A DNA stretch of 64,000 bases from Nocardioides oleivorans (GTDB lineage: Bacteria; Actinomycetota; Actinomycetes; Propionibacteriales; Nocardioidaceae): NCBI RefSeq assembly GCF_004137255.1, contig NZ_SDWT01000001.1, positions 2,108,001-2,172,000 on the forward strand. The letters are read 5' to 3'. Below the pieces are notes generated by a model. That model had not been told where the DNA came from. It searched no databases and was given only the letters and a program-made list of their open reading frames with translations. Positions 1 through 64,000 of this stretch are shown piece by piece (positions within the stretch are counted from its first letter, which is position 1; each line of letters starts with the position of its first letter). Made by a program: the position numbers and the translations under genes.

Positions 1-1
1 T

Positions 2-1105
2 GCGTCCTCTGGCTACTGCACGGGCCTCTTCCTCGTGAGCGTCGGCCTCGTACCCCTGCTCAGGACTGCAGATGGATTGGCGACACCGCCGCGGGTGATG
101 GTCGGGTCGGCGGTGTCGTTGCTGGTGGGCGTGATGTTCCACGAGGTCCTTGCTGCCCTGGTGCTCGGCGCACTGGTGTCGGCGGCGCTGGTGGCGGTGC
201 GGACACCGATCCGGAGACGTCAGCTGCTGACGCTCCTTCCCCCGCTGCTGCTTGCGGTCGCGCTCAAGGCGAGCACGCCGGGACTCTGGAGTCGTACTGC
301 AGACACAGACCAGCGACAGCTGGCAGATGCCAGCCTCGTCGCCAGGACCGATGTTGCCCTCGCCTTCGCACTCGTCGCCTTCGTGCCGTTGCTCGCCTAC
401 GTCGCGACGTCCATCGCGGTCTCGCTCCCGTCACGTGGCGTGGCCACGAGGCGCGTCGTGCTCCTGGGGGGAGTGGGTGCCGTGTTGGTGCTGGTCGGCG
501 CGGGGTATCGCGCACTCGGCGGCTATCCGTTGGGCGGCGTCGTCACTGCGTCGACGATCGTCTGCCTCGTTGCAGCGATATGGCTGCTGCGGCCGGCACG
601 GGTGACCCCAGCAGAGCTGGTGGCACTGGGGGCGACGGCACTCGCCTTCGCGGTTCCCGTCTACGGCGGTCTCCTCCCCGGACGGGCGTGGTTCTTCGGT
701 GAGTACCTCGCCCTGCTCGTCGCGCTCTCGTGGTTGGCCCGCGGAGCAGCGGGTCTGGGTCCTGGGAGGGTCGACCTACGTGCTCCGCGACCTGCTTCTG
801 GCGCCAGGTGGCTGGCCTCCGCGCTGCTCGGGGCCGGTCTCGTGGTTGGCCCGACGCTCGCCTACGAGATGCTCGACAAGGTCAACGACAACTACGCGTG
901 GCGGGCCTACGTCGACGCCCAGGTCCTCGAGCAGGAGGACGGAGTCGTCGACATCCCATGGACCTATCCGTGGAACGACATGCGGCCGTCCTTCGCGATC
1001 GACGGCGACCACGAGGAGTGGGAGCAGCTGGTCCGCGACTACTTCGAGATCCCGAGCGACGTCCGCATCGAGTGGAACGGCTCAGTGGACTGGATGGACG
1101 GCTGA
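2..1105 (+). CDS. Polytopic membrane protein of unknown function (5' end outside window)
   Basis: The reading frame is already open at the window edge, and its first residues are hydrophobic and in phase, so the gene probably starts upstream; a GTG at 35 is the first possible start inside. About 270 residues form roughly eight hydrophobic segments. They are followed by a hydrophilic, acidic C-terminal tail of about 80 residues (from near nt 850) rich in Trp, Asp and Glu, likely outside the membrane. The layout recalls actinobacterial polytopic proteins of glycosyltransferase or DUF6056 type, but no catalytic motif is visible in this part. It is convergent with the next gene, and the two stops overlap by 24 bp. 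Confidence 0.7.
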   Translation, partial: ASSGYCTGLFLVSVGLVPLLRTADGLATPPRVMVGSAVSLLVGVMFHEVLAALVLGALVSAALVAVRTPIRRRQLLTLLPPLLLAVALKASTPGLWSRTADTDQRQLADASLVARTDVALAFALVAFVPLLAYVATSIAVSLPSRGVATRRVVLLGGVGAVLVLVGAGYRALGGYPLGGVVTASTIVCLVAAIWLLRPARVTPAELVALGATALAFAVPVYGGLLPGRAWFFGEYLALLVALSWLARGAAGLGPGRVDLRAPRPASGARWLASALLGAGLVVGPTLAYEMLDKVNDNYAWRAYVDAQVLEQEDGVVDIPWTYPWNDMRPSFAIDGDHEEWEQLVRDYFEIPSDVRIEWNGSVDWMDG

Positions 1106-1774
1106 CGCGCGAGCGCGCTCGCCGAGGGCGACCGCGGCACGCTGCACGATCGGGAGCTCCTCGGGGTCGCGGGCAGCCTGGTGGGGCACGTCGCCGCCCA
1201 GGAGGGCAGCGGGCGTCGTGAGCCAGATCCAGGCACGCCAGGGGTCGACCCCGGCGGCGAGCAGGGTCTCGAGGATCGTGAGGAGCTCGTCGCGGACCTC
1301 GCCGGCGTCGTCGAGCTGGAACGACGGCACGAGCGTCGCGCCCTCCTGCTGGACGAGCAGCACCGCTCGTCGGTCGGACGCCTTGTGCAGCGCGAAACGC
1401 GCGGCGTTCTCCGAGACTCCACGCAGTGCGGCGACACCTGCGTAGTCGAGCCACCCTCCGTCGAGCAGCTCCGCACGGATGCGGGCCTCGCGGCGGAGAC
1501 GGACGAGCGCGACCGGCACGGCGTGCGCGGGGTCGTCGCCCTGGGCACGCAGCTGCCGGTCGAGGTCGACCAGCCGGTCGGCGGGCAACAGCTCGACCGT
1601 CCCGGGCTCGCGCCAGCGGACCTCGCCGTGGGCGCGGTCGTACGTCGGCAGCCCGGCCGCACCGAGCTGGTCGGCGAGCCCCAGCTGCTCGAGCCAGGTC
1701 GCCAGCCGCTCGCCCAGCCCGTCGTCGTACCCGCCGTCAGCGGGGTCGACGCGGGCCGGGGAGCAGGGCGACAT
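1082..1774 (-). CDS. Protein with DUF2384-like (Xre/MbcA/ParS antitoxin-type) C-terminal region
   Basis: This 230-residue protein starts 9 nt after the typA stop on the same strand, so the two are probably co-transcribed. Residues about 105-140 read like a helix-turn-helix (YAGVAALRGVSENAARFALH). Residues about 165-220 carry the pattern WIWLTTPAALLGGDVPHQAA, which resembles the 'W..TPN..LGG..P' core of the Xre/MbcA/ParS toxin-binding domain. No RES-domain or ParT-like toxin gene lies beside it, so a classical toxin-antitoxin pair is not supported here. The family match is by eye and moderate. The start lacks a strong ribosome-binding site. Confidence 0.6.
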   Translation of the reverse strand: MSPCSPARVDPADGGYDDGLGERLATWLEQLGLADQLGAAGLPTYDRAHGEVRWREPGTVELLPADRLVDLDRQLRAQGDDPAHAVPVALVRLRREARIRAELLDGGWLDYAGVAALRGVSENAARFALHKASDRRAVLLVQQEGATLVPSFQLDDAGEVRDELLTILETLLAAGVDPWRAWIWLTTPAALLGGDVPHQAARDPEELPIVQRAAVALGERARASAVHPVH

Positions 1775-1783
1775 CGGGCAGGA

Positions 1784-3676
<1,893 letters not shown>

Positions 3677-3969
3677 GCAGGAGCCTTCCGGGCTGGAACG
3701 AGCGGCTTGTCGGGCCGGGCGCGGCCAGCACGGCCGCAGCGCGGCAAGTCTAGTGCGGAGGGGACCGAATCGAGACTTCGGCGGCACTGCAGCGGGGCCC
3801 AGCGGCCGCTGCGAGTGAGCCAGACCACAACATGAACGAAGGAATTCGGAAACGTTCCAAAGTATGAACTCTGGTGTGTTCCAGAAGTTACCGAGCCGTA
3901 GGCAAAGCGTCTTTACCGTTGAGCCATCAACTAGATCCACGTGGATCGCCTAGCTCGCTGGAGAAAGCA

Positions 3970-4728
3970 ATGAAGTACGACATCGCGAACCTGACCGACG
4001 CCCGCCCCACGCGGCGTTCGGTCACTCGCGCCGCCGCCTGGAGCGTCCCGGTGATCGCCACCGCGACCACGGTCCCGGCATTCGCGGCGTCGTGCGCCCC
4101 CGTGACGGTCACCGCGGCCAACGCGACGGCGCCGAACCGGTCCAGCGCGGTCGACTACTCGGTGACCTTCAATGCCGGCACCGGCGCCCAGCCGACGAAC
4201 GTCATGACCGTGAAGGCGACCTACGACACCGGCATGGTCGTGCGCAACGACGCCAACGGCGGCACCAACGACAACTTCACGATCCAGAACCCGGTCGGGG
4301 GCCTCAACACCTACGGCCTGGTCATGGCGCAGCGTCTCAGCTCCCGGGCGTCCAACACCGGCGCGTTCGGGCACTACACGTTCACCTTCACCAAGCCGGT
4401 CACCGGCCTGACCTTCACGCTGACCGACATCGACTCGACCACCGGCGACTTCTGGGACTCCGTCTGGCTCACCCCGGGCTTCTCCAAGCCGACGCTCTCG
4501 GCCGGATTGACGGGTGCGGGGACCTCGGCCGACCCCATCCGCCAGTCCAACGGCAACACCGCGGTCGACAACGCCTCGGGCGCCAACGGCAACGCGACGA
4601 TCACCTACCCCGGCACGATCTCCTCGTTCACGATCAACTACTCCAACCGGCAGACCGGCACGATCTCGGCCGACCCCGACCAGGTCGTCACGATCGCGAA
4701 CTTCTCCTTCGGCTTCCAGCCCTGCTGA
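3970..4728 (+). CDS. Tat-exported protein of unknown function
   Basis: 252 residues. The start at 3970 is supported by GGAGAAAG just upstream. Residues 1-42 form a twin-arginine signal: an Arg-Arg at about residues 16-17, then a hydrophobic stretch (AAWSVPVIATATTVPAFA) ending at an Ala-x-Ala-like cleavage site. The mature part is rich in Thr, Asn, Gly and Ser, with alternating beta-type segments and a conserved-looking FTFTKPVTGLTFTLTDID stretch, consistent with a secreted beta-sandwich. I do not recognise a named family. A perfect 13-bp inverted repeat follows the stop. Confidence 0.8.
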   Translation: MKYDIANLTDARPTRRSVTRAAAWSVPVIATATTVPAFAASCAPVTVTAANATAPNRSSAVDYSVTFNAGTGAQPTNVMTVKATYDTGMVVRNDANGGTNDNFTIQNPVGGLNTYGLVMAQRLSSRASNTGAFGHYTFTFTKPVTGLTFTLTDIDSTTGDFWDSVWLTPGFSKPTLSAGLTGAGTSADPIRQSNGNTAVDNASGANGNATITYPGTISSFTINYSNRQTGTISADPDQVVTIANFSFGFQPC

Positions 4729-4744
4729 TGGCCTGATCCAGACT

Positions 4745-4782
4745 CAGGTCTACCCCGCTGTCCCCCGTGCGGGGTAGACCTG
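4745..4782 (+). terminator. 13-bp perfect inverted repeat between two same-strand genes
   Basis: Arms 4745-4757 (CAGGTCTACCCCG) and 4770-4782 are perfectly complementary around a 12-nt loop. It lies 17 nt after one stop codon and ends 5 nt before the next ATG. No T-tract follows. It could end the upstream transcript or fold over the translation start of the protease. Confidence 0.6.
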
Positions 4783-4787
4783 ACCCC

Positions 4788-6104
4788 ATGGCTCCTCGGA
4801 CCCCCCACCCGCACTGCACGTTCATCCCCCCATGGCTCGCCGAGCGCATCGACGGCCCGGACGCGGCAGCGCGGGACGAGGAGCTGAGGGCCCGACGTGG
4901 CGCCACCGCCCTCCCCCCGTGGGCGGTGGCGTCCACCGCGGCCCCGGGCGATCCCGACTGGACCGTCCACGACGCCGGGTCCACGACCGACCTGCCCGGC
5001 ACGCCGGTGCGATCGGCCGGTGAGTCCGACACCGGTGACCTCGCGGTCGACGAGGCCGCCGCCGGCATCACGGCCACGCTCGAGATGTATGCCGACGACC
5101 TCGGTCGTGACTCCCACGACGGCGCCGGCGCCACGGTGACCGTGACCGTCCACTACGGCACGGCCTACGACAACGCCTTCTGGGACGGCACGCAGCTCGT
5201 CTTCGGCGACGGCGACGGCCGCGTGTTCGAGCGCTTCACCAAGCCTGTCGACGTGCTCGCCCACGAGTTCACCCACGCGGTCGTCGAGCACACCGCCGGC
5301 CTCGTCTACCAGGGCCAGCCCGGCGCGCTCAACGAGTCGGTCGCCGACGTGTTCGCGTCCTGCCTCAAGCAGCGCGTCCTCGGACAGCAGGCGGCCGAGG
5401 GCGACTGGCTGATCGGGGAGGGGATCTTCAAGCCCGCGGTCCTGGCCCGCGCGCTGCGTGACATGGCCGCCCCCGGCACGGCCTACGACGACCCCGACCT
5501 CGGCAAGGACCCGCAGGTCGGCCACATGGACGACTACATCGAGACCGAGGACGACAACGGCGGCGTCCACCTCAACTCAGGCATCCCGAACAAGGCCTTC
5601 CAGCTCGCGGCGGTCGCCGTCGGCGGCACGGCGATCGTTGGTGCCGGTCGGATCTGGTACGACGCCCTCGTCGGCGACGACGTACCCCCGGGCGCCGACT
5701 TCGCGACCTTCGCGGCCGCCACCGTCGCGGTCGCCGGGGAGCATGCCGACGCGGTGCGGGGGGCGTGGCAGCAGGTCGGCGTCGAGGTGGGCGTCAGCAC
5801 CACCGCGCCGCCGGTCCCCACCGGCCAGCCCGCCGGTCGGCTCCGGGTCGAGCGCTCCGGCGGATTCGCCGGCCGCACGGAGTCGGCGGAGGTCGACCTC
5901 GACTCCGCCGGCGACGACGAGATCCGCGGCCTGGTCACCGAGGCAGTGCTCGGCTCGGCCACGCAGGCGACGCCGCCGAAGCCCGACATGTTCGTCTACA
6001 CGTTCTTCCTCGACGGGCACGCGCCCGTCCGCGTGCCCGAGCAGCTGCTGTCCGCGAGCCAGTCCGAGCTCGCGCGCCGGATCCTGCGGGCGCACGAGTC
6101 GTAG
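4788..6104 (+). CDS. M4 (thermolysin-family) metalloprotease with C-terminal emfourin-like inhibitor domain
   Basis: 438 residues. The N-terminal HCTFIPPWLAERI block is typical of protealysin-type M4 enzymes. The zinc motif HEFTH lies at residues 159-163 and the third-ligand block GALNESVADVF at about 179-189. Residues about 350-438 begin RLRVERSGGFAGRT and end in a VPEQLL-type segment, resembling emfourin, the protein inhibitor of protealysin, here fused in cis. There is no signal peptide, so it is either cytoplasmic or leaves by a non-classical route. No ribosome-binding site is visible except GGGG inside the preceding hairpin. Family and zinc motif are certain; the inhibitor domain is a by-eye match. 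Confidence 0.92.
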   Translation: MAPRTPHPHCTFIPPWLAERIDGPDAAARDEELRARRGATALPPWAVASTAAPGDPDWTVHDAGSTTDLPGTPVRSAGESDTGDLAVDEAAAGITATLEMYADDLGRDSHDGAGATVTVTVHYGTAYDNAFWDGTQLVFGDGDGRVFERFTKPVDVLAHEFTHAVVEHTAGLVYQGQPGALNESVADVFASCLKQRVLGQQAAEGDWLIGEGIFKPAVLARALRDMAAPGTAYDDPDLGKDPQVGHMDDYIETEDDNGGVHLNSGIPNKAFQLAAVAVGGTAIVGAGRIWYDALVGDDVPPGADFATFAAATVAVAGEHADAVRGAWQQVGVEVGVSTTAPPVPTGQPAGRLRVERSGGFAGRTESAEVDLDSAGDDEIRGLVTEAVLGSATQATPPKPDMFVYTFFLDGHAPVRVPEQLLSASQSELARRILRAHES

Positions 6105-6122
6105 CCCCGACCGGTCGGTGAG

Positions 6123-7310
6123 TCAGGTGGCGCGGGCACTCACGTGATGGGCCACCTGCGGGACGTCGACCGATAGCGCGTCGCGGCGTCGCGATAGCCA
6201 TCTGCGCTCGACCAGGACCCACGAGGCCCACGCGAACGGGATGACGAGCAGGAGCGAGAGTGCCTGGTAGGCATAGATGCCGAGCCCTGCTGCGCCGAGA
6301 TCAGCGAGGGCCTGTTGCACGGGCCACCCGTAGATGTAGACGCCGTAGGAGATGTCGTTGGTGGCTCCGACGCGAATCGGCAGCAGTCCACCTGCGGTCA
6401 GGAGCGCGACGGCCGCGAACACCTGGCCGTACCACTGCCCGTCCGAGACCGCGGACAGGACGCCCAGGCAGACGGTGCACGCCACGACGACCGACCATCG
6501 GCTAGGGAGGCGGTCCCGCAGGAACCAGCACAGCACCCCCGCGGCGAAGAACGACGTCAGTCGCACGATGTTCTTCCACACGAGCCCGATCTCGGGTTCC
6601 TCCATCAGGAACGGGTGAGCTGTCATGAGACCGACGAGCAGGGCTGCGCAGACGAGTGCACCGTGCCGCCGGACCCACCGAAGTCCCAGGAAGAGACCGA
6701 AGGCGAGGTAGCAACCGATCTCGAAGCTCAAGGTCCAGAGCGGCCCGTTCCAGAGAGGTGTGCCGGGTGCGTGCGTGAGGGTCTGGTCGATGAACTCCTG
6801 ACCGACGACGACCCCCAGGTTCCGCAGCACGTACGTCAGTGAAGACACGGGATCCCAGCCCTCGCCGGCCAGCCACGAGATGATCGGCGCGAAGCCGAAG
6901 GCGACGACCACCAGCACGGTCCAGAGTCCCGGCAGGATGCGACGCGCGCGGCGCTCGAGGAACTCCCGGAACGAGAGGCGCACACGTGATCCGGCGATGA
7001 GGTAACCGGAGACGGCGAAGAAGCCGTTGAGCGCCCATTCCTGCAGTCGAGGGTTGAGCCACATCGTCGGAGCTGCGATGTCGGCGAGCTGGTAGGAGTG
7101 TCCGACGATCACTCCGGCCGCTAGGACCAGCCGGATGAAGTTGAGCGCGTTGTCGCGACGCGCCAGCGCCTCCCCCAGGGTCACGGTGGAGGGTATCGAC
7201 GAGCGCGCGGGCCGGGCGGCGTTTTCAGCCAACAGTCCTCGCGCGAGGTGCGACGAACCCTCCCTGTGGGTGTTCGGCGCGGGACGGAGTCGCACTACCT
7301 TCGATCCCAT
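6123..7310 (-). CDS. Acyltransferase 3 family membrane protein (OafA/YrhL type)
   Basis: A 395-residue polytopic protein of about ten membrane segments. The opening NALNFIRLVLAAGVIVGHSY has the spacing and the His seen in acyltransferase-3 enzymes, which transfer acetyl or other acyl groups to surface sugars or peptidoglycan. A VSGYLIAGSRVRLSFREFLERRARRI-like segment (given here as a pattern spanning about residues 125-150) is the second hallmark. The ATG at 7310 has GGAG 7 nt upstream but overlaps the divergent start of the topoisomerase gene by 2 nt. A GTG at 7184, closer to where homology begins, is an alternative. Confidence 0.85.
   Translation of the reverse strand: MGSKVVRLRPAPNTHREGSSHLARGLLAENAARPARSSIPSTVTLGEALARRDNALNFIRLVLAAGVIVGHSYQLADIAAPTMWLNPRLQEWALNGFFAVSGYLIAGSRVRLSFREFLERRARRILPGLWTVLVVVAFGFAPIISWLAGEGWDPVSSLTYVLRNLGVVVGQEFIDQTLTHAPGTPLWNGPLWTLSFEIGCYLAFGLFLGLRWVRRHGALVCAALLVGLMTAHPFLMEEPEIGLVWKNIVRLTSFFAAGVLCWFLRDRLPSRWSVVVACTVCLGVLSAVSDGQWYGQVFAAVALLTAGGLLPIRVGATNDISYGVYIYGWPVQQALADLGAAGLGIYAYQALSLLLVIPFAWASWVLVERRWLSRRRDALSVDVPQVAHHVSARAT
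7296..7301 (+). promoter_or_regulatory. -10 box for leaderless topoisomerase IB gene
   Basis: TACCTT ends 7 nt before the ATG at 7309, and no ribosome-binding site is present, as expected for a leaderless transcript. Confidence 0.5.
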
Positions 7311-8304
7311 GCCACGACTCCGGCGCACGTCCCCCGACCAGCCGGGCTGGAGCCGGAGACGGTCGGGCAAGGGCTTCACCTACCTCGACGCCGACGGGCT
7401 GAAGCTCGAGCCCGAGGACGTGCAGCGGTGCAAGGACCTCGTGATCCCGCCGGCGTGGCAGGACGTGTGGATCACGCCGTACCCCAACGGCCACCTGCAG
7501 GCGGTCGGCATCGACGACGCCGGCCGCAAGCAGTACCTCTACCACCCGCAGTGGCGCACGAGCCGGGACGCGGCGAAGTTCGACCGGATCCTCGGCTTCG
7601 GCAAGGCGCTGTCGAAGGCGCGCGAGCGGGTGCTGGTCGACATGGGCTCCGAGGGGATGTCCCTCGAGCGCGCGTGCGCGGTCGCGGTGCGGCTCCTCGA
7701 CCTCGGCTACTTCCGGATCGGCAACGACGTCTACACCGACACCAACGGCTCGTTCGGCCTGACCACGCTGCGCAAGGACCACGTCACCCGCCACGCGAAC
7801 GGTCTGCGGTTCTGCTTCGTCGGCAAGTCCGGTGTCGAGCACTGCATCGACATCGACGACCCCTCGGCGATCGGCACCCTCGAGATCATGCGCCGTCGAC
7901 GCGGCGGAGGCGACGAGCTCCTCGCGTGGAAGGACGGCCGGCAGTGGAAGGACATCGACGCCGGCCACGTCAACGACTACATCCGGTCCTGCTTCGGGAT
8001 CGATGCCACCGCCAAGGACTTCCGCACCTGGCACGCGACCGTGATCGCGGCGGCGGTGCTCGCCTCGACCGACGAGCCCGGTGACACCAAGGCCTCGCGC
8101 AAGCGGGCGGTCTCGGGCGCGATGAAGGAGGTCTCGGACTTCCTCGGCAACACCCCCACCCTCGCGCGGTCGTCGTACGTCGACCCGCGGGTGGTCGAGG
8201 CCTACGAGCGCGGTCGCACCATCTCGGTGCGCGCGAAGTACGACTCCGACGACGCGCGCCAGGCGGCGCTCGAGCGAGCCGTGCTCAAGCTGCTGCGCGC
8301 CTGA
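7309..8304 (+). CDS. DNA topoisomerase IB (poxvirus/eukaryotic type)
   Basis: 331 residues, the usual size of bacterial topoisomerase IB, which relaxes supercoils through a 3'-phosphotyrosyl intermediate. The N-terminus (GWSRRRSGKGFTYLDADG) is typical of the family. Catalytic elements are the Arg/Lys region RIGNDVYTDTNGSFGLTTLR, FRTWHATV with its catalytic His neighbourhood, and the active Tyr at about residue 290 in TLARSSYVDPRVVEAY. The start is set by homology; a TACCTT box 7 nt upstream suggests a leaderless mRNA. It is divergent from the acyltransferase gene. Confidence 0.94.
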   Translation: MPRLRRTSPDQPGWSRRRSGKGFTYLDADGLKLEPEDVQRCKDLVIPPAWQDVWITPYPNGHLQAVGIDDAGRKQYLYHPQWRTSRDAAKFDRILGFGKALSKARERVLVDMGSEGMSLERACAVAVRLLDLGYFRIGNDVYTDTNGSFGLTTLRKDHVTRHANGLRFCFVGKSGVEHCIDIDDPSAIGTLEIMRRRRGGGDELLAWKDGRQWKDIDAGHVNDYIRSCFGIDATAKDFRTWHATVIAAAVLASTDEPGDTKASRKRAVSGAMKEVSDFLGNTPTLARSSYVDPRVVEAYERGRTISVRAKYDSDDARQAALERAVLKLLRA

Positions 8305-8406
8305 TACATCGCCGGCGGCGGACCTAGGTCCGGTGTGGTGGACCACTGGTCTCGTCCGTTCGGATGAAGGCAGGGGTCGGGGCGTCAAGTTCTGGTCAAG
8401 CGAACC

Positions 8407-8434
8407 CTGACAACCGGGTCGACGTCGATACGTT
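8407..8434 (+). promoter_or_regulatory. Candidate promoter of the collagen-like protein gene
   Basis: CTGACA (8407-8412) and TACGTT (8429-8434) are spaced 16 nt apart, giving a leader of roughly 100 nt before the ATG at 8543. Upstream, 8319-8332 is a 14-bp perfect palindrome (CGGACCTAGGTCCG) just after the topoisomerase stop. Confidence 0.4.
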
Positions 8435-8542
8435 CCGCTGGTCGTCCTCGAGGTGTGGGGCCGCCCGAAGGGGTCGGCTTCCTCGACGTCGGCGCCGTGC
8501 GGCGGGCACTCGGCCCGCCCTCGTTCGAAGGGTCAGTCCACC

Positions 8543-9226
8543 ATGCCCAACTTCACTGCTGCGCGCTCGCGCGGCGTCGTCGTCCTCGCCGCAGCCGCGC
8601 TCCTGGCCGTGGGTGCCGGCTCCGGCGCCGTCGCCGGTCCGCTCCTCACCGGCGCCGACATCAAGGACCGGTCCATCGAGTCGCAGGACCTGGCGGCGGG
8701 CTCGGTCAACGGCGGCAAGATCACCGACAAGGCCGTCAAGCTCGACCACCTCAGCAAGGAGGTCACCGCCAAGCTCGGCGCCGCCGGCAAGGACGGCGCC
8801 CCGGGTGCGACCGGTGCCACCGGTGCTGCCGGTGCCAAGGGCGAGAAGGGCGACAAGGGCGAGAAGGGCGACAAGGGCACCGACGGCCTCGTCGGCGCGA
8901 AGTACCGCACGATGACCTACCTCAACGGCGGCGGCGGCAGCGCCACGGTCGCGTGCGCCGACGACGCGACCGAGTCGCAGAAGTACACCGCCATCTCCGG
9001 CGGGGTGCAGGGCAGCGAGTCCGGCGTCAGCGAGAAGCAGACCGGCTTCCTCGTCTCGTCGTCGTTCCCCGGCCGCATGAACTGGGACACCGGCAAGCCG
9101 CGCCCCGGTCGCCTCGACGGCTGGATCGTCTTCGGCAACTCGCAGTACACCTCGACGCTGACGGTGTGGGCGCTGTGCGTGCCGAACACCTCGATCGTCG
9201 TGGACGCGGGCACGCTCAACAACTGA
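8543..9226 (+). CDS. Exported protein with collagen-like Gly-X-Y repeats
   Basis: 227 residues. Residues 1-32 form a signal peptide with a hydrophobic Val/Ala/Leu core. Residues about 36-80 are a Lys/Asp-rich segment, and about 80-113 hold roughly eleven Gly-X-Y triplets, many of them GEKGDK or GATGA-type as in bacterial collagen-like proteins. The C-terminal 110 residues are Ser/Thr/Gly-rich with two Cys (about 136 and 212) and look like a small beta domain. Such proteins form trimeric stalks at the cell surface; that role is inferred. AAGGG lies 10 nt before the ATG. Confidence 0.85.
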   Translation: MPNFTAARSRGVVVLAAAALLAVGAGSGAVAGPLLTGADIKDRSIESQDLAAGSVNGGKITDKAVKLDHLSKEVTAKLGAAGKDGAPGATGATGAAGAKGEKGDKGEKGDKGTDGLVGAKYRTMTYLNGGGGSATVACADDATESQKYTAISGGVQGSESGVSEKQTGFLVSSSFPGRMNWDTGKPRPGRLDGWIVFGNSQYTSTLTVWALCVPNTSIVVDAGTLNN

Positions 9227-9241
9227 TCGCAGCCGCAACGA

Positions 9242-9275
9242 GCACGGCCCCCACCGCGATGGTGGGGGCCGGTGC
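9242..9275. terminator. Hairpin terminator between convergent genes
   Basis: Arms 9242-9255 and 9261-9275 pair over 14 bp with one bulged base around the 5-nt loop GCGAT. It lies between the collagen-like gene and the stop of serC and could serve both. Confidence 0.75.
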
Positions 9276-9296
9276 TGTGTCGTGCGGGGTGGGACG

Positions 9297-11096
<1,800 letters not shown>

Positions 11097-11100
<4 letters not shown>

Positions 11101-11849
11101 GGCTGGGTCGATCCGTCCCAGTGGTCCTGGTCGCCCTGGTCGCCCTGGTGGCCCTCGTCGGACCGGTCGCCCTCGCGGTCACCCCGGTCGTCGTCGTGGC
11201 GGTCGCCGTCGCGTCCGCCGTCGCCGTGGCGGGTCCCGTTCCAGTCGCCGTCGTGCTCGCTGTCGTGCTCGTCGCGACCTCCGTCGCGGTCGTCGTCACG
11301 ACCGCCGTGACGGTCGTCGTCGCGCTCGTCGTCCCGGTCGCGTCCGTCGTGACGTGTGCCCGGACGGGAGCCGGACGTGTCGTCCTCGCGCTCGGCGCCG
11401 GGATCGGTGCCGCGCGCGTCGCCGGACGTGTCGCCGGACGTGTCGGCGGCGGCGTCGTCTGAGGTGGTGCCCGTCGTGTCGTCGGACGTCTCGCGGTCCT
11501 GGTCGCCGGTGGCGCCCGAGCCCGGTCCGGCCGGTGGGACCAGCGCCTTCGACGGACCGTGCGTGGGGCCGGGGATCGCGGGAGTGGTCGGCGCGGGGCG
11601 GGCGGGGACGATCGTCTCGTCGCCGATGCGGGAGGCGATCGTCGTACCTCCCGCCACCACTGCCGCCGCCGCGGCCGCCGCGATGACCGGCCGCCACGAG
11701 GCGAGCAGTGGTTCGAGGGCGGAGTCGGCCCAGGTGGGGGTGGGGGACTGGGCCGACTCCGCGCAGAGCCGCATGAGGAACGCCCGGTCGGGGACCAGCA
11801 CCGGCGCGTCGAGACGAAGCGCCGGGAGGCGGGGTTCCTGGGGATTCAT
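11097..11849 (-). CDS. Single-pass membrane protein with Asp/Arg/Gly/His-rich tail, possible anti-sigma factor
   Basis: 250 residues, first gene of the pair with the sigma factor. The ATG at 11849 has GAAGGAG 7 nt upstream. Residues 1-50 are soluble, and residues about 53-70 form one Ala/Val-rich membrane segment. Residues 75-250 are predicted disordered and outside: first Pro/Thr/Gly, then about 130 residues built from DDR, DGR, DRHGG and GDQ-like units. Position and topology fit an anti-sigma factor, but the cytoplasmic part is short and lacks the HxxxCxxC zinc motif. The tail could bind metal ions or carry charge. Function not established. Confidence 0.75.
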
Positions 11850-11874
11850 GCGGCGGCTCCTTCGGTCGGTCGCG

Positions 11875-12576
11875 TCAGCGACCGCATCCGCCGGCGGTGG
11901 CGAACACGTCGCCCGCCTCGAACGCATCGGTGCCGACCACGGCGCCGAGCACGACGGCCGACTCCTCGGTCAGCTGGTACTCGATCGACGAGTCGTGCGA
12001 CCCGCTCCTCCGCTTCCAGTCGCGGTCGTCGTCGTCGTTGTCGTCGGTCCTGACGACGGTGAGGACCGGGACGTCCTCGACGCCGTCGACCTCGGCGGTG
12101 ACGACGCCCTCACGGAGGTCGACGTCGACGTCGGTCCACTCGGAGGTCACGCTGCTGCCGGTGAAGGTCACGACGGCGTTCGACCCGTCGCCGCCCTTCG
12201 AGCCACCCTTGCCGCGGCGGTCGTCGGACTCGTCGTCGGAGTCGTTCCAGTGGCCACGGTGGCGGCCGCCGACGCTGATCACGATGAGGTCGTCGTCGTC
12301 GCGGCCGACGCGGGCGCCCCCGGATCCCTCGACCTCGACGGAAGCGGCGTCGAGGATCGCGGTGACGTCCTCGGTCACCGTCATCCCGAGTCCGCGGGAG
12401 TGGCCCCAGCCGCGGCCCTCTCCGTGGGAGTGGTGGCCGCGGCCCTCGTGGCTGCTGTGGCGTGGTCCGTCGCCGCGGTCTCCGCCGCGGTCGCCGGCGT
12501 GCGCGGGGGCGGCAACGGCCGACAGGGCGAGGACCGACAACAGGGCGGTGACGGCGCGGAAGCGTCGCTGCTTCAT
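11875..12576 (-). CDS. Exported Asp/Gly/His-rich protein of unknown function
   Basis: 233 residues. The ATG at 12576 is set by a strong AAGGAGAAG, 2 nt away from ideal spacing. Residues 1-27 are a signal peptide ending AAPAHA. Residues about 28-60 are rich in His, Gly, Arg and Ser. A folded-looking part (about 63-190) follows, interrupted by acidic runs such as DDDDL and DDNDDDD. There are Val/Thr beta-type segments near VVTFTGSSVTSEWTDVDVDL and a hydrophobic C-terminus with one Cys. It lies 25 nt upstream of the membrane-protein and sigma-factor genes and shares their unusual composition, so the three likely form one unit. Confidence 0.75.
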   Translation of the reverse strand: MKQRRFRAVTALLSVLALSAVAAPAHAGDRGGDRGDGPRHSSHEGRGHHSHGEGRGWGHSRGLGMTVTEDVTAILDAASVEVEGSGGARVGRDDDDLIVISVGGRHRGHWNDSDDESDDRRGKGGSKGGDGSNAVVTFTGSSVTSEWTDVDVDLREGVVTAEVDGVEDVPVLTVVRTDDNDDDDRDWKRRSGSHDSSIEYQLTEESAVVLGAVVGTDAFEAGDVFATAGGCGR

Positions 12577-12740
12577 GCCTTCTCCTTGGGGTGTGGGGGG
12601 TGTGTCACCAGGTACCTGTCGCCGCACCCCTGCTGCGTTACGCCGATCCGACAGATTCCTGTGCGGGCGTCGACCTGTGCAACCACTGTGGGGCGGATGG
12701 GGACGGGTGGGGTTGCTGGGGTCGCGGCCGGGGTCGGGCG

Positions 12741-12746
12741 TAGGGT
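12741..12746 (+). promoter_or_regulatory. -10 box for leaderless GNAT gene
   Basis: TAGGGT ends 7 nt before the GTG at 12754, with no ribosome-binding site between. Confidence 0.55.
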
Positions 12747-12753
12747 CCGGACC

Positions 12754-13248
12754 GTGAGTGACGACCTGCGGATCGAGCGGGTCTCGATCACCCATCCCGA
12801 CGCACGGCTGCTGGTGGAGGCCGTCCAGGAGGAGTACGTCGCGCGCTACGGCGGTCGCGACGACTCACCCATCGACGCCCGCGACTTCGAGGACCCCCTC
12901 GGCAGCTTCTACGTCGGCTACCTCGACGGCGTCCCGGTGGCGACCGGCGCGTGGCGGCGCAGCTCGGTCAGGGCGCTCGGGGCGCAGGTCACCGCCGAGG
13001 TGAAGCGGATGTACGTCGTCCCGGCGGCGCAACGTCGCGGCCTCGCCCGGCGGATGCTGGCGCACCTCGAGACCACCGCTGCGGCCGAGGGGATCGAGGC
13101 CCTCGTGCTCGAGACCGGGATGAAGCAGCCGGAGGCGATCCAGCTCTACCTCTCCTCGGGCTACGAGCCGATCCCGGGCTTCGGCTACTACGCCGACAGC
13201 GACCTCAGCCGGTGCTTCGGACGGCTCCTGAGAACTACAGATCTGTAG
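12754..13248 (+). CDS. GNAT-family N-acetyltransferase
   Basis: 164 residues. The acetyl-CoA-binding motif A is visible as VKRMYVVPAAQRRGLARRMLAHLE (about residues 88-111), where the R/Q-x-x-G-x-A pattern binds the pyrophosphate of CoA. The C-terminal motif B includes LYLSSGYEPIPGFGYY, typical of small-molecule acetyltransferases. The substrate cannot be told. The open frame extends far upstream but without coding character. The GTG at 12754, directly after a TAGGGT box, is the likely leaderless start. Confidence 0.9.
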   Translation: MSDDLRIERVSITHPDARLLVEAVQEEYVARYGGRDDSPIDARDFEDPLGSFYVGYLDGVPVATGAWRRSSVRALGAQVTAEVKRMYVVPAAQRRGLARRMLAHLETTAAAEGIEALVLETGMKQPEAIQLYLSSGYEPIPGFGYYADSDLSRCFGRLLRTTDL

Positions 13249-13332
13249 TTCGCGCGAACCCCTGACGCCCGCTCCGCACGCCGCCTACGGTCCTCGGGTC
13301 ACGAGTGATCCCTGGGGAAGGTGGTGCGACCG

Positions 13333-13965
13333 ATGCGCGTGCGCGCCGTCGTCCCGACGACCGTCCTCCTCGTCCTCGGGCTGCTCCTCGGCCACGCGGC
13401 CGCGGCCTCCGCCGAGTCGTCGTACGGCCGCCGGGGGATCGTGACGTCGTCCGCGCCCTACGTGATGCCGATCGAGCCGTTCGCGGGCTACCAGCCGCAG
13501 ACGAAGTGCCGCCAGAAGCCCAAGCCGGGCATCCTCGCGCTGGCCGACTGGCTGGTCGCGCGGGGTGGTGGCTACGGCCCGATCAGCCGCTCGTGCACGG
13601 GCACGAGCACCAGCGAGCACAAGGAGTCGCGCGCCTTCGACTGGCTGCTCGACGCCACGAACCCGGACGACCAGGTGCTCGCGCAGGCACTGCTCGACGA
13701 GCTCTTCGCGCCCGACGACACCGGTGAGCCGGCCGCGCTGGCCCGCCGGATGGGCATCATGTACGTCATCTGGAACGACACGATGTACGCCTCCTACCGC
13801 GGCTTCGCTCCCGAGCGCTACCTCAGCTCGGGCTGCCGCACGAGGAAGTCGTGCTCACCCACGCTGCGCCACCGCGACCACGTGCACCTCTCCTTGACGC
13901 GGCAGGGCGCCAAGGGCCTGACGTCCTGGTACTACGCCCAGCAGCAGCCCCCCGCCGCCGGGTGA
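13333..13965 (+). CDS. Exported peptidase-like protein (ARB_07466-like / M15-type C-terminal domain)
   Basis: 210 residues with a signal peptide of about 27 residues (hydrophobic LLVLGLLLGHAAA, cleavage near ASA-ES). The mature part contains SEHKESRAFDWLLDA, YVIWNDTMYASYRGF and TLRHRDHVHLSL. The spacing of His, Asp and the HxH-type DHVHLS motif matches the fungal ARB_07466-type C-terminal domain, related in layout to M15 D-Ala-D-Ala peptidases, so zinc binding and cell-wall cleavage are plausible. GGAAGG lies about 12 nt before the chosen ATG; a GTG at 13321 is an alternative. Confidence 0.82.
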   Translation: MRVRAVVPTTVLLVLGLLLGHAAAASAESSYGRRGIVTSSAPYVMPIEPFAGYQPQTKCRQKPKPGILALADWLVARGGGYGPISRSCTGTSTSEHKESRAFDWLLDATNPDDQVLAQALLDELFAPDDTGEPAALARRMGIMYVIWNDTMYASYRGFAPERYLSSGCRTRKSCSPTLRHRDHVHLSLTRQGAKGLTSWYYAQQQPPAAG

Positions 13966-13966
13966 C

Positions 13967-15070
13967 TCAGGCCCAGGCCCGGTCCCAGCCGTCGACCTCG
14001 CTGGCCGGGCGCGTGCTCGGACCGGCGTAGACCGCGGACGGGCGGATCAGGCGGCCCGTCGTCTTCTGCTCGAGGATGTGGGCCGACCAGCCGCCGGTGC
14101 GCGCACACGTGAACATCGAGGTGAACATGCGCGCCGGCACCTCGGCGAAGTCGAGGACGATCGCCGCCCAGAACTCCACGTTGGTCTCGAGCACCCGGTC
14201 GGGACGGCGCTCGCGGAGCTCGGCGAGCGCGGCCTTCTCGAGCGCCTCGGCGACCTCGTAGCGAGGGGCGTCGAGCTCCTTGGCGGTGCGACGGAGCACC
14301 CGGGCGCGCGGGTCCTCGGCGCGGTAGACGCGGTGGCCGAAGCCCATCAGTCGCTCGCCGCTGTCGAGCAGCTCCTTGACGTAGGTCGAGGCGTCGCCGT
14401 CGCGCTTCTCGACCTCCTCGATCATCCCGAGCACGCGCGACGGCGCGCCCCCGTGGAGCGGGCCGGACATGGCGCCGATGGCACCGGAGAAGGCGGCGGC
14501 CACGTCGGCGCCGGTCGAGGTGATCACGCGGGCGGTGAAGGTGGAGGCGTTCATGCCGTGCTCGGCGGCCGAGGACCAGTAGGCGTCGATCGCGTGCGCG
14601 TGCTTCGGGTCGGCCTCGCCACGCCAGCGGATCAGGAACCGCTCGGCGAGGGTCCTGCCCTGGTCGACCTCGGCCTGGGAGACGACCGGCTTGCCGAGGC
14701 CGCGCGCGGACTGGGCGGCGTACGACAGCACCATGACGGCGACGCGGGAGAGGTCGAGGCGCGCCTGCTCGTCGGAGATGTCGTAGGTCTGGCCCATGCC
14801 GAGCATCGGGGCGAGCATCGCGACGGCGGCCTGCACGTCGGCACGCACGTCACCGGTGTGGATGGAGATGTTGTAGGGCTCGGCCGGCGGGAGGCCGGGG
14901 GTGTAGGAGCCGTCGACCAGGAGTCCCCAGACGTTCTCGAACGGCACCCGGCCGACGAGGTCCTCGATGTCGACCCCGCGGTAGCGCAGCGCGGAGCCCT
15001 CCTTGTCGGGCTCGGCGATCTGCGTCTCGAACGCAATGACGCCCTCGAGCCCGTGGTGGATCTCGGTCAT
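13967..15070 (-). CDS. Citrate synthase (citrate synthase 2 branch)
   Basis: 367 residues, shorter than the main GltA and typical of the actinobacterial citrate synthase 2 group. It condenses acetyl-CoA with oxaloacetate at the entry of the TCA cycle. The catalytic residues are in place: H206 in SGPLHGGAP, H246 in GFGHRVY and D307 in VLDFAEVP. AGAAGGAG stands 6 nt before the ATG at 15070. It is divergent from pdxH. A 2-methylcitrate synthase activity cannot be excluded from sequence alone, but no prp genes are nearby. Confidence 0.93.
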   Translation of the reverse strand: MTEIHHGLEGVIAFETQIAEPDKEGSALRYRGVDIEDLVGRVPFENVWGLLVDGSYTPGLPPAEPYNISIHTGDVRADVQAAVAMLAPMLGMGQTYDISDEQARLDLSRVAVMVLSYAAQSARGLGKPVVSQAEVDQGRTLAERFLIRWRGEADPKHAHAIDAYWSSAAEHGMNASTFTARVITSTGADVAAAFSGAIGAMSGPLHGGAPSRVLGMIEEVEKRDGDASTYVKELLDSGERLMGFGHRVYRAEDPRARVLRRTAKELDAPRYEVAEALEKAALAELRERRPDRVLETNVEFWAAIVLDFAEVPARMFTSMFTCARTGGWSAHILEQKTTGRLIRPSAVYAGPSTRPASEVDGWDRAWA

Positions 15071-15113
15071 GGGTCACTCCTTCTGCGGGTCGGCTCATTG
15101 TGCACCCGGCCGT

Positions 15114-15119
15114 TAGTGT
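15114..15119 (+). promoter_or_regulatory. -10 box for leaderless pdxH
   Basis: TAGTGT ends 6 nt before the ATG at 15126; no ribosome-binding site is present. Confidence 0.5.
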
Positions 15120-15125
15120 CCAGAC

Positions 15126-15773
15126 ATGGACCTGTCCGCGCTGCGCGAGGAGTACGGCCGCGGGGGCCTGGACGTCCCCGACCTGGCTGCCGACCCGATC
15201 GGGATGTTCGAGCGGTGGCTCCAGCAGTCCATCGACGCGGGCGTCCACGAGCCCAACGCGATGGTGCTCGCGACCTCGGCCCCCGACGGCCGCCCGTCGA
15301 GCCGGATGGTCCTCCTCAAGGGCGTTGGTCCCGACGGATTCGTCTTCTTCACCAACCAGGCCTCGCGCAAGGGCGACGAGCTCGCCGCCAACCCGCACTG
15401 CGCCCTGCTGTTCCCGTGGCACCCGCTCGAGCGGCAGGTGCGCGTCGAGGGGACCGCCTCCGTCCTGGGCGACGCCGAGGTCGAGACCTACTTCCACTCC
15501 CGCCCGCGCGGCGCCCAGCTCGGCGCTTGGGCCTCGGCCCAGTCACGTCCGGTCGCCTCGCGAGCCGACCTCGCGTCGTCGTACGCCCAGGTCGAGGAGC
15601 GCTTCGGCGTCGAGCCGACCGACGCCGAGGTCCCCGTGCCGCCGCACTGGGGTGGCTACCGCGTGACGCCCGAGGTCGTCGAGTTCTGGCAGGGGCGACC
15701 GAGCCGGATGCACGACCGGCTCGTCTACCGCCGTGACGGCTCGCGCTGGGTCACGGAGCGGCTGGCTCCCTAG
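15126..15773 (+). CDS. pdxH: Pyridoxamine 5'-phosphate oxidase
   Basis: 215 residues, normal for PdxH, which oxidises pyridoxine or pyridoxamine 5'-phosphate to pyridoxal 5'-phosphate with FMN. The FMN-binding segment SSRMVLLKGVGPDGFVFFTN (about residues 58-77), the SRKGDEL block, and the C-terminal WGGYRVTPEVVEFWQGRPSR with the substrate-binding RLHDR-like motif (MHDRLVY) are all present. Its stop overlaps the end of the convergent 986-residue gene by 4 bp. The PLP link with serC nearby is probably coincidental. Confidence 0.95.
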   Translation: MDLSALREEYGRGGLDVPDLAADPIGMFERWLQQSIDAGVHEPNAMVLATSAPDGRPSSRMVLLKGVGPDGFVFFTNQASRKGDELAANPHCALLFPWHPLERQVRVEGTASVLGDAEVETYFHSRPRGAQLGAWASAQSRPVASRADLASSYAQVEERFGVEPTDAEVPVPPHWGGYRVTPEVVEFWQGRPSRMHDRLVYRRDGSRWVTERLAP

Positions 15774-18730
15774 CCGTCGGCCGGTCGTGCTGGCCTGCGC
15801 GACAGGCCCGAGGCGGCCGCCGCGAGGAGCAGCACGCCCCCAGCCGCGAGCGCGTAGGTCGGCAGGGTGGTCGGGATGCCGAGGAACGTCGTGATCCCGA
15901 GGATCCGCGCCATGCCCCACGGCAGCAGCGCCAGCTGGTCGTTCCAGACGGTGAGCGCGTCCTCGAGCCCGACGAGCTGGAGGAGCGAGCCGACGCCGAG
16001 CAACGTCAGCGCCACGGTGTGCAGCACCGCTGCCGTCGCCCGCCGTCGGCCGACGTGCGCGGCGAGCGACCAGAGCAGGGCCGCGAGGACCCAGCCCGCG
16101 AGCACGAACGCCACGACGACGTACGCCGATCGCGTGCCGGGCTCGGTCCAGAAGGCGAACCAGTAGCCACCCGGACCGCGCCACGCGAGCACCGCCAGCA
16201 GGACCACCGACCGGATCGTCACCGCGCCGCCGACCGCCACCGCGACGTGCCACGAGCGGGTCCACCGGCACGCGGCGACGACCACCAGGGCGAGCACCGT
16301 CCAGCCGATCCCGACGAGCAGCAGGTGGCTCGGCGCGAGGAACCACGTGAGGACCAGCCGGCTCCACACGACGGCGACGAGGGGGATCGCCACGACGAGC
16401 CACCTGGTGATCGATCCCGGCTCGCGCCACGGTGTCGCCGCCGTGCGCACGAGCGCCCGACCGGTCCGGGTGAGCCCGAGCACGAGCACGAGGAGGGCCA
16501 GGCCGCCACGGGCGAGCCACGCCATCGGCAGGTCACGGGCGGCGCGCGCCTCGCCGATCCTCGCGGCGGTGAGGTTGTACGCCGGCAGCGCCAGGTCGCC
16601 GCCGTACGTCGCCTCGTGCTCGGTCGCGGCGGCGTCGAACCGGGCACGAGCGGTCTCCCACACCCCTCGGCCCTCGCCGGTGTCGAGCCAGAGTGCGTGG
16701 CGCAGCGTCATCTCGCGGTAGGCGCCGAGCAGCGCGTAGAGGTCGACCTGGTAGTCGAGCGCGGCCAGCAGCTGCTCGCGCATCGCCGGGTCGTCGTACG
16801 TCGCTGGATCGGTCCGGTCGACGAGGTCACGCATCGTCGTCGCCAGGTCGACGGCGTGCTGGCCGTCGTCGATCGCGGCCGTGACGCCGTCGAGCCCGTC
16901 GGTCCCGCCGTGGTCGCGCGCGATCGCGTAGAGGACGTCCAGCACGGCCGAGTCGCCGGTGAGGATGTCCCACTCGAAGAGCAGCATCTGCGGCGGCGGC
17001 TCCAGGCCGAGCGCGAAGGCCCGCACCTCGGCGAACTGCGGGACGTACTGCCCGTGCGTCACCGCCTCGCGGGAGTACGACATCGCCTGCGTGATCGCGG
17101 CGACGGTGTCGGGGTCGGTGGAGAACCAGCGTCGCACCCAGTCGGCGGTGAGCCCGGCCGGGTCCGCGTCGGGGTCGCGGGCGAGCCGGGCGGCGGTCTC
17201 GGAGTTGAGGTCGTAGAGCTGCCAGAAGCCGGTCGTCAGCAGCAGCGACCTCGGCCCGGCTCGCCACGGACCGCCGTCCTGGGTCCACGTCCAGATGCCC
17301 TCGACGTGGGGATTGGCGGCGATGAACCGCTGCAGCGCCATCTGGTGCAGCACGCCGAGGTCGTCGGGCACCGCGCCGAAGGCCTCGAACTCGCGTCGGC
17401 TCTGGAGCTCGACGATCCGCCGCTGGTCGCCGTGGTCGAGGGTCTCGTTGAGCGGCAGCCAGGAGTAGAAGTCGCCGAGGCTGTACTTCGTCGACACGAC
17501 GAGCCGCGGGGAGTCGATGCCGGCCAGCACCTCGTCGTACGACTCCGGGTCGGTGTGCATGTCGCCGACCGCACCGACGCCGACGCTCCACGTGCGGAAG
17601 ACGACGTCCTTGTCGGCGCGCTCGGCCTGCTCGGTGAAGGCGCCGAGCATCGCCCGGACCGCCTTCGGCGTGGTCACGGAGATCTCGGAGTAGTAGTCGA
17701 TGCCGGGGGAGTTGTAGATGCCCCCGCCCTCGCCGATGCGCAGCACGACGCCGGACAGCTGCGGCAGCTGCGTGTAGATCTCGTCGAGCGCCGCCTCGTA
17801 GACCTGCCAGAGCCCGGGGTCCTCGGTGTCGAGGTCGAACCGGTCCGTGAGGTAGCGCTCGAGCGGCTCGCTGAGGATGAGCATGTCGGTGCGGAGGTAG
17901 ACGTCGAGGCCGAGGTCGTCGAGCTCGGCGTAGATCGGGCCGAAGGCGTCGCGCATCGCCGCGGCGCGAGCGGCGTACGCCGGGTCGTCGGCGTAGACCT
18001 CCGGGATCGCGTCGAAGGTGACGTGGTCGAGGAAGCCAGGGACGGCGACGGCGTTGTAGCCCTGCGCGAGCACGTGGTGGGCGTAGGCGAGGACGCTCTC
18101 GCGAGCCTCGGCCAGCGCCGCCTGGTCGATGTAGGGCGCGTCGTCGAGGAAGACGTCCTCGAACGCGCGGGAGTAGTGGGAGTAGTCGGTCCCGCCACGC
18201 CACTGCTCGGGATCGGGGTCGACGCCTGCCGCGCCGAGGTCGACCATCCGGAACGGCAGCTCGGAGGTGACGGTCTCGCCGAGGTGCTCGGTCAACGGAC
18301 GGCCGGCGCGCGCCGCGGCGGCCAGGTCGTAGACGCCGCGGACGGCGCCGGTCTCGCTGCCCGCGGCGATGCGCAGCCGCTCGGGAGCTCCGGTCAGGCG
18401 GTAGGAGTCGTCGCCCTGCCGATCGGCTGCGGGCACCCCGTCGTCGTACGTCACCCGGAGGGTCGCGGTCCCCTCGGTCTCCCCGGCGGTCGCGTCGTCG
18501 AGCTCGGCGAGCGCCGCGTCCATGCGTACGCCGTCGGGTGCGGCGACGTCGGTCAGGCGCGGGGGAGCCACCGCCTCGCGCGGCGGCGCGGCGACGAGCT
18601 CCTCGACCGGGACCTGCTTCGGCTCGACCCGGATGCCGAGCGCGCTCGAGATGCCGAACGCGATCCCGGCGCCCAGCGCCACCAGGACGAGCAGGACCAC
18701 ACCGACCTGGAGCCCCCGCCGCGCGCGCAC
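15770..18730 (-). CDS. Membrane protein with large glycosidase-like ectodomain and multi-pass C-terminus
   Basis: 986 residues. Residues 10-30 form an N-terminal membrane anchor. Residues about 65-145 resemble the N-terminal cap of GH20/GH67 enzymes (RLRIAAGSETGAVRGVYDLA). Residues about 150-560 read as a TIM-barrel domain with GVVLRIGEGG, YNSPGIDYYSEIS, VVFRTWSVG and VEGIWTWTQDGG, a layout that recalls GH67 alpha-glucuronidases. A helical region follows, then about seven membrane helices in residues 740-980. Fusion of a glycosidase-type ectodomain to a polytopic tail is unusual. The catalytic acids are not assigned, so activity is inferred only. The start at 18730 is the first in-frame codon after the upstream gap. 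Confidence 0.8.
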   Translation of the reverse strand: MRARRGLQVGVVLLVLVALGAGIAFGISSALGIRVEPKQVPVEELVAAPPREAVAPPRLTDVAAPDGVRMDAALAELDDATAGETEGTATLRVTYDDGVPAADRQGDDSYRLTGAPERLRIAAGSETGAVRGVYDLAAAARAGRPLTEHLGETVTSELPFRMVDLGAAGVDPDPEQWRGGTDYSHYSRAFEDVFLDDAPYIDQAALAEARESVLAYAHHVLAQGYNAVAVPGFLDHVTFDAIPEVYADDPAYAARAAAMRDAFGPIYAELDDLGLDVYLRTDMLILSEPLERYLTDRFDLDTEDPGLWQVYEAALDEIYTQLPQLSGVVLRIGEGGGIYNSPGIDYYSEISVTTPKAVRAMLGAFTEQAERADKDVVFRTWSVGVGAVGDMHTDPESYDEVLAGIDSPRLVVSTKYSLGDFYSWLPLNETLDHGDQRRIVELQSRREFEAFGAVPDDLGVLHQMALQRFIAANPHVEGIWTWTQDGGPWRAGPRSLLLTTGFWQLYDLNSETAARLARDPDADPAGLTADWVRRWFSTDPDTVAAITQAMSYSREAVTHGQYVPQFAEVRAFALGLEPPPQMLLFEWDILTGDSAVLDVLYAIARDHGGTDGLDGVTAAIDDGQHAVDLATTMRDLVDRTDPATYDDPAMREQLLAALDYQVDLYALLGAYREMTLRHALWLDTGEGRGVWETARARFDAAATEHEATYGGDLALPAYNLTAARIGEARAARDLPMAWLARGGLALLVLVLGLTRTGRALVRTAATPWREPGSITRWLVVAIPLVAVVWSRLVLTWFLAPSHLLLVGIGWTVLALVVVAACRWTRSWHVAVAVGGAVTIRSVVLLAVLAWRGPGGYWFAFWTEPGTRSAYVVVAFVLAGWVLAALLWSLAAHVGRRRATAAVLHTVALTLLGVGSLLQLVGLEDALTVWNDQLALLPWGMARILGITTFLGIPTTLPTYALAAGGVLLLAAAASGLSRRPARPADG

Positions 18731-18749
18731 GGCGGCACTCTAGTGAGCG

Positions 18750-19157
18750 TCAGGCGCCGTGGGCGCTCGCCTGGATCTGGTCGGCGAGCTTCTGCGCCAT
18801 CTTCTTGTTCTTCTTGCCGTCGAGCAGCGCCTTCGGACGTCCGGGCATGTTCTGCATGAAGATCGCGACGTGCGAGCCCTGCGGGGTCGGCGTGATCTCG
18901 ATGCCGGTGGCGTTCTCCCAGCTCATCATCGTCTTCTTCGTGATGACCGCGAGCTCGAGCTGGTCCGGGCTCACGCCGGCCAGGGTGTGGCCGAGGTCGG
19001 CGACCAGCTGCTGGACCCCGGCGCTCACCGCCTCCGGCGGGATCGGCAGGTCGAGCTCGGCGCTCGCGCTGGTGTTGACGAAGTCGAACGACGGGGCCAG
19101 CGCGGCGCCGTACTGGTCGATGAACTTCGAGTTCAGGAACTTGTCCATGGCGCTCAT
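18750..19157 (-). CDS. Conserved hypothetical small protein
   Basis: 135 residues, no signal peptide or membrane segment, with a Lys-rich stretch ALLDGKKNKKMAQKLADQI near the C-terminus. Its middle part (ITKKTMMSWENATGIEITPT) has alternating strand character. I do not recognise a family. The start is ATG 19157 or ATG 19148; no clear ribosome-binding site is present. It lies 19 nt upstream of the 986-residue gene on the same strand and is divergent from the tetR-type gene, so the operator at 19210-19229 could also affect it. Confidence 0.65.
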   Translation of the reverse strand: MSAMDKFLNSKFIDQYGAALAPSFDFVNTSASAELDLPIPPEAVSAGVQQLVADLGHTLAGVSPDQLELAVITKKTMMSWENATGIEITPTPQGSHVAIFMQNMPGRPKALLDGKKNKKMAQKLADQIQASAHGA

Positions 19158-19207
19158 GCCGCGAGCACACCACAGGGACGTGGTCCGGCGGCATCCCCGA
19201 AAACGGA

Positions 19208-19236
19208 TTGTGAGTGAGTGCTCACTCACTTACAGT
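19208..19236 (+). promoter_or_regulatory. TetR-type promoter with built-in 20-bp palindromic operator
   Basis: The -35 TTGTGA (19208-19213) and -10 TACAGT (19231-19236) are 17 nt apart. The spacer and -35 edge are filled by a palindrome at 19210-19229 with 9-bp arms GTGAGTGAG and CTCACTCAC around TG. A repressor bound there would block polymerase. The -10 sits 7 nt before the GTG at 19244. Confidence 0.85.
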
Positions 19237-19243
19237 GGAGCGC

Positions 19244-19834
19244 GTGCCACCTCGTGCCAAGCCCCTCTCGCCCGACGACCGCCGGGCCGCCCTCGTGACC
19301 GCGACCGTCCCACTGCTCGTGGAGCACGGCCGCACCGTGACGACCAAGCAGATCGCCGACGCCGCCGGCATCGCGGAGGGCACGATCTTCCGCGTCTTCG
19401 ACTCCAAGGACGACCTGGTCGCCGCGGCCCTCGACCGGGCGCTCGACCTCGAGCCGTTCATCGCGCAGCTCCAGGAGGTCGACCCCGACCAGCCGCTGGG
19501 CGCGCTCCTGCTCGAGGTCGTGGAGCTCTTCCAGCACCGCTTCGAGCGCGTCTTCACCCTCATGTCGAGGATGGGGATGATCGGCCCGCCGAAGGCGCGC
19601 CGTCACATGGAGGCCGAGCGCGAGCGCGTCGCGGCGATCCTCCAGGTGCTGGCCGAGCCCCATCGCGACCAGCTGCGCGTGCCGCCCGCCCAGCTGATGC
19701 ACATGGTGCGGCTGCTGACCTTCTCCGGCACCCACCCGCACATCTCCGACGGCCACCCGCTCACGGCGGCCGACATCGTCGACACCGTCCTCAACGGCGT
19801 CCTCAAGACCCCTTCGACCACCCAGGACACGTGA
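19244..19834 (+). CDS. TetR-family transcriptional regulator
   Basis: 196 residues. The helix-turn-helix occupies about residues 30-55 (VTTKQIADAAGIAEGTIFRVF) and is followed by the usual DSKDDLVAAAL helix. The rest is the ligand-binding helical domain. The frame also allows GTG at 19214, but that start would lie inside the operator and before the -10 box; GTG 19244 fits a leaderless mRNA. Its stop overlaps the ATG of the first ABC exporter gene by 1 nt. Autorepression and control of the exporter by a drug-like ligand are inferred from the operator and layout. Confidence 0.93.
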   Translation: MPPRAKPLSPDDRRAALVTATVPLLVEHGRTVTTKQIADAAGIAEGTIFRVFDSKDDLVAAALDRALDLEPFIAQLQEVDPDQPLGALLLEVVELFQHRFERVFTLMSRMGMIGPPKARRHMEAERERVAAILQVLAEPHRDQLRVPPAQLMHMVRLLTFSGTHPHISDGHPLTAADIVDTVLNGVLKTPSTTQDT

Positions 19835-21567
19835 TGCTGCTCCGACTCGTCCGCACCTACCTCAAGCCGTACGCCGCCCCGCTGTCGGCGGTCGTCGCAC
19901 TGCAGTTCGTCGGCACCATGGCCGCGCTCTACCTGCCGAGCCTCAACGCCGACATCATCGACAAGGGCGTCGTCACCGGGGACACCGGCTACATCCTGCG
20001 CCACGGCGGCTACATGCTCGCCGTCTCGCTCGTGCAGATCGTCTGCTCGATCACCGCGGTGTGGTTCTCGGCGCGCAACGCGATGGGCTTCGGTCGCGAC
20101 CTGCGCGCTGCGATCTTCCACCGGGTCGGCTCGTTCTCCGCCCGCGAGGTCCAGCACTTCGGCGCCCCCTCGCTGATCACCCGCGAGACCAACGACGTCC
20201 AGCAGGTGCAGATGCTCGTGCTGATGGGCGGCACGCTCATGGTGTCGGCGCCGATCATGATGGTCGGCGGCATCATCATGGCCGCCCGCGAGGACATCGG
20301 CCTGTCGTGGCTCGTCCTCGCCGTCGTGCCCGTGCTCGGCGGCGCGATCGGCCTGATCGTGCGCAAGATGGTGCCGAGCTTCCGGCTCATGCAGGTGCGC
20401 ATCGACGAGGTGAACCGGCTGCTGCGCGAGCAGATCACCGGCGTCCGCGTCGTGCGGGCCTTCGTCCGCGAGGAGCACGAGACCGAGCGGTTCGGCGACG
20501 CCAACCAGCAGCTCACCGACGTCGCGGTCCGCACCGGCCGCTGGCAGGCCGCGATGTTCCCGACGGTCATGATCGTGTCCAACGTCGCGATGGTCGCCGT
20601 GCTGTGGTTCGGTGGTCACCGGGTCGAGGACGGGCACATGGAGGTCGGCGCCCTGACCGCCTACATCTCCTACCTGATGCAGATCGTCATGTCGGTGATG
20701 ATGGCGATGTTCATGCTCATGATGGTGCCGCGCGCGGCCGTCTGCGCCGAGCGCATCACCGAGGTCCTCGAGACCGACTCGTCGGTGGTCCCGCCGGCCG
20801 ACGCCGTGACCGAGCTCCCCGGGCGGCTCACGCTCGAGCTCGACGACGTCACCTTCGCCTACCCAGGGGCCGACGAGCCCGTGCTGCGCTCGGTCGCGAT
20901 CACGGCGAGCCCGGGGGAGACCGTGGCGATCGTCGGCTCGACCGGTGCCGGCAAGTCGACCCTCGTCAACCTGGTCCCGCGCCTGTTCGACGCGACCGGT
21001 GGCGCGGTCCGCGTCGGCGGGGTCGACGTACGCCAGATCGAGCCCGAGGTCCTCTGGTCGCGGCTCGGGCTCGTGCCGCAGAAGGCCTTCCTCTTCCGGG
21101 GGTCCGTGGCCGACAACCTGCGCTACGGCAAGCCCGACGCCACCGAGGAGGAGATGTGGTCGGCGCTCGAGATCGCCCAGGCGAAGGACTTCGTCGAGGC
21201 GATGCCCGACCGGCTCGACGCCGAGATCACCCAGGGCGGCTCGAGCCTCAGCGGCGGCCAGCGGCAGCGGATGGCGATCGCCCGCGCGGTGATCCGGCGC
21301 CCGGAGATCTATCTCTTCGACGACTCCTTCTCCGCGCTCGACCTGACCACCGACGCCCGGCTGCGGGCCGCGCTCAGACCGGTGACCCGTGACTCGACGG
21401 TGGTGATCGTGGCGCAGCGCGTCGCGACCATCCGCCACGCCGACCGGATCGTGGTGATGGAGGACGGCGCCGTCGTCGGCACCGGCACGCACGACGAGCT
21501 CCTCGAGACGTGCTCGACCTACCAGGAGATCGTCCAGTCCCAGATGACGGCGGAGGAGGTCGCATGA
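19834..21567 (+). CDS. ABC exporter half-transporter, degenerate-site subunit
   Basis: 577 residues: six membrane helices (about 1-310) and a nucleotide-binding domain. Walker A is GSTGAGKST, the signature is SLSGGQRQRMAIARA, and Walker B is IYLFDDSFSALD, with Asp in the place of the catalytic Glu. This substitution marks the non-hydrolysing subunit of heterodimeric exporters such as BmrCD or TM287/288. It overlaps tetR by 1 nt and the second half-transporter by 4 nt (ATGA), so all three are made together. Likely role: drug or lipid export. Confidence 0.94.
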   Translation: MLLRLVRTYLKPYAAPLSAVVALQFVGTMAALYLPSLNADIIDKGVVTGDTGYILRHGGYMLAVSLVQIVCSITAVWFSARNAMGFGRDLRAAIFHRVGSFSAREVQHFGAPSLITRETNDVQQVQMLVLMGGTLMVSAPIMMVGGIIMAAREDIGLSWLVLAVVPVLGGAIGLIVRKMVPSFRLMQVRIDEVNRLLREQITGVRVVRAFVREEHETERFGDANQQLTDVAVRTGRWQAAMFPTVMIVSNVAMVAVLWFGGHRVEDGHMEVGALTAYISYLMQIVMSVMMAMFMLMMVPRAAVCAERITEVLETDSSVVPPADAVTELPGRLTLELDDVTFAYPGADEPVLRSVAITASPGETVAIVGSTGAGKSTLVNLVPRLFDATGGAVRVGGVDVRQIEPEVLWSRLGLVPQKAFLFRGSVADNLRYGKPDATEEEMWSALEIAQAKDFVEAMPDRLDAEITQGGSSLSGGQRQRMAIARAVIRRPEIYLFDDSFSALDLTTDARLRAALRPVTRDSTVVIVAQRVATIRHADRIVVMEDGAVVGTGTHDELLETCSTYQEIVQSQMTAEEVA

Positions 21568-23564
21568 GCACCCAGTCGGAGGCCCCCGCGAAGGGCGGCC
21601 AGATGAAGGAGACCGAGCGCGTCCAGCAGGGCCCGGGCGGTCCCGGCCGCGGCCCGATGGGCGGCGGGATGATCGGCCAGAAGGCCGACACGTTCTGGCC
21701 GTCGCTCAAGCGCCTGCTCGCGCGGCTGCGTCCCGAGCGCCACAAGGCGTACGCCGTCGTGGTCCTGACGCTGGTCAGCGTGGTCGCCACCGCGGTCGGG
21801 CCGAAGATCCTGGGCCGGGCGACCGACCTGATCTTCGCCGGGCTGATCGGCAAGGACGTGCTCGGCTCCGGCGCGACGCAGGAGCAGGCGATCGAGGCGC
21901 TGCGCGCGCAGGGCGAGACCGATCGTGCCGACATGCTCGCCTCGATGAAGCTGACCGACGGCGTCGACTTCTCCGCCGTCGCCGACGTGCTGCTGGTCGT
22001 GCTCGCGGTGTACGTCGCCGCATCGCTGCTCGCCTGGCTGGGCGGCTACCTGCTGAACGACGTCGTGCAGGGGACGGTCCTGCGGATGCGCTCCGAGGTG
22101 GAGGACAAGGTCAACCGGCTCCCGCTCGGCTACTTCGACAAGCAGCCGCGCGGCGAGCTGCTGAGCCGCGCCACCAACGACGTCGACAACATCAGCCAGA
22201 CGCTCCAGCAGACGATGAGCCAGATGCTCACCTCGGTGCTCACGGTCTTCGCGGTGATCGCGATGATGTTCTACATCTCGCCGCTGCTCGCGCTGGTCGC
22301 GCTCGTCTCGGTGCCGATCTCCATGTTCGTCACGGCGGCGGTGATGAAGCGCTCGCAGGGCATGTTCATCCAGCAGTGGCGGCGCACCGGCACGCTCAAC
22401 GCCCACATCGAGGAGACTTTCTCCGGGCACTCGATCGTCAAGGTCTTCGGTCGCCAGGCCGACTCCGAGCGGAAGTTCGCCGAGCAGAACGACGAGCTCT
22501 ACCAGGCGTCGTACTCCGCCCAGTTCGTCAGCGGCCTGATCATGCCGATCATGATGTTCGTCGGGAACCTCAACTACGTCGTCATCGCGGTGCTCGGTGG
22601 CCTCCGGGTCGCCAGCGGCACGATGTCGCTCGGCGACGTGCAGGCCTTCATCCAGTACACCCGCCAGTTCACCCAGCCGCTGACGCAGGTCGCCTCGATG
22701 CTCAACCTGCTGCAGTCGGGCGTCGCGTCGGCCGAGCGGGTCTTCGAGCTGCTCGACGCCGAGGAGGAGAGCGTGGAGGCGACCGGTCGTCCTGCCGAGT
22801 CCGCCGACGCCCACGGCGAGGTGCGCTTCGAGGACGTGGCCTTCTCCTACGACCCCGAGCGCCCGCTCATCTCCGGGCTGTCGCTGGTCGCGGAGCCCGG
22901 CAGCACGGTGGCGATCGTCGGGCCGACCGGCGCCGGCAAGACCACGATGGTCAACCTGGTCATGCGGTTCTACGACCCGCAGTCCGGGCGGATCCTCATC
23001 GACGGCGTCGACATCACCTCGATCCCGCGGGGGGTGCTGCGCAGCCGGATCGGGATGGTGCTCCAGGACACGTGGCTCTTCGCCGGGTCGATCCGCGACA
23101 ACATCGCCTACGGCCGCCCCGACGCCACCGAGGAGCAGATCCTCGAAGCCGCCCGGGCGACCTTCGTCGACCGCTTCGTGCACTCGCTACCCGACGGCTA
23201 CGACACGGTCATCGACGAGGACGGCTCCAACCTCTCGGCCGGTGAGCGCCAGCTGGTGACCATCGCGCGGGCCTTCCTGTCCGACCCGGCGCTGCTGATC
23301 CTCGACGAGGCCACCTCGTCGGTCGACACCCGCACCGAGCTGCTGCTCCAGCAGGCGATGGCCGCGCTCCGCTCGGACCGTACGTCGTTCGTGATCGCGC
23401 ACCGGCTCTCGACCATCCGCGACGCCGACCTGATCCTCGTCATGGAGGACGGCTCGATCGTCGAGCAGGGCTCGCACGAGCAGCTGCTCGAGGTCGACGG
23501 CGCCTATGCCCGGCTCTACCGCTCCCAGTTCGAGTCGGCCGTGGGGGAGGCGGTGGCCGGCTGA
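21564..23564 (+). CDS. ABC exporter half-transporter, catalytic subunit
   Basis: 666 residues. A Gly/Met/Pro-rich N-terminal extension of about 45 residues precedes six membrane helices, with a long first extracellular loop (about residues 75-150). The nucleotide-binding domain has Walker A GPTGAGKTT and Walker B ALLILDEATSSVD with the catalytic Glu present, but the signature is NLSAGERQLVTIARA instead of LSGGQ. Together with the Asp in the partner's Walker B, this places both defects in the same composite ATP site. It is the distal gene of the tetR operon. Confidence 0.95.
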   Translation: MSTQSEAPAKGGQMKETERVQQGPGGPGRGPMGGGMIGQKADTFWPSLKRLLARLRPERHKAYAVVVLTLVSVVATAVGPKILGRATDLIFAGLIGKDVLGSGATQEQAIEALRAQGETDRADMLASMKLTDGVDFSAVADVLLVVLAVYVAASLLAWLGGYLLNDVVQGTVLRMRSEVEDKVNRLPLGYFDKQPRGELLSRATNDVDNISQTLQQTMSQMLTSVLTVFAVIAMMFYISPLLALVALVSVPISMFVTAAVMKRSQGMFIQQWRRTGTLNAHIEETFSGHSIVKVFGRQADSERKFAEQNDELYQASYSAQFVSGLIMPIMMFVGNLNYVVIAVLGGLRVASGTMSLGDVQAFIQYTRQFTQPLTQVASMLNLLQSGVASAERVFELLDAEEESVEATGRPAESADAHGEVRFEDVAFSYDPERPLISGLSLVAEPGSTVAIVGPTGAGKTTMVNLVMRFYDPQSGRILIDGVDITSIPRGVLRSRIGMVLQDTWLFAGSIRDNIAYGRPDATEEQILEAARATFVDRFVHSLPDGYDTVIDEDGSNLSAGERQLVTIARAFLSDPALLILDEATSSVDTRTELLLQQAMAALRSDRTSFVIAHRLSTIRDADLILVMEDGSIVEQGSHEQLLEVDGAYARLYRSQFESAVGEAVAG

Positions 23565-23583
23565 CTGCTCACCCGGGTCCGGC

Positions 23584-24471
23584 CTAGGGGGCGGCCGGCT
23601 CCTGGGCGGCGAGCTTCTCGGCCACCAGCTCGATGCACCGGAGACGGGCCGGGGAGAAGTCGTAGGGCATCTTCTCGACTGCCGCGAGGGCGCTCGTCGA
23701 GCCCGGCCCGGACCCGGGTCCGGCGTCGACGTCGTCGGCCTGCGAGGCCTCCCAGGAGTCGAAGAACCTCTCTTCCTCCACCGCCTGGCCGGAGTCCTCG
23801 ATGACGGCGTTCAGCGCCAGCTCGAAGGCGTGTCGTCGCTCGGCCACCTCTGCCACGCGGGGGTCGTCGACGTCGACCGTGTCGTCCAGCGCCTCCTCGG
23901 CGGCGTCCACGCGGTCGGACTCCTCCTGCAGGTCGGGGTGGGCGGCCAGGGCGACGAACCGGCCGGCCTGGATGGCCGCGCCGAGCGGACCGAAGATCCG
24001 TTCGGTGACCAGCAGGGTGTCCAGGTCCGCCTGGCGCAGGGAGCCCTCGGGCACCGACGCAAGGCGCGCGGTCACCAGGTCGGAGAGCAGGCCCCTCCTG
24101 CTGCCTGCGGCGAGCATGCGCTGCACGGCGCTCCGCTGCTCCTGCAGCTCGGCCTCGCGGGCGGCGAGGGTCTCCTCCAACCGCTCGAGGATCGCCGCGA
24201 CCTCGTGGTCGCCGTCGGAGCCGGCGGGAGCCGGATCGGCGAAGGCGGCCCGCACGTCGTCGAGGGCGATCCCCGCGTCGGCCATCCGGCGGATCCACAG
24301 CAGCCGGATCATGTCGTCGTACCCGTAGCGGCGTCGGTCGTCGGTGCCCCGCTCGGGCTCGGGGAGCAGGCCGATCTCGTGGTAGTGGCGGATCGCTCGG
24401 GGCGTGGTGCCGACGAACGCTGCCGCGTCACCGATCTTGACCTGGCGCGGGATGGCGAACGGCAAGCTCAT
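23584..24471 (-). CDS. MerR-family transcriptional regulator
   Basis: 295 residues. The winged helix lies at about residues 10-80 (VKIGDAAAFVGTTPRAIRHYHEIGLLPEP, then RRYGYDDMIRLLWIRRM). A coiled-coil dimerisation helix follows at about 115-150, and then a long acidic and Ala-rich C-terminal domain without Cys clusters, so it senses something other than a thiol-bound metal. AAGAAGGAG stands 4 nt before the ATG at 24471. It converges on the ABC exporter operon and is divergent from the leader at 24.6 kb; its targets may be either. Confidence 0.9.
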   Translation of the reverse strand: MSLPFAIPRQVKIGDAAAFVGTTPRAIRHYHEIGLLPEPERGTDDRRRYGYDDMIRLLWIRRMADAGIALDDVRAAFADPAPAGSDGDHEVAAILERLEETLAAREAELQEQRSAVQRMLAAGSRRGLLSDLVTARLASVPEGSLRQADLDTLLVTERIFGPLGAAIQAGRFVALAAHPDLQEESDRVDAAEEALDDTVDVDDPRVAEVAERRHAFELALNAVIEDSGQAVEEERFFDSWEASQADDVDAGPGSGPGSTSALAAVEKMPYDFSPARLRCIELVAEKLAAQEPAAP

Positions 24472-24557
24472 GGGGCTCCTTCTTTTCGTGGGTGGGCGTG
24501 GGTCAACCGGACCACATCACGTTGCGTGAGGTGCAAGTCCGCCGGCGGGTTAATGCG

Positions 24558-24586
24558 TTGAGCGCCCGCGTGCAGCGACGTAGGGT
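24558..24586 (+). promoter_or_regulatory. Promoter of the structured leader
   Basis: TTGAGC (24558-24563) and TAGGGT (24581-24586) are 17 nt apart. Transcription would begin near 24593, just before a full-length Shine-Dalgarno sequence at 24601-24610. Confidence 0.65.
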
Positions 24587-24600
24587 CGAGGCACACAGAA

Positions 24601-24610
24601 GGGAGGTGAT
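24601..24610 (+). promoter_or_regulatory. Unusually complete Shine-Dalgarno sequence
   Basis: GGGAGGTGAT matches the 3' end of 16S rRNA almost fully, far better than the sites of neighbouring genes. It lies 7 nt before the ATG of a 12-codon ORF. Confidence 0.7.
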
Positions 24611-24617
24611 CCGAAGA

Positions 24618-24656
24618 ATGAGTTCTTTTCGGATGAGTGAGGTGGCTGCCCGCTAG
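24618..24656 (+). CDS. 12-residue leader peptide
   Basis: The ATG at 24618 follows the full Shine-Dalgarno site and the frame ends at TAG 24654-24656, giving MSSFRMSEVAAR. The start codon lies in the loop of one hairpin and the stop codon in the loop and right arm of the next. This is the geometry seen when ribosome stalling or passage controls folding of a leader. The peptide also resembles the first residues of excisionase-type DNA-binding domains (FRMSEVAA), so a gene remnant is an alternative reading. Confidence 0.55.
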   Translation: MSSFRMSEVAAR

Positions 24657-24877
24657 GCAGCCCGGTCCGCCGACAGCTGCCGGCGAATCCATCGCAGCCA
24701 CCCGACCCGCAGGCGCCCGGTTGTCATCCGCCGGGGCCCTCTTCCGAGGGCAGTACGCCTGCGGGTCGCTGCATTTCCCCGCGCCCCCGCCCCTTCTTGG
24801 TACGGCACCACGCCGGTTCGCCGTTGTGGCGCAGGTCTCGTCGTCGCCGAGTGGCCGGATGGTTGCCGGAGGCGTAA

Positions 24878-24894
24878 AGTTGTGGTCAACAACT
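24878..24894 (+). promoter_or_regulatory. Candidate MarR operator
   Basis: AGTTGTGGTCAACAACT has perfect 6-bp arms around a 5-nt centre. It lies 35 nt before the MFS gene start and overlaps a TAAAGT (24875-24880) that could be a second -10 box. MarR proteins commonly bind such TTG...CAA palindromes. Confidence 0.65.
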
Positions 24895-24929
24895 ATTGCG
24901 AACGGCAACCAAGAATCGCAGGCAATGCA

Positions 24930-26534
24930 GTGACACAGGCTCCCACCATCAGCGCCGAGCAGAACGGCCAGATGACCCACCGCGAGGTGCTCGAGGCGCT
25001 CAGCGGCCTCCTCCTCGCGATGTTCGTCGCGATGCTCTCCTCCACGATCGTCAGCAACGCGCTGCCGACCATCGTCGACGACCTGAAGGGCAGCCAGACC
25101 GGCTACACGTGGGTCGTCGTCGCGACGATGCTCGCGATGACCGCGACCACCCCGATCTGGGGCAAGTTCGCCGACCTCTTCGACAAGAAGGTCCTCGTGC
25201 AGTCGGCGCTGGTCATCTTCTCGATCGGCTCCGTCGTCGCCGGCTTCGCGCCCTCGATGGAGGTGCTGATCGGCGCCCGCGTCGTGCAGGGCCTCGGCGT
25301 CGGTGGCCTCACCGCGCTCGTCCAGGTCGTCATCGCCTCGATGGTCTCCCCGCGTGAGCGTGGCCGCTACAGCGGCTACATCGGCGCCGTCTTCGCCCTC
25401 GCGACCGTCAGCGGCCCGCTCGTCGGTGGCGTGCTGGTGGACACCGTCGGCTGGCGCTGGTGCTTCTTCGCCGGGCTCCCCGTCGCGGCCCTGGCCTTCG
25501 TGGTCCTGCAGAAGACCCTGCGCCTCCCCGTCGTCAAGCGTGACGACGTCTCGATCGACTACCTCGGCGCGTTCCTCCTCGTCGGCGGCGTCTCGATCCT
25601 GCTCATCTGGGTCTCCCTCGGTGGCCAGAACTTCGACTGGGTCTCGACGACCAGCGCCCTCCTCGTCGTCGGGTCCCTCGCGGTCATCGGCGCGGCGATC
25701 TACGTCGAGGCCAACGTGGCCAAGGATCCGGTCATCCCGCTGCGCCTCTTCAAGGACCGCACGCTGACCCTCGCCACGGTCGCCTCGGTGCTGATCGGTG
25801 TCGCGATGTTCGGCTCGACGGTCTACCTCAGCCTTTACTTCCAGCGTGCCAAGGACATGAGCCCGACCGAGGCCGGCCTGATGTCGATCTGCATGGTCGG
25901 CGGCCTCCTCGTCTCGAGCATCACCAGCGGTCGGATCATCTCCGCGACCGGTGTCTGGAAGCGCTGGCTCGTCGCCGGCATGGTCGCGGTCATCCTCGGC
26001 ATCGGCCTGCTCTCCACGATCGACGCCGACACCCCGCTGTGGCACACCGGCATCTTCATGGCGGTCCTCGGCCTCGGCCTCGGCGCCACGATGCAGAACC
26101 TCGTCCTCGCCGTGCAGAACACCATCGCCCTCTCCGACATGGGCGCCGGCTCCTCGGTGGTCGCGTTCTTCCGCTCGCTCGGTGGCTCGGTCGGCATCGC
26201 CGCCCTCGGCGCCGTGCTCTCGACCCAGGTCGCCGACTCGGTGCAGGCCGGGCTGGCCAAGCTGCTCGCCGCGCACCCGGAGTACGCCGACGCCGTCGGC
26301 CACAGCCAGGGCGGCATCCCCGACGTGTCGGGCATGCCGGCTCCGCTGCGGGCGATCTTCGAGAGCGCCTTCGGTGACGCGACCGGCCACATCTTCCTCG
26401 TGGCCCTGCCGTTCGCCATCGGCGCGCTGATCGCGGTGCTCTTCATCAAGGAGGTGCCGCTGCGCACCTCGGTGAAGCGCGACGACGAGCTCATGGCCGA
26501 GGTCAGCCCGGTCTCACCCGCTTCTCAGGTGTGA
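24930..26534 (+). CDS. MFS drug exporter, DHA2 (EmrB/QacA) family
   Basis: 534 residues with about 14 membrane helices, the DHA2 pattern of proton-coupled multidrug exporters. Family signatures include the N-terminal LDTTIVNVALP-like block (here MLSSTIVSNALPTI), WGKFADLFDKK in loop 2-3, and GVGGLTALVQ then VSGPLVGGVLVD (motif C). I chose the GTG at 24930; upstream GTG 24882 falls inside the MarR-type operator. Only a weak AGG precedes the start. The stop overlaps the marR-type gene (GTGA), so pump and regulator are co-expressed. The leader RNA upstream adds a second possible control level. Confidence 0.93.
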   Translation: MTQAPTISAEQNGQMTHREVLEALSGLLLAMFVAMLSSTIVSNALPTIVDDLKGSQTGYTWVVVATMLAMTATTPIWGKFADLFDKKVLVQSALVIFSIGSVVAGFAPSMEVLIGARVVQGLGVGGLTALVQVVIASMVSPRERGRYSGYIGAVFALATVSGPLVGGVLVDTVGWRWCFFAGLPVAALAFVVLQKTLRLPVVKRDDVSIDYLGAFLLVGGVSILLIWVSLGGQNFDWVSTTSALLVVGSLAVIGAAIYVEANVAKDPVIPLRLFKDRTLTLATVASVLIGVAMFGSTVYLSLYFQRAKDMSPTEAGLMSICMVGGLLVSSITSGRIISATGVWKRWLVAGMVAVILGIGLLSTIDADTPLWHTGIFMAVLGLGLGATMQNLVLAVQNTIALSDMGAGSSVVAFFRSLGGSVGIAALGAVLSTQVADSVQAGLAKLLAAHPEYADAVGHSQGGIPDVSGMPAPLRAIFESAFGDATGHIFLVALPFAIGALIAVLFIKEVPLRTSVKRDDELMAEVSPVSPASQV

Positions 26535-27019
26535 GCACCACAATGACCGCCGTGAGCACCACGAGGAGCACGACCACCAGGTCCCGCTACGACGACCTCC
26601 GCGCCATCGAGGCCGAGGTCGGCACCCTGATCCGACGCGTCAAGAGGGTGATCGGCGAGCGCGCCCGGGAGGTGCACCCCGACCTGCACCCGATGACCTT
26701 CTTCATCCTCACCCACCTGGCGAAGGAGGGGCCGATGCGCGGCGCCGACCTCTCCGACGCCTTCGGGATGGACAAGGGTGGCGTCAGCCGCCAGGTGCAG
26801 GCACTGGTCGACCTCGGCCTCGTGGAGCGGATGCCCGACCCCGAGGACCGTCGGGCGATCCTGCTCGACGCCTCGGACGAGGGCCGCTCGCGCCTCGAGG
26901 CGATGAGCCGTCGTCGCAGCGACCGCTTCGACGAGCGGCTCGGGGCCTGGTCCGACGAGGACCTCGCGACGTTCTCCGCCCAGCTGACGGCGTACAACAC
27001 CGCGCTCAGCGACGACTGA
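26531..27019 (+). CDS. MarR-family transcriptional regulator
   Basis: 162 residues. The winged helix spans about residues 55-125: MRGADLSDAFGMDKGGVSRQVQALVDLGLVERMPDPEDRR is the HTH and wing region (positions about 69-108). The GTG start overlaps the MFS stop by 4 nt; an ATG at 26543 is an alternative that drops four residues. It most likely represses the pump-regulator pair at the palindrome 24878-24894 and releases on binding a pump substrate; this is inference from layout. Confidence 0.92.
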   Translation: MSTTMTAVSTTRSTTTRSRYDDLRAIEAEVGTLIRRVKRVIGERAREVHPDLHPMTFFILTHLAKEGPMRGADLSDAFGMDKGGVSRQVQALVDLGLVERMPDPEDRRAILLDASDEGRSRLEAMSRRRSDRFDERLGAWSDEDLATFSAQLTAYNTALSDD

Positions 27020-27028
27020 CCCCCAGAT

Positions 27029-27085
27029 ACCTGAGGACGTGTCGTACGGGATCCGGGCTTCCGGACGTACGCCACGTCCTCAGGT
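27029..27085. terminator. Strong two-sided terminator hairpin
   Basis: Arms 27029-27041 (ACCTGAGGACGTG) and 27073-27085 pair perfectly over 13 bp. After one mismatch a further 6-bp CGTACG pairing continues inward. It sits between the convergent marR-type and GH13 genes. Confidence 0.75.
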
Positions 27086-27103
27086 TTCGTGCATCCGGGG
27101 ACG

Positions 27104-28696
27104 TCAGCGGAGCCAGGCGGCGGTGTCCGGCGGCAGCGTGCCGTCGACCGGGCCGCTGGCCAGCAGCAGCTCGCCGGCGGGGAGATCGACCGGGGTCGTG
27201 CCGCAGTTGAGCACGACGGTGACCGGGCCGCGGGTGAACGCGACGACGTCGTCACCGAGGTCGATCATCGACACGTCCTCGCCGGCGGTCCAGGCGAAGT
27301 CGCGGCGGACCCGGAGCGCGTCGGTGTAGAACGCGAGCGTCGAGGCGGGGTCGGTCGACTGGGCGGCCACCGTGAGCGTCGCCCACTCGGCCGGCTGCGG
27401 GATCCACGGCTGCTCGTGGCCCGGCCCGAAGGCGTACGGCGCCTCGGTGCCTCCCCACGGGATCGGCACCCGGCATCCGTCGCGGCCGACCTCGCCGGTG
27501 CGGAGGTACGACGGGTCCTGCCGGTCCTCGGGTGCGACGTCGACCTGCTCCAGGCCGAGCTCCTCGCCCTGGTAGAGGTAGCTCGAGCCGGGGAGCGCGA
27601 GCATGGTCAGCGTGGCGGCGCGGGCGCGGGCCAGGCCCTGCTCGCCGCCGCCGTAGCGGGTCGGGTGGCGTACGACGTCGTGGTTGCTGAGCACCCACGT
27701 CGGCGCCGCGCCGACGCCGTCGACGGAGGCCAGCGTGCTGGTGATGACCTCGGAGAACGACTCGGCCGACCAGTCGGCGAGCAGCCAGGCGAAGTTGAAG
27801 GTCTGGTCGAGCTCGTCGGGACGCACGAAGGCGGCCATCGACTCGACGGTCTGGGTCCAGGCCTCCGCGACGGCCATCCGGTCGGGGCCGGCCTCGTCGA
27901 GGATCCGGTGCCACGAGCGGTAGACCTCGTGCACCTCGGGCTGGTCCCACATCGGCTCGTCGGTGACCTTGCGCTCGACCATCTCGCCGGCGCCGCTGAC
28001 GGGGGTGCCGCCGGGCTCGACGACCTGGTCGCGCAGGGACGCCTCCTTGAAGAGGCCGTGGGCGACGTCGACCCGGAAGCCGTCGACACCGCGGTCGAGC
28101 CAGAAGCGCAGGACGCCCTCGAACATCGCGGGCACCTCGGGGTTGCGCCAGTCGAGGTCGGGCTGGGAGGAGTCGAAGAGGTGGAGGTACCACTGGCCGT
28201 CGTCGACCTGGGTCCACGCCGGGCCACCGAAGACCGAGCTCCAGTTGTTGGGAGGGGTTCCGTCCGGCTTGCCCTCGGGGGAGTCGCGGAAGAGGTAGCG
28301 CGCCCGCTCCGGGCTGCCCGGACCGGCGGCCAGCGCGGCCCGGAACCACTCGTGCTCGTCGGAGGTGTGGTTGGGCACCAGGTCGACCACGACGCGCAGG
28401 CCGAGCTCGTGCGCGCGGGCGACCAGGTCGTCGGCGTCGGCGAGCGTGCCGAAGAGCGGGTCGACGTCCTCGTAGTCGGCGACGTCGTAGCCGTGGTCGT
28501 GCTGGGGCGAGGTGTAGAACGGCGTGATCCACAGGGCGTCGACGCCGAGGTCCGCGAGGTGCGGGAGCCGCGACGTGATGCCCGGGAGGTCGCCGATGCC
28601 GTCGCCGTCGCTGTCGGCGAAGCTGCGGACGTAGACCTGGTAGACGACGGCGTGGCGCCACCAGTCGCTGCGGATTGGATCGTTCACATCAGCCAT
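27104..28696 (-). CDS. GH13 alpha-glucosidase / alpha-amylase family enzyme
   Basis: 530 residues, the size of oligo-1,6-glucosidase or alpha-glucosidase enzymes that release glucose from short alpha-glucans in the cytoplasm. The catalytic triad is visible: nucleophile D210 in GFRVDVAHG, acid/base E278 in MAVAEAWT and D340 in VLSNHDV. The N-terminal WWRHAVVYQVYVRSFADSDGDGIGDLPGI block (positions about 12-40) is typical. The ATG at 28696 is preferred because GAGAGG lies 9 nt upstream; an ATG at 28705 would abut it. No sugar transporter or regulator adjoins it. Confidence 0.92.
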   Translation of the reverse strand: MADVNDPIRSDWWRHAVVYQVYVRSFADSDGDGIGDLPGITSRLPHLADLGVDALWITPFYTSPQHDHGYDVADYEDVDPLFGTLADADDLVARAHELGLRVVVDLVPNHTSDEHEWFRAALAAGPGSPERARYLFRDSPEGKPDGTPPNNWSSVFGGPAWTQVDDGQWYLHLFDSSQPDLDWRNPEVPAMFEGVLRFWLDRGVDGFRVDVAHGLFKEASLRDQVVEPGGTPVSGAGEMVERKVTDEPMWDQPEVHEVYRSWHRILDEAGPDRMAVAEAWTQTVESMAAFVRPDELDQTFNFAWLLADWSAESFSEVITSTLASVDGVGAAPTWVLSNHDVVRHPTRYGGGEQGLARARAATLTMLALPGSSYLYQGEELGLEQVDVAPEDRQDPSYLRTGEVGRDGCRVPIPWGGTEAPYAFGPGHEQPWIPQPAEWATLTVAAQSTDPASTLAFYTDALRVRRDFAWTAGEDVSMIDLGDDVVAFTRGPVTVVLNCGTTPVDLPAGELLLASGPVDGTLPPDTAAWLR

Positions 28697-28753
28697 GCGC
28701 CCCATCCTCTCAACTCCGCGCGGGCACGTCGAAACCCCGGTCCGCGGGACCCG

Positions 28754-29554
28754 TCACCGCGTCGGGACCTGACCGCCGAACATCGCCGGGTCGACGGCGA
28801 TCCACGTGTGCTCGGCGGTGGCGACGACCCGGCCGTCGGCGTCGTACAGCGTCGAGGCGGTGAAGGTCTTGCGCCCGTCCTGGCCGCGGCCCTCGCCGAC
28901 GACGACGTGCGGCTCGCCGATCACGGGCAGGTCGTCGACCCGTGCGGTCATCCGGCCGAGCACCATCAGCCGCTCGGAGAGGTCGCCGGCCCAGCCGCCG
29001 ATGCAGTCGAGCGCCGCCCAGGTCACCGCGACGGACACGCGCGGGTGCTCGTCGACGTAGGCGTGCCAGTCCTCGTGGAGGCTCGGGTGCGGTGTCCAGG
29101 CGGCCGCGACCAGGTCGCCCGCCCCCTCCCTGGCGGAGCCGTCGCCGACCCTGCCGGGGAAGATCCGCAGCCCGTCGCCCTCCTCGCGCGACGTACCGCA
29201 GGCGAAGCACGTGGGGAAGGGGTGGAACTCGAGCCCGGGGTAGGACGACGAGGCGGCCGCGGCGGCCTCGGGGGAGACCGGCTCCACCTCGGCCAGCGCA
29301 CGCTCCACGCGGTGCGCGGTCGCGATCGGCGTACCTCCGAAGGACGCCGTGGTCACCCCGTCGTCCTCGCTGACGAGCAGGGGCGTGTCGAGGGGTGGCG
29401 GTTGGCGGAGCGAGACCTCGATCGCGGGCCAGCTGTCGCACCGGTTGTCGGGCGAGTCGGGCTCGTCGAGAGCGGCCAGCGCACCGGCCGTCCAGCCCCC
29501 GTTGCCCGAGTCGGGTGGTCCGCAGAAACGTCGCGGGACGATGAGTTCGCTCAC
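28754..29554 (-). CDS. Hotdog-fold-like conserved protein
   Basis: 266 residues. The layout suggests two hotdog-like halves, as in TesB-type or PaaI-type acyl-CoA thioesterases: PPDSGNGGWTAGALAAL near the start, then FPTCFACGTSREEGDGLRIFPG in the middle, and AALDCIGGWAGD before a C-terminal strand-rich part. The FxxCxxCG motif recurs in actinobacterial proteins of this type; its role is unknown. A CACAGT box (29562-29567) 7 nt before the GTG at 29554 supports this start over GTG 29563. Activity not established. Confidence 0.7.
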   Translation of the reverse strand: MSELIVPRRFCGPPDSGNGGWTAGALAALDEPDSPDNRCDSWPAIEVSLRQPPPLDTPLLVSEDDGVTTASFGGTPIATAHRVERALAEVEPVSPEAAAAASSSYPGLEFHPFPTCFACGTSREEGDGLRIFPGRVGDGSAREGAGDLVAAAWTPHPSLHEDWHAYVDEHPRVSVAVTWAALDCIGGWAGDLSERLMVLGRMTARVDDLPVIGEPHVVVGEGRGQDGRKTFTASTLYDADGRVVATAEHTWIAVDPAMFGGQVPTR

Positions 29555-29561
29555 CCGGGCC

Positions 29562-29567
29562 ACTGTG
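29562..29567 (-). promoter_or_regulatory. -10 box for the hotdog-like gene
   Basis: On the minus strand CACAGT ends 7 nt before the GTG at 29554, consistent with a leaderless transcript. Confidence 0.4.
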
Positions 29568-29604
29568 CCACGGGCGGGTGGAGCGGGGCAGTTGCCGGAT
29601 GGGA

Positions 29605-29610
29605 CACAAT
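29605..29610 (+). promoter_or_regulatory. -10 box for the IdeR-type regulator gene
   Basis: CACAAT ends 6 nt before the GTG at 29617, again with no ribosome-binding site. Confidence 0.45.
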
Positions 29611-29616
29611 GAGCCT

Positions 29617-30297
29617 GTGAGTGACCTGATCGACACCACCGAGATGTACCTCCGCACGATCTACGAGCTCGTGGAGGAGGACATCGTCCCGCTGCGTGCC
29701 CGGATCGCCGAGCGGCTGCACCAGTCCGGCCCGACCGTCTCGCAGACCGTCGCCCGGATGGAGCGCGACGGCCTGCTGACGGTCGAGGGCGACCGCCACC
29801 TCGAGCTCACCGAGGAGGGACTGCTCCTCGCGACCCGCGTGATGCGCAAGCACCGCCTCGCCGAGCGGCTGCTCACCGACGTGATCGGCCTCGACTGGGA
29901 GCTCGTGCACGCCGAGGCGTGCCGCTGGGAGCACGTGATGTCGGAGACCGTCGAGCGTCGCCTGCTCGACCTGCTCGACCACCCCACCGAGTCGCCCTAC
30001 GGCAACCCGATCCCCGGCCTCGACGAGCTCGGCGACACCGTCGGCGAGGACTTCATGGACAACGTCGAGCCGCTGTCCGGAGCCGCCATCACCGAGGACC
30101 AGCGCGTCCACGTGAAGCGGATCTCCGAGGAGATGCAGAAGGACGAGGAGCTGATGGGCCTGCTCCGCCGCGTCGGCGCCCTCCCCGGCAAGACCGTCAC
30201 CATCGCCCGCACCGACGAGGGCATCCTGATCGGCTCCGGCGGGGAGACCGCCGAGCTCGTGGTCGAGGCCGCCGAGCACATCTTCGTGCGGCGCTGA
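29617..30297 (+). CDS. DtxR/IdeR-family metal-dependent regulator
   Basis: 226 residues with the three-part DtxR layout. The winged helix spans about residues 3-70 (TTEMYLRTIYELVEE, then RIAERLHQSGPTVSQTVARMERDGLL). The metal-binding dimerisation domain spans about 75-140 with CRWEHVMSETVERRL, holding the Cys/Glu/His ligands of the primary site. A C-terminal SH3-like domain spans about 150-226. It probably represses iron-uptake genes when Fe(II) is bound, or manganese genes if MntR-like. No target genes are in the window. Confidence 0.93.
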   Translation: MSDLIDTTEMYLRTIYELVEEDIVPLRARIAERLHQSGPTVSQTVARMERDGLLTVEGDRHLELTEEGLLLATRVMRKHRLAERLLTDVIGLDWELVHAEACRWEHVMSETVERRLLDLLDHPTESPYGNPIPGLDELGDTVGEDFMDNVEPLSGAAITEDQRVHVKRISEEMQKDEELMGLLRRVGALPGKTVTIARTDEGILIGSGGETAELVVEAAEHIFVRR

Positions 30298-30309
30298 GCT
30301 GGCGCTCGA

Positions 30310-30329
30310 GTCACCGGATATCCGGTGAC
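30310..30329. terminator. 20-bp perfect palindrome between convergent genes
   Basis: GTCACCGGATATCCGGTGAC is fully self-complementary and can fold as an 8-bp stem with loop ATAT. It lies between the stops of the IdeR-type and sirtuin genes and may end both transcripts. Confidence 0.55.
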
Positions 30330-30345
30330 CGCCCCGGTTGTCGGC

Positions 30346-31182
30346 CTAGATCTCGGCCGACAAGCGGGAGACTCGGGTGCAGAGGTTCGTCAGGAACTCG
30401 CTGCACCCCACCTCGAGCTTGTACGACGCCAACGCGTCGCCGCGGGTCTCGCCACGGTTCACGATGACGATCGGCGTGCCCCCGGCAGCCGCGCGCTTCA
30501 CGAACCGGAGGCCGCTCATGACGGTGAGGGACGACCCGGCCACGAGGAGCGCGCCCGAGGTGCCGAGCGCCTCGACGGCGGCGTAGCAGCGGGCCACGCG
30601 CTCGGCGGGGACGTTCTCGCCGAAGAAGACGACGTGCGGCTTGAGCGGGCCGCCGCACGGGCAGTGCGGCACCACGAAGTCGTCGGTGTCGTCGAGGTCG
30701 ACGTCACCGTCGGGGCGCGACTCGACCCAGCCGTGCCGCTCGAGCCACTGCGGGTTGAGGGCGTCGAGCTCGTGCTCGAGGTCGGCGCGCGACGACGTCG
30801 TGCCGCATTCGAGGCAGATGACCTCCGACACCCGGCCGTGGAGGGCGACGACCGAGCGGGACCCGGCGGCCTCGTGGAGGCCGTCGACGTTCTGCGTGAT
30901 CAGCAGGTCGGGGTCGAGCGCGGCGAGCGCCCGGTGCCCGTCGTTCGGCAGCGCCCGGCCCATCCGCTGCCAGCCGAGGTGGCTGCGCGCCCAGTAGCGC
31001 TGCTGCGCCTCGGGCGTCGCGACGAACTCCTGGTAGGTCATCGGCATCCGCGTCGGCGCGCCCGGGCCGCGGTAGTCCGGGATCCCGGAGTCGGTCGAGA
31101 GGCCGGCGCCGGTGAGCACGACCAGCGGCCGCCCGGCCAGCAGGTCGAGGGCCTCAGCGGTGGGTGCGGACGCCAGGATCAC
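30346..31182 (-). CDS. Sirtuin-type NAD-dependent protein deacylase
   Basis: 278 residues. NAD-binding motifs are GAGLSTDSGIPDYRG (residues 25-39) and TQNVDGLH (96-103), with catalytic H115 in VALHGRV. A zinc module follows: C123 and C126 (CLEC), then C174 and C176 in PHCPCGG, so the second pair is CxC rather than the usual CxxC. GSSLTVMSG is the later ribose-binding loop. It removes acyl groups from lysines using NAD. The GTG start overlaps the DUF2277 stop by 4 nt, so the two are one operon. Confidence 0.93.
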   Translation of the reverse strand: MILASAPTAEALDLLAGRPLVVLTGAGLSTDSGIPDYRGPGAPTRMPMTYQEFVATPEAQQRYWARSHLGWQRMGRALPNDGHRALAALDPDLLITQNVDGLHEAAGSRSVVALHGRVSEVICLECGTTSSRADLEHELDALNPQWLERHGWVESRPDGDVDLDDTDDFVVPHCPCGGPLKPHVVFFGENVPAERVARCYAAVEALGTSGALLVAGSSLTVMSGLRFVKRAAAGGTPIVIVNRGETRGDALASYKLEVGCSEFLTNLCTRVSRLSAEI

Positions 31183-31445
31183 GCGTAGCGCGCCTGCGCG
31201 CGGGCCCGCGCCTTGGCCGCCTCGACCTCGCGGTTCTTCGGCGGCGCCGCGGTGACGAGGTCGTCGAGGAGGTGCTCGGTGATGTGTGCGATCTCCTTCA
31301 CCGCGGCGTAGAACCTCTCCTCGTTGGCCTGGGACGGCTTCGTCGTCCCGGCCACCTTGCGAACGTACTGCAGCGCGGCGGCGGTCACCTCGTCACGCGT
31401 CGCGGGCGGCTCGAAGTTGTTGAGCGGTCGGATGTTGCGGCACAT
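31179..31445 (-). CDS. DUF2277 family protein
   Basis: 88 residues, start MCRNIRPLNNFEPPAT, the conserved opening of DUF2277 proteins, including the Cys at residue 2. The rest is helical with a Lys/Arg/Ala-rich C-terminus. Function unknown; the family is widespread in actinobacteria. A TACCCT box (31453-31458, minus strand) ends 7 nt before the ATG, indicating a leaderless start of the DUF2277-sirtuin operon. Confidence 0.88.
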   Translation of the reverse strand: MCRNIRPLNNFEPPATRDEVTAAALQYVRKVAGTTKPSQANEERFYAAVKEIAHITEHLLDDLVTAAPPKNREVEAAKARARAQARYA

Positions 31446-31452
31446 AGAGGTG

Positions 31453-31458
31453 AGGGTA
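31453..31458 (-). promoter_or_regulatory. -10 box for the DUF2277-sirtuin operon
   Basis: On the minus strand TACCCT ends 7 nt before the ATG at 31445. Confidence 0.5.
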
Positions 31459-31476
31459 CGTCCGGCAGCGGCCGCG

Positions 31477-33342
31477 TCACAGGGCCAGGAACGAGACGTC
31501 CGAGCCGGTCACGAGCGCGACCCTGCCGGAGGAGAGCGGCACGAGGCGGACGTCGTACACGTCCTCGCCGTGCTCGACCTCGACCATCCGGTTGGACATC
31601 CGCCCGTCGGCGAGCGAGAGCACCGAGACCCAGCCGGTCATCCCCTTCGCGGTGCTGCCGTTGACGACCGCGAGCGCGACGCGCTGGTCGGGCAACCAGG
31701 TGAACTGGCGCGGGTCGCTGCCCGCGCCCGCCCACGTGCCGGGGTCGTAGCGCACGACGTCGATCTGGCGCGGGTCGGTGAGGTCGGTGACGTCGAAGAG
31801 CGCGGCCTGCGCGCCCTGGACGAGCCCGTCGGAGGTGGCGTCCTGGCCGAGGCCGATGAGCCGGTGCTCGCCGAGCGGGTGGAGGTAGTCGGAGTAGCCG
31901 GGGATCTTCAGCTCGCCGAGCAGCACCGGTGCGGCCGCGTTCGTGAGGTCGATCGCGTAGAGCGGGTCGGTCTGGCGGAAGGTCACCACGATCGCGAGGT
32001 CGTCGAACCACCGCACCGACTGGATCACCTCCCCGACCCCGAGGTCGTCGACGCGTCCCTCCTCGACCAGGGCCGAGCCGTCCTCGCGCAGCGTGATCAC
32101 GGAGTTCGAGGTGCCGGTGGTGGCGCTCGGACCGACCGCGATCCGGAGCGAGCCGCCGACGGCGTCCATCGACCAGCGGTCCGCGATGGTGCCCTCGACC
32201 TCACCCGAGGCGACGTACGACGCCTCCATCCCGTCGAGCGCGAACGCGAAGATCGGCGTGGTGCCGCTCGGCTCCTGCGGGGACCCGGTGCCGCAGTCGA
32301 TGCACTCGCTCCACGGGCCCCACCACGCCGGCTGGCCGGCGGCGAGGTAGAACCGGTCGGTCGAGAAGTAGGCCGTGTCGGAGTCCGTCGCGACCGCCGT
32401 CGCGGTCCGGAGGGACGGCGAGGCCGGGTCGAGCGCGAGCACCGTCGTGGTGCCGAGCGCGAGGTCGGTGTCGGTCGGCACGGCGACGTCGTCGCAGTCG
32501 ACGGCTGGCTGTCCCTCGATCGTCGGGAGCCAGTCGGCCAGCGTGGTGGCGCGCACGAGCGAGCGGTTGTGGAGCCGCGACCGCAGCTCGCCGAGGGCGC
32601 CGCTGGGCGAGGAGAAGTCGAGCTGCGGCAGGTCGGTCTGCACGACGACGCGCACGACGTCGCCGGTGAGCCGGGCCGCCGTCGCGCGGCCGCTGACCCT
32701 GGTGACGTCGACGATCGACGGTGAGCTGGGGTCGGACAGGTCGACCGTCGTGATCGTCGTGCCCGTGTCCGTCGAACCGAAGACCACCGCGCGGCCGCCG
32801 ACGAGGAGCAGCTCGCCGCCCGGGTCGAGCGGCTGGTTGGTGGTCCTCGAGTCGGCGATCGTGGTGGTCGACAGCAACCGGGGCGCGGCGCCGGAGACGT
32901 CGTGGGCCAGCAGCTCCCCGTCGCGCATCCGCAGCAGGAGCGAGCCCGCGACCTTCACCACGTCGGCCTCGTCGACGCCGGCCTCCTGGACGTTGGTGCC
33001 GGACTCGTCGCTCGTGGTGCGCGAGGTCGACGGCATCGACCGCTCGACGCCTGCGGCGCTGGAGGAGAGCGGCATCGAGACGTCCCCCTCCTGCGACGAG
33101 AAGATGCGCATGTCGCCGACCCAGCCGTAGGCCCCGACCTGCTCGACGCCGCGGTCGACGTAGGACTGGAGGAGCGCGTCGCACGACCCGGTGGTCGTGA
33201 GGTCGGCGTTGGCGAGCGCGATGCGGGGCGGCGGGGCAGTGCCCGTGGGGTCGGAGTCCTGGCCGATCGCGTAGCCGACCCCGGCGGCGGCCGCCAGGCT
33301 GGTCAGCGCGACGATGCCGGTGATGGTCGTGCGCAGGTGCAT
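31477..33342 (-). CDS. Exported beta-propeller domain protein
   Basis: 621 residues. An N-terminal hydrophobic segment (about residues 6-27) looks like a signal anchor or signal peptide. Residues about 105-620 carry the 'beta propeller domain' (PF09826-type) sequence: TNVQEAGVDEADVVK starts it, and further repeats of ALDP, YAIDLTNAAAPVLLGELKIPGYSDYLHPLGE-like blades (a pattern at about 500-530) and VALAVVNGS follow. The role in other bacteria is not settled; binding or a structural surface role is likely. The frame extends upstream but homology and the signal begin at ATG 33342. Confidence 0.87.
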   Translation of the reverse strand: MHLRTTITGIVALTSLAAAAGVGYAIGQDSDPTGTAPPPRIALANADLTTTGSCDALLQSYVDRGVEQVGAYGWVGDMRIFSSQEGDVSMPLSSSAAGVERSMPSTSRTTSDESGTNVQEAGVDEADVVKVAGSLLLRMRDGELLAHDVSGAAPRLLSTTTIADSRTTNQPLDPGGELLLVGGRAVVFGSTDTGTTITTVDLSDPSSPSIVDVTRVSGRATAARLTGDVVRVVVQTDLPQLDFSSPSGALGELRSRLHNRSLVRATTLADWLPTIEGQPAVDCDDVAVPTDTDLALGTTTVLALDPASPSLRTATAVATDSDTAYFSTDRFYLAAGQPAWWGPWSECIDCGTGSPQEPSGTTPIFAFALDGMEASYVASGEVEGTIADRWSMDAVGGSLRIAVGPSATTGTSNSVITLREDGSALVEEGRVDDLGVGEVIQSVRWFDDLAIVVTFRQTDPLYAIDLTNAAAPVLLGELKIPGYSDYLHPLGEHRLIGLGQDATSDGLVQGAQAALFDVTDLTDPRQIDVVRYDPGTWAGAGSDPRQFTWLPDQRVALAVVNGSTAKGMTGWVSVLSLADGRMSNRMVEVEHGEDVYDVRLVPLSSGRVALVTGSDVSFLAL

Positions 33343-33391
33343 GGTCGTGGGACGGGCCCTGCGGCCCGCCGGTTCCCGGCAGCGCGCGTGG

Positions 33392-33397
33392 CACGAT
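33392..33397 (+). promoter_or_regulatory. -10 box for the enoyl-reductase-like gene
   Basis: CACGAT ends 6 nt before the ATG at 33404, leaderless arrangement. Confidence 0.4.
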
Positions 33398-33403
33398 GGC
33401 GCG

Positions 33404-34567
33404 ATGAGCGACAGGCCCTTCGACATCGTGCTGTTCGGCGCGACCGGCTTCACCGGCGGGCTCACCGCCGACTACCTCGCCGCCCACGCGCCCGACGGCC
33501 TGCGGTGGGCGATCGCCGGCCGCAACGCGGACAAGCTCGAGGGCGTACGTCGTCGGCTGGGCGACCTGGGCGCACCCGACGTCCAGGTGCTCGTCGCCGA
33601 CGCCACCGATCCCGCCGCCCTGGCCGACGTGGCGCGGCAGGCCCGCGTCGTGGTCACCACGATCGGCCCCTACCTCGCCAACGGCGGCCCGCTCGTCGCG
33701 GCCTGCGCCGAGGCCGGCACCGACTACCTCGACCTCACCGGCGAGCCCGAGTTCGTCGACCGGACCTACCTCGAGCACCACCAGACCGCCGTGCGCACCG
33801 GCGCCCGGATCGTCCACGCGTGCGGCTTCGACTCCGTCCCGCACGACGTCGGGGCCTACTACACCGTGCAGCAGCTCCCGTCCGACCAGCCGATCACGGT
33901 GCGCGGTGTCGTCCGCGCCGGCGGCACGCCGTCCGGCGGCACCTTCCACTCCGCCCTCGACCAGTTCGCCCGCGCGAAGCAGATGAAGAAGACGTACGCC
34001 GATCGCCGCCGCGCCGAGGGCAAGCCGGCCGACGGCCGCTCGTCCCGCTCGGTCGGCGGCAAGCCGCACCGCGACCCGGTGCTCGGCTACTGGCTGCTCC
34101 CGCTGCCGACCATCGACCCGATCATCGTGGCGCGCAGCGGCGCCAGGCTGCCGTCGTACGGCCCGAAGTTCCGCTACTCCCACTGGGCAGGCACCAAGAC
34201 GCTGCGCTACGCCGCCGGCGGCGCGATCGGCGTCGGCGCGCTCACCGTCGCCGCGCAGGTGAAGCCGGTGCGCGACTTCCTCAAGGGCAAGGTGCCTCAG
34301 GGGTCCGGTCCGGACGCGTCGAAGCGGGAGAAGTCGTGGTTCACCGTCGACTTCGTCGGTGACGCGGGCGGCCAGACCGTCCGCACCCGCGTCTCGGGCG
34401 GCGACCCCGGCTACACCGAGACCGCGAAGATGCTGTCCGAGGCCGCACTCTGCCTGGCCCTCGACGACAACCCCGAGACCTCCGGCCAGGTCACCCCGGC
34501 GGTCGCGATGGGCGACGCGCTGCTCGCCCGGCTCCAGGCCGCCGGCATCCGGTTCGAGACCCTCTGA
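33404..34567 (+). CDS. Saccharopine dehydrogenase-like / trans-acting enoyl reductase family protein
   Basis: 387 residues. The Rossmann motif IVLFGATGFTGGLTADYL (about residues 8-25) and AGRNADKLE bind NAD(P). The sequence follows the mycobacterial trans-acting enoyl reductase group (Rv2953-like): TIGPYLANGG, YLDLTGEPEF and HACGFDSVPHDVG are hallmarks. In mycobacteria the homologue reduces a polyketide lipid intermediate; no such polyketide synthase is in this window, so the substrate here is open. The C-terminal residues AGIRFETL are repeated in a remnant at 35.25 kb. Confidence 0.88.
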   Translation: MSDRPFDIVLFGATGFTGGLTADYLAAHAPDGLRWAIAGRNADKLEGVRRRLGDLGAPDVQVLVADATDPAALADVARQARVVVTTIGPYLANGGPLVAACAEAGTDYLDLTGEPEFVDRTYLEHHQTAVRTGARIVHACGFDSVPHDVGAYYTVQQLPSDQPITVRGVVRAGGTPSGGTFHSALDQFARAKQMKKTYADRRRAEGKPADGRSSRSVGGKPHRDPVLGYWLLPLPTIDPIIVARSGARLPSYGPKFRYSHWAGTKTLRYAAGGAIGVGALTVAAQVKPVRDFLKGKVPQGSGPDASKREKSWFTVDFVGDAGGQTVRTRVSGGDPGYTETAKMLSEAALCLALDDNPETSGQVTPAVAMGDALLARLQAAGIRFETL

Positions 34568-34583
34568 GTCGACCCGACTGGAG

Positions 34584-34589
34584 CATCAT
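34584..34589 (+). promoter_or_regulatory. -10 box for the maltokinase-cap-like gene
   Basis: CATCAT ends 6 nt before the ATG at 34596; weak match to TANNNT. Confidence 0.3.
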
Positions 34590-34595
34590 GGGGCC

Positions 34596-35210
34596 ATGGC
34601 CCTCATGCACCAGGCGACGATCACCCCCACCAAGCAGGAGCTGATGGCGGCGTGGCTGCCGACCCGGGAGTGGTACGACGGCGTGGTCGACCGTGACCCG
34701 GTCGCGAGCTTCCGGCTCGACGACCCGGCCGGCGAGGTGGGCGTCGAGTGCTTCCTGCTGGGCGACGCGGCTGGCGGTGGGCTGTTCGTCCCGCTGACCT
34801 ACCGGGCCGACCGGCTCGCCGGCGTCGACGAGATCGGCGTGATGGAGCACTCCGTGCTCGGGACGCGCTACGTCTACGACGGCCTCCTCGACCCGGTCTG
34901 CGTCGGCGTCCTCGCCACCGCGATCGCGACCGGGGGCACCGAGGCCGTGGAGGAGGTCCAGGCCGCGGACGGCACGCGGGCGGTCCGCGATCCCGGCGCG
35001 AGGGCGCGCGGCACCGGCACCTCCGCGGCGGTGCCGGACCTCGGCGACGTCTCGGTCCACGACCTCGCGGCCACCACGGTCGTCCGCGCGGGCGACGTCG
35101 AGCTGGTGGTGAGGCGTGACCTGGCCGCCGACCTCGCCGCAGCGGAGACCCTCTCGGTCTCCTGGACCGGCGGCACCGTCGACGTGGCCGGACTGCGCCC
35201 TACGAGGTGA
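34596..35210 (+). CDS. Maltokinase N-terminal cap-like domain protein
   Basis: 204 residues. The opening ATITPTKQELMAAWLPTREW resembles the N-terminal cap domain of actinobacterial maltokinase (Mak), and the following FLLGDAAGGGLFVPLTYR and HSVLGTRYVYDGLLDPV strands fit its cap fold. The kinase domain is absent, as in stand-alone CG0192-like proteins, so no phosphotransfer is expected. The ATG at 34596 is set by homology. The flanking repeat (34547-34568 and 35255-35276) suggests that this gene arrived between two copies of its neighbour's 3' end. Confidence 0.75.
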   Translation: MALMHQATITPTKQELMAAWLPTREWYDGVVDRDPVASFRLDDPAGEVGVECFLLGDAAGGGLFVPLTYRADRLAGVDEIGVMEHSVLGTRYVYDGLLDPVCVGVLATAIATGGTEAVEEVQAADGTRAVRDPGARARGTGTSAAVPDLGDVSVHDLAATTVVRAGDVELVVRRDLAADLAAAETLSVSWTGGTVDVAGLRPTR

Positions 35211-35211
35211 G

Positions 35212-35276
35212 TGCGAGCCGGGTTCCGGCAAGCACGCTCGCCACCGCGGCCGGAATCCGGTTCGAGACCCTCTGAG
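35212..35276 (+). pseudogene. Remnant of a duplicated 3' end of the enoyl-reductase-like gene
   Basis: The frame encodes STLATAAGIRFETL and a stop, matching the end of the intact gene (LLARLQAAGIRFETL). The last 22 bp (35255-35276) are identical to 34547-34568, and the preceding 20 or so bases align with small deletions. It is non-functional. Confidence 0.7.
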
Positions 35277-35290
35277 CGGGCGGTCCGGGC

Positions 35291-36226
35291 CTAGTCGTCG
35301 CTCGGCGCCGAGGTCACGTCGTTCGCGAGCATGTCCTCGAGGAGCATCCGCAGCCACTGGTGCGCCGGGTCCTCGCGCCTGCTGGGGTGCCACCAGAACG
35401 CCGTCCTGAGCGAGTCCAGCTCCCACGGGCCCGGTACCTCCCGGATCCCGAAGAGGTCGCCCATGTCGGTGATGAGCCGGCGCCCCATCACGGCGACGCG
35501 AGAGCTGTCGCGAAGGAAGAACGGCATGCTCATCGAGCCGCTCACGATGACCTCCGCGCGCGGGCGGATGCCGGCGGACAGGATCTGCTGCATGCCACGG
35601 GCGACGGTGTTGTCGCCGACCTGGGCAACCACCCAGGGACGTTCGTTGAGGTCCTCGACCGTCAGACGGTGGGTGGGGTCGTCGGCTGCGACGGCGAACA
35701 CCCACTGGTCGTCGAGGACATCGATGCTTTCCAGGCCCGACAGCCAGCCGTGGGGCAGGAACACGCCGTCGACACTGGCCGCGAGGTGGTCGGCGATGTC
35801 GGAGCCCCGGAGCTGACCGGGCTCGACCACCCGGAGCGTGCTGGCCGGAGCCGCCTCCTGCATGGCCAGGCACAGGCGCGGCAGGAGGATCGCCGCGATC
35901 ACCTCGCCGCACACCACGGTGAACTCGTGCTCCACGCTCGGGTCGAACCGGGTCTTGGCGGCGATGACCCGGTCGACCGCGCGGAGGGCGTCGATCACCC
36001 CCGGGTGCAGCTGCCTGGCCAGCGACGTCAGCTCGTAGGTGTTCCCCCTGCGCACGAGCAGCTCGTCGTCGAAGTGTCGGCGGAGACGTGCGAGCGCGGC
36101 ACTCATCACGGGCTGGCTCACCCCGACCGACGACGCTGCGCGAGACACGTTCCGCTCGCGGAGGAGGCTGTCGAGGGAGTGCAGCAGGTTGAGGTCGAGG
36201 CGTCGGAGTCGAGCGTGGTCGATCAA
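35291..36226 (-). CDS. LysR-family transcriptional regulator
   Basis: 311 residues. The winged helix is residues about 5-63 (LNLLHSLDSLLRERNVSRAASSVGVSQPVMSAALARLRRHF region). The effector domain follows, with NodD/SyrM-branch features such as DELLVRRGNTYELTSLA. The TTG start at 36226 is chosen because GAGGAGG lies 4 nt upstream and homology begins there; no ATG lies between. It is divergent from the GH106 gene and probably controls it through the palindrome 36348-36362. Confidence 0.9.
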   Translation of the reverse strand: MIDHARLRRLDLNLLHSLDSLLRERNVSRAASSVGVSQPVMSAALARLRRHFDDELLVRRGNTYELTSLARQLHPGVIDALRAVDRVIAAKTRFDPSVEHEFTVVCGEVIAAILLPRLCLAMQEAAPASTLRVVEPGQLRGSDIADHLAASVDGVFLPHGWLSGLESIDVLDDQWVFAVAADDPTHRLTVEDLNERPWVVAQVGDNTVARGMQQILSAGIRPRAEVIVSGSMSMPFFLRDSSRVAVMGRRLITDMGDLFGIREVPGPWELDSLRTAFWWHPSRREDPAHQWLRMLLEDMLANDVTSAPSDD

Positions 36227-36347
36227 CTGGCCTCCTCGGTCGATGTCCGGCTGCGGCGGGGTCGGTCGACCTCGGGCACGGCAGCCAGCTGGCGGGAACG
36301 TATCAATCCGGGGCTGCCGAGTCGCCGCCCAGACATATGCCTTGAGC

Positions 36348-36362
36348 AGATAGTGACTATCT
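36348..36362. promoter_or_regulatory. Candidate LysR operator in the GH106 intergenic region
   Basis: AGATAGTGACTATCT has 6-bp arms around TGA. The 350-bp region between the divergent genes (36227-36576) otherwise holds a promoter and a LacI-like site for the GH106 gene and no other feature that I can see. Confidence 0.5.
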
Positions 36363-36479
36363 CCACCGGGAGCACGGTCGCGACTCGCGCCGGGCGACGT
36401 CGTCGCCCGAGCGTGGGCCCTATCGGCGCCGGCAATAGCAGGTATCGGCAGACGGGAGGGAGAAGCCGTCCGACGCACC

Positions 36480-36535
36480 TTGTGGACCGCATGTGATGAC
36501 CGACACAGTTGGTGGCACGAGAATGAATCGTTTCA
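36480..36535 (+). promoter_or_regulatory. Promoter and LacI-like operator of the GH106 gene
   Basis: TTGTGG (36480-36485) and CACAGT (36504-36509) are 18 nt apart. Just downstream, TGAATCGTTTCA (36524-36535) differs from a perfect LacI-type palindrome at one base pair. No LacI gene is in the window. Confidence 0.4.
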
Positions 36536-36576
36536 ATCTTCGGCGGCGTGAGTGCTGTCCGGGAGAAGGAGCAACT

Positions 36577-39500
36577 GTGAGAATCACTCCGAGGAACAGG
36601 TCGGTCACCTGCCTGCTCTCGACCGCGCTCGCGCTGGGCGTGGCGTCGCCGGCGGTGTTCCTGGCCACCACGTCGCCCTCGCACGCTGAGGTGGCGCGGC
36701 CGTCGGCGCCCGCCATCACGGCACCCGTCGTCAAGAAGAGCTCGGCCTTCGCCAAGGAGCTCGAGAGCAAGTACGTCGACCCCGACCGGGTCTACAGCAC
36801 CGACGTGCGCTGGTGGCTGGGCGAGGCGGCCAACACCGACGAGTCCCTGCTGGAAGAAATCCAGGCGCTCTACGACGCGGGATACCGCGGCGTGGAGCTG
36901 TGCATGCAGAGCGACGCCGTCGCTCCAGACGCGCAGTACGCCTACGGCTCCGACATGTGGACGCACAAGTGGAACCTGATGATGAACAAGATGCTCGACC
37001 TGGGCATGGCGGTCTACCTCACCTCGGGCACCAACTGGGCCACCTCCAACGTGCCCGGCCTCGACCCGGCGAGCCAGCAGGCGATGCAGAACATCACCCT
37101 CGGCACGGGCACCGTGGCGGCCGGCCAGGCCCTGACGACCGTGCCCGTCCCGGCAGCTGCCAACGCACGTCGCGCCGGCGCCACGTTCGTCACGGCCTAC
37201 GCCTACAAGGTGACCACGGGCAACGCGGTCGACCCGAACAGCTTCATCGACCTCAAGGCCAACGTGACGCAGGGCGCGGACGCCTGGACCCAGAATCTGA
37301 GCTGGACCGCCCCCAACGACGGCACCTACCGGGTCTTCGGTGTGTGGACCCAGGGCACGTACCACGCCTCCAGCCCGTCCGCCCAGCCTGCCTACGCGAC
37401 CAACTACTTCGACACGCGCGGGGTCCAGGCGCTCCGGACCTACTGGGAGCAGCATTACCTCGCGGACCCCGCGCTGCGAGCGAAGATCGCCGAGGGCGAC
37501 GTCCAGCTGTTCATGGACTCCCTCGAGATCAACTTCGGCACCGGTGGTGCGACCTGGTGGGCCGCGGACATGGCCGCCGAGTTCAAGAGGCGCAAGGGCT
37601 ACGACATCACGCCGTACCTCTTCCTCTTCCAGGACGTGAACGCCAGCCCCTTCACGCCGTACCACGAGGTGCGCAACACCGGCACGTACAAGCTCGACGG
37701 CGCGGAGATCAAGCGCCAGGGCATCATCAACGACTACCAGGACGTGCTCACCCAGCTGTACCGCGAGCGGATGCTCCAGCCACTCAAGACCTGGCTCAAC
37801 TCAGTAGGCATCGAGACCCGCGCCCAGATCTCCTACGGCCGGCCGCTTGAGATGTCGGAGCCGGCGATGGACGTCGACTACCCCGAGGCCGAGAACTTCA
37901 ACCAGTACGACAACGTCGACATCCTGCGACTCTGGACGGGCGGCGCCAAGCTCGAGAACAAGGTGCTCTCCACCGAGACCGGCGCCCAGCTCGGCCCTTA
38001 CAGCGGAACCCGTCAGATGGACCTGCACGACGCGTACGCCCAGTACGCCGCCGGCTTCCAGCGCATCGTGTGGCACGTGTGGGGCGCCGGGTACAGCTTC
38101 GGCAGCTTCGCCTGGCCCGGTCACAACGCCACCGGGTTCCGCCAGCTCGGCACCCGTAACCCGGGATATTCCGACTACGACGAGTTCAACGCCCACATGG
38201 GCCGGGTCCAGCAGCTCCTGCAGACCGGCAAGTCGCGCACCGACGTCGGCTTCATCAACCAGAAGTGGATCCACGGCGTCGCCTACAACGCCGGCATCGG
38301 CAGCGACAACGGGAACATGAACTGGCAGTACGCCCACCAGGGCGTCTACTACCGCTCGACCGAGCTGCAGGACAACGGCTACACCTACGACTACTTCAGC
38401 CCGAAGTTCCTCTTCGACGACGACGTCCACTTCGACACGACGACCAAGACGATCGAGAAGGCCGGCTACAAGGCCATCGTGCTCTACCAGGACTGGCTCG
38501 ACCTCGAGGCGGCCAACCGGATCCGCCGGTGGGCCAAGCAGGGCCTCAAGGTCGTGATCCTGGAGAACGCCGGCAACCGCACGCCCTTCAACGACGGCAA
38601 GGACGTCGCGCTGAAGAAGGTCATGGACGAGCTCAAGACCCTCCCCACTGTGCGCCAGGCCACGGTCTACGACGACATCGACTACTTCAGCGCCCAGCCG
38701 GGCGGTTATGACGACAACGTCCTGGAGAAGCTGCAGGAGCTCGGCGTGGAGCCCTACTCCGGCTTCCCCGAGCCCAACCTGCAGCTGCTCACGCAGACCC
38801 GCGAGGACGAGGAGGGAAACCAGTTCCTCTACGTCTACAACTACGACCCGGCCAACTACCTCGACAAGAGCCACAAGGCCAGCGTCCGCAACGCCACGCA
38901 CAACCAGAACATCAAGACCGACATCGTCCAGGACGGACTGTTCGTGCCGTACGTCATCGACTCCTGGACCGGTGAGACGACGCAGCTGGCCGACTATCGG
39001 TGGGAGGACGGCAAGACCATCGTCCCGATCGACCTCGACTACGACAACATCGAGCTCCTCGCCTTCGAGAAGGTCGACGAGGCCCAGCTGCACATTCTCG
39101 ACACCAACGCCGACTCGGCGTACGCCACCGAGGACGGGGTCGCGATGCGTACCTCCGAGTCGGGCACGGTCACCGCGGAGCTCAGTGACGGCACCGTGAT
39201 CGACCAGGCGGTCGAGGTCCCCGGGGCGTACGACATCACCGACTGGGACCTCACGGTCGAGTCGTGGCGTCCCAACGCGACCCAGGGCGACCTGACTCGC
39301 ACCGAGACCATCGACGGACTGACCACCACCAACCGGAAGACCTCCACGGTGGTGACCGACATCGACGTCCAGCTCGACACCCTGACGACCTGGGACAAGA
39401 TCCCCGAGGTCGGGAAGGCCGTCTCCGGCAAGGGCCACTACGAGGCGACGTTCGACTGGGACGCCGGCTCGGCCAGTGGCGCCTACCTCGACTTCGGCAA

Positions 39501-40263
39501 GGACCTCGAGGACTCGATGGTGGTCTGGATCAACGGCCGGAAGGTGGGCGGCGAGAAGAGCACCAACCCGACCAAGGCCACGAAGGACGTCGGAGGCGTC
39601 GGCAAGCCGACCATCGACGACGGACGCGGCAACCAGGTCCCGCTGGTGGGCACCGACCTCTACACCGGAGGCCTCAACTGGTCCACCCCGGTGGCCGACG
39701 TCAGCGACTACCTCGTCGACGGTGAGAACGAGATCGTCATCGACTACTCCTCGGCACTGGCCAACGTCCAGCTCGACCGTGGCATCGTCACGGAGGCGTT
39801 CCCGCGCATCCCGCGCGGCAACCCGTGGTGGATGAACGACGTGAAGTACCTGTCGTTCGGTCCGCAGCAGGCGAAGATCGTGCCGTTCGTGGACGTCGAG
39901 TACAGCGCCGAGGCTCCGACGCCGCCCACCACGAGCCCGACCCCCACGACCAACCCGACCCCGACGTCGACGGCCACCCCGACCCCCACCCCGACGCCGA
40001 CCCCGGTGGTGGAGCCGAAGGTGACGGTCAAGGGCAAGGTGAAGGCCGGTCAGCGGTTGAAGGTCCGCATCCGCGACCTGTCGGTGAACAAGGTCGAGCT
40101 CACCCTGGGCGGCAGGAAGCTCGCCGTGGCCAAGGTGAAGGACGGCAAGGTGACCATCACCACGGTCGTTCCTCGAGGCATGACGGGCCGCAAGGTCCTG
40201 CGCGTCCTCGACCGGAAGGGGACCGTCCTCTACAAGACCACGGTGCGGGTCACGAAGAGGTAG
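36577..40263 (+). CDS. Secreted GH106-type alpha-L-rhamnosidase-like glycoside hydrolase
   Basis: 1228 residues. GTG 36577 is chosen because AAGGAG lies 5 nt upstream. The signal peptide runs to about residue 37 (cleavage after SHA). Residues about 50-800 carry the GH106 pattern: DVRWWLGEAANTDESLLEEI, LYDAGYRGVELCMQ, LFMDSLEINFG and DVDYPEAENFNQ. A beta-sandwich (about 890-1130) follows with YLDFGKDLEDSMVVWINGRKVGG-like strands. Next is a Thr/Pro linker of about 30 residues and a basic Ig-like end domain of about 85 residues. It likely removes rhamnose from plant or exopolysaccharide glycans outside the cell. Catalytic Glu residues were not pinned down. Confidence 0.88.
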   Translation: MRITPRNRSVTCLLSTALALGVASPAVFLATTSPSHAEVARPSAPAITAPVVKKSSAFAKELESKYVDPDRVYSTDVRWWLGEAANTDESLLEEIQALYDAGYRGVELCMQSDAVAPDAQYAYGSDMWTHKWNLMMNKMLDLGMAVYLTSGTNWATSNVPGLDPASQQAMQNITLGTGTVAAGQALTTVPVPAAANARRAGATFVTAYAYKVTTGNAVDPNSFIDLKANVTQGADAWTQNLSWTAPNDGTYRVFGVWTQGTYHASSPSAQPAYATNYFDTRGVQALRTYWEQHYLADPALRAKIAEGDVQLFMDSLEINFGTGGATWWAADMAAEFKRRKGYDITPYLFLFQDVNASPFTPYHEVRNTGTYKLDGAEIKRQGIINDYQDVLTQLYRERMLQPLKTWLNSVGIETRAQISYGRPLEMSEPAMDVDYPEAENFNQYDNVDILRLWTGGAKLENKVLSTETGAQLGPYSGTRQMDLHDAYAQYAAGFQRIVWHVWGAGYSFGSFAWPGHNATGFRQLGTRNPGYSDYDEFNAHMGRVQQLLQTGKSRTDVGFINQKWIHGVAYNAGIGSDNGNMNWQYAHQGVYYRSTELQDNGYTYDYFSPKFLFDDDVHFDTTTKTIEKAGYKAIVLYQDWLDLEAANRIRRWAKQGLKVVILENAGNRTPFNDGKDVALKKVMDELKTLPTVRQATVYDDIDYFSAQPGGYDDNVLEKLQELGVEPYSGFPEPNLQLLTQTREDEEGNQFLYVYNYDPANYLDKSHKASVRNATHNQNIKTDIVQDGLFVPYVIDSWTGETTQLADYRWEDGKTIVPIDLDYDNIELLAFEKVDEAQLHILDTNADSAYATEDGVAMRTSESGTVTAELSDGTVIDQAVEVPGAYDITDWDLTVESWRPNATQGDLTRTETIDGLTTTNRKTSTVVTDIDVQLDTLTTWDKIPEVGKAVSGKGHYEATFDWDAGSASGAYLDFGKDLEDSMVVWINGRKVGGEKSTNPTKATKDVGGVGKPTIDDGRGNQVPLVGTDLYTGGLNWSTPVADVSDYLVDGENEIVIDYSSALANVQLDRGIVTEAFPRIPRGNPWWMNDVKYLSFGPQQAKIVPFVDVEYSAEAPTPPTTSPTPTTNPTPTSTATPTPTPTPTPVVEPKVTVKGKVKAGQRLKVRIRDLSVNKVELTLGGRKLAVAKVKDGKVTITTVVPRGMTGRKVLRVLDRKGTVLYKTTVRVTKR

Positions 40264-40301
40264 GCAGTCTGACCGAGCCCGCGAGACCGGTCAGGTTGCA
40301 G

Positions 40302-40333
40302 CGAGGGGTCACGCCATCAGGCGTGGCCCCTCG
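40302..40333 (+). terminator. Terminator after the GH106 gene
   Basis: A 14-bp stem (40302-40315 with 40320-40333, one G-T pair) with loop ATCA. It lies 39 nt after the stop and would sit in the leader of the next gene if transcription reads through. Confidence 0.75.
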
Positions 40334-40374
40334 TTGCGGTGACCGCATCCCCCACGAAAGAGGAGGCCCGTCCG

Positions 40375-40575
40375 ATGGACATCTCGGCCCTCACTGACAC
40401 CGACACCGTCCTCCTTCAGCACCTGGCGCAGGGGTGGAACGGCTCACGCATCGCATCACACCTCGGCGTCCGCGTCGGCGGTGTGCGCGAGGACATCAGG
40501 AGGATCCGGCGGACCCTGGGCGCGACGAACAACACCCACGCCGTCGTGATCGCCGTGCGAGCCGGACTGATCTGA
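40375..40575 (+). CDS. Stand-alone LuxR-type helix-turn-helix protein
   Basis: 66 residues, almost exactly one GerE/LuxR DNA-binding domain: LTDTDTVLLQHLAQGWNGSRIASHLGV, then VREDIRRIRRTLGATNNTHAVVIAVRAGLI as the recognition helix and tail (positions about 6-66). No receiver or ligand domain is attached. GAGGAGG stands 8 nt before the ATG at 40375. It lies after the GH106 terminator, and may be transcribed from its own promoter or by read-through. Target unknown. Confidence 0.8.
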   Translation: MDISALTDTDTVLLQHLAQGWNGSRIASHLGVRVGGVREDIRRIRRTLGATNNTHAVVIAVRAGLI

Positions 40576-40630
40576 CGTCCGCCGGAGTCGCGCAGACCCG
40601 ACGCCCGCGCCGGAGACCCCGTGAGGTTGC

Positions 40631-41506
40631 TCAGGGCGCGAGCGCCAGCTCCGGTCGGCCCACCGGTCCGGCGAGCACGCTCGCCACCGCCTCGGCCGCG
40701 AGCGCGACGACGTCGTCCGCGAGCCCGGCGCGCGGGCAGACGTAGAGCATCAGGGGCTCCGGCGCCGGCAGGTCGGGGACGGCGACCATCCCCGGCGGGG
40801 CCTCGTCGAGGGCCATCAGGGCGACGCCGAGCCCGGCGCTGACCGCCGCCTGCACCCCGGCCAGCTGGGTGGCCTCGGCGCCGATGGTGGCGGGCAGGCC
40901 GTGGTCGGCCAGCGTCTGGAGCGCGCGCTTGCGCAGCTCGCACGGGTTGTCGAAGGCGACGACCGCCACCGGGTCGGGTGGGGTGGGACGCCGCCACGTC
41001 TCGGCGGCGTACCAGGTCAGCTCCAGCGCGCCGACCGGCACCGCGCCGGGGTGGTCGGCGGCGTTGAGCAGCAGGGCGAGGTCGACCTGCCCGGACGCGA
41101 GGCCCTCGCGCAGGCGGGCGCCGCGGTCGATGCGGTAGCGGAACGTGGTGGCCGACCCGGCGTCTTCGAGCGACGCCGACAGGGACGGCAGCAGCCGGGC
41201 GGCCGCGTGCTCGGTCGAGCCGATCGTGATCTCGAGGTCGGCCCCCGTCAGGTTACGCAGCGCCTCGTCGTGAGCCGCGAGGATCCGCCGGGCCGCTGCT
41301 AGCAGGCGCTCGCCGTCGGCGGTGAACCGCGAGCCGCGACCGTGCCGCTCCACGAGCCGCAGCCCGGTGGCGGACTCGAGACGGCGCACGTGCTGGCTGA
41401 CCCCGGCCTGGCTCAGGTGCAGGCGCTCGGCCGCGCGCTGGAAGCCGCCGTGGTCGGCGACCGCGACGAGGCTGCGGAGGGGGCCGATGTCAAGGATGCG
41501 TTCCAT
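40631..41506 (-). CDS. LysR-family regulator of the organosulfur operon
   Basis: 291 residues. The winged helix is residues about 5-62 (LRSLVAVADHGGFQRAAERLHLSQAGVSQHVRRLE region), followed by the two-lobed effector domain. It is divergent from the 13-gene operon starting at 41633. A TAATCT -10 box (minus strand, 41514-41519) lies 7 nt before its ATG, so it is probably leaderless, and the palindromes at 41531-41557 overlap its own -35 region. Autoregulation and activation of the operon are inferred; CysB/Cbl-type sulfur regulators act this way. Confidence 0.92.
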   Translation of the reverse strand: MERILDIGPLRSLVAVADHGGFQRAAERLHLSQAGVSQHVRRLESATGLRLVERHGRGSRFTADGERLLAAARRILAAHDEALRNLTGADLEITIGSTEHAAARLLPSLSASLEDAGSATTFRYRIDRGARLREGLASGQVDLALLLNAADHPGAVPVGALELTWYAAETWRRPTPPDPVAVVAFDNPCELRKRALQTLADHGLPATIGAEATQLAGVQAAVSAGLGVALMALDEAPPGMVAVPDLPAPEPLMLYVCPRAGLADDVVALAAEAVASVLAGPVGRPELALAP

Positions 41507-41513
41507 GTCGATC

Positions 41514-41519
41514 AGATTA
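41514..41519 (-). promoter_or_regulatory. -10 box of the LysR gene
   Basis: On the minus strand TAATCT ends 7 nt before the ATG at 41506. Confidence 0.5.
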
Positions 41520-41530
41520 GTCGACTATTG

Positions 41531-41557
41531 ATCACGCTGCGTGATGACACGCATCAC
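41531..41557. promoter_or_regulatory. Twin LysR-type operators (T-N11-A) between regulator and operon
   Basis: ATCACGCTGCGTGAT (41531-41545) is a perfect 7-bp-arm palindrome with the T-N11-A core of LysR sites. A second palindrome with 6-bp arms GTGATG and CATCAC (41541-41557) overlaps it. They lie between the two divergent promoters. Confidence 0.7.
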
Positions 41558-41566
41558 GGACCGGCG

Positions 41567-41596
41567 TTGGATCGATCAACAAAAGTCCACTAAGTT
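41567..41596 (+). promoter_or_regulatory. Promoter of the organosulfur operon
   Basis: TTGGAT (41567-41572) and TAAGTT (41591-41596) are 18 nt apart, giving a leader of about 30 nt before the ATG at 41633. Confidence 0.5.
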
Positions 41597-41632
41597 GGTA
41601 GAGAAAGGTGATTCAAGCGCGAGAGGGAGTCG

Positions 41633-42976
41633 ATGGGCACGAGGCAGATGCACCTGGGAGCGGTGCCGTACGGCACGGGCGGGCCCGGCAGCCACACGCT
41701 GTGGCTCGACCCCGAGATCCCGGGCGACGCCAGCGTCAACATCGACTGGTTCGTCGAGATGGCCCAGCTGGCCGAGCGCGGCAAGTTCGACCTGGTCTTC
41801 ATCGTCGACAGCCAGTTCATCACGCCGTTCTCCCCTCCGCACTACCTCAACCGGCTCGAGCCGCTCACGCTCCTGAGCGCGCTCGCCACCCAGACCAGCC
41901 GGATCGGCCTGGTCGGGACGGCGACCACGAGCTTCAACAGCCCGTTCAACCTGGTCCGCCGCTTCGGCAGCCTCGACCTCATCAGCAAGGGCCGCGCCGG
42001 CTGGAACGTCGTCACGACCGGCGACGCCGGGACGGCCGGCAACTACGGCCTCGACGAGCACTACGACTACGACACCCGTTACGGCCGCGCGCAGGAGTAC
42101 GTCGAGCTCGCCCGGGCGCTGTGGGACTCCTACGAGGACGACGCCTTCGTCCGCGACCGCGAGACCGGCCAGTTCCTCGACGCCAGCAAGCAGCACGTGC
42201 TCGACCACGAGGGCACCTACTTCTCCGTGCGCGGACCGCTCAACATGGTGCGCTCGGCCCAGGGCCACCCGGTCGTCTTCCAGGCCGGCGACTCCGACCA
42301 GGGCCGCGACCTGGGCGCCAGCGTGGGGGAGGGCATCTTCACCTTCGCCCCCGACATCCCCAGCGGGCAGGCGTTCTACGACGACATCAAGACCCGCGCC
42401 CGCGACAAGTTCGGCCGCAACCCCGACCACCTCGTGGTCATGCCGGGCATCAAGGTCGTCGTCGGCGACACCGACGAGGACGCCCGCGAGATCGAGGCGG
42501 CCAACAACGACCGCGACCACACCTTCGGAGCCGCGCTGCGCGAGTTCGGCCGCCCCTTCGGCTGGCACGACTTCACCCAGTACGACCTCGACGCGCCGTT
42601 CCCGGCCGAGGCGCTGGTCCACGGCGAGCGCTCGTTCTACACCCAGGCCAAGGCCGTGACGCAGCGCGCGGTCGACAACGGGTGGTCGCTTCGCCAGGCG
42701 GTCGAGACCACCCGCGCCTTCCGCAAGAGCGAGTTCGTCGGGTCGCCCACCACGGTCGCCGACAAGCTCGTCGAGTGGTGGGAGGCCCGGGCCTGCGACG
42801 GCTTCAACATCGGCCTCGACCACCCGGCCAACTTCCGCCGGATCGTCGACGAGGTCGTCCCGATCCTCCAGGAGCGCGGCGTCTTCCGCGCCGCCTACGA
42901 CTCCACCCACCTGCGCGGGCATCTCGGGCTGCCCGTGCCGGAGAACCGCCACACGGCGGCCCGTCGCGTCGGCTGA
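41633..42976 (+). CDS. LLM flavin-dependent monooxygenase, NtaA/SnaA/DszA family
   Basis: 447 residues, a FMNH2-using monooxygenase of the bacterial-luciferase-like superfamily. The N-terminal MHLGAVPYGTGGPGSHTLWL and FVEMAQLAERGKFDLVFIVDS, then GRAGWNVVTTGDAG and HPVVFQAGDSDQGRDLGA, are hallmarks of the NtaA/DszA branch. Members oxidise sulfur or nitrogen heteroatoms (DszA on sulfones, DmoA on dimethyl sulfide, CmoJ on S-substituted cysteine derivatives). It opens the operon; GAGGGAG precedes the ATG. Reduced FMN would come from the reductases encoded at the operon end. Substrate unknown. Confidence 0.93.
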   Translation: MGTRQMHLGAVPYGTGGPGSHTLWLDPEIPGDASVNIDWFVEMAQLAERGKFDLVFIVDSQFITPFSPPHYLNRLEPLTLLSALATQTSRIGLVGTATTSFNSPFNLVRRFGSLDLISKGRAGWNVVTTGDAGTAGNYGLDEHYDYDTRYGRAQEYVELARALWDSYEDDAFVRDRETGQFLDASKQHVLDHEGTYFSVRGPLNMVRSAQGHPVVFQAGDSDQGRDLGASVGEGIFTFAPDIPSGQAFYDDIKTRARDKFGRNPDHLVVMPGIKVVVGDTDEDAREIEAANNDRDHTFGAALREFGRPFGWHDFTQYDLDAPFPAEALVHGERSFYTQAKAVTQRAVDNGWSLRQAVETTRAFRKSEFVGSPTTVADKLVEWWEARACDGFNIGLDHPANFRRIVDEVVPILQERGVFRAAYDSTHLRGHLGLPVPENRHTAARRVG

Positions 42977-43061
42977 CCCCGGCCGGCACCACCCCCACCC
43001 ACACCGTCGTACGACTCGACCCAGATCGACACCGACCCGACCCGAAAGGCACACGCCCACC

Positions 43062-44615
43062 ATGACGCGCGCCAGCAGCACCCCCCTCCTCACCCCGTCC
43101 CGCCGCGGCTTCCTCGGCCTCAGCCTCGCCGCCGGCCTCGTGCTCGGCCTCGAGGCCTGCGGCGGCACCTCGACCGCCGGAGGCAGCGGCTCGGCCGGCG
43201 GCACCGGCACCATCAAGTGGGCCTGGCAGCTCCCGACCACCTGGGACCCGGTCACCTCGTCGGCCGGCTCGGACGTGCAGATGCTCGCCCTGACCTACGA
43301 CGCCATCACGGCCCTCGACGACCAGGGCAACGCCTCGCCGTGGCTGGCGGAGAAGTGGACCTACGACGCCTCCGGCAAGTCGGTGACGTTCACCCTGCAG
43401 CCGGACCTCAAGTTCAGCGACGGCAGCCCGCTCGACGCCACCGCGGTCGCGAAGTCGATCGAGCGCGGTCGCACCCAGGACGGGTCGCTGATCGCCCCGC
43501 AGATGGCGACGATCAAGTCGGTCAAGGCGGACGGCGACCTCGACGTCGTCATCGAGCTGACCGAGGTCGACTACCAGTACCCGCTCCTCTTCGCAGGCAA
43601 GACCGGCATGGTCGTGAACCCGGCCGCCTTCGAGAAGGACGTCGACGCGCTGGCGACCCAGCCGGCCGGTTCCGGACCGTTCACCCTGACGTCCTACGTG
43701 CAGAACGACCACGCGACGCTGAAGAAGAACCCGAACTTCTCCGCCGCCGACGAGATCAAGGTCGAGAACTTCGAGCTCTACCCGCAGCCCGACCCCTCGA
43801 CCGCGGTCGCCGCGGCCCGCTCCGGGCAGTTCAACCTCGTCCGCCTCGGCGGCGCGCAGCTGCAGCAGGCCAAGGACGCCGGCCTCGACGTGCAGGTCAT
43901 CGACACCATGTTCGTCAGCGTCCTCGACGTGAACGCGACCATGGCGCCCTTCGACGACCCGGCGGTCGTCGAGGCGATGAAGTACGCCATCGACCGCGAG
44001 AAGCTGAAGGAGGTCGCGGCCTTCGGTGTCGGCGACGTCAGCTACCAGCCCTTCCCGCCCGGCTACGTCGGCTACAACCCGGAGCTGGCGACGCTCTACG
44101 CCTACGACCCCGACAAGTCGCGCCAGATCCTCGAGGACGCCGGTCTCAAGACCCCGATCAAGGCGGTCTTCACCAGCAGCGGCCAGAGCGACGCGGCCGT
44201 CGAGCTGATCCAGGCGCAGCTCAAGGAGGTCGGCATCGAGGCGACGATCGACTCGATCCCGGCGACCCAGCACACGCAGCTGGTCTACCTCGAGCACTCC
44301 AAGGCGCTCGCCTACGACGGCTTCGCCGGCCGTGAGTCTCCCGTGCAGGCCTTCCAGGTGCTCTTCGGCGCCGAGGGCCTGATGAACCCGGGCCGCATCT
44401 CCAGCCCCGAGCTCGAGTCGCAGCTGGAGAAGGTCAAGAACACGCCGACCGACGACCCGACCTACCCCGCCCTGCTCCAGGAGGCGACGAAGATCGCGGT
44501 CACGACGTTCCCGAACACCTTCCTGACCCTCGTCCCCGCCGTCATCGCCCGCAAGGGCGTCAGCGGGCTCCCGACGCGGCCGAGCCTGCGGCGCTTCGAA
44601 GGCGTCACGGCGTGA
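43062..44615 (+). CDS. Dpp/Opp-type ABC transporter substrate-binding lipoprotein
   Basis: 517 residues, family 5 substrate-binding protein. The N-terminus combines a twin-arginine motif (SRRGFLGL, residues 13-20) with a lipobox ending at C33 (GLEAC), so it is likely exported folded by Tat and anchored to the membrane. A Gly/Ser/Thr spacer follows. [23 protein letters not shown] and [15 protein letters not shown] are family hallmarks. Such proteins bind peptides, nickel or opine-like compounds; in this operon the ligand is probably an organosulfur molecule larger than a simple alkanesulfonate. Confidence 0.93.
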
Positions 44616-45679
44616 GCCTCACCGTCGCCCCCGAGGCAGGCACGGCGCCGCCCGACCTGCAGCCGCCGGTGCCGGGCGACTCGCCCGCCGCCGCAGTGGC
44701 TCGCCCGCGCCGCGTCGTACCCCTGGTGCGCGCGGTCGCCGGCGGCCTCGCGGTCGCCGTCACGGTGCTCCTGCTCGCCTCGGTCATCACCTTCGCCCTC
44801 GGCGCGCTGAGCGACAGCAACCCGGCCGCGGCGGTGCTCGGCGAGACCGCGACCCCCGACGACATCGCCCGGATGAACCACGAGTTCGGACTCGACCGAC
44901 CGCTGGTCGAGCAGTACGTCTCGTGGGTCGGCAGCGCGGTGCAGGGCGACCTCGGGCGGTCGTGGTTCACCACGATCCCGGTGGCCGACAGCATCAAGCA
45001 GGCGCTCCCGGTCGACCTCTCCATCGCGGCACTCGCCCTGGTGCTCGCCATCATCATCGGCGGCGGCGCCGGGATCGGCGCCGCGCTGAGCAACGGCGGC
45101 GCCTTCGACCGCGTGGTCACGCTGTTCTGCTCGGTGCTCGCCACGCTGCCGCCGTTCGTCATCGGCATGGCCCTCATCGTGGTCTTCTCGGTGAAGCTGC
45201 AGCTGCTGCCCTCGGGCGGCTACGTGCCCATCGACCAGGACCCCGCCCAGTGGCTGCGGTTCGCGATCCTGCCGTCCCTGGCGCTCAGCCTCGACGTCGC
45301 TGCCTCGATCGCCCGGCAGCTGCGCACGTCGATGGTCACCGCACTGGGCGACAACTACGCGATCGGCGCCGAGATGCGCGGCTACGGCCGCTCCCGGGTG
45401 CTGTTCGGGCACGTGCTGCGCAACGCTGCCGGACCGACGCTGGCCGTCATCGGCCTCGCGATCCCGCTGATCGTCGGCGGTGCCGTGATCACCGAGCGGC
45501 TCTTCGGCCTGCCGGGCGTCGCGCAGCTCGCCCTGCAGTCCGCCGAGCGCGGCGACGTACCGGTCGTCCTCGGCACGCTCCTCGTCACGGCCGTCGTCGT
45601 GGTCGTCGCGAGCTCGATCGTCAACGTGCTGCAGAAGTCCCTCGACCCGACCGCCCGACGCCAGGGGGTGCTCCGATGA
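44612..45679 (+). CDS. ABC transporter permease, DppB type
   Basis: 355 residues with about six membrane helices and the EAA-type loop (RQLRTSMVTALGDNYAIGAEMRGYGRSRVLFGHVLRNA region, about 235-272) that contacts the ATPase. The N-terminal 35 residues are Pro/Ala-rich and cytoplasmic. The GTG start overlaps the binding-protein stop by 4 nt, and its own stop overlaps the next permease (ATGA). Confidence 0.92.
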   Translation: MSLTVAPEAGTAPPDLQPPVPGDSPAAAVARPRRVVPLVRAVAGGLAVAVTVLLLASVITFALGALSDSNPAAAVLGETATPDDIARMNHEFGLDRPLVEQYVSWVGSAVQGDLGRSWFTTIPVADSIKQALPVDLSIAALALVLAIIIGGGAGIGAALSNGGAFDRVVTLFCSVLATLPPFVIGMALIVVFSVKLQLLPSGGYVPIDQDPAQWLRFAILPSLALSLDVAASIARQLRTSMVTALGDNYAIGAEMRGYGRSRVLFGHVLRNAAGPTLAVIGLAIPLIVGGAVITERLFGLPGVAQLALQSAERGDVPVVLGTLLVTAVVVVVASSIVNVLQKSLDPTARRQGVLR

Positions 45680-46566
45680 CCGTCGTCCGCAACCTCTGGC
45701 GCATCCCGTCGGCCCGCTTCGCGCTCGTCGTGCTCGCAGGGATCGCCTTCCTCACCGTCTTCGGCGGTGCGCTCGCCCCGCACGACCCGCTCCAGCAGTA
45801 CACCGACCACGTCCTCGAGGGTCCGTCCGCGGCGCACTGGCTCGGCACCGACTACGTCGGCCGCGACGTGCTCAGCCGGCTGATGTCCGGCACCCGGCTC
45901 TCCGTCGTCGGCGCGTTCGAGGCGGTCGTCATCGGCGCCGTGCTCGGGGTCCCGTCGGGCCTCGCGTCGGCGTGGCTCGGCACCCGCCTGGAGTGGCTGA
46001 CGCTGCGGATCAGCGACACGCTGGTGATCCTCCCCTTCACGGTCTTCGCCATCGCCGTCGCCGGCACGCTCGGCAACGGGCTCCAGCAGGCGATGTTCGC
46101 GATCGGCGTGCTGATCAGCCCGATCTTCTACCGCGTCACCCGCGCCGTCGCGCTCGGCATGCGCCGCCAGCAGTACGTCGAGGCGGCCGAGCTGATGGGC
46201 GCCACCGAGTGGTGGACCCTGCGCAAGCACATCTGGAGCAAGGTGCTGCCCAACGTGGCGGTCACCTCCGCCCAGGCCACCGGGTCCGCGCTCCTCGTCG
46301 TCGCGTCGCTCTCGTTCCTCGGCCTCGGCGTCTCGCCGCCTGCCCCGACCTGGGGCGGGATGCTCGCCTCCGACCTGGACTACCTGGCCCAGCAGCCGTG
46401 GGCGCCGGTGTTCCCCGGCCTCCTGATGATGGCCACGGTCGGCTCCCTCAACCTGCTCGCCGACGCGGTGCGCGAGGCGACCGGCGACGCACCCCGTCGT
46501 CGTACGCCGTCCCGCGCCGCGCGCGCCACCGCCCGCTCCGCGCGGAAGGAGACCGCCCATGTCTGA
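45676..46566 (+). CDS. ABC transporter permease, DppC type
   Basis: 296 residues with about six membrane helices. FGGALAPHDPLQQYTDHVLEGPS and HWLGTDYVGRDVLSRLMSGTR (about 22-70) are classic DppC/OppC features, and the EAA loop is EAAELMGATEWWTLRKHI. It partners the DppB-type permease. The C-terminus (about 30 residues) is Arg/Ala-rich. The stop overlaps the first ATPase gene by 8 nt. Confidence 0.92.
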   Translation: MTVVRNLWRIPSARFALVVLAGIAFLTVFGGALAPHDPLQQYTDHVLEGPSAAHWLGTDYVGRDVLSRLMSGTRLSVVGAFEAVVIGAVLGVPSGLASAWLGTRLEWLTLRISDTLVILPFTVFAIAVAGTLGNGLQQAMFAIGVLISPIFYRVTRAVALGMRRQQYVEAAELMGATEWWTLRKHIWSKVLPNVAVTSAQATGSALLVVASLSFLGLGVSPPAPTWGGMLASDLDYLAQQPWAPVFPGLLMMATVGSLNLLADAVREATGDAPRRRTPSRAARATARSARKETAHV

Positions 46567-47572
46567 CCCGACCACGAGCCCGACCACGAGCCCGACCGCC
46601 AGCCCGGTCCTGGAGGTGAGCGGCCTCCAGGTCTCCGTCGGCGACCACCTCGTCGCCGTCCACGACGTCTCGTTCTCGATCGGCCTCGGCGAGTCCGTCG
46701 GCCTGGTGGGGGAGTCCGGCAGCGGCAAGACCCTCACCTGCCGCTCCGTGCTCGGCCTGCTGCCGGCGACCGGGGAGATCGACCACGGCCGCATCGTGCT
46801 GGGTGGCACCGAGCTGACCGGCGCCAGTCGTCGTACGTGGAACGACGTGCGGGGCACCCGTCTCGGCGCGGTGTTCCAGGACTCCGCGTCCTACCTCAAC
46901 CCGTCGCTGACGGTCGGGCACCAGCTCGCGGAGCAGCTGCGCGTGAAGCGTGGGATGTCGCGGAGTGATGCCCACAGCCGGGCCGTCGAGCTGTTCGCCG
47001 AGGTCGGTCTGCACGACCCCGAGGGGGTCTTCCACCAGTACCCGCACGAGCTCTCCGGCGGCATGCAGCAGCGCGTCCTCATCGCCATCTCGGTCTCCTG
47101 CGAGCCCGAGCTGCTCATCGCCGACGAGGCCACGACCGCGCTCGACGTGGTGATCCAGGCCGAGATCCTCGACCTGCTCGACCGGCTCCGGGAGACGCAC
47201 GGCCTCTCGCTGCTGCTCGTCACCCACGACCTCGCCGTCGTGGCCGAGACCTGCGAGCGGATCCTCGTGATGTACGGCGGCGAGATCGTCGAGAGCGGCA
47301 CCACCGAGGAGGTGCTCGCCCGTCCCCGGCACCCCTACACGCAGGCGTTGATGGGAGTCGCCACGATCGGCACCTGGGAGCGCCGCTCCCTCGAGATCAT
47401 CCCCGGCCAGCCGCCCACCGTCGGCGAGGACATGCCCGGCTGCCGGTTCGCCCCGCGCTGCCGGTTCGCCACCGACCAGTGCACCTCGGGCCCGATCGCC
47501 CTCACCGACCTCGGTGAGGGTCGGGCCGCCCGATGCGCCCGGATCGACGAGCTCGAAGGAGCCCTCGCATGA
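46559..47572 (+). CDS. ABC transporter ATPase, DppD type
   Basis: 337 residues. Walker A is GESGSGKTLT (about residues 55-64), the signature LSGGMQQRVLIA and Walker B LLIADEATTALD. The C-terminal oligopeptide/dipeptide extension contains four Cys-region residues (CRFAPRCRFATDQC), as in Dpp/Opp ATPases, some of which bind an iron-sulfur cluster. The N-terminus has a short repeat TTSPTTSPTASP. It overlaps both neighbours. Confidence 0.92.
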   Translation: MSDPTTSPTTSPTASPVLEVSGLQVSVGDHLVAVHDVSFSIGLGESVGLVGESGSGKTLTCRSVLGLLPATGEIDHGRIVLGGTELTGASRRTWNDVRGTRLGAVFQDSASYLNPSLTVGHQLAEQLRVKRGMSRSDAHSRAVELFAEVGLHDPEGVFHQYPHELSGGMQQRVLIAISVSCEPELLIADEATTALDVVIQAEILDLLDRLRETHGLSLLLVTHDLAVVAETCERILVMYGGEIVESGTTEEVLARPRHPYTQALMGVATIGTWERRSLEIIPGQPPTVGEDMPGCRFAPRCRFATDQCTSGPIALTDLGEGRAARCARIDELEGALA

Positions 47573-48624
47573 CTGCCACCCGTGAGCACGTCGGGACGAT
47601 CAACGAGGCGCCGGCGCGCGTGGCCCCGCTGCTGCGGGTCACCGACCTGTCGGTGTCGTACGCCCGTCCCCGCAAGGGCACGCACCTCGGCACCGGCGCC
47701 GCCCTGACCGACGCCACCCTCGAGGTCCGCCCCGGCGAGATCGTCGGGATCATCGGCGAGACCGGTTCGGGCAAGACCACCCTGGCGCGAGCCACGGTCG
47801 GCCTGGTCCGGCCGCGCTCCGGCCGCATCGAGTTCGACGGCCAGGACATGGGATCGCTGAAGGGACGGGCCCTGCGCGACTTCCGCCGCTCGGGCCAGGT
47901 CCAGCTCGTCTTCCAGGACCCGCTGCGCTCGCTGGACCCGGACCTCACCGTCGCCGACCTCGTCCGCGAGCCGCTCGACATCGCGGGCACCCTGACGCGG
48001 ACCGAGCGTGACGAGCGGGTGGCGGAGTCCCTGCGCCTCGTCGGGCTCGAGCCGGACAGCATGCTCGGTCGACGGCCTCGCCAGCTCTCGGGCGGCCAGC
48101 GCCAGCGCGTCTCCCTGGCCCGGGCCATCTCGACGCGCCCGCAGCTGCTGTTCTGCGACGAGCCCGTCTCCGCGCTCGACGTGTCGAACCGCAACCTCGT
48201 CCTCAGCCTGCTCGACCGGCTGCGCCGCGAGCTCGACCTGGCGGTCGTGATCATCGCCCACGACCTCAGCTCGCTGGCCGGGATCGCGGACCGGGTCGCG
48301 GTCTTCTACCGCAGCCGCGTCGTGGAGCAGGGGCCGATCCAGGCCGTCCTCGAGCAGCCGGCGCACCCCTACACGGGTCTGCTGACCGCGTCGGCCCCGA
48401 GCGTCACCCACGTCGACCGGCTCCGGCCCGACCAGCTGCGACCGCCGTCCGACGCCCGGGTGTGGACCTCTCCCGACGCGTGCGTCTTCGCCAACCGCTG
48501 CCGCTTCGCGCACGACGCGTGCGCCATCCAGCCCCTGCCGGTCGCGCTGACCGACGAGCGCGAGGCCGCGTGCCACGTCGCCGGCGAGTGGCGCGCCCAG
48601 CTCACCGAGACCCAGGAGTCCTGA
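47569..48624 (+). CDS. ABC transporter ATPase, DppF type
   Basis: 351 residues. Walker A GETGSGKTTLA, signature LSGGQRQRVSLA and Walker B LLFCDEPVSALD are intact. The C-terminal extension has CVFANRCRFAHDAC, again a Cys-rich cluster as in the partner ATPase. The ATG overlaps the previous stop by 4 nt; its stop shares one base with the next ATG. It completes the importer (binding protein, two permeases, two ATPases). Confidence 0.92.
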   Translation: MTATREHVGTINEAPARVAPLLRVTDLSVSYARPRKGTHLGTGAALTDATLEVRPGEIVGIIGETGSGKTTLARATVGLVRPRSGRIEFDGQDMGSLKGRALRDFRRSGQVQLVFQDPLRSLDPDLTVADLVREPLDIAGTLTRTERDERVAESLRLVGLEPDSMLGRRPRQLSGGQRQRVSLARAISTRPQLLFCDEPVSALDVSNRNLVLSLLDRLRRELDLAVVIIAHDLSSLAGIADRVAVFYRSRVVEQGPIQAVLEQPAHPYTGLLTASAPSVTHVDRLRPDQLRPPSDARVWTSPDACVFANRCRFAHDACAIQPLPVALTDEREAACHVAGEWRAQLTETQES

Positions 48625-49745
48625 TGACCATCAAGCTCATCGGCATCACCGCCACGCAGGAGACCAGCAACGCCCCGTCGGAGCACAACCGCGTCGACGG
48701 GATCTCGGCCCAGACCGAGGCCGGCGTCCCGGTCGGGCCGACCGTCAACCCGGCGTACGCCGCCCGCCTGGCGCAGGCGCACGAGGCGGCGGGCTTCGAC
48801 CGGGTCCTCATCGCGCACTCGTCGGCGACCCCCGACGGCTTCCTGGTGGCCTCGCACGTCCTCCAGTCGACCGAGCGGCTCGGCGTCCTGCTCGCCCACC
48901 GTCCGGGCTTCCTGGCCCCGACCCTGGCCGCGCGCGCCTACGCCACCCTCGACGCCTTCCACCCCGGCCGGGTCGCGATGCACGTCATCACCGGCGGCGA
49001 CGACGTCGACCAGGCCCGCGACGGCGACTTCTCCGACAAGACGACCCGCTACCGCCGCACCGACGACTTCCTCACCGTCCTGCGCCGCGAGTGGGAGTCG
49101 AGCGAGCCCTTCGACCACGAGGGCGAGTTCTACCGCGTGAAGGGTGCGTGGTCGGCGGTCCGTCCCACGCCGGGCGGCATCCCGATCTACTTCGGCGGGG
49201 CGTCGGACGACGCCATCCGGGTCGGCGGCAAGCACGCCGACGCGTACGCCTTCTGGGGCGAGCCGCTCGAGGGCATCCGCGAGCGGATCGACCAGGTCCG
49301 GGCGGCAGCGGCGCCGTACGGCCGGGACCCGCGCTTCAGCGTCAGCCTCCGGCCCATCGTCGCCGACACCGAGGCCGAGGCCTGGGCGCGCGCCGAGCAG
49401 ATCCTCGCCGCCACCCAGGAGCGCTGGGGCACCACCCGCCGCACGTTCGGGCTCGACGGCCGCAACGCCGTCGGCTCGCAGCGCCTGCTCGACGCCGCCG
49501 ACAAGGGCGACGTCCACGACAAGCGACTGTGGACCGCGCTGGCGAAGGTCACCGGCGCCACCGGCAACTCCACCGCCCTCGTCGGCACGCAGGAGCAGGT
49601 CGCCGACGCGCTCCTCGACTACGTCGCGCTGGGCGTCACCACCCTGCTCATCCGCGGCTTCGACCCCCTGGCCGACGCCACGTCGTACGCCCCCGTCATC
49701 GACCTGGTCCGCAACGGCGCCGACCGGCGCCTCGCCCTCGCCTGA
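48624..49745 (+). CDS. SsuD-like LLM flavin-dependent monooxygenase (first copy)
   Basis: 373 residues, related to alkanesulfonate monooxygenase SsuD, which uses FMNH2 and O2 to split alkanesulfonates into aldehyde and sulfite. Family marks: AAGFDRVLIAHSSATPDG, LLAHRPGFLAPTLAARAYATLD, VAMHVITGG, and IYFGGASDDAIRVGGKHADAYAFWGEP. The C-terminal VALGVTTLLIRGFDPL is typical of SsuD. It overlaps the importer ATPase gene by 1 nt. It is about 45-50% like its neighbour by eye, so the two arose by duplication and have since diverged. Confidence 0.92.
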   Translation: MTIKLIGITATQETSNAPSEHNRVDGISAQTEAGVPVGPTVNPAYAARLAQAHEAAGFDRVLIAHSSATPDGFLVASHVLQSTERLGVLLAHRPGFLAPTLAARAYATLDAFHPGRVAMHVITGGDDVDQARDGDFSDKTTRYRRTDDFLTVLRREWESSEPFDHEGEFYRVKGAWSAVRPTPGGIPIYFGGASDDAIRVGGKHADAYAFWGEPLEGIRERIDQVRAAAAPYGRDPRFSVSLRPIVADTEAEAWARAEQILAATQERWGTTRRTFGLDGRNAVGSQRLLDAADKGDVHDKRLWTALAKVTGATGNSTALVGTQEQVADALLDYVALGVTTLLIRGFDPLADATSYAPVIDLVRNGADRRLALA

Positions 49746-49768
49746 GCCCTCCCGAGAGAAGGAACACC

Positions 49769-50908
49769 ATGACCGCCTCGCCCACCCCTGCGCCCTACGA
49801 CTCCGTCGAGATCCTCGGCATGATCGGCACCGCCGACTCCTCCGAGATCCGGCCCTCGTCCGGACCCGTCGTCGACCCCGACTACACGGCCCGCTTCGCG
49901 CAGGCCCACGAGGACGGCGGCTTCGACCGGGTCCTCATCGGCTACGGCTCCGGCTGGTCCGAGGGCACCCAGGTCGCGGCGTACGCCGCCGCCCACACCG
50001 AGCGGCTCGGCCTCCTCGTCGCGCACCGTCCCGGCGTCGTGCACCCGACCCTGGCCTCGCGCACCTTCAGCACCCTCGACCACTTCTCGAAGGGCCGCGT
50101 CGCGCTCAACATCGTGACGGGCGGCAACGACACCGAGCAGCGACGCGAGGGCGACTACCTGCCGCACGACGAGCGCTACGCCCGCACCGACGAGTACCTC
50201 CAGGTCCTGCGCCAGTCGTGGGACACCACGGGCCCGCGCGACTTCGAGGGCAGCTACTACCGCTTCGAGGGCTTCGACCCGCAGGTCCGCCCCTACGAGG
50301 ACCGACACCTCGAGCTGTTCTTCGGCGGCAGCTCGCCGGCGGCGTACACCGTCGGCGCCAAGCGAGCCGACACCTACATGCTCTGGGGCGAGCCCCTCGC
50401 CGAGACCGGCGAGCAGATCGCGACCGTGGGTCGCGAGGCCGCGGCCGCCGGGCGCACGACGCCGCGCATCTCCGTCTCCTTCCGCCCGATCCTCGGTCGC
50501 ACGGACGAGGAGGCGTGGGAGCGAGCGCACGGCATCCTCGACACGATCAGCGGCTCCGTCGGCAAGGCCTTCAAGGAGAAGGTCGGCCGCATCCACCCGC
50601 AGGGTGGGGGCCCGCAGAACGCCGGCTCGCAGCGGCTCCTCGCCGTCGCCGAGAAGGGCGACGTGCACGACCGTTGCCTCTGGACGCCGACCACCACGGC
50701 GGTGGGCGGCGGCGGCAACTCGACCGCGCTCGTCGGCTCGCCCGAGACGGTCGCGGCCGCGATCCTCGACTACGTGGAGATCGGGGTCAACACCGTCCTG
50801 ATCCGCGGCTACGACCCGCTCCAGGACGCCATCGACTACGGCCGCGACCTGCTGCCGCTGGTCCGCCAGGAGCTCGCCCACCGTGCCGGGACCGCCCGTG
50901 CCTCCTGA
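49769..50908 (+). CDS. SsuD-like LLM flavin-dependent monooxygenase (second copy)
   Basis: 379 residues, the paralogue of the preceding gene, with DGGFDRVLIGYGSGWSEG, LLVAHRPGVVHPTLASRTF, VALNIVTGGND and LFFGGSSPAAYTVGAKRADTYMLWGEP. AGAAGGAA lies 6 nt before the ATG at 49769. Having two SsuD-like enzymes plus an NtaA-like one in one operon suggests sequential oxidations, or action on several related substrates. Both need FMNH2 from a reductase. Confidence 0.92.
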   Translation: MTASPTPAPYDSVEILGMIGTADSSEIRPSSGPVVDPDYTARFAQAHEDGGFDRVLIGYGSGWSEGTQVAAYAAAHTERLGLLVAHRPGVVHPTLASRTFSTLDHFSKGRVALNIVTGGNDTEQRREGDYLPHDERYARTDEYLQVLRQSWDTTGPRDFEGSYYRFEGFDPQVRPYEDRHLELFFGGSSPAAYTVGAKRADTYMLWGEPLAETGEQIATVGREAAAAGRTTPRISVSFRPILGRTDEEAWERAHGILDTISGSVGKAFKEKVGRIHPQGGGPQNAGSQRLLAVAEKGDVHDRCLWTPTTTAVGGGGNSTALVGSPETVAAAILDYVEIGVNTVLIRGYDPLQDAIDYGRDLLPLVRQELAHRAGTARAS

Positions 50909-52088
50909 AGCTCCCCGTCCCGCCCTCGGCCTGCCCCTGAGCGGCGTCCGGGTCGTCGAGCTCGCCCACGTCGCGGCCGGTCCGTTCGCCGGGATGCTCC
51001 TGGCCGACCTCGGTGCCGACGTGGTCAAGGTCGAGCCGCCCACGGGTGACCAGATGCGGGCGTGGCCGCCGTTCGCCCGCGACGAGGACGGCGGCGCGTT
51101 CAGCCACAACTTCGCCTCGGTCAACCGCAACAAGCGCAGCATCACCGCCGACCTCAAGGATCCCGACCAGCTCGCGGAGGTGCGCTCGCTGGTCGCCGCC
51201 GCCGACGTCGTCGTGGAGAACTACCGCCCGGGCGTGCTCGACCGGCTCGGCCTGGGCTACGACGAGGTGTCGGCCGGCCACCGCGGGATCGTCTACGCGT
51301 CGATCTCCGGCTACGGGTTGGGCAGTCCCTACGTCAACGACGGGGCGTACGACGTCGTGATCCAGGGGATGTCCGGCCTGATGAGCGTGACCGGTGAGCC
51401 GGACGGGAACCCGGTCAAGTCGGGCGTGCCCGTCGGGGACTTCACCGCGGGCCTCTACGCCGCCTACACGATCGCCGCGATGCTGCCGCAGGTCCGCGAG
51501 AGCGGCACGTCGGTGCGGCTGGACGTGCCGATGCTGGACTGCCTGATCGGGGTGTCCGCGCTGCAGACGAGCGAGTACTGGGGCTCCGGCCGCGAGCCGG
51601 AGCGCCTCGGCACGGCGCACCCGCGCAACGCGCCGTACCAGGGCTTCTCCGCCGCCGACGGCGACCTCACGATCGCGGCCGGCAACGACAAGCTCTGGGC
51701 GGCCGTCGCCGAGGTGGTCGGGCTCCCGCACCTGGTCCACGACCCGCGCTTCGTCACGCAGGGAGATCGCGTGGAGCACCAGCGCGAGCTCGCCGGCCTC
51801 CTCGGTGAGCAGCTCGCCCAGGAGAAGCGCGCCCACTGGCTGACCGAGCTCCGTGCGCGCGGTGTGCCGTGCGGTCCGGTCAACACCTTCGGTGAGGCGC
51901 TCGCCGACCCCCACGTCGAGGCGACCGGGCTGGTCGCCCGGCTGGACGTCCCCGTTGCGGGGGAGACGCCGACGGTCGTCTACCCGGTGCGCATCTCCGG
52001 ACTGGCACCGCGACTGGAGCGCGGCGCCCCCGGGCTCGGCGCCCACCCGGAGGTCGTCGAGGAGTGGGCAGGGGAGTGGTCGGCGTGA
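50883..52088 (+). CDS. CaiB/BaiF-family class III CoA-transferase
   Basis: 401 residues. The catalytic Asp of class III CoA-transferases is D186 in GVPVGDFTAGLYAAY; the N-terminal LSGVRVVELAHVAAGPFAGMLLADLGADVVKVE-type block (about 19-51) binds CoA. It moves CoA between carboxylic acids. Here it may activate a carboxylate left after sulfur oxidation (as Act does for 3-sulfinopropionate in another bacterium). It overlaps the previous gene by 26 nt if GTG 50883 is the start; GTG 50898 is an alternative. Confidence 0.92.
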   Translation: MPGPPVPPEAPRPALGLPLSGVRVVELAHVAAGPFAGMLLADLGADVVKVEPPTGDQMRAWPPFARDEDGGAFSHNFASVNRNKRSITADLKDPDQLAEVRSLVAAADVVVENYRPGVLDRLGLGYDEVSAGHRGIVYASISGYGLGSPYVNDGAYDVVIQGMSGLMSVTGEPDGNPVKSGVPVGDFTAGLYAAYTIAAMLPQVRESGTSVRLDVPMLDCLIGVSALQTSEYWGSGREPERLGTAHPRNAPYQGFSAADGDLTIAAGNDKLWAAVAEVVGLPHLVHDPRFVTQGDRVEHQRELAGLLGEQLAQEKRAHWLTELRARGVPCGPVNTFGEALADPHVEATGLVARLDVPVAGETPTVVYPVRISGLAPRLERGAPGLGAHPEVVEEWAGEWSA

Positions 52089-52717
52089 CCGTCATCGTCG
52101 ATCGCGGTCCGGTGTGGACCGTCACCCTCGACCGGCCGACGCGTGCCAACGCGCTGTCCGCCGAGCTCGTCGAGTCGCTGCACGCGACCCTCGACGAGGT
52201 GGACGCCGCGCGACCCGACGCGCTCGTGCTGCGCGGCAACGCCCGCCACTTCGCCGCCGGGTTCGACCTCGGCGGCCTCGAGGACGAGACCGACGCGACC
52301 CTGGTCCTGCGCTTCCTGCGGATCGGTGACCTGCTCGAGCGGCTGATCGCGGCGCCGTGCACCACGGTCGCCGTGGTCGAGGGCGCGGCGATCGGTGCAG
52401 GTGCGGACCTCGTCCTCGCGTGCGACCACCGGCTCGTCGACCCGTCGGTGACCCTCCGGTTCCCGGGATCGGCCTTCGGCGTCGCGCTCGGCGTGCTGCG
52501 CCGCGCCGAGCTCGACGAGAGCTGGTCGACGGGGGTGCCGGCCGACCTCGCGGACGTGCTCGCCGCCCCACGACCCGCACGCCCCCACCACGACAGCGAC
52601 GCCGAGGTGAGCGCGCTCGCCCGCTCGGTGTCCGCCCCGGGCATCCACGCCCGCATCACGGCGTACGCCGAAGACATCAGGAAGGCCGCCCAGGCCAGGA
52701 AGAAGGAGTCCGCATGA
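52085..52717 (+). CDS. Short crotonase (enoyl-CoA hydratase/isomerase) family protein
   Basis: 210 residues, about 50 shorter than usual crotonases. The first oxyanion-hole segment is present as LRGNARHFAAGFDLGG, and the second as VVEGAAIGAGADLVLACDHRLV. The region that normally carries the two catalytic Glu residues is changed (FPGSAFGVALGVLRRAELDESWS) and the C-terminal helices are reduced. It may therefore bind a CoA thioester without hydratase chemistry. GTGA overlap with the CoA-transferase gene and ATGA with the next gene. Confidence 0.85.
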   Translation: MTVIVDRGPVWTVTLDRPTRANALSAELVESLHATLDEVDAARPDALVLRGNARHFAAGFDLGGLEDETDATLVLRFLRIGDLLERLIAAPCTTVAVVEGAAIGAGADLVLACDHRLVDPSVTLRFPGSAFGVALGVLRRAELDESWSTGVPADLADVLAAPRPARPHHDSDAEVSALARSVSAPGIHARITAYAEDIRKAAQARKKESA

Positions 52718-53295
52718 CCGCGCAGCAGGAGATCGTCCCGATCCAGAGCGAGACGCCCGCGATCGCGGCGCTCGCACGAACCGTCGAGGACCTCATCGGC
52801 CGGGGTCTCGACGAGCAGGCCCTGACGGCGGCCGTCCGCACCGAGCTCGAGCGCACCCTCGCCGAGGGCTTCGAGCTGCCGGCCGAGCAGGTGGCCCCCG
52901 ACCCGGTCCGCTACGTGATGTACCCGCTGCACGTCGCGGCCGACGGCAGCTTCTCCATCGCGAGCGCCGTCTGGGACGTCGGCCAAGGAACGCCGGTCCA
53001 CGGCCACGAGACCTGGGGCGTCGTCGGCATCTACTCCGGCGTCGAGGTCGAGACCCGCTACGAGAAGCCCACCTCGCCCGACGTGCCCCTCGTGGGCCAG
53101 GGCACCGACGAGTGGGGCGCCGGCGAGGTCACCGTCTGCTGCACGACCGACGACGACGTGCACCAGGTCCGGTGCGGCGGCGACCAGCCGGTCGTCGGCA
53201 TCCACGTCTACGGCGCCGACATCGGGACCCTCCCGCGCCGCAGCTACGACCCCGAGACCGGTGCCGTGCACTGGTTCACCTCGCGCTGGGCCTGA
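52714..53295 (+). CDS. Cupin protein with cysteine/thiol-dioxygenase-type metal ligands
   Basis: 193 residues. The cupin core has H96 and H98 in TPVHGHETWGVVGIYSGVEV and a third His, H150, in DDVHQV, 54 residues after H96, the spacing of the three iron ligands of cysteine dioxygenase. The VHxHxTWGVxGxxxG pattern is closest to 3-mercaptopropionate dioxygenase-like proteins, which turn thiols into sulfinates with O2. Its position after a CoA-transferase and crotonase fits a thiol-to-sulfinyl-CoA step. Activity is inferred. Confidence 0.82.
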   Translation: MTAQQEIVPIQSETPAIAALARTVEDLIGRGLDEQALTAAVRTELERTLAEGFELPAEQVAPDPVRYVMYPLHVAADGSFSIASAVWDVGQGTPVHGHETWGVVGIYSGVEVETRYEKPTSPDVPLVGQGTDEWGAGEVTVCCTTDDDVHQVRCGGDQPVVGIHVYGADIGTLPRRSYDPETGAVHWFTSRWA

Positions 53296-53332
53296 GCCCG
53301 CCCCACCTGACGACCCGAGAAGGAGATCGAAC

Positions 53333-54043
53333 ATGACTGTCACCGCCTGGGACGAGCCCGCCGGCGCCACGCCGCGCGGCACGCTCGTCGTCCTGCCCGG
53401 ACGCGGCGAGACCGACGCGGCGTACGCCCGCTTCGGCAAGCGGCTCTCCGCCGACGCCTACAAGGTGCGCGTGGTCCCCGTCGACCTCGACGACCTCACC
53501 GGCACGCGTGAGCGGGTCGAGAAGCTGCTCGCCGACGAGTCGCTGCCCTCGCCGAAGGTGCTCGTCGGCGCCGACAGCGGAGCCACGCTGGCGGCCACCC
53601 TCGTGGGGGAGGTGGCCGCCGACGCAGCCGTGATCGCAGGCGTGGCGCTGCCCGGCTCGACCGCGGACGGCACGTGGGACGACCAGGTCGAGGCCCGCAC
53701 CGCCTGTCCGGTGCACCGCTCGGTCCTCGACGGCGACGTGCTCCTGGACCGCGAGGCGCTCGACCGTCCACTGCCGTGGGCGTCCGTCGAGCTGTCCGCG
53801 CCCGACAAGCCCGTGCTCGTCGTCCACGGGACGGCCGACCGGATCACGCCTGCGGCCGACGCGATCGCGTCGTACGTCTCCGCCCCCGGCGCCCGCGTGT
53901 GGCTGGTCGAGGGTGGCCGGCACGACATCCTCAACGACGTGTCGCACCGCTCGGTGGCCGCCACGATCGTGCTGTTCCTGGAGTCGCTGAAGCTCGGCGC
54001 CGAGCTGCCGCCGGTGCTCGTCCCCGCGGGAGGCGCCCGATGA
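53333..54043 (+). CDS. Alpha/beta hydrolase
   Basis: 236 residues. The probable triad is S82 in VGADSGATLAA, D169 in VVHGTADRITP and H197 in EGGRHDILNDV. The nucleophile elbow GADSG departs from GxSxG in its middle residue. LPGRGETDAAYARFGKRL suggests an oxyanion loop. It could hydrolyse an ester, or the thioester released by the CoA steps. AGAAGGAG stands before the ATG at 53333, and the stop overlaps the next gene (ATGA). Confidence 0.88.
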   Translation: MTVTAWDEPAGATPRGTLVVLPGRGETDAAYARFGKRLSADAYKVRVVPVDLDDLTGTRERVEKLLADESLPSPKVLVGADSGATLAATLVGEVAADAAVIAGVALPGSTADGTWDDQVEARTACPVHRSVLDGDVLLDREALDRPLPWASVELSAPDKPVLVVHGTADRITPAADAIASYVSAPGARVWLVEGGRHDILNDVSHRSVAATIVLFLESLKLGAELPPVLVPAGGAR

Positions 54044-54561
54044 GCGTCACCGCCGTCGTCGTCGGCAACCCCAAGCCCGCGAGCCGCACCCTCGCCGCCG
54101 CGACCTACGTCGCGCACGAGCTCACCGGTGCCGAGCCCGACCTGGTCGTCGACCTCGCCACCCTGGGGCCGGCGATCCTCGACTGGGCCGACGCGGGCGT
54201 CGCCGACCTCGTCAAGCAGGTGGGTGCCGCCGACCTCGTCGTCGTCGCCAGCCCGACCTACAAGGCCGCCTACACGGGGCTGCTCAAGCTCTTCCTCGAC
54301 CGGTTCGCCGGCGGCACCGGCCTCTCGGGACTGGCCGTGCCGCTCATGCTCGGGGGCAGTCCCGCCCACTCCCTCGCACCGGAGACGACCCTCCGGCCCG
54401 TGCTGACGGAGATCGGCGGGACCGTCCCCGGCAAGGCGCTCTACGTGGTCGACGCCCAGCACGACGACCCGGCGGCGTACGCCGACTGGCTCGCCGCCAC
54501 CCGGCCGATCGTCTCCACCTTCCTGGCCCGCACGACAGCCCCCACGAACGGATCCCGATGA
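54040..54561 (+). CDS. NAD(P)H-dependent FMN reductase (SsuE/MsuE-like)
   Basis: 173 residues, flavodoxin-like. VVVGNPKPASRTLAAATYV binds the FMN phosphate and ASPTYKAAYTGLLKLFLDRF is the diagnostic SsuE-family segment. It would supply FMNH2 to the LLM monooxygenases of the same operon. Start ATG overlaps the hydrolase stop, and its stop overlaps the flavin reductase gene by 4 nt. Confidence 0.92.
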   Translation: MSVTAVVVGNPKPASRTLAAATYVAHELTGAEPDLVVDLATLGPAILDWADAGVADLVKQVGAADLVVVASPTYKAAYTGLLKLFLDRFAGGTGLSGLAVPLMLGGSPAHSLAPETTLRPVLTEIGGTVPGKALYVVDAQHDDPAAYADWLAATRPIVSTFLARTTAPTNGSR

Positions 54562-55073
54562 CCGCCATGACCAGCCTGGCCACCAACCAGGACCTCGACC
54601 CCCGGCTCCTGCGCGACGCGTTCGGCACGTTCCCGAGCGGCGTCGTGGCGCTCGCCGCCGAGATCGACGGCCGTCCCATCGGCCTGGCCGCCAGCTCGTT
54701 CACCTCGGTCAGCCTCGACCCGCCGTTGGTGTCGGTCAGCCTGGCCACCTCCTCGAAGACGTGGCCCGACCTGCGCCGCTCGTCCCACATCGGGGTGACC
54801 GTGCTCGCCGACCACCACGCGGAGGTGTGCCGCGCCCTCGCCGGGCCGGTGGACCACCGCTTCGACGAGCTCGACTTCACCACGACGCCGGAGGGCGCGA
54901 TCACCCTCGACGAGGGACTCGCCAGCTTCGACTGCACGATCTACCGCGAGGTGGAGGCCGGCGACCACGTGGTCGTCCTGCTCGAGCTGCACGCCGTGCA
55001 CCAGGCCGAGGACAACGCGCACCCGCTGGTGTTCCACCGCAGCGGGTTCGGGACGCTCCGCACGCTCGCGTGA
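54558..55073 (+). CDS. Flavin reductase-like (HpaC/DszD-type) protein
   Basis: 171 residues. DPRLLRDAFGTFPSGVVALAAEIDGRPIGLAASSFTSVSLDPPLVSVS-type opening (positions about 13-60) and the later FDELDFTTTPEG and VFHRSGFGTL end are typical of flavin reductase domains that feed two-component monooxygenases. It is the last gene of the operon. A second reductase in addition to the SsuE-like one suggests high FMNH2 demand or different flavins. A large hairpin follows at 55097. Confidence 0.92.
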   Translation: MTAMTSLATNQDLDPRLLRDAFGTFPSGVVALAAEIDGRPIGLAASSFTSVSLDPPLVSVSLATSSKTWPDLRRSSHIGVTVLADHHAEVCRALAGPVDHRFDELDFTTTPEGAITLDEGLASFDCTIYREVEAGDHVVVLLELHAVHQAEDNAHPLVFHRSGFGTLRTLA

Positions 55074-55096
55074 GCAGCAGGCGAGGACCCTCGTCG

Positions 55097-55156
55097 GCGC
55101 TACCGAACAGTCAGGTCGTGGTCTCGCCGACCGGCGACCCGACTGTTCGGTAGCGC
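55097..55156 (+). terminator. Large hairpin after the organosulfur operon
   Basis: Arms 55097-55112 and 55141-55156 are perfectly complementary over 16 bp. After one mismatch a further 5-bp pairing continues inward (55114-55118 with 55135-55139). There is no T-tract, so it may end transcription by structure or with Rho. Confidence 0.65.
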
Positions 55157-55171
55157 GCGATGTGGCGGGGG

Positions 55172-55244
55172 TGCCCCAGGCAAGAGTCGAACTTGCGACC
55201 TTTCGCTTAGGAGGCGGCTGCTCTATCCACTGAGCTACTGGGGC
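55172..55244 (-). tRNA. tRNA-Arg (anticodon CCT)
   Basis: 73 nt without encoded CCA. Acceptor GCCCCAG pairs with CTGGGGC, D stem GCTC/GAGC, T stem GCAAG/CTTGC with TTCGACT loop, and anticodon loop CTCCTAA. Only three of the five anticodon-stem pairs form (GCCGC against GCGAA), which is unusual. It reads the AGG codon, rare in this GC-rich genome. Confidence 0.88.
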
Positions 55245-55436
55245 GTGCCGTGCGCGCACGGCGGGCAGCATCCTGCCACGACGGCGTACGTCGACGAACT
55301 CGATGCTGCTCAGTGCGACTGCAGTGACCCGCTCGCGGCCGTCCAGGAGGACGCCGCCGCGCGTCGGGCGAGGCTCGCGAGGCAGCTCGAGATGGCCGAC
55401 GAGCTCATCGGCCTGCTCTCCGCGCGACGCACCTGA
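55245..55436 (+). CDS. Small hypothetical protein
   Basis: 63 residues from GTG 55245, with nearly every third codon position G or C, which favours real coding. The C-terminal half (ARRARLARQLEMADELIGLL) is a probable amphipathic helix. The start abuts the tRNA 5' end on the other strand, so it would overlap the tRNA promoter; a start inside is possible. No family recognised. Confidence 0.4.
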   Translation: MPCAHGGQHPATTAYVDELDAAQCDCSDPLAAVQEDAAARRARLARQLEMADELIGLLSARRT

Positions 55437-55557
55437 TCAGGCCTTTTCCGCCGCCCGGGACGAGAAGCGGCGTGGAGTCGCGGGCTCTGTGATCTTGTGA
55501 TCGTGAAGTAGGTTCAGTGCGGTCAGCACCGCCCGTCCCTGTCGAAGGTGAGCTCCC

Positions 55558-56847
55558 GTGTCCGATGAGTCGCGCCCGGAGACGCCCGACAGCGCGCCCA
55601 AACGCAAGGGCAAGGCCAAGCGCAAGCACACGGTCGGACGGGTCGTCCTGATCAGCGCGCTCGTGCTCGCACTCATCACCGGGCTCAGCACGGTCTACTT
55701 CATCCGCCACCTCAACGGCAACATCGAGGGCGTCTCCACCGACGCGCTCGACGAGGACGCGCGGCCCGAGGAGGTCTACACCGGCAACGGCGAGCCGCTC
55801 GACATCCTGGTGATGGGCTCGGACTCCCGCGACTGCGACGGCTGCGGGATCGACCAGGAGGGTGGCGGTGGCTCCGACACCACGATCCTGGTGCACCTGT
55901 CCGCCGACCGCAGTCGGGCGTACGCCGTCTCCATCCCGCGCGACTCGATCGTCAACCGTCCCGAGGACGGGTGCGACTCCCCGGCGGTGACGGACGTGAT
56001 CTGGAACGCCGCCTACAGCGTCGGCGGCCCGCTCTGCACGATGCGCCAGCTCGAGGAGAACACCGGCATCCGGGTCGAGCACTTCATCGTCGTCGACTTC
56101 GCCAGCTTCGGCTCGATGGTCGACGCGGTGGGGGGTGTCCCGGTCTGCGTGCCCGAGGACATCAAGGACCCGAAGCACAGCATCTTCGTGCCCAAGGGCA
56201 ACCCGTCCGTGCTGACCGGCGACGAGGCCCTCGACTACGTGCGAGCGCGCTACGTCGGTGACCTGATCCAGCAGAACGACATCTCGCGCATCCGACGCCA
56301 GCAGGAGTTCATCGGTGCCCTCGTGCGCGAGGTGCTCTCCGCCGGCACCCTGACCCGCCTCGACAAGGTGGTGCGGTTCCTCGACGCGGCCACCAAGTCG
56401 CTCACCACCGACGACGAGTTCGCCAACGTCACCCGCCTCGGCAAGGTCGCGATGCAGCTGCAGGGCATCGGCCTGGACAAGATCAAGTTCGTCACGCTCC
56501 CCACGGCCTACTACACGCGCGACTCCGGCTTCTTCGGCCGGGTCTACTGGACCGAGCAGGCCGACGAGATCTGGAAGCTGATCGCCCAGGACAAGGAGCT
56601 GCCCGCCAAGCTCATCGGCGGCACCTCCGTCAGCGCCGAGGGTCCGCCCGGATCGTCGGAGTCGCCCAGCGCCGGCGAGTCTTCGACCGGTACGCCGTCG
56701 GGCACCCCGTCGGAGACCCCGAGCGAGACGCCGACCGAGACCCCGTCGGAGACCGTCACGGAGACGCCCAGCGGGACTCCCAGCACGCCGACCACGCCCA
56801 CGGAGACGACCGACCCCGAGGACCGGATCTACGGCGTCTGCGCATGA
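55558..56847 (+). CDS. LytR-CpsA-Psr (LCP) family cell-wall ligase
   Basis: 429 residues. A basic cytoplasmic N-terminus (PKRKGKAKRKHTVGR) precedes one membrane helix (about 30-52). The LCP domain (about 75-330) has LDILVMGSDSRD, DTTILVHLSADRSRAYAVSIPRDS and LTGDEALDYVRARY with the Arg residues that bind polyprenyl phosphate. These enzymes attach glycopolymers such as arabinogalactan or teichoic-type acids to peptidoglycan. A Thr/Pro/Ser/Glu-rich tail of about 70 residues reaches into the wall. GTG start with AAGGTGAG upstream; the stop overlaps a small gene. Confidence 0.92.
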   Translation: MSDESRPETPDSAPKRKGKAKRKHTVGRVVLISALVLALITGLSTVYFIRHLNGNIEGVSTDALDEDARPEEVYTGNGEPLDILVMGSDSRDCDGCGIDQEGGGGSDTTILVHLSADRSRAYAVSIPRDSIVNRPEDGCDSPAVTDVIWNAAYSVGGPLCTMRQLEENTGIRVEHFIVVDFASFGSMVDAVGGVPVCVPEDIKDPKHSIFVPKGNPSVLTGDEALDYVRARYVGDLIQQNDISRIRRQQEFIGALVREVLSAGTLTRLDKVVRFLDAATKSLTTDDEFANVTRLGKVAMQLQGIGLDKIKFVTLPTAYYTRDSGFFGRVYWTEQADEIWKLIAQDKELPAKLIGGTSVSAEGPPGSSESPSAGESSTGTPSGTPSETPSETPTETPSETVTETPSGTPSTPTTPTETTDPEDRIYGVCA

Positions 56848-57032
56848 GCGACCGCTCCGACCAGGAGGGTGCTCCGGAGCAGGAGCCCGAGTGGAAGCGC
56901 CGCCGCCGGCTGGCTGCTGTCTTCGGGGACGGCGTGCCCGAGCAGACCTCCGACGACACCGACGCCCGCGAGGACCGCTCCGGCAAGGGTGACGCGTGGT
57001 ACCGCGACCAGGTGCCGCCCCACCACGGCTGA
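56844..57032 (+). CDS. Small hydrophilic hypothetical protein
   Basis: 62 residues with a basic patch EWKRRRRLAAVFGDGVPEQT and an ending AWYRDQVPPHHG. It is translationally coupled to the LCP gene by an ATGA overlap. The combination of WKRRRRL and a WYRDQ-type end recurs in actinobacterial small proteins beside cell-wall genes, as far as I recall. Function unknown. Confidence 0.65.
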   Translation: MSDRSDQEGAPEQEPEWKRRRRLAAVFGDGVPEQTSDDTDAREDRSGKGDAWYRDQVPPHHG

Positions 57033-57053
57033 GCCCCCTCGACCCGCACATGA

Positions 57054-57089
57054 CGAACGGCCCGCCTCCCTCCCGGGGCGGGCCGTTCG
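57054..57089. terminator. Terminator hairpin between convergent genes
   Basis: Perfect 13-bp stem (57054-57066 with 57077-57089) around a 10-nt loop, GC-rich, between the small LCP partner and mscL. Confidence 0.8.
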
Positions 57090-57108
57090 CGTGTGGTGCG
57101 TGCGTCGC

Positions 57109-57480
57109 TCAGACGGCGCCACCGCGGGACTTGAGCAGGTCGCGGATCTCCTCGAGGAGCGCGACGTCGGCGGGCGTGCCGCTCTCCTCGGCGGGGAAGA
57201 ACTTGTCCTTCGCGCGGGTGTAGGGCGTGACCACGAAGAAGTAGATGACCGCCGCGAGGATGGCGAAGGCGACCAGCGCCGTCAGGAACGGTCCGATGAG
57301 GACGTCGCCCGGAGCGAAGGTGTCGAAGTTCGGCTCGTTGCCGCCGGTCACCTTGCTCACCGCGGAGAGCAGCATGCCGGTGAAGGCGGTGACCACGGCG
57401 GCGAACGACGTGCCCATGATGACGGCCACCGCGAGCTCGACGAGGTTGCCTCGGAGGATGAAGTTCTTGAATCCAGTCAT
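57109..57480 (-). CDS. mscL: Large-conductance mechanosensitive channel MscL
   Basis: 123 residues with two membrane helices (about 15-42 and 65-92). FKNFILRGNLVELAVAVIMG is the conserved first helix forming the pore gate, and the second helix is followed by a cytoplasmic helix (VALLEEIRDLLKSR) that makes the pentameric bundle. It releases solutes on osmotic downshift. GAGGGAG lies 4 nt before the ATG. Confidence 0.96.
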   Translation of the reverse strand: MTGFKNFILRGNLVELAVAVIMGTSFAAVVTAFTGMLLSAVSKVTGGNEPNFDTFAPGDVLIGPFLTALVAFAILAAVIYFFVVTPYTRAKDKFFPAEESGTPADVALLEEIRDLLKSRGGAV

Positions 57481-57532
57481 GGTGCTCCCTCTTGCTGGGC
57501 CCCGAGAGGCCGACTGCGTGAATGGCAGAACG

Positions 57533-58165
57533 CTATCGCTCCCACGACACCGTCAGGAACTGCGAGAGCGCCGCGGACGTGATCTCCACGGCTTCTCGAG
57601 CAGACGCGCCGATCACGACGAGTGCACCTCCGGTGCCGCCGGCCGGCCCCTCAGGTACGTCGCGGGGCGTGGCCAGGACGGTCACGTCGCGCGCGATCGT
57701 GGTGGCGGCGCCCGTGCCCGGGTCGGTCGCCAGCAGGTCGACGACGTCGCCCGGGCGCAGGAGCGTCGCCATCCCGGCGTCGGGCAGCCGGACCGGCAGG
57801 ACCGTGTCGCCGGCCTGCGCCTCGGCCAGGCCCGGACCCACGACCCGGGCGTCGGTCAGCACCTCGCCACGGCCGATCGGTGCCGCCAGCACGCGACCGG
57901 TCGCCTCGCCCGCGGCGTCGGGAGGTGCGAGGTCCGAGGGGAAGTCGCGGGTCGCGAGGTCGTCGTCGCCGAGGAGGGTGCCCGACGGCAGGTCCCTTGT
58001 CGCGACCAGCACGGACACGGTCTCGGGTGGCGGCGGCGCGATCGCGCGGATCGCGGCCAGGGCGGCGATCCCGGCCAGCACGGCCGCGGCCAGCCGCCGA
58101 CGGCGCCGCAGCTGGTGGCGTACGGCTCGCAGGCGGCGTCGCGCTGGTGGGAGTCCCGGGAGCAT
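57533..58165 (-). CDS. SAF-domain protein (CpaB/RcpC-like)
   Basis: 210 residues. An Arg-rich N-terminus leads to a membrane helix (about 25-43), then a SAF domain (about 50-130: VSVLVATRDLPSGTLLGDDDL, GEVLTDARVV). CpaB proteins of this type help assemble Flp/Tad pili, but no tad genes are beside it, so the role is unclear. A TAGCGT box (58172-58177 on the minus strand) 6 nt before the ATG suggests a leaderless mRNA. Confidence 0.85.
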   Translation of the reverse strand: MLPGLPPARRRLRAVRHQLRRRRRLAAAVLAGIAALAAIRAIAPPPPETVSVLVATRDLPSGTLLGDDDLATRDFPSDLAPPDAAGEATGRVLAAPIGRGEVLTDARVVGPGLAEAQAGDTVLPVRLPDAGMATLLRPGDVVDLLATDPGTGAATTIARDVTVLATPRDVPEGPAGGTGGALVVIGASAREAVEITSAALSQFLTVSWER

Positions 58166-58171
58166 CCGACG

Positions 58172-58177
58172 ACGCTA
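58172..58177 (-). promoter_or_regulatory. -10 box of the SAF-domain gene
   Basis: On the minus strand TAGCGT ends 6 nt before the ATG at 58165. Confidence 0.5.
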
Positions 58178-58257
58178 GGCCGGATCGGCCCGGTGCCGCT
58201 CGGGCTCTCCACAGGGCCCGCGAGCCGAGGGCGCCCGGGTCGAGCAGCGGTGGGAGG

Positions 58258-58578
58258 TCAGTCCGAGGAGGACGAGCTGCTCGACGAGGTCGAGCTCGAC
58301 GAGCTCGAGCCGCTCGTCGAAGTCGACGGCGTCGAGGAGGAGGACGACGAGGTGTCCGAGCTCTTCGTGCTCGACGACGCGGTGTCGGAGGACGACGTGG
58401 TGGAGCGGGAGTCGTTGCGGTAGAAGCCCGAGCCCTTGAAGACCACGCCGACGGCGTTGAAGACCTTGCGCAGCTTGCCGTCGCACACCGGGCAGACGGT
58501 GAGCGCGTCGTCGCTGAAGCTCTGGAACTGCTCGAACGCGTGGCCGCACTCGGTGCAGGCGTACTGGTAGGTGGGCAT
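58258..58578 (-). CDS. FmdB-family zinc ribbon protein with poly-Ser tail
   Basis: 106 residues. Residues 1-42 form the FmdB zinc ribbon, MPTYQYACTECGHAFEQFQ with CTEC and CPVC as the four metal ligands. VFKGSGFYRND closes the conserved part. The last 48 residues are almost only Ser with Thr and Asp, a low-complexity tail. FmdB proteins are small regulators or accessory proteins of uncertain function. GAAGGAC precedes the ATG at 58578. Confidence 0.9.
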   Translation of the reverse strand: MPTYQYACTECGHAFEQFQSFSDDALTVCPVCDGKLRKVFNAVGVVFKGSGFYRNDSRSTTSSSDTASSSTKSSDTSSSSSSTPSTSTSGSSSSSSTSSSSSSSSD

Positions 58579-58676
58579 GTGGGTCCTTCGAGAGCGACTG
58601 CGAGGAGAGATGGGGACGATCGACGGGGCTGGCGCGACGCGCTGGCACTCGGGCCGACCGACTGCCAATGGTACGG

Positions 58677-58682
58677 CACAAT
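58677..58682 (+). promoter_or_regulatory. -10 box of the penicillin acylase-family gene
   Basis: CACAAT ends 8 nt before the ATG at 58691, no ribosome-binding site between. Confidence 0.4.
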
Positions 58683-58690
58683 GCGAACCG

Positions 58691-61318
58691 ATGACCGAGC
58701 CCTCCGCACAGACCGAGCCTGCGACCGCCCCTCCCCGGACCAGCTGGTGGCAGACCTTCCGACGCGCGCCCCGCGCCGTGCGCTGGACCGCGTGGACCGC
58801 CGTGGGGCTGGTGGTCGTGCTGCTCGTGCTCGCGGCGGCTGCCGTGGTCGTCGTACGCCGTCCGCTGCCGCAGGTCGACGGCGCGGTCGAGGTGCCGGGA
58901 CTGTCGGCGTCGGTCGAGGTGATCCGCGACGGCAACGGCATCCCGCAGCTCTACGCCGACACCGACGACGACCTGATGTTCGCGCAGGGCTACGTGCACG
59001 CGTCCGAGCGGTTCTTCGAGATGGACTTCCGCCGCCACGTGACGGCCGGCCGGCTCTCGGAGATGTTCGGCGACACCACGCTGGAGACCGACCGGTTCGT
59101 CCGCACGATGGGCTGGCGCCGGGTCGCCGAGCAGGAGTGGGCGCTGCTGCAGCCGGCGACGCGCGACGCGCTGACGTCGTACGCCGCCGGGGTCAACGCC
59201 TACATCGGCGACCGGTCGCCCTCGGAGCTGTCGGCGGAGTACGCCGTGCTCGGCCTGACCGGTCTCGACTACACGCCCGAGGAGTGGGACCCGATCGACT
59301 CGCTCGCCTGGCTCAAGGCGATGGCGTGGGACCTGCGCGGCAACATGGACGCCGAGGTCGACCGGGTGCTGCTCTCGCTCGACCACACCGACGCCGAGAT
59401 CGCCCAGCTCTGGCCCGACTACCCCTACGACGAGCACCCGCCGATCGTCTCCGGCGGCGGCGTCGTCGACGGCGTCTTCGAGCAGAACGCGACGTCCAAC
59501 GGCACCCGCAACCCGCGGCGACCGGCGTACCCCCGGGGTGTCGTCGACGCGCTCGAGGGCGTGCAGGCGAGCGTCGAGGCGATGCCCGACCTGCTCGGCA
59601 AGGGCCGCGGGCTGGGCAGCAACTCGTGGGTCGTCGACGGCGCGCACAGCTCCACCGGCATGCCGATCCTGGCCAACGACCCGCACCTCGGCGTCAGCCA
59701 GCCGGGCATCTGGATGCAGATGGGGCTGCACTGCCGCGAGGTGTCGGACGCCTGCACCCTCGACACCGCGGGCTTCACCTTCTCCGGCGTGCCCGGCGTG
59801 ATCATCGGCCACAACGCCGACATCGCCTGGGGCTTCACCAACCTCGGCCCCGACGTCACCGACCTCTTCCTGGAGAAGACCGAGGGCGACGACCGCTACG
59901 TCCGCGACGACACCACGGAGCCGATGCAGGTGCGCACCGAGACGATCGAGGTGCGCGGGCAGGACGACGTGTCGCTGCGAGTCCGCGAGACCGTGCACGG
60001 GCCGCTCATCAGCGACGTGTCGTCGGAGTTCGCGACCGTCGGTGCCAACGCGCCCGCCGACGACGACGGTGACCGGGGGAGCGGGTACGCCGTCGCGCTG
60101 GCGTGGACCGCGCTCGATCCCGCGCCGACCGCCGACGCCATCCTCGAGCTCAACCGCGCGAGCGACTGGGACTCGTTCCGCGCCGCGGCCGCCGACTTCT
60201 CGGTGCCGTCGCAGAACCTGGTCTACGCCGACCGCGACGGCCACATCGGCTACCAGGCGCCGGGACGGGTGCCGATCCGCGGCGGCGGCAACGACGGAAC
60301 GATGCCGGTCGAGGGCTGGAACAGCGCCAACGACTGGACCGGCGACGACATCCCGTTCGACGGCCTGCCGAGCGTGCTCGACCCGGAGGAGGGCTTCATC
60401 GCGACCGCGAACCAGGCGGTCATCGGCACGCGCTACCCCTACCTCCTCACCCAGGACTGGGACTACGGCTACCGCTCGACCCGCATCCGCGACGTGCTGA
60501 CCGCGGAGGGGGAGCTCTCGGTCGCCGAGATGTCGGCGCTCCAGCTCGACACGACCAACCCGATGGCCGAGGAGCTCGTGCCCTACCTGCTCGACATCGA
60601 CGTGCCCGGCGGCTACTACCGCAACGCCCAGAACCTGCTGCGCGACTGGGACTTCACCTCGCCGGCCGACAGCGCGCCGGCGGCGTACTTCAACGTGGTC
60701 TGGCGCAACCTGCTCGACCTGACCTTCCACGACGACCTGCGCCAGCGCACCTGGCCCGACGGCGGCGACCGGTGGTTCCTGGTCGTCGGCCGGATGCTGT
60801 CCGAGCCCGCCGGGCCGTGGTGGGACGACGTCGAGACCGACGAGGTCGAGACCCGCGACGACATCCTGCGGCAGGCGCTCCTCGACGCCCGCGACGAGCT
60901 CACCCGGCGCCAGGCGCGCGACGTCCGGCTGTGGGAGTGGGGCCGGCTGCACCGGATGAACCTCCACAACGCCACCCTCGGCGAGTCCGGCGTGGGACTG
61001 GTCGAGCGGCTGTTCAACCGCGACGGCTGGGAGGTCGGCGGCGGCAGCGCGATCGTCGACGCCACCTCGTGGAACGCCGTCGACGGCTACGAGGTCACCG
61101 CCGCCCCGTCGATGCGGATGGTCGTCTCGATGGCCGACCTCGACGACTCGCGCTGGATCAACCTCACCGGCGTCTCCGGGCACCCGGCCTCGTCGCACTA
61201 CTCCGACCAGACCGAGCTCTACGTCGACGGCGAGACCCTGCCCTGGGCCTTCACCCGCGACGCGGTCCTCGCCTCGGCGGAGGACACGCTCGTGCTCCGG
61301 CCGCTCGTCACCGAGTAG
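58691..61318 (+). CDS. Penicillin acylase family (Ntn-hydrolase) protein
   Basis: 875 residues, membrane-anchored by a helix at about 34-56. The alpha chain covers about 60-300 (VEVIRDGNGIPQLYADTDDDLMFAQGYVHASERFFEMD region). The beta chain starts at the autocatalytic nucleophile S310 in GLGSNSWVVDGAHSSTG, followed by ANDPHLGVSQPGIWMQMGLH. Relatives hydrolyse penicillins, cephalosporins or acyl-homoserine lactones; the substrate here is unknown. A hairpin repeat follows the stop. Confidence 0.93.
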   Translation: MTEPSAQTEPATAPPRTSWWQTFRRAPRAVRWTAWTAVGLVVVLLVLAAAAVVVVRRPLPQVDGAVEVPGLSASVEVIRDGNGIPQLYADTDDDLMFAQGYVHASERFFEMDFRRHVTAGRLSEMFGDTTLETDRFVRTMGWRRVAEQEWALLQPATRDALTSYAAGVNAYIGDRSPSELSAEYAVLGLTGLDYTPEEWDPIDSLAWLKAMAWDLRGNMDAEVDRVLLSLDHTDAEIAQLWPDYPYDEHPPIVSGGGVVDGVFEQNATSNGTRNPRRPAYPRGVVDALEGVQASVEAMPDLLGKGRGLGSNSWVVDGAHSSTGMPILANDPHLGVSQPGIWMQMGLHCREVSDACTLDTAGFTFSGVPGVIIGHNADIAWGFTNLGPDVTDLFLEKTEGDDRYVRDDTTEPMQVRTETIEVRGQDDVSLRVRETVHGPLISDVSSEFATVGANAPADDDGDRGSGYAVALAWTALDPAPTADAILELNRASDWDSFRAAAADFSVPSQNLVYADRDGHIGYQAPGRVPIRGGGNDGTMPVEGWNSANDWTGDDIPFDGLPSVLDPEEGFIATANQAVIGTRYPYLLTQDWDYGYRSTRIRDVLTAEGELSVAEMSALQLDTTNPMAEELVPYLLDIDVPGGYYRNAQNLLRDWDFTSPADSAPAAYFNVVWRNLLDLTFHDDLRQRTWPDGGDRWFLVVGRMLSEPAGPWWDDVETDEVETRDDILRQALLDARDELTRRQARDVRLWEWGRLHRMNLHNATLGESGVGLVERLFNRDGWEVGGGSAIVDATSWNAVDGYEVTAAPSMRMVVSMADLDDSRWINLTGVSGHPASSHYSDQTELYVDGETLPWAFTRDAVLASAEDTLVLRPLVTE

Positions 61319-61323
61319 AAGTC

Positions 61324-61411
61324 GTGATCCCCGGTCAGCCGGGGATCACTCAACTTGTCGGCCCTTGCAATGCCTGACAAGTTCAGCGATCCCCGGTCAG
61401 CCGGGGATCAC
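61324..61411. repeat. Duplicated terminator hairpins flanking a third inverted repeat
   Basis: A 24-bp sequence is identical at 61326-61349 and 61388-61411. Each copy folds as GATCCCCGG-TCAG-CCGGGGATC, and the first copy is extended to 11 bp. Between them AACTTGTC (61351-61358) pairs with GACAAGTT. The second copy contains the stop codon of the cyclo-ligase gene. Convergent genes each have one copy. Confidence 0.85.
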
Positions 61412-62002
61412 GAGGGGTACGACGCCGCCCGCCGTCAGCGCGAAGCCGACCGGGAGGTCGTGGGGCTCGGTGGGCACCGCGACCCCGACCTCGTCGTCGT
61501 ACAGCACCACGGCGACGGGGGTCCCGGGCGTGACGCGGGGGAGCGCCCGGTCGTAGCAGCCACCGCCCTGGCCGAGCCGCTCGCCGGTCGAGGAGACCCC
61601 GAGCCCCGGCACGAGGACCACGTCGGCCTGGCCGATCGCCTCGCGACCGAGTCGCTCGCCGGTCGGCTCGAAGAGCCCGCGCACGGCCGGGGCGAGGCTG
61701 TCGCGGCCGGTGTAGACGGCCCAGTCGAGGTCGAGGCCGGGCAGCACCACCGGGAGGAGCACGCGCTTGCCGGCGGCGACGAGCGCGTCGAGCAGGAGGC
61801 CGGTGCCGGGCTCGCTGCCGACGGAGACGTACGCCGCCACGGTGGCGGCACGGCGCACCTCCGACCACTCCGTGGCCACGTCCGCGACGGAGGCCGCGAG
61901 GAGGGCGGCCGCCTCGAGCGGACGGCGCTTGCGGGCAGCGCGCAGCTGGTCGCGCAGGGCGTCCTTGGTGACCGTGCTAACACCGGGATGTGGCGTGTCC
62001 AC
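61397..62002 (-). CDS. 5-formyltetrahydrofolate cyclo-ligase
   Basis: 201 residues. The enzyme turns 5-formyl-THF into 5,10-methenyl-THF with ATP. ALRDQLRAARKRRP near the N-terminus is the ATP-contact region. VLVPGLGVSSTGERLGQGGGCYDRAL carries the conserved Gly-rich GxGGGYYDR-type motif (here GQGGGCYDR, with Cys for the first Tyr). The GTG start at 62002 follows a TAGGCT box by 6 nt, so it is likely leaderless. It is divergent from the UGPase gene. Confidence 0.9.
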   Translation of the reverse strand: MDTPHPGVSTVTKDALRDQLRAARKRRPLEAAALLAASVADVATEWSEVRRAATVAAYVSVGSEPGTGLLLDALVAAGKRVLLPVVLPGLDLDWAVYTGRDSLAPAVRGLFEPTGERLGREAIGQADVVLVPGLGVSSTGERLGQGGGCYDRALPRVTPGTPVAVVLYDDEVGVAVPTEPHDLPVGFALTAGGVVPLVIPG

Positions 62003-62008
62003 CTGAGC

Positions 62009-62018
62009 AGCCTACGAT
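62009..62018. promoter_or_regulatory. Overlapping divergent -10 boxes
   Basis: TACGAT (plus, 62013-62018) lies 6 nt before the ATG at 62025. TAGGCT (minus, 62014-62009) lies 6 nt before the GTG at 62002. The boxes share two bases, so the two promoters cannot both be bound at once. Confidence 0.65.
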
Positions 62019-62024
62019 CGAAGC

Positions 62025-63428
62025 ATGGGAAGCAAGGGCAATGCCCAGGGCCTCGCCCTGGCGCGCGAGAAGATGCGTGCGGCCGGAGTGGACGAGGTCG
62101 CGGTCGACACCTTCGCGCACTACTACCGACTCCTCGAGCACGGTGAGACCGGCATGATCGCCGAGGACACCATCGACCCGCTCGACATGGAGGCGCTGGC
62201 CGACGTCGAGGTGCCCGACGACGTCGCGACCGAGGCCATCCGGCGGACCGCCGTGATCAAGCTCAACGGCGGCCTCGGCACGTCGATGGGCATGGAGCGC
62301 GCGAAGTCGCTGCTGTGCGTGCGCCGCGGTCTGAGCTTCCTCGACATCATCGCCCGGCAGGTGCTGCACCTGCGCCAGCAGTACGACGCCACGCTGCCGC
62401 TGCTGTTCATGAACTCCTTCCGCACCTCGGCCGACACGATGGCCGCGCTCGAGCGCTACGACGAGCTGCCCGTCGACGGCCTGCCGCTGGAGTTCCTGCA
62501 GAACAAGGAGCCCAAGCTCCTCGAGGCCGACCTGATGCCGGCCGCCTACCCCAAGGCACCTGACCTCGAGTGGTGCCCGCCCGGCCATGGCGACCTCTAC
62601 ACCGCGCTGCGCGGCACCGGCCTGCTCGCCCGTCTCATCGACGCCGGATTCCGCTACGTCTTCGTCTCCAACTCCGACAACCTCGGCGCCGTCCCCGACG
62701 CGCGGGTCGCCGGCTGGTTCGCCCAGAGCGGTGCGCCGTTCGCCATCGAGGCCGTGCGTCGCACGCCGTCCGACCGCAAGGGCGGGCACTTCGCGCGCCG
62801 CAAGTCCGACGGCCGCATCGTGCTGCGCGAGTCTGCCCAGACGCTCGACGCCGACAAGGAGGCGCTGGCCGACCTCAGCCGGCACCAGTTCTGCTCGACC
62901 AACAACCTCTGGTTCGACCTGCAGGCGATGTCCGACGCGCTCGACGCCCGCGGCGGCATCCTCGGCCTGCCCCTGATCCGCAACGTGAAGCACCTCGACC
63001 CGGCCGACGCGTCGACCCCGAAGGTGATCCAGGTCGAGACCGCGATGGGTGCGGCGATCGAGGTCTTCGAGGGAGCCCGCACGATCGAGGTCGGCCGCGA
63101 CAGGTTCGTCCCGGTCAAGACCACCGACGACCTGCTGGTGCTGCGCTCCGACGTCTACGACATCGGCAAGGACTTCGTCCTCGACCAGACCGGCGACGAG
63201 GTGCCCTACGTCTCGCTCGACGGCGAGTTCTACAAGCTCGTCGGTGACTTCGACAAGCGCTTCCCCGAGGGCGCGCCGTCGCTGCGCGAGGCCGACTCGT
63301 TCACCGTCGAGGGCGACTGGACCTTCGGCCACGGCGTGAAGGTCGTCGGGGAGGTCACCCTCAACGCGAGCTCCGCCAAGCGCGTCGAGGGCGGCACGAT
63401 CCTCGACGAGCAGGAGCAGCATGGCTGA
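62025..63428 (+). CDS. UTP-glucose-1-phosphate uridylyltransferase (eukaryote-like UGPase)
   Basis: 467 residues, much longer than GalU and of the eukaryote/actinobacterial UGPase type. It makes UDP-glucose for cell-wall and trehalose/glycan synthesis. VIKLNGGLGTSMGM is the nucleotide-binding loop; LEFLQNKEPKL, WCPPGHGDLYTAL and FVSNSDNLGA are further hallmarks, with the catalytic Lys in KVIQVETAMG-region strands. The stop overlaps moeA by 8 nt. A leaderless start after TACGAT is likely. Confidence 0.94.
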   Translation: MGSKGNAQGLALAREKMRAAGVDEVAVDTFAHYYRLLEHGETGMIAEDTIDPLDMEALADVEVPDDVATEAIRRTAVIKLNGGLGTSMGMERAKSLLCVRRGLSFLDIIARQVLHLRQQYDATLPLLFMNSFRTSADTMAALERYDELPVDGLPLEFLQNKEPKLLEADLMPAAYPKAPDLEWCPPGHGDLYTALRGTGLLARLIDAGFRYVFVSNSDNLGAVPDARVAGWFAQSGAPFAIEAVRRTPSDRKGGHFARRKSDGRIVLRESAQTLDADKEALADLSRHQFCSTNNLWFDLQAMSDALDARGGILGLPLIRNVKHLDPADASTPKVIQVETAMGAAIEVFEGARTIEVGRDRFVPVKTTDDLLVLRSDVYDIGKDFVLDQTGDEVPYVSLDGEFYKLVGDFDKRFPEGAPSLREADSFTVEGDWTFGHGVKVVGEVTLNASSAKRVEGGTILDEQEQHG

Positions 63429-64000
63429 GCCGGATCACGGGCCGCACCGCGCCACAGCGCCCGGCCTGCTCCCCGTCGGGGACTACCTCGACCGCATCCT
63501 CGCCACCATCTCCCCGCTGCCGGCCTTCCCGCAGCCGTTGATGGAGGCCCTGGGCCTCGCTCTCGCCGAGGACGTCGTCGCCGCGATCTCCCTGCCGAGC
63601 TTCGACAACTCCGCGATGGACGGCTACGCCGTGGTCGCCGAGGACGTCGCCGGCGCCACCGAGGACGACCCCGTCGTGCTGCCGGTCGTCGGGGAGATCG
63701 GTGCCGGGCAGTCCTCGATCCTCGCCCTCTCGCCGGGCAGCGCCGTGAAGATCATGACCGGCGCACCCGTGCCGGCCGGTGCCACCGCGGTCGTGCCCTA
63801 CGAGTGGACCGACCGCGGCGTCGCGTCCGTGCGCATCGGCCAGGCACCGACGGCCGGCCAGCACATCCGTCCGCTCGGCGACGACATCGCCGAGGGCGAC
63901 ATGCTGCTCGAGGAGGGCACGGTCCTCGGTCCTCGCCACCTCGGCATGCTCGCGGCGGTCGGCCGCGCGACCGTACGCACCCGTCCCCGCCCGCGCGTCG
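63421..64000 (+). CDS. moeA: Molybdopterin molybdotransferase MoeA (3' end outside window)
   Basis: 193 codons are in the window and the frame is open at the edge. LPSFDNSAMDGYAV and GEIGAGQ, then AVKIMTGAPVPAGATAVVPYEW, are the conserved MoeA motifs of the enzyme that inserts molybdate into adenylated molybdopterin. The ATG at 63421 overlaps the UGPase stop by 8 nt, an arrangement that is common in actinobacteria. Confidence 0.93.
   Translation, partial: MAEPDHGPHRATAPGLLPVGDYLDRILATISPLPAFPQPLMEALGLALAEDVVAAISLPSFDNSAMDGYAVVAEDVAGATEDDPVVLPVVGEIGAGQSSILALSPGSAVKIMTGAPVPAGATAVVPYEWTDRGVASVRIGQAPTAGQHIRPLGDDIAEGDMLLEEGTVLGPRHLGMLAAVGRATVRTRPRPRV

Follow-up and report, generated by a model that had tools for sequence, protein, structure and literature searches.

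A widespread Ms_IGR-5 small-RNA gene with a conserved mini-ORF and a putative WhiB7-type promoter, adjacent to a drug exporter in Nocardioides oleivorans

The window analyzed here (64,000 nucleotides from Nocardioides oleivorans, contig NZ_SDWT01000001.1, positions 2,108,001 to 2,172,000 of the forward strand) contains a promoter, a very short ORF and several hairpins upstream of a drug exporter gene. Does this region control the exporter as its leader, or is it a gene in its own right? The preliminary description favored a leader and did not assign it to a known family. The region and its surroundings comprise:

24593-24774, + strand: Ms_IGR-5 small RNA (RF02471), full length, covariance-model match
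24852-24894, + strand: exporter promoter TGGCCG-N17-TAAAGT with a MarR-type palindrome (24878-24894), outside the RNA gene
24930-26534, + strand: DHA2-type MFS exporter with a GTG start (neighbor)
26531-27019, + strand: MarR-family regulator (neighbor)

A gene for a MerR-family regulator is located upstream of the RNA in divergent orientation (23587-24471). When searched against Rfam, the window gave RF02471 (Ms_IGR-5) at 24593-24774 on the + strand, with 98.8 bits (gathering threshold 45 bits) and an E-value of 5e-23. The model is covered end to end (1-184 of 184). Its first position is the RNA start that had been proposed (24593), while the statement that no known family matches had to be given up. 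The RNA strand from 24593 folds at -107.1 kcal/mol, compared to -75.4 kcal/mol for shuffled sequences (z -6.6). The window RNA shares the start, the ORF region, the hairpin around the stop codon and the terminator with Ms_IGR-5, and there is no essential difference. Rfam files the family as an sRNA gene. Its transcription as an sRNA is on record for S. lividans (PMC8079986) and for M. smegmatis (PMC10454040), and ribosome footprints on the RNA are reported for M. abscessus and M. smegmatis (PMC4974804). A literature search for functional work on Ms_IGR-5 found none.

The RNA was detected in 250 of the 395 genomes sampled across the class, mostly as a single copy; the genome of Nocardioides oleivorans also has only one. 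Promoter and terminator are conserved in the loci, and the transcripts on record are from other species. No mobile copies were found on the plasmids searched. The sole "phage" match is a GenBank record named "Bacteriophage sp." (L265, MT835602.1), which contains a complete Ms_IGR-5 preceded by a promoter of the WhiB7 type; the adjoining ORFs resemble bacterial chromosomal genes, and the record is probably mislabelled. The segment 24593-24774 is a very widespread actinobacterial small-RNA gene, separate from the adjoining drug pump. It is a regular member of an established family and was taken for a pump leader owing to its position.

As a drug-sensing leader, the RNA would allow read-through of its terminator into the exporter when ribosomes stall on the ORF. 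It does have the parts of an attenuator, with a conserved short ORF that overlaps alternative helices, and the exporter is the next gene, in the same orientation, in this genome and in six sampled relatives. However, only some of the window's relatives have the MFS-MarR pair after the RNA. In most genera, an unrelated gene comes next, encoding for instance PdxH, NlpC/P60, a methyltransferase, a LuxR response regulator or a heme-binding barrel protein of the THAP4 type. Among 60 loci sampled from many genera, this gene is on the opposite strand in 34 (an approximate count, as the gene calls were mechanical). No gene is conserved directly downstream on the same strand. Moreover, the RNA is listed among the sRNA transcription units of S. 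avermitilis (PMC8780764). A promoter of its own precedes the exporter, together with the palindrome AGTTGTGGTCAACAACT at 24878-24894, which is of the MarR type as had been proposed. In the clade of the window, these are located approximately 80-130 nt past the RNA terminator. By eye, a GTTG...CAAC repeat and a further -10-like element are seen between terminator and exporter start in the seven genomes inspected; a perfect-palindrome filter lists the repeat in some of them only. As the exporter has a promoter and a palindrome to itself, the two control layers that had been attributed to it belong to two separate transcription units. The leader function was rejected based on synteny and the separate promoter, and we consider it highly improbable. 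Antibiotic-inducible pump leaders such as that of bmrCD from B. subtilis (PMC4191407) also have a mini-ORF and hairpins before the pump gene but, unlike these, Ms_IGR-5 does not have a pump consistently downstream.

The RNA starts with a ribosome binding site and a mini-ORF:

24597-24612, + strand: near-complete Shine-Dalgarno sequence AGAAGGGAGGTGATCC, conserved in all loci
24618-24656, + strand: 12-codon mini-ORF, encoding MSSFRMSEVAAR followed by a stop, from ATG (24618-24620) to TAG (24654-24656)

In AGAAGGGAGGTGATCC, 15 of the 16 bases agree with the usual anti-Shine-Dalgarno complement, as had been noted. The ORF was compared in loci that had been collected without any requirement for a start or a stop codon. 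ATG, GTG or TTG occurs exactly seven codons before an invariant GAG-GTG in 178 of 181 loci, and CTG in none. In the remaining three (L109, L135 and L177), the start codon is an ATG that is shifted upstream by one or two whole codons, with the frame kept. A stop codon (TAG, TAA or TGA) is at codon 13 in 179 of 181 loci. If the last two bases of the stop varied independently, approximately 12 loci would have TGG at this codon, but only one was observed (Fisher p 2e-11). Given the conservation of start and stop and the depletion of TGG, the mini-ORF is very probably translated.

The conservation of the stems and of the ORF, which had been suggested as a check, proved to be strong; that of the peptide did not. 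Length and frame of the ORF are nearly invariant and codons 6-11 mostly encode T-x-E-V-A-(A/V), as would be expected if the RNA were a mini-mRNA with a functional 12-residue peptide as its product. However, hypervariability is seen at codons 2-4, and at codons 5, 7 and 12 it is chiefly the first base that varies, which alters the amino acid freely. GAG-GTG is invariant at every base, third positions included, although this is partly built in, as GAG-GTG was partly required when choosing loci. Variable codons together with invariant third bases indicate a constraint at the level of the RNA, and a functional peptide is quite improbable. The comparison suggests that the ORF is kept by selection as an ORF while its peptide is weakly constrained. 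Selection would then preserve translation as such, more than its product.

The ORF is embedded in the following fold:

24609-24634, + strand: P1 start hairpin, 24609-24613 with 24630-24634; the loop holds the start codon
24641-24702, + strand: P3 helix, GGTGGCTGC (24641-24649) with GCAGCCACC (24694-24702); the stop codon is enclosed
24631-24729, + strand: pseudoknot, ORF GGATG (24631-24635) with CATCC of the terminator loop (24725-24729)
24703-24778, + strand: terminator, a 13-bp stem (24703-24715 with 24756-24768) and a pyrimidine-rich tail

A structure-blind alignment of 42 loci was submitted to RNAalifold, and the consensus contains P1, P3 and the terminator. In the window, the 13-bp stem of the terminator encloses CCCGG...CCGGG; it is the long-range stem enclosing a hairpin that was described before, although with a length of 12 bp. 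Throughout the family, P3 is formed by ORF codons 8-11 and GCAGYCACC, and the pseudoknot by the ORF segment GGACN and NGUCC in the apical loop of the terminator. Both covary, and both are missing from the consensus structure of RF02471 in Rfam. For the fold including the pseudoknot, 95.8% of the cells are paired, compared to 86.8% when shuffled and 30-53% when slid, and 100 cells are changed on both sides, compared to 32 in the control; relatedness inflates the covariation counts but is retained in the slid controls. At codon 6, which mostly encodes threonine, the third base tracks its partner in the loop, being Watson-Crick paired in 88 of 140 loci (43.7 upon permutation), and the next pair of the pseudoknot is changed from C-G to T-A in 19 loci. 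P1 and the pseudoknot compete for the same ORF bases. Covariation is weak for P1, which is less well supported than P3 and the pseudoknot. A further helix around the stop codon, P4, has moderate support with fixed offsets. A pairing between Shine-Dalgarno sequence and 3' tail, present in the minimum-energy fold of the window, was tried and rejected because it is not conserved (longest run 5.40, compared to 5.37 with shuffled tails).

Just 5' of the second strand of P3, the stretch GGCGAAUYCC (24682-24693 in the window, and homologous stretches elsewhere) is highly conserved and partly unpaired. A protein or tertiary contact is possible at this site. In one member from the same genus (L222 in G343), the stop codon and the second strand of P3 are separated by a long insertion.

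The RNA might also be a classical trans-acting sRNA that base-pairs through its C-rich loops or the Shine-Dalgarno segment, the ORF being of minor relevance. It is stand-alone, terminated and highly structured, and its GUCC loop and AAUYCC internal loop are conserved. Start and stop codons that are selected as such, and a C-rich loop that covaries with the RNA's own ORF, speak against it. We consider this explanation rather unlikely on its own, but it is compatible with the one that we prefer (see below), and the two can coexist.

When is this RNA made? The relevant features are:

24549-24554, + strand: AT tract GTTAAT, putative WhiB7 site, 3 nt 5' of the -35 element
24558-24586, + strand: promoter TTGAGC (24558-24563), 17-nt spacer, TAGGGT (24581-24586)

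This promoter is the one already recognized. Its -35 and -10 elements and the AT tract are common to the loci, upstream of the RNA start. A promoter scan based on the E. coli sigma-70 consensus called no promoter at the RNA gene, as is expected for promoters of actinobacteria. The tract at -41 to -46 also fits the position of the proximal UP-element subsite, so that it might be a UP element or background, with the RNA outside of WhiB7 control. For WblC sites, PMC7157823 gives GAAAWY 3 bp upstream of the -35 element, a spacer of 16-19, TANNNT, and transcription starting 7-8 nt further on. At the expected position, at least four of the six GAAAWY positions match in 114 of 141 loci, compared to 6 of 47 control sites; in a larger set, 148 of 180 loci match at this level. 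The match is highest at 3 nt from the -35 element, as published for WblC, which argues against a UP element. The tract in the window, GTTAAT, is a loose match for a single site (4/6 to GAAAWY, 5/6 AT, spacer 17). A scan of its own genome for the exact GAAAWY-type promoter pattern had zero matches, indicating that the consensus is looser here. The same genome encodes WhiB7 (L215, with the AT-hook KRPRGRPRK), and the whiB7 promoter carries ATAAAATcgtTTGCCC in the same layout as the RNA promoter.

WhiB7 was found in 244 of the 250 genomes that have the RNA (the six others include one with a split WhiB7 and two whose assemblies are incomplete) and is absent from 71 of the 145 genomes without the RNA, a co-occurrence that is confounded by descent across the class. 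A sister genus within the Nocardioidaceae (the genus of G247; L248-L263, L220) apparently lacks WhiB7 in all 49 genomes, where the search returned one weak, non-orthologous match. No RNA match was found in 32 of these 49 genomes. In the 16 readable RNA promoters of this genus, the AT tract is degraded while -35 and -10 are intact (p 1e-9; 1e-5 within the family), the genus being a single clade with non-independent loci, which counts as one natural experiment. Four of the 16 still have an AT content of 4/6 in the tract. Another genus (g48) has no WhiB7 match, yet a partial AT tract is kept. Degradation of the tract with an intact core promoter speaks against a UP element or background, which we regard as unlikely. 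A promoter of the WhiB7/WblC-activated type is strongly indicated by these comparisons, and such a promoter implies that the RNA is made during translation inhibition. The proposed link to ribosome-targeting drugs can thus be retained, but it runs via the promoter and not via a pump leader. Four independent intergenic sRNAs under WblC are reported in PMC7157823. The same paper names citA among the WblC-repressed promoters. A citrate synthase-like gene is located approximately 1.1 kb downstream of the RNA, past pdxH, in Streptomyces-type loci (L045, L053, L081); it may or may not be this citA.

Judged by comparison of the loci, Ms_IGR-5 is an autonomous gene in which a promoter of its own and an intrinsic terminator are conserved, with a maintained ORF and covarying helices that bury this ORF. 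Our preferred explanation, with a probability of roughly 0.7, is a self-standing small RNA that belongs to the WhiB7 response to translation stress, with a fold that competes with ribosomes on the mini-ORF. WhiB7 would switch the RNA on when translation is inhibited. The near-complete Shine-Dalgarno sequence and the ORF would draw a ribosome, which would hold open P1, P3 and the pseudoknot between ORF and terminator loop. Once initiation or elongation becomes impaired, the RNA would close into its compact fold, and the changed ribosome occupancy might determine how stable it is or how far it is available to act in trans. Ribosome occupancy and fold would be mutually exclusive, and the RNA would report or respond to failing translation. 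More tentatively, and with less than an even chance, we speculate that this is a class-wide WhiB7-induced RNA that senses ribosome availability, its ORF translated for the sake of occupancy, with the pseudoknot as the switch, and that it acts in trans.

SgrS/SgrT is a dual-function sRNA that combines structure and ORF in one small RNA. Ms_IGR-5 resembles sRNAs of this type but, unlike there, the ORF sits inside the fold and the peptide is poorly conserved. The upstream-ORF attenuator of whiB7/wblC, as described in PMC4128351 and PMC7157823, also has a short ORF and a terminator and is linked to translation-inhibiting drugs; a strong Shine-Dalgarno sequence is a further similarity. That attenuator, however, is a cis leader of whiB7, while Ms_IGR-5 is a separate gene without a conserved downstream gene.

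Ms_IGR-5 is a widespread actinobacterial RNA that is listed without a function in the papers found. New here are an ORF apparently selected as such, the covariation of P3 and the pseudoknot, and the putative WhiB7/WblC promoter layout. The evidence for the mini-ORF corrects the label of Ms_IGR-5 as a purely non-coding RNA. In mycobacteria and Streptomyces, intrinsic resistance is regulated by WhiB7, the master regulator against ribosome-blocking antibiotics. The probable tie to WhiB7, together with a mini-gene that is very probably translated, leads to a direct hypothesis on the role of this RNA that can be tested cheaply.
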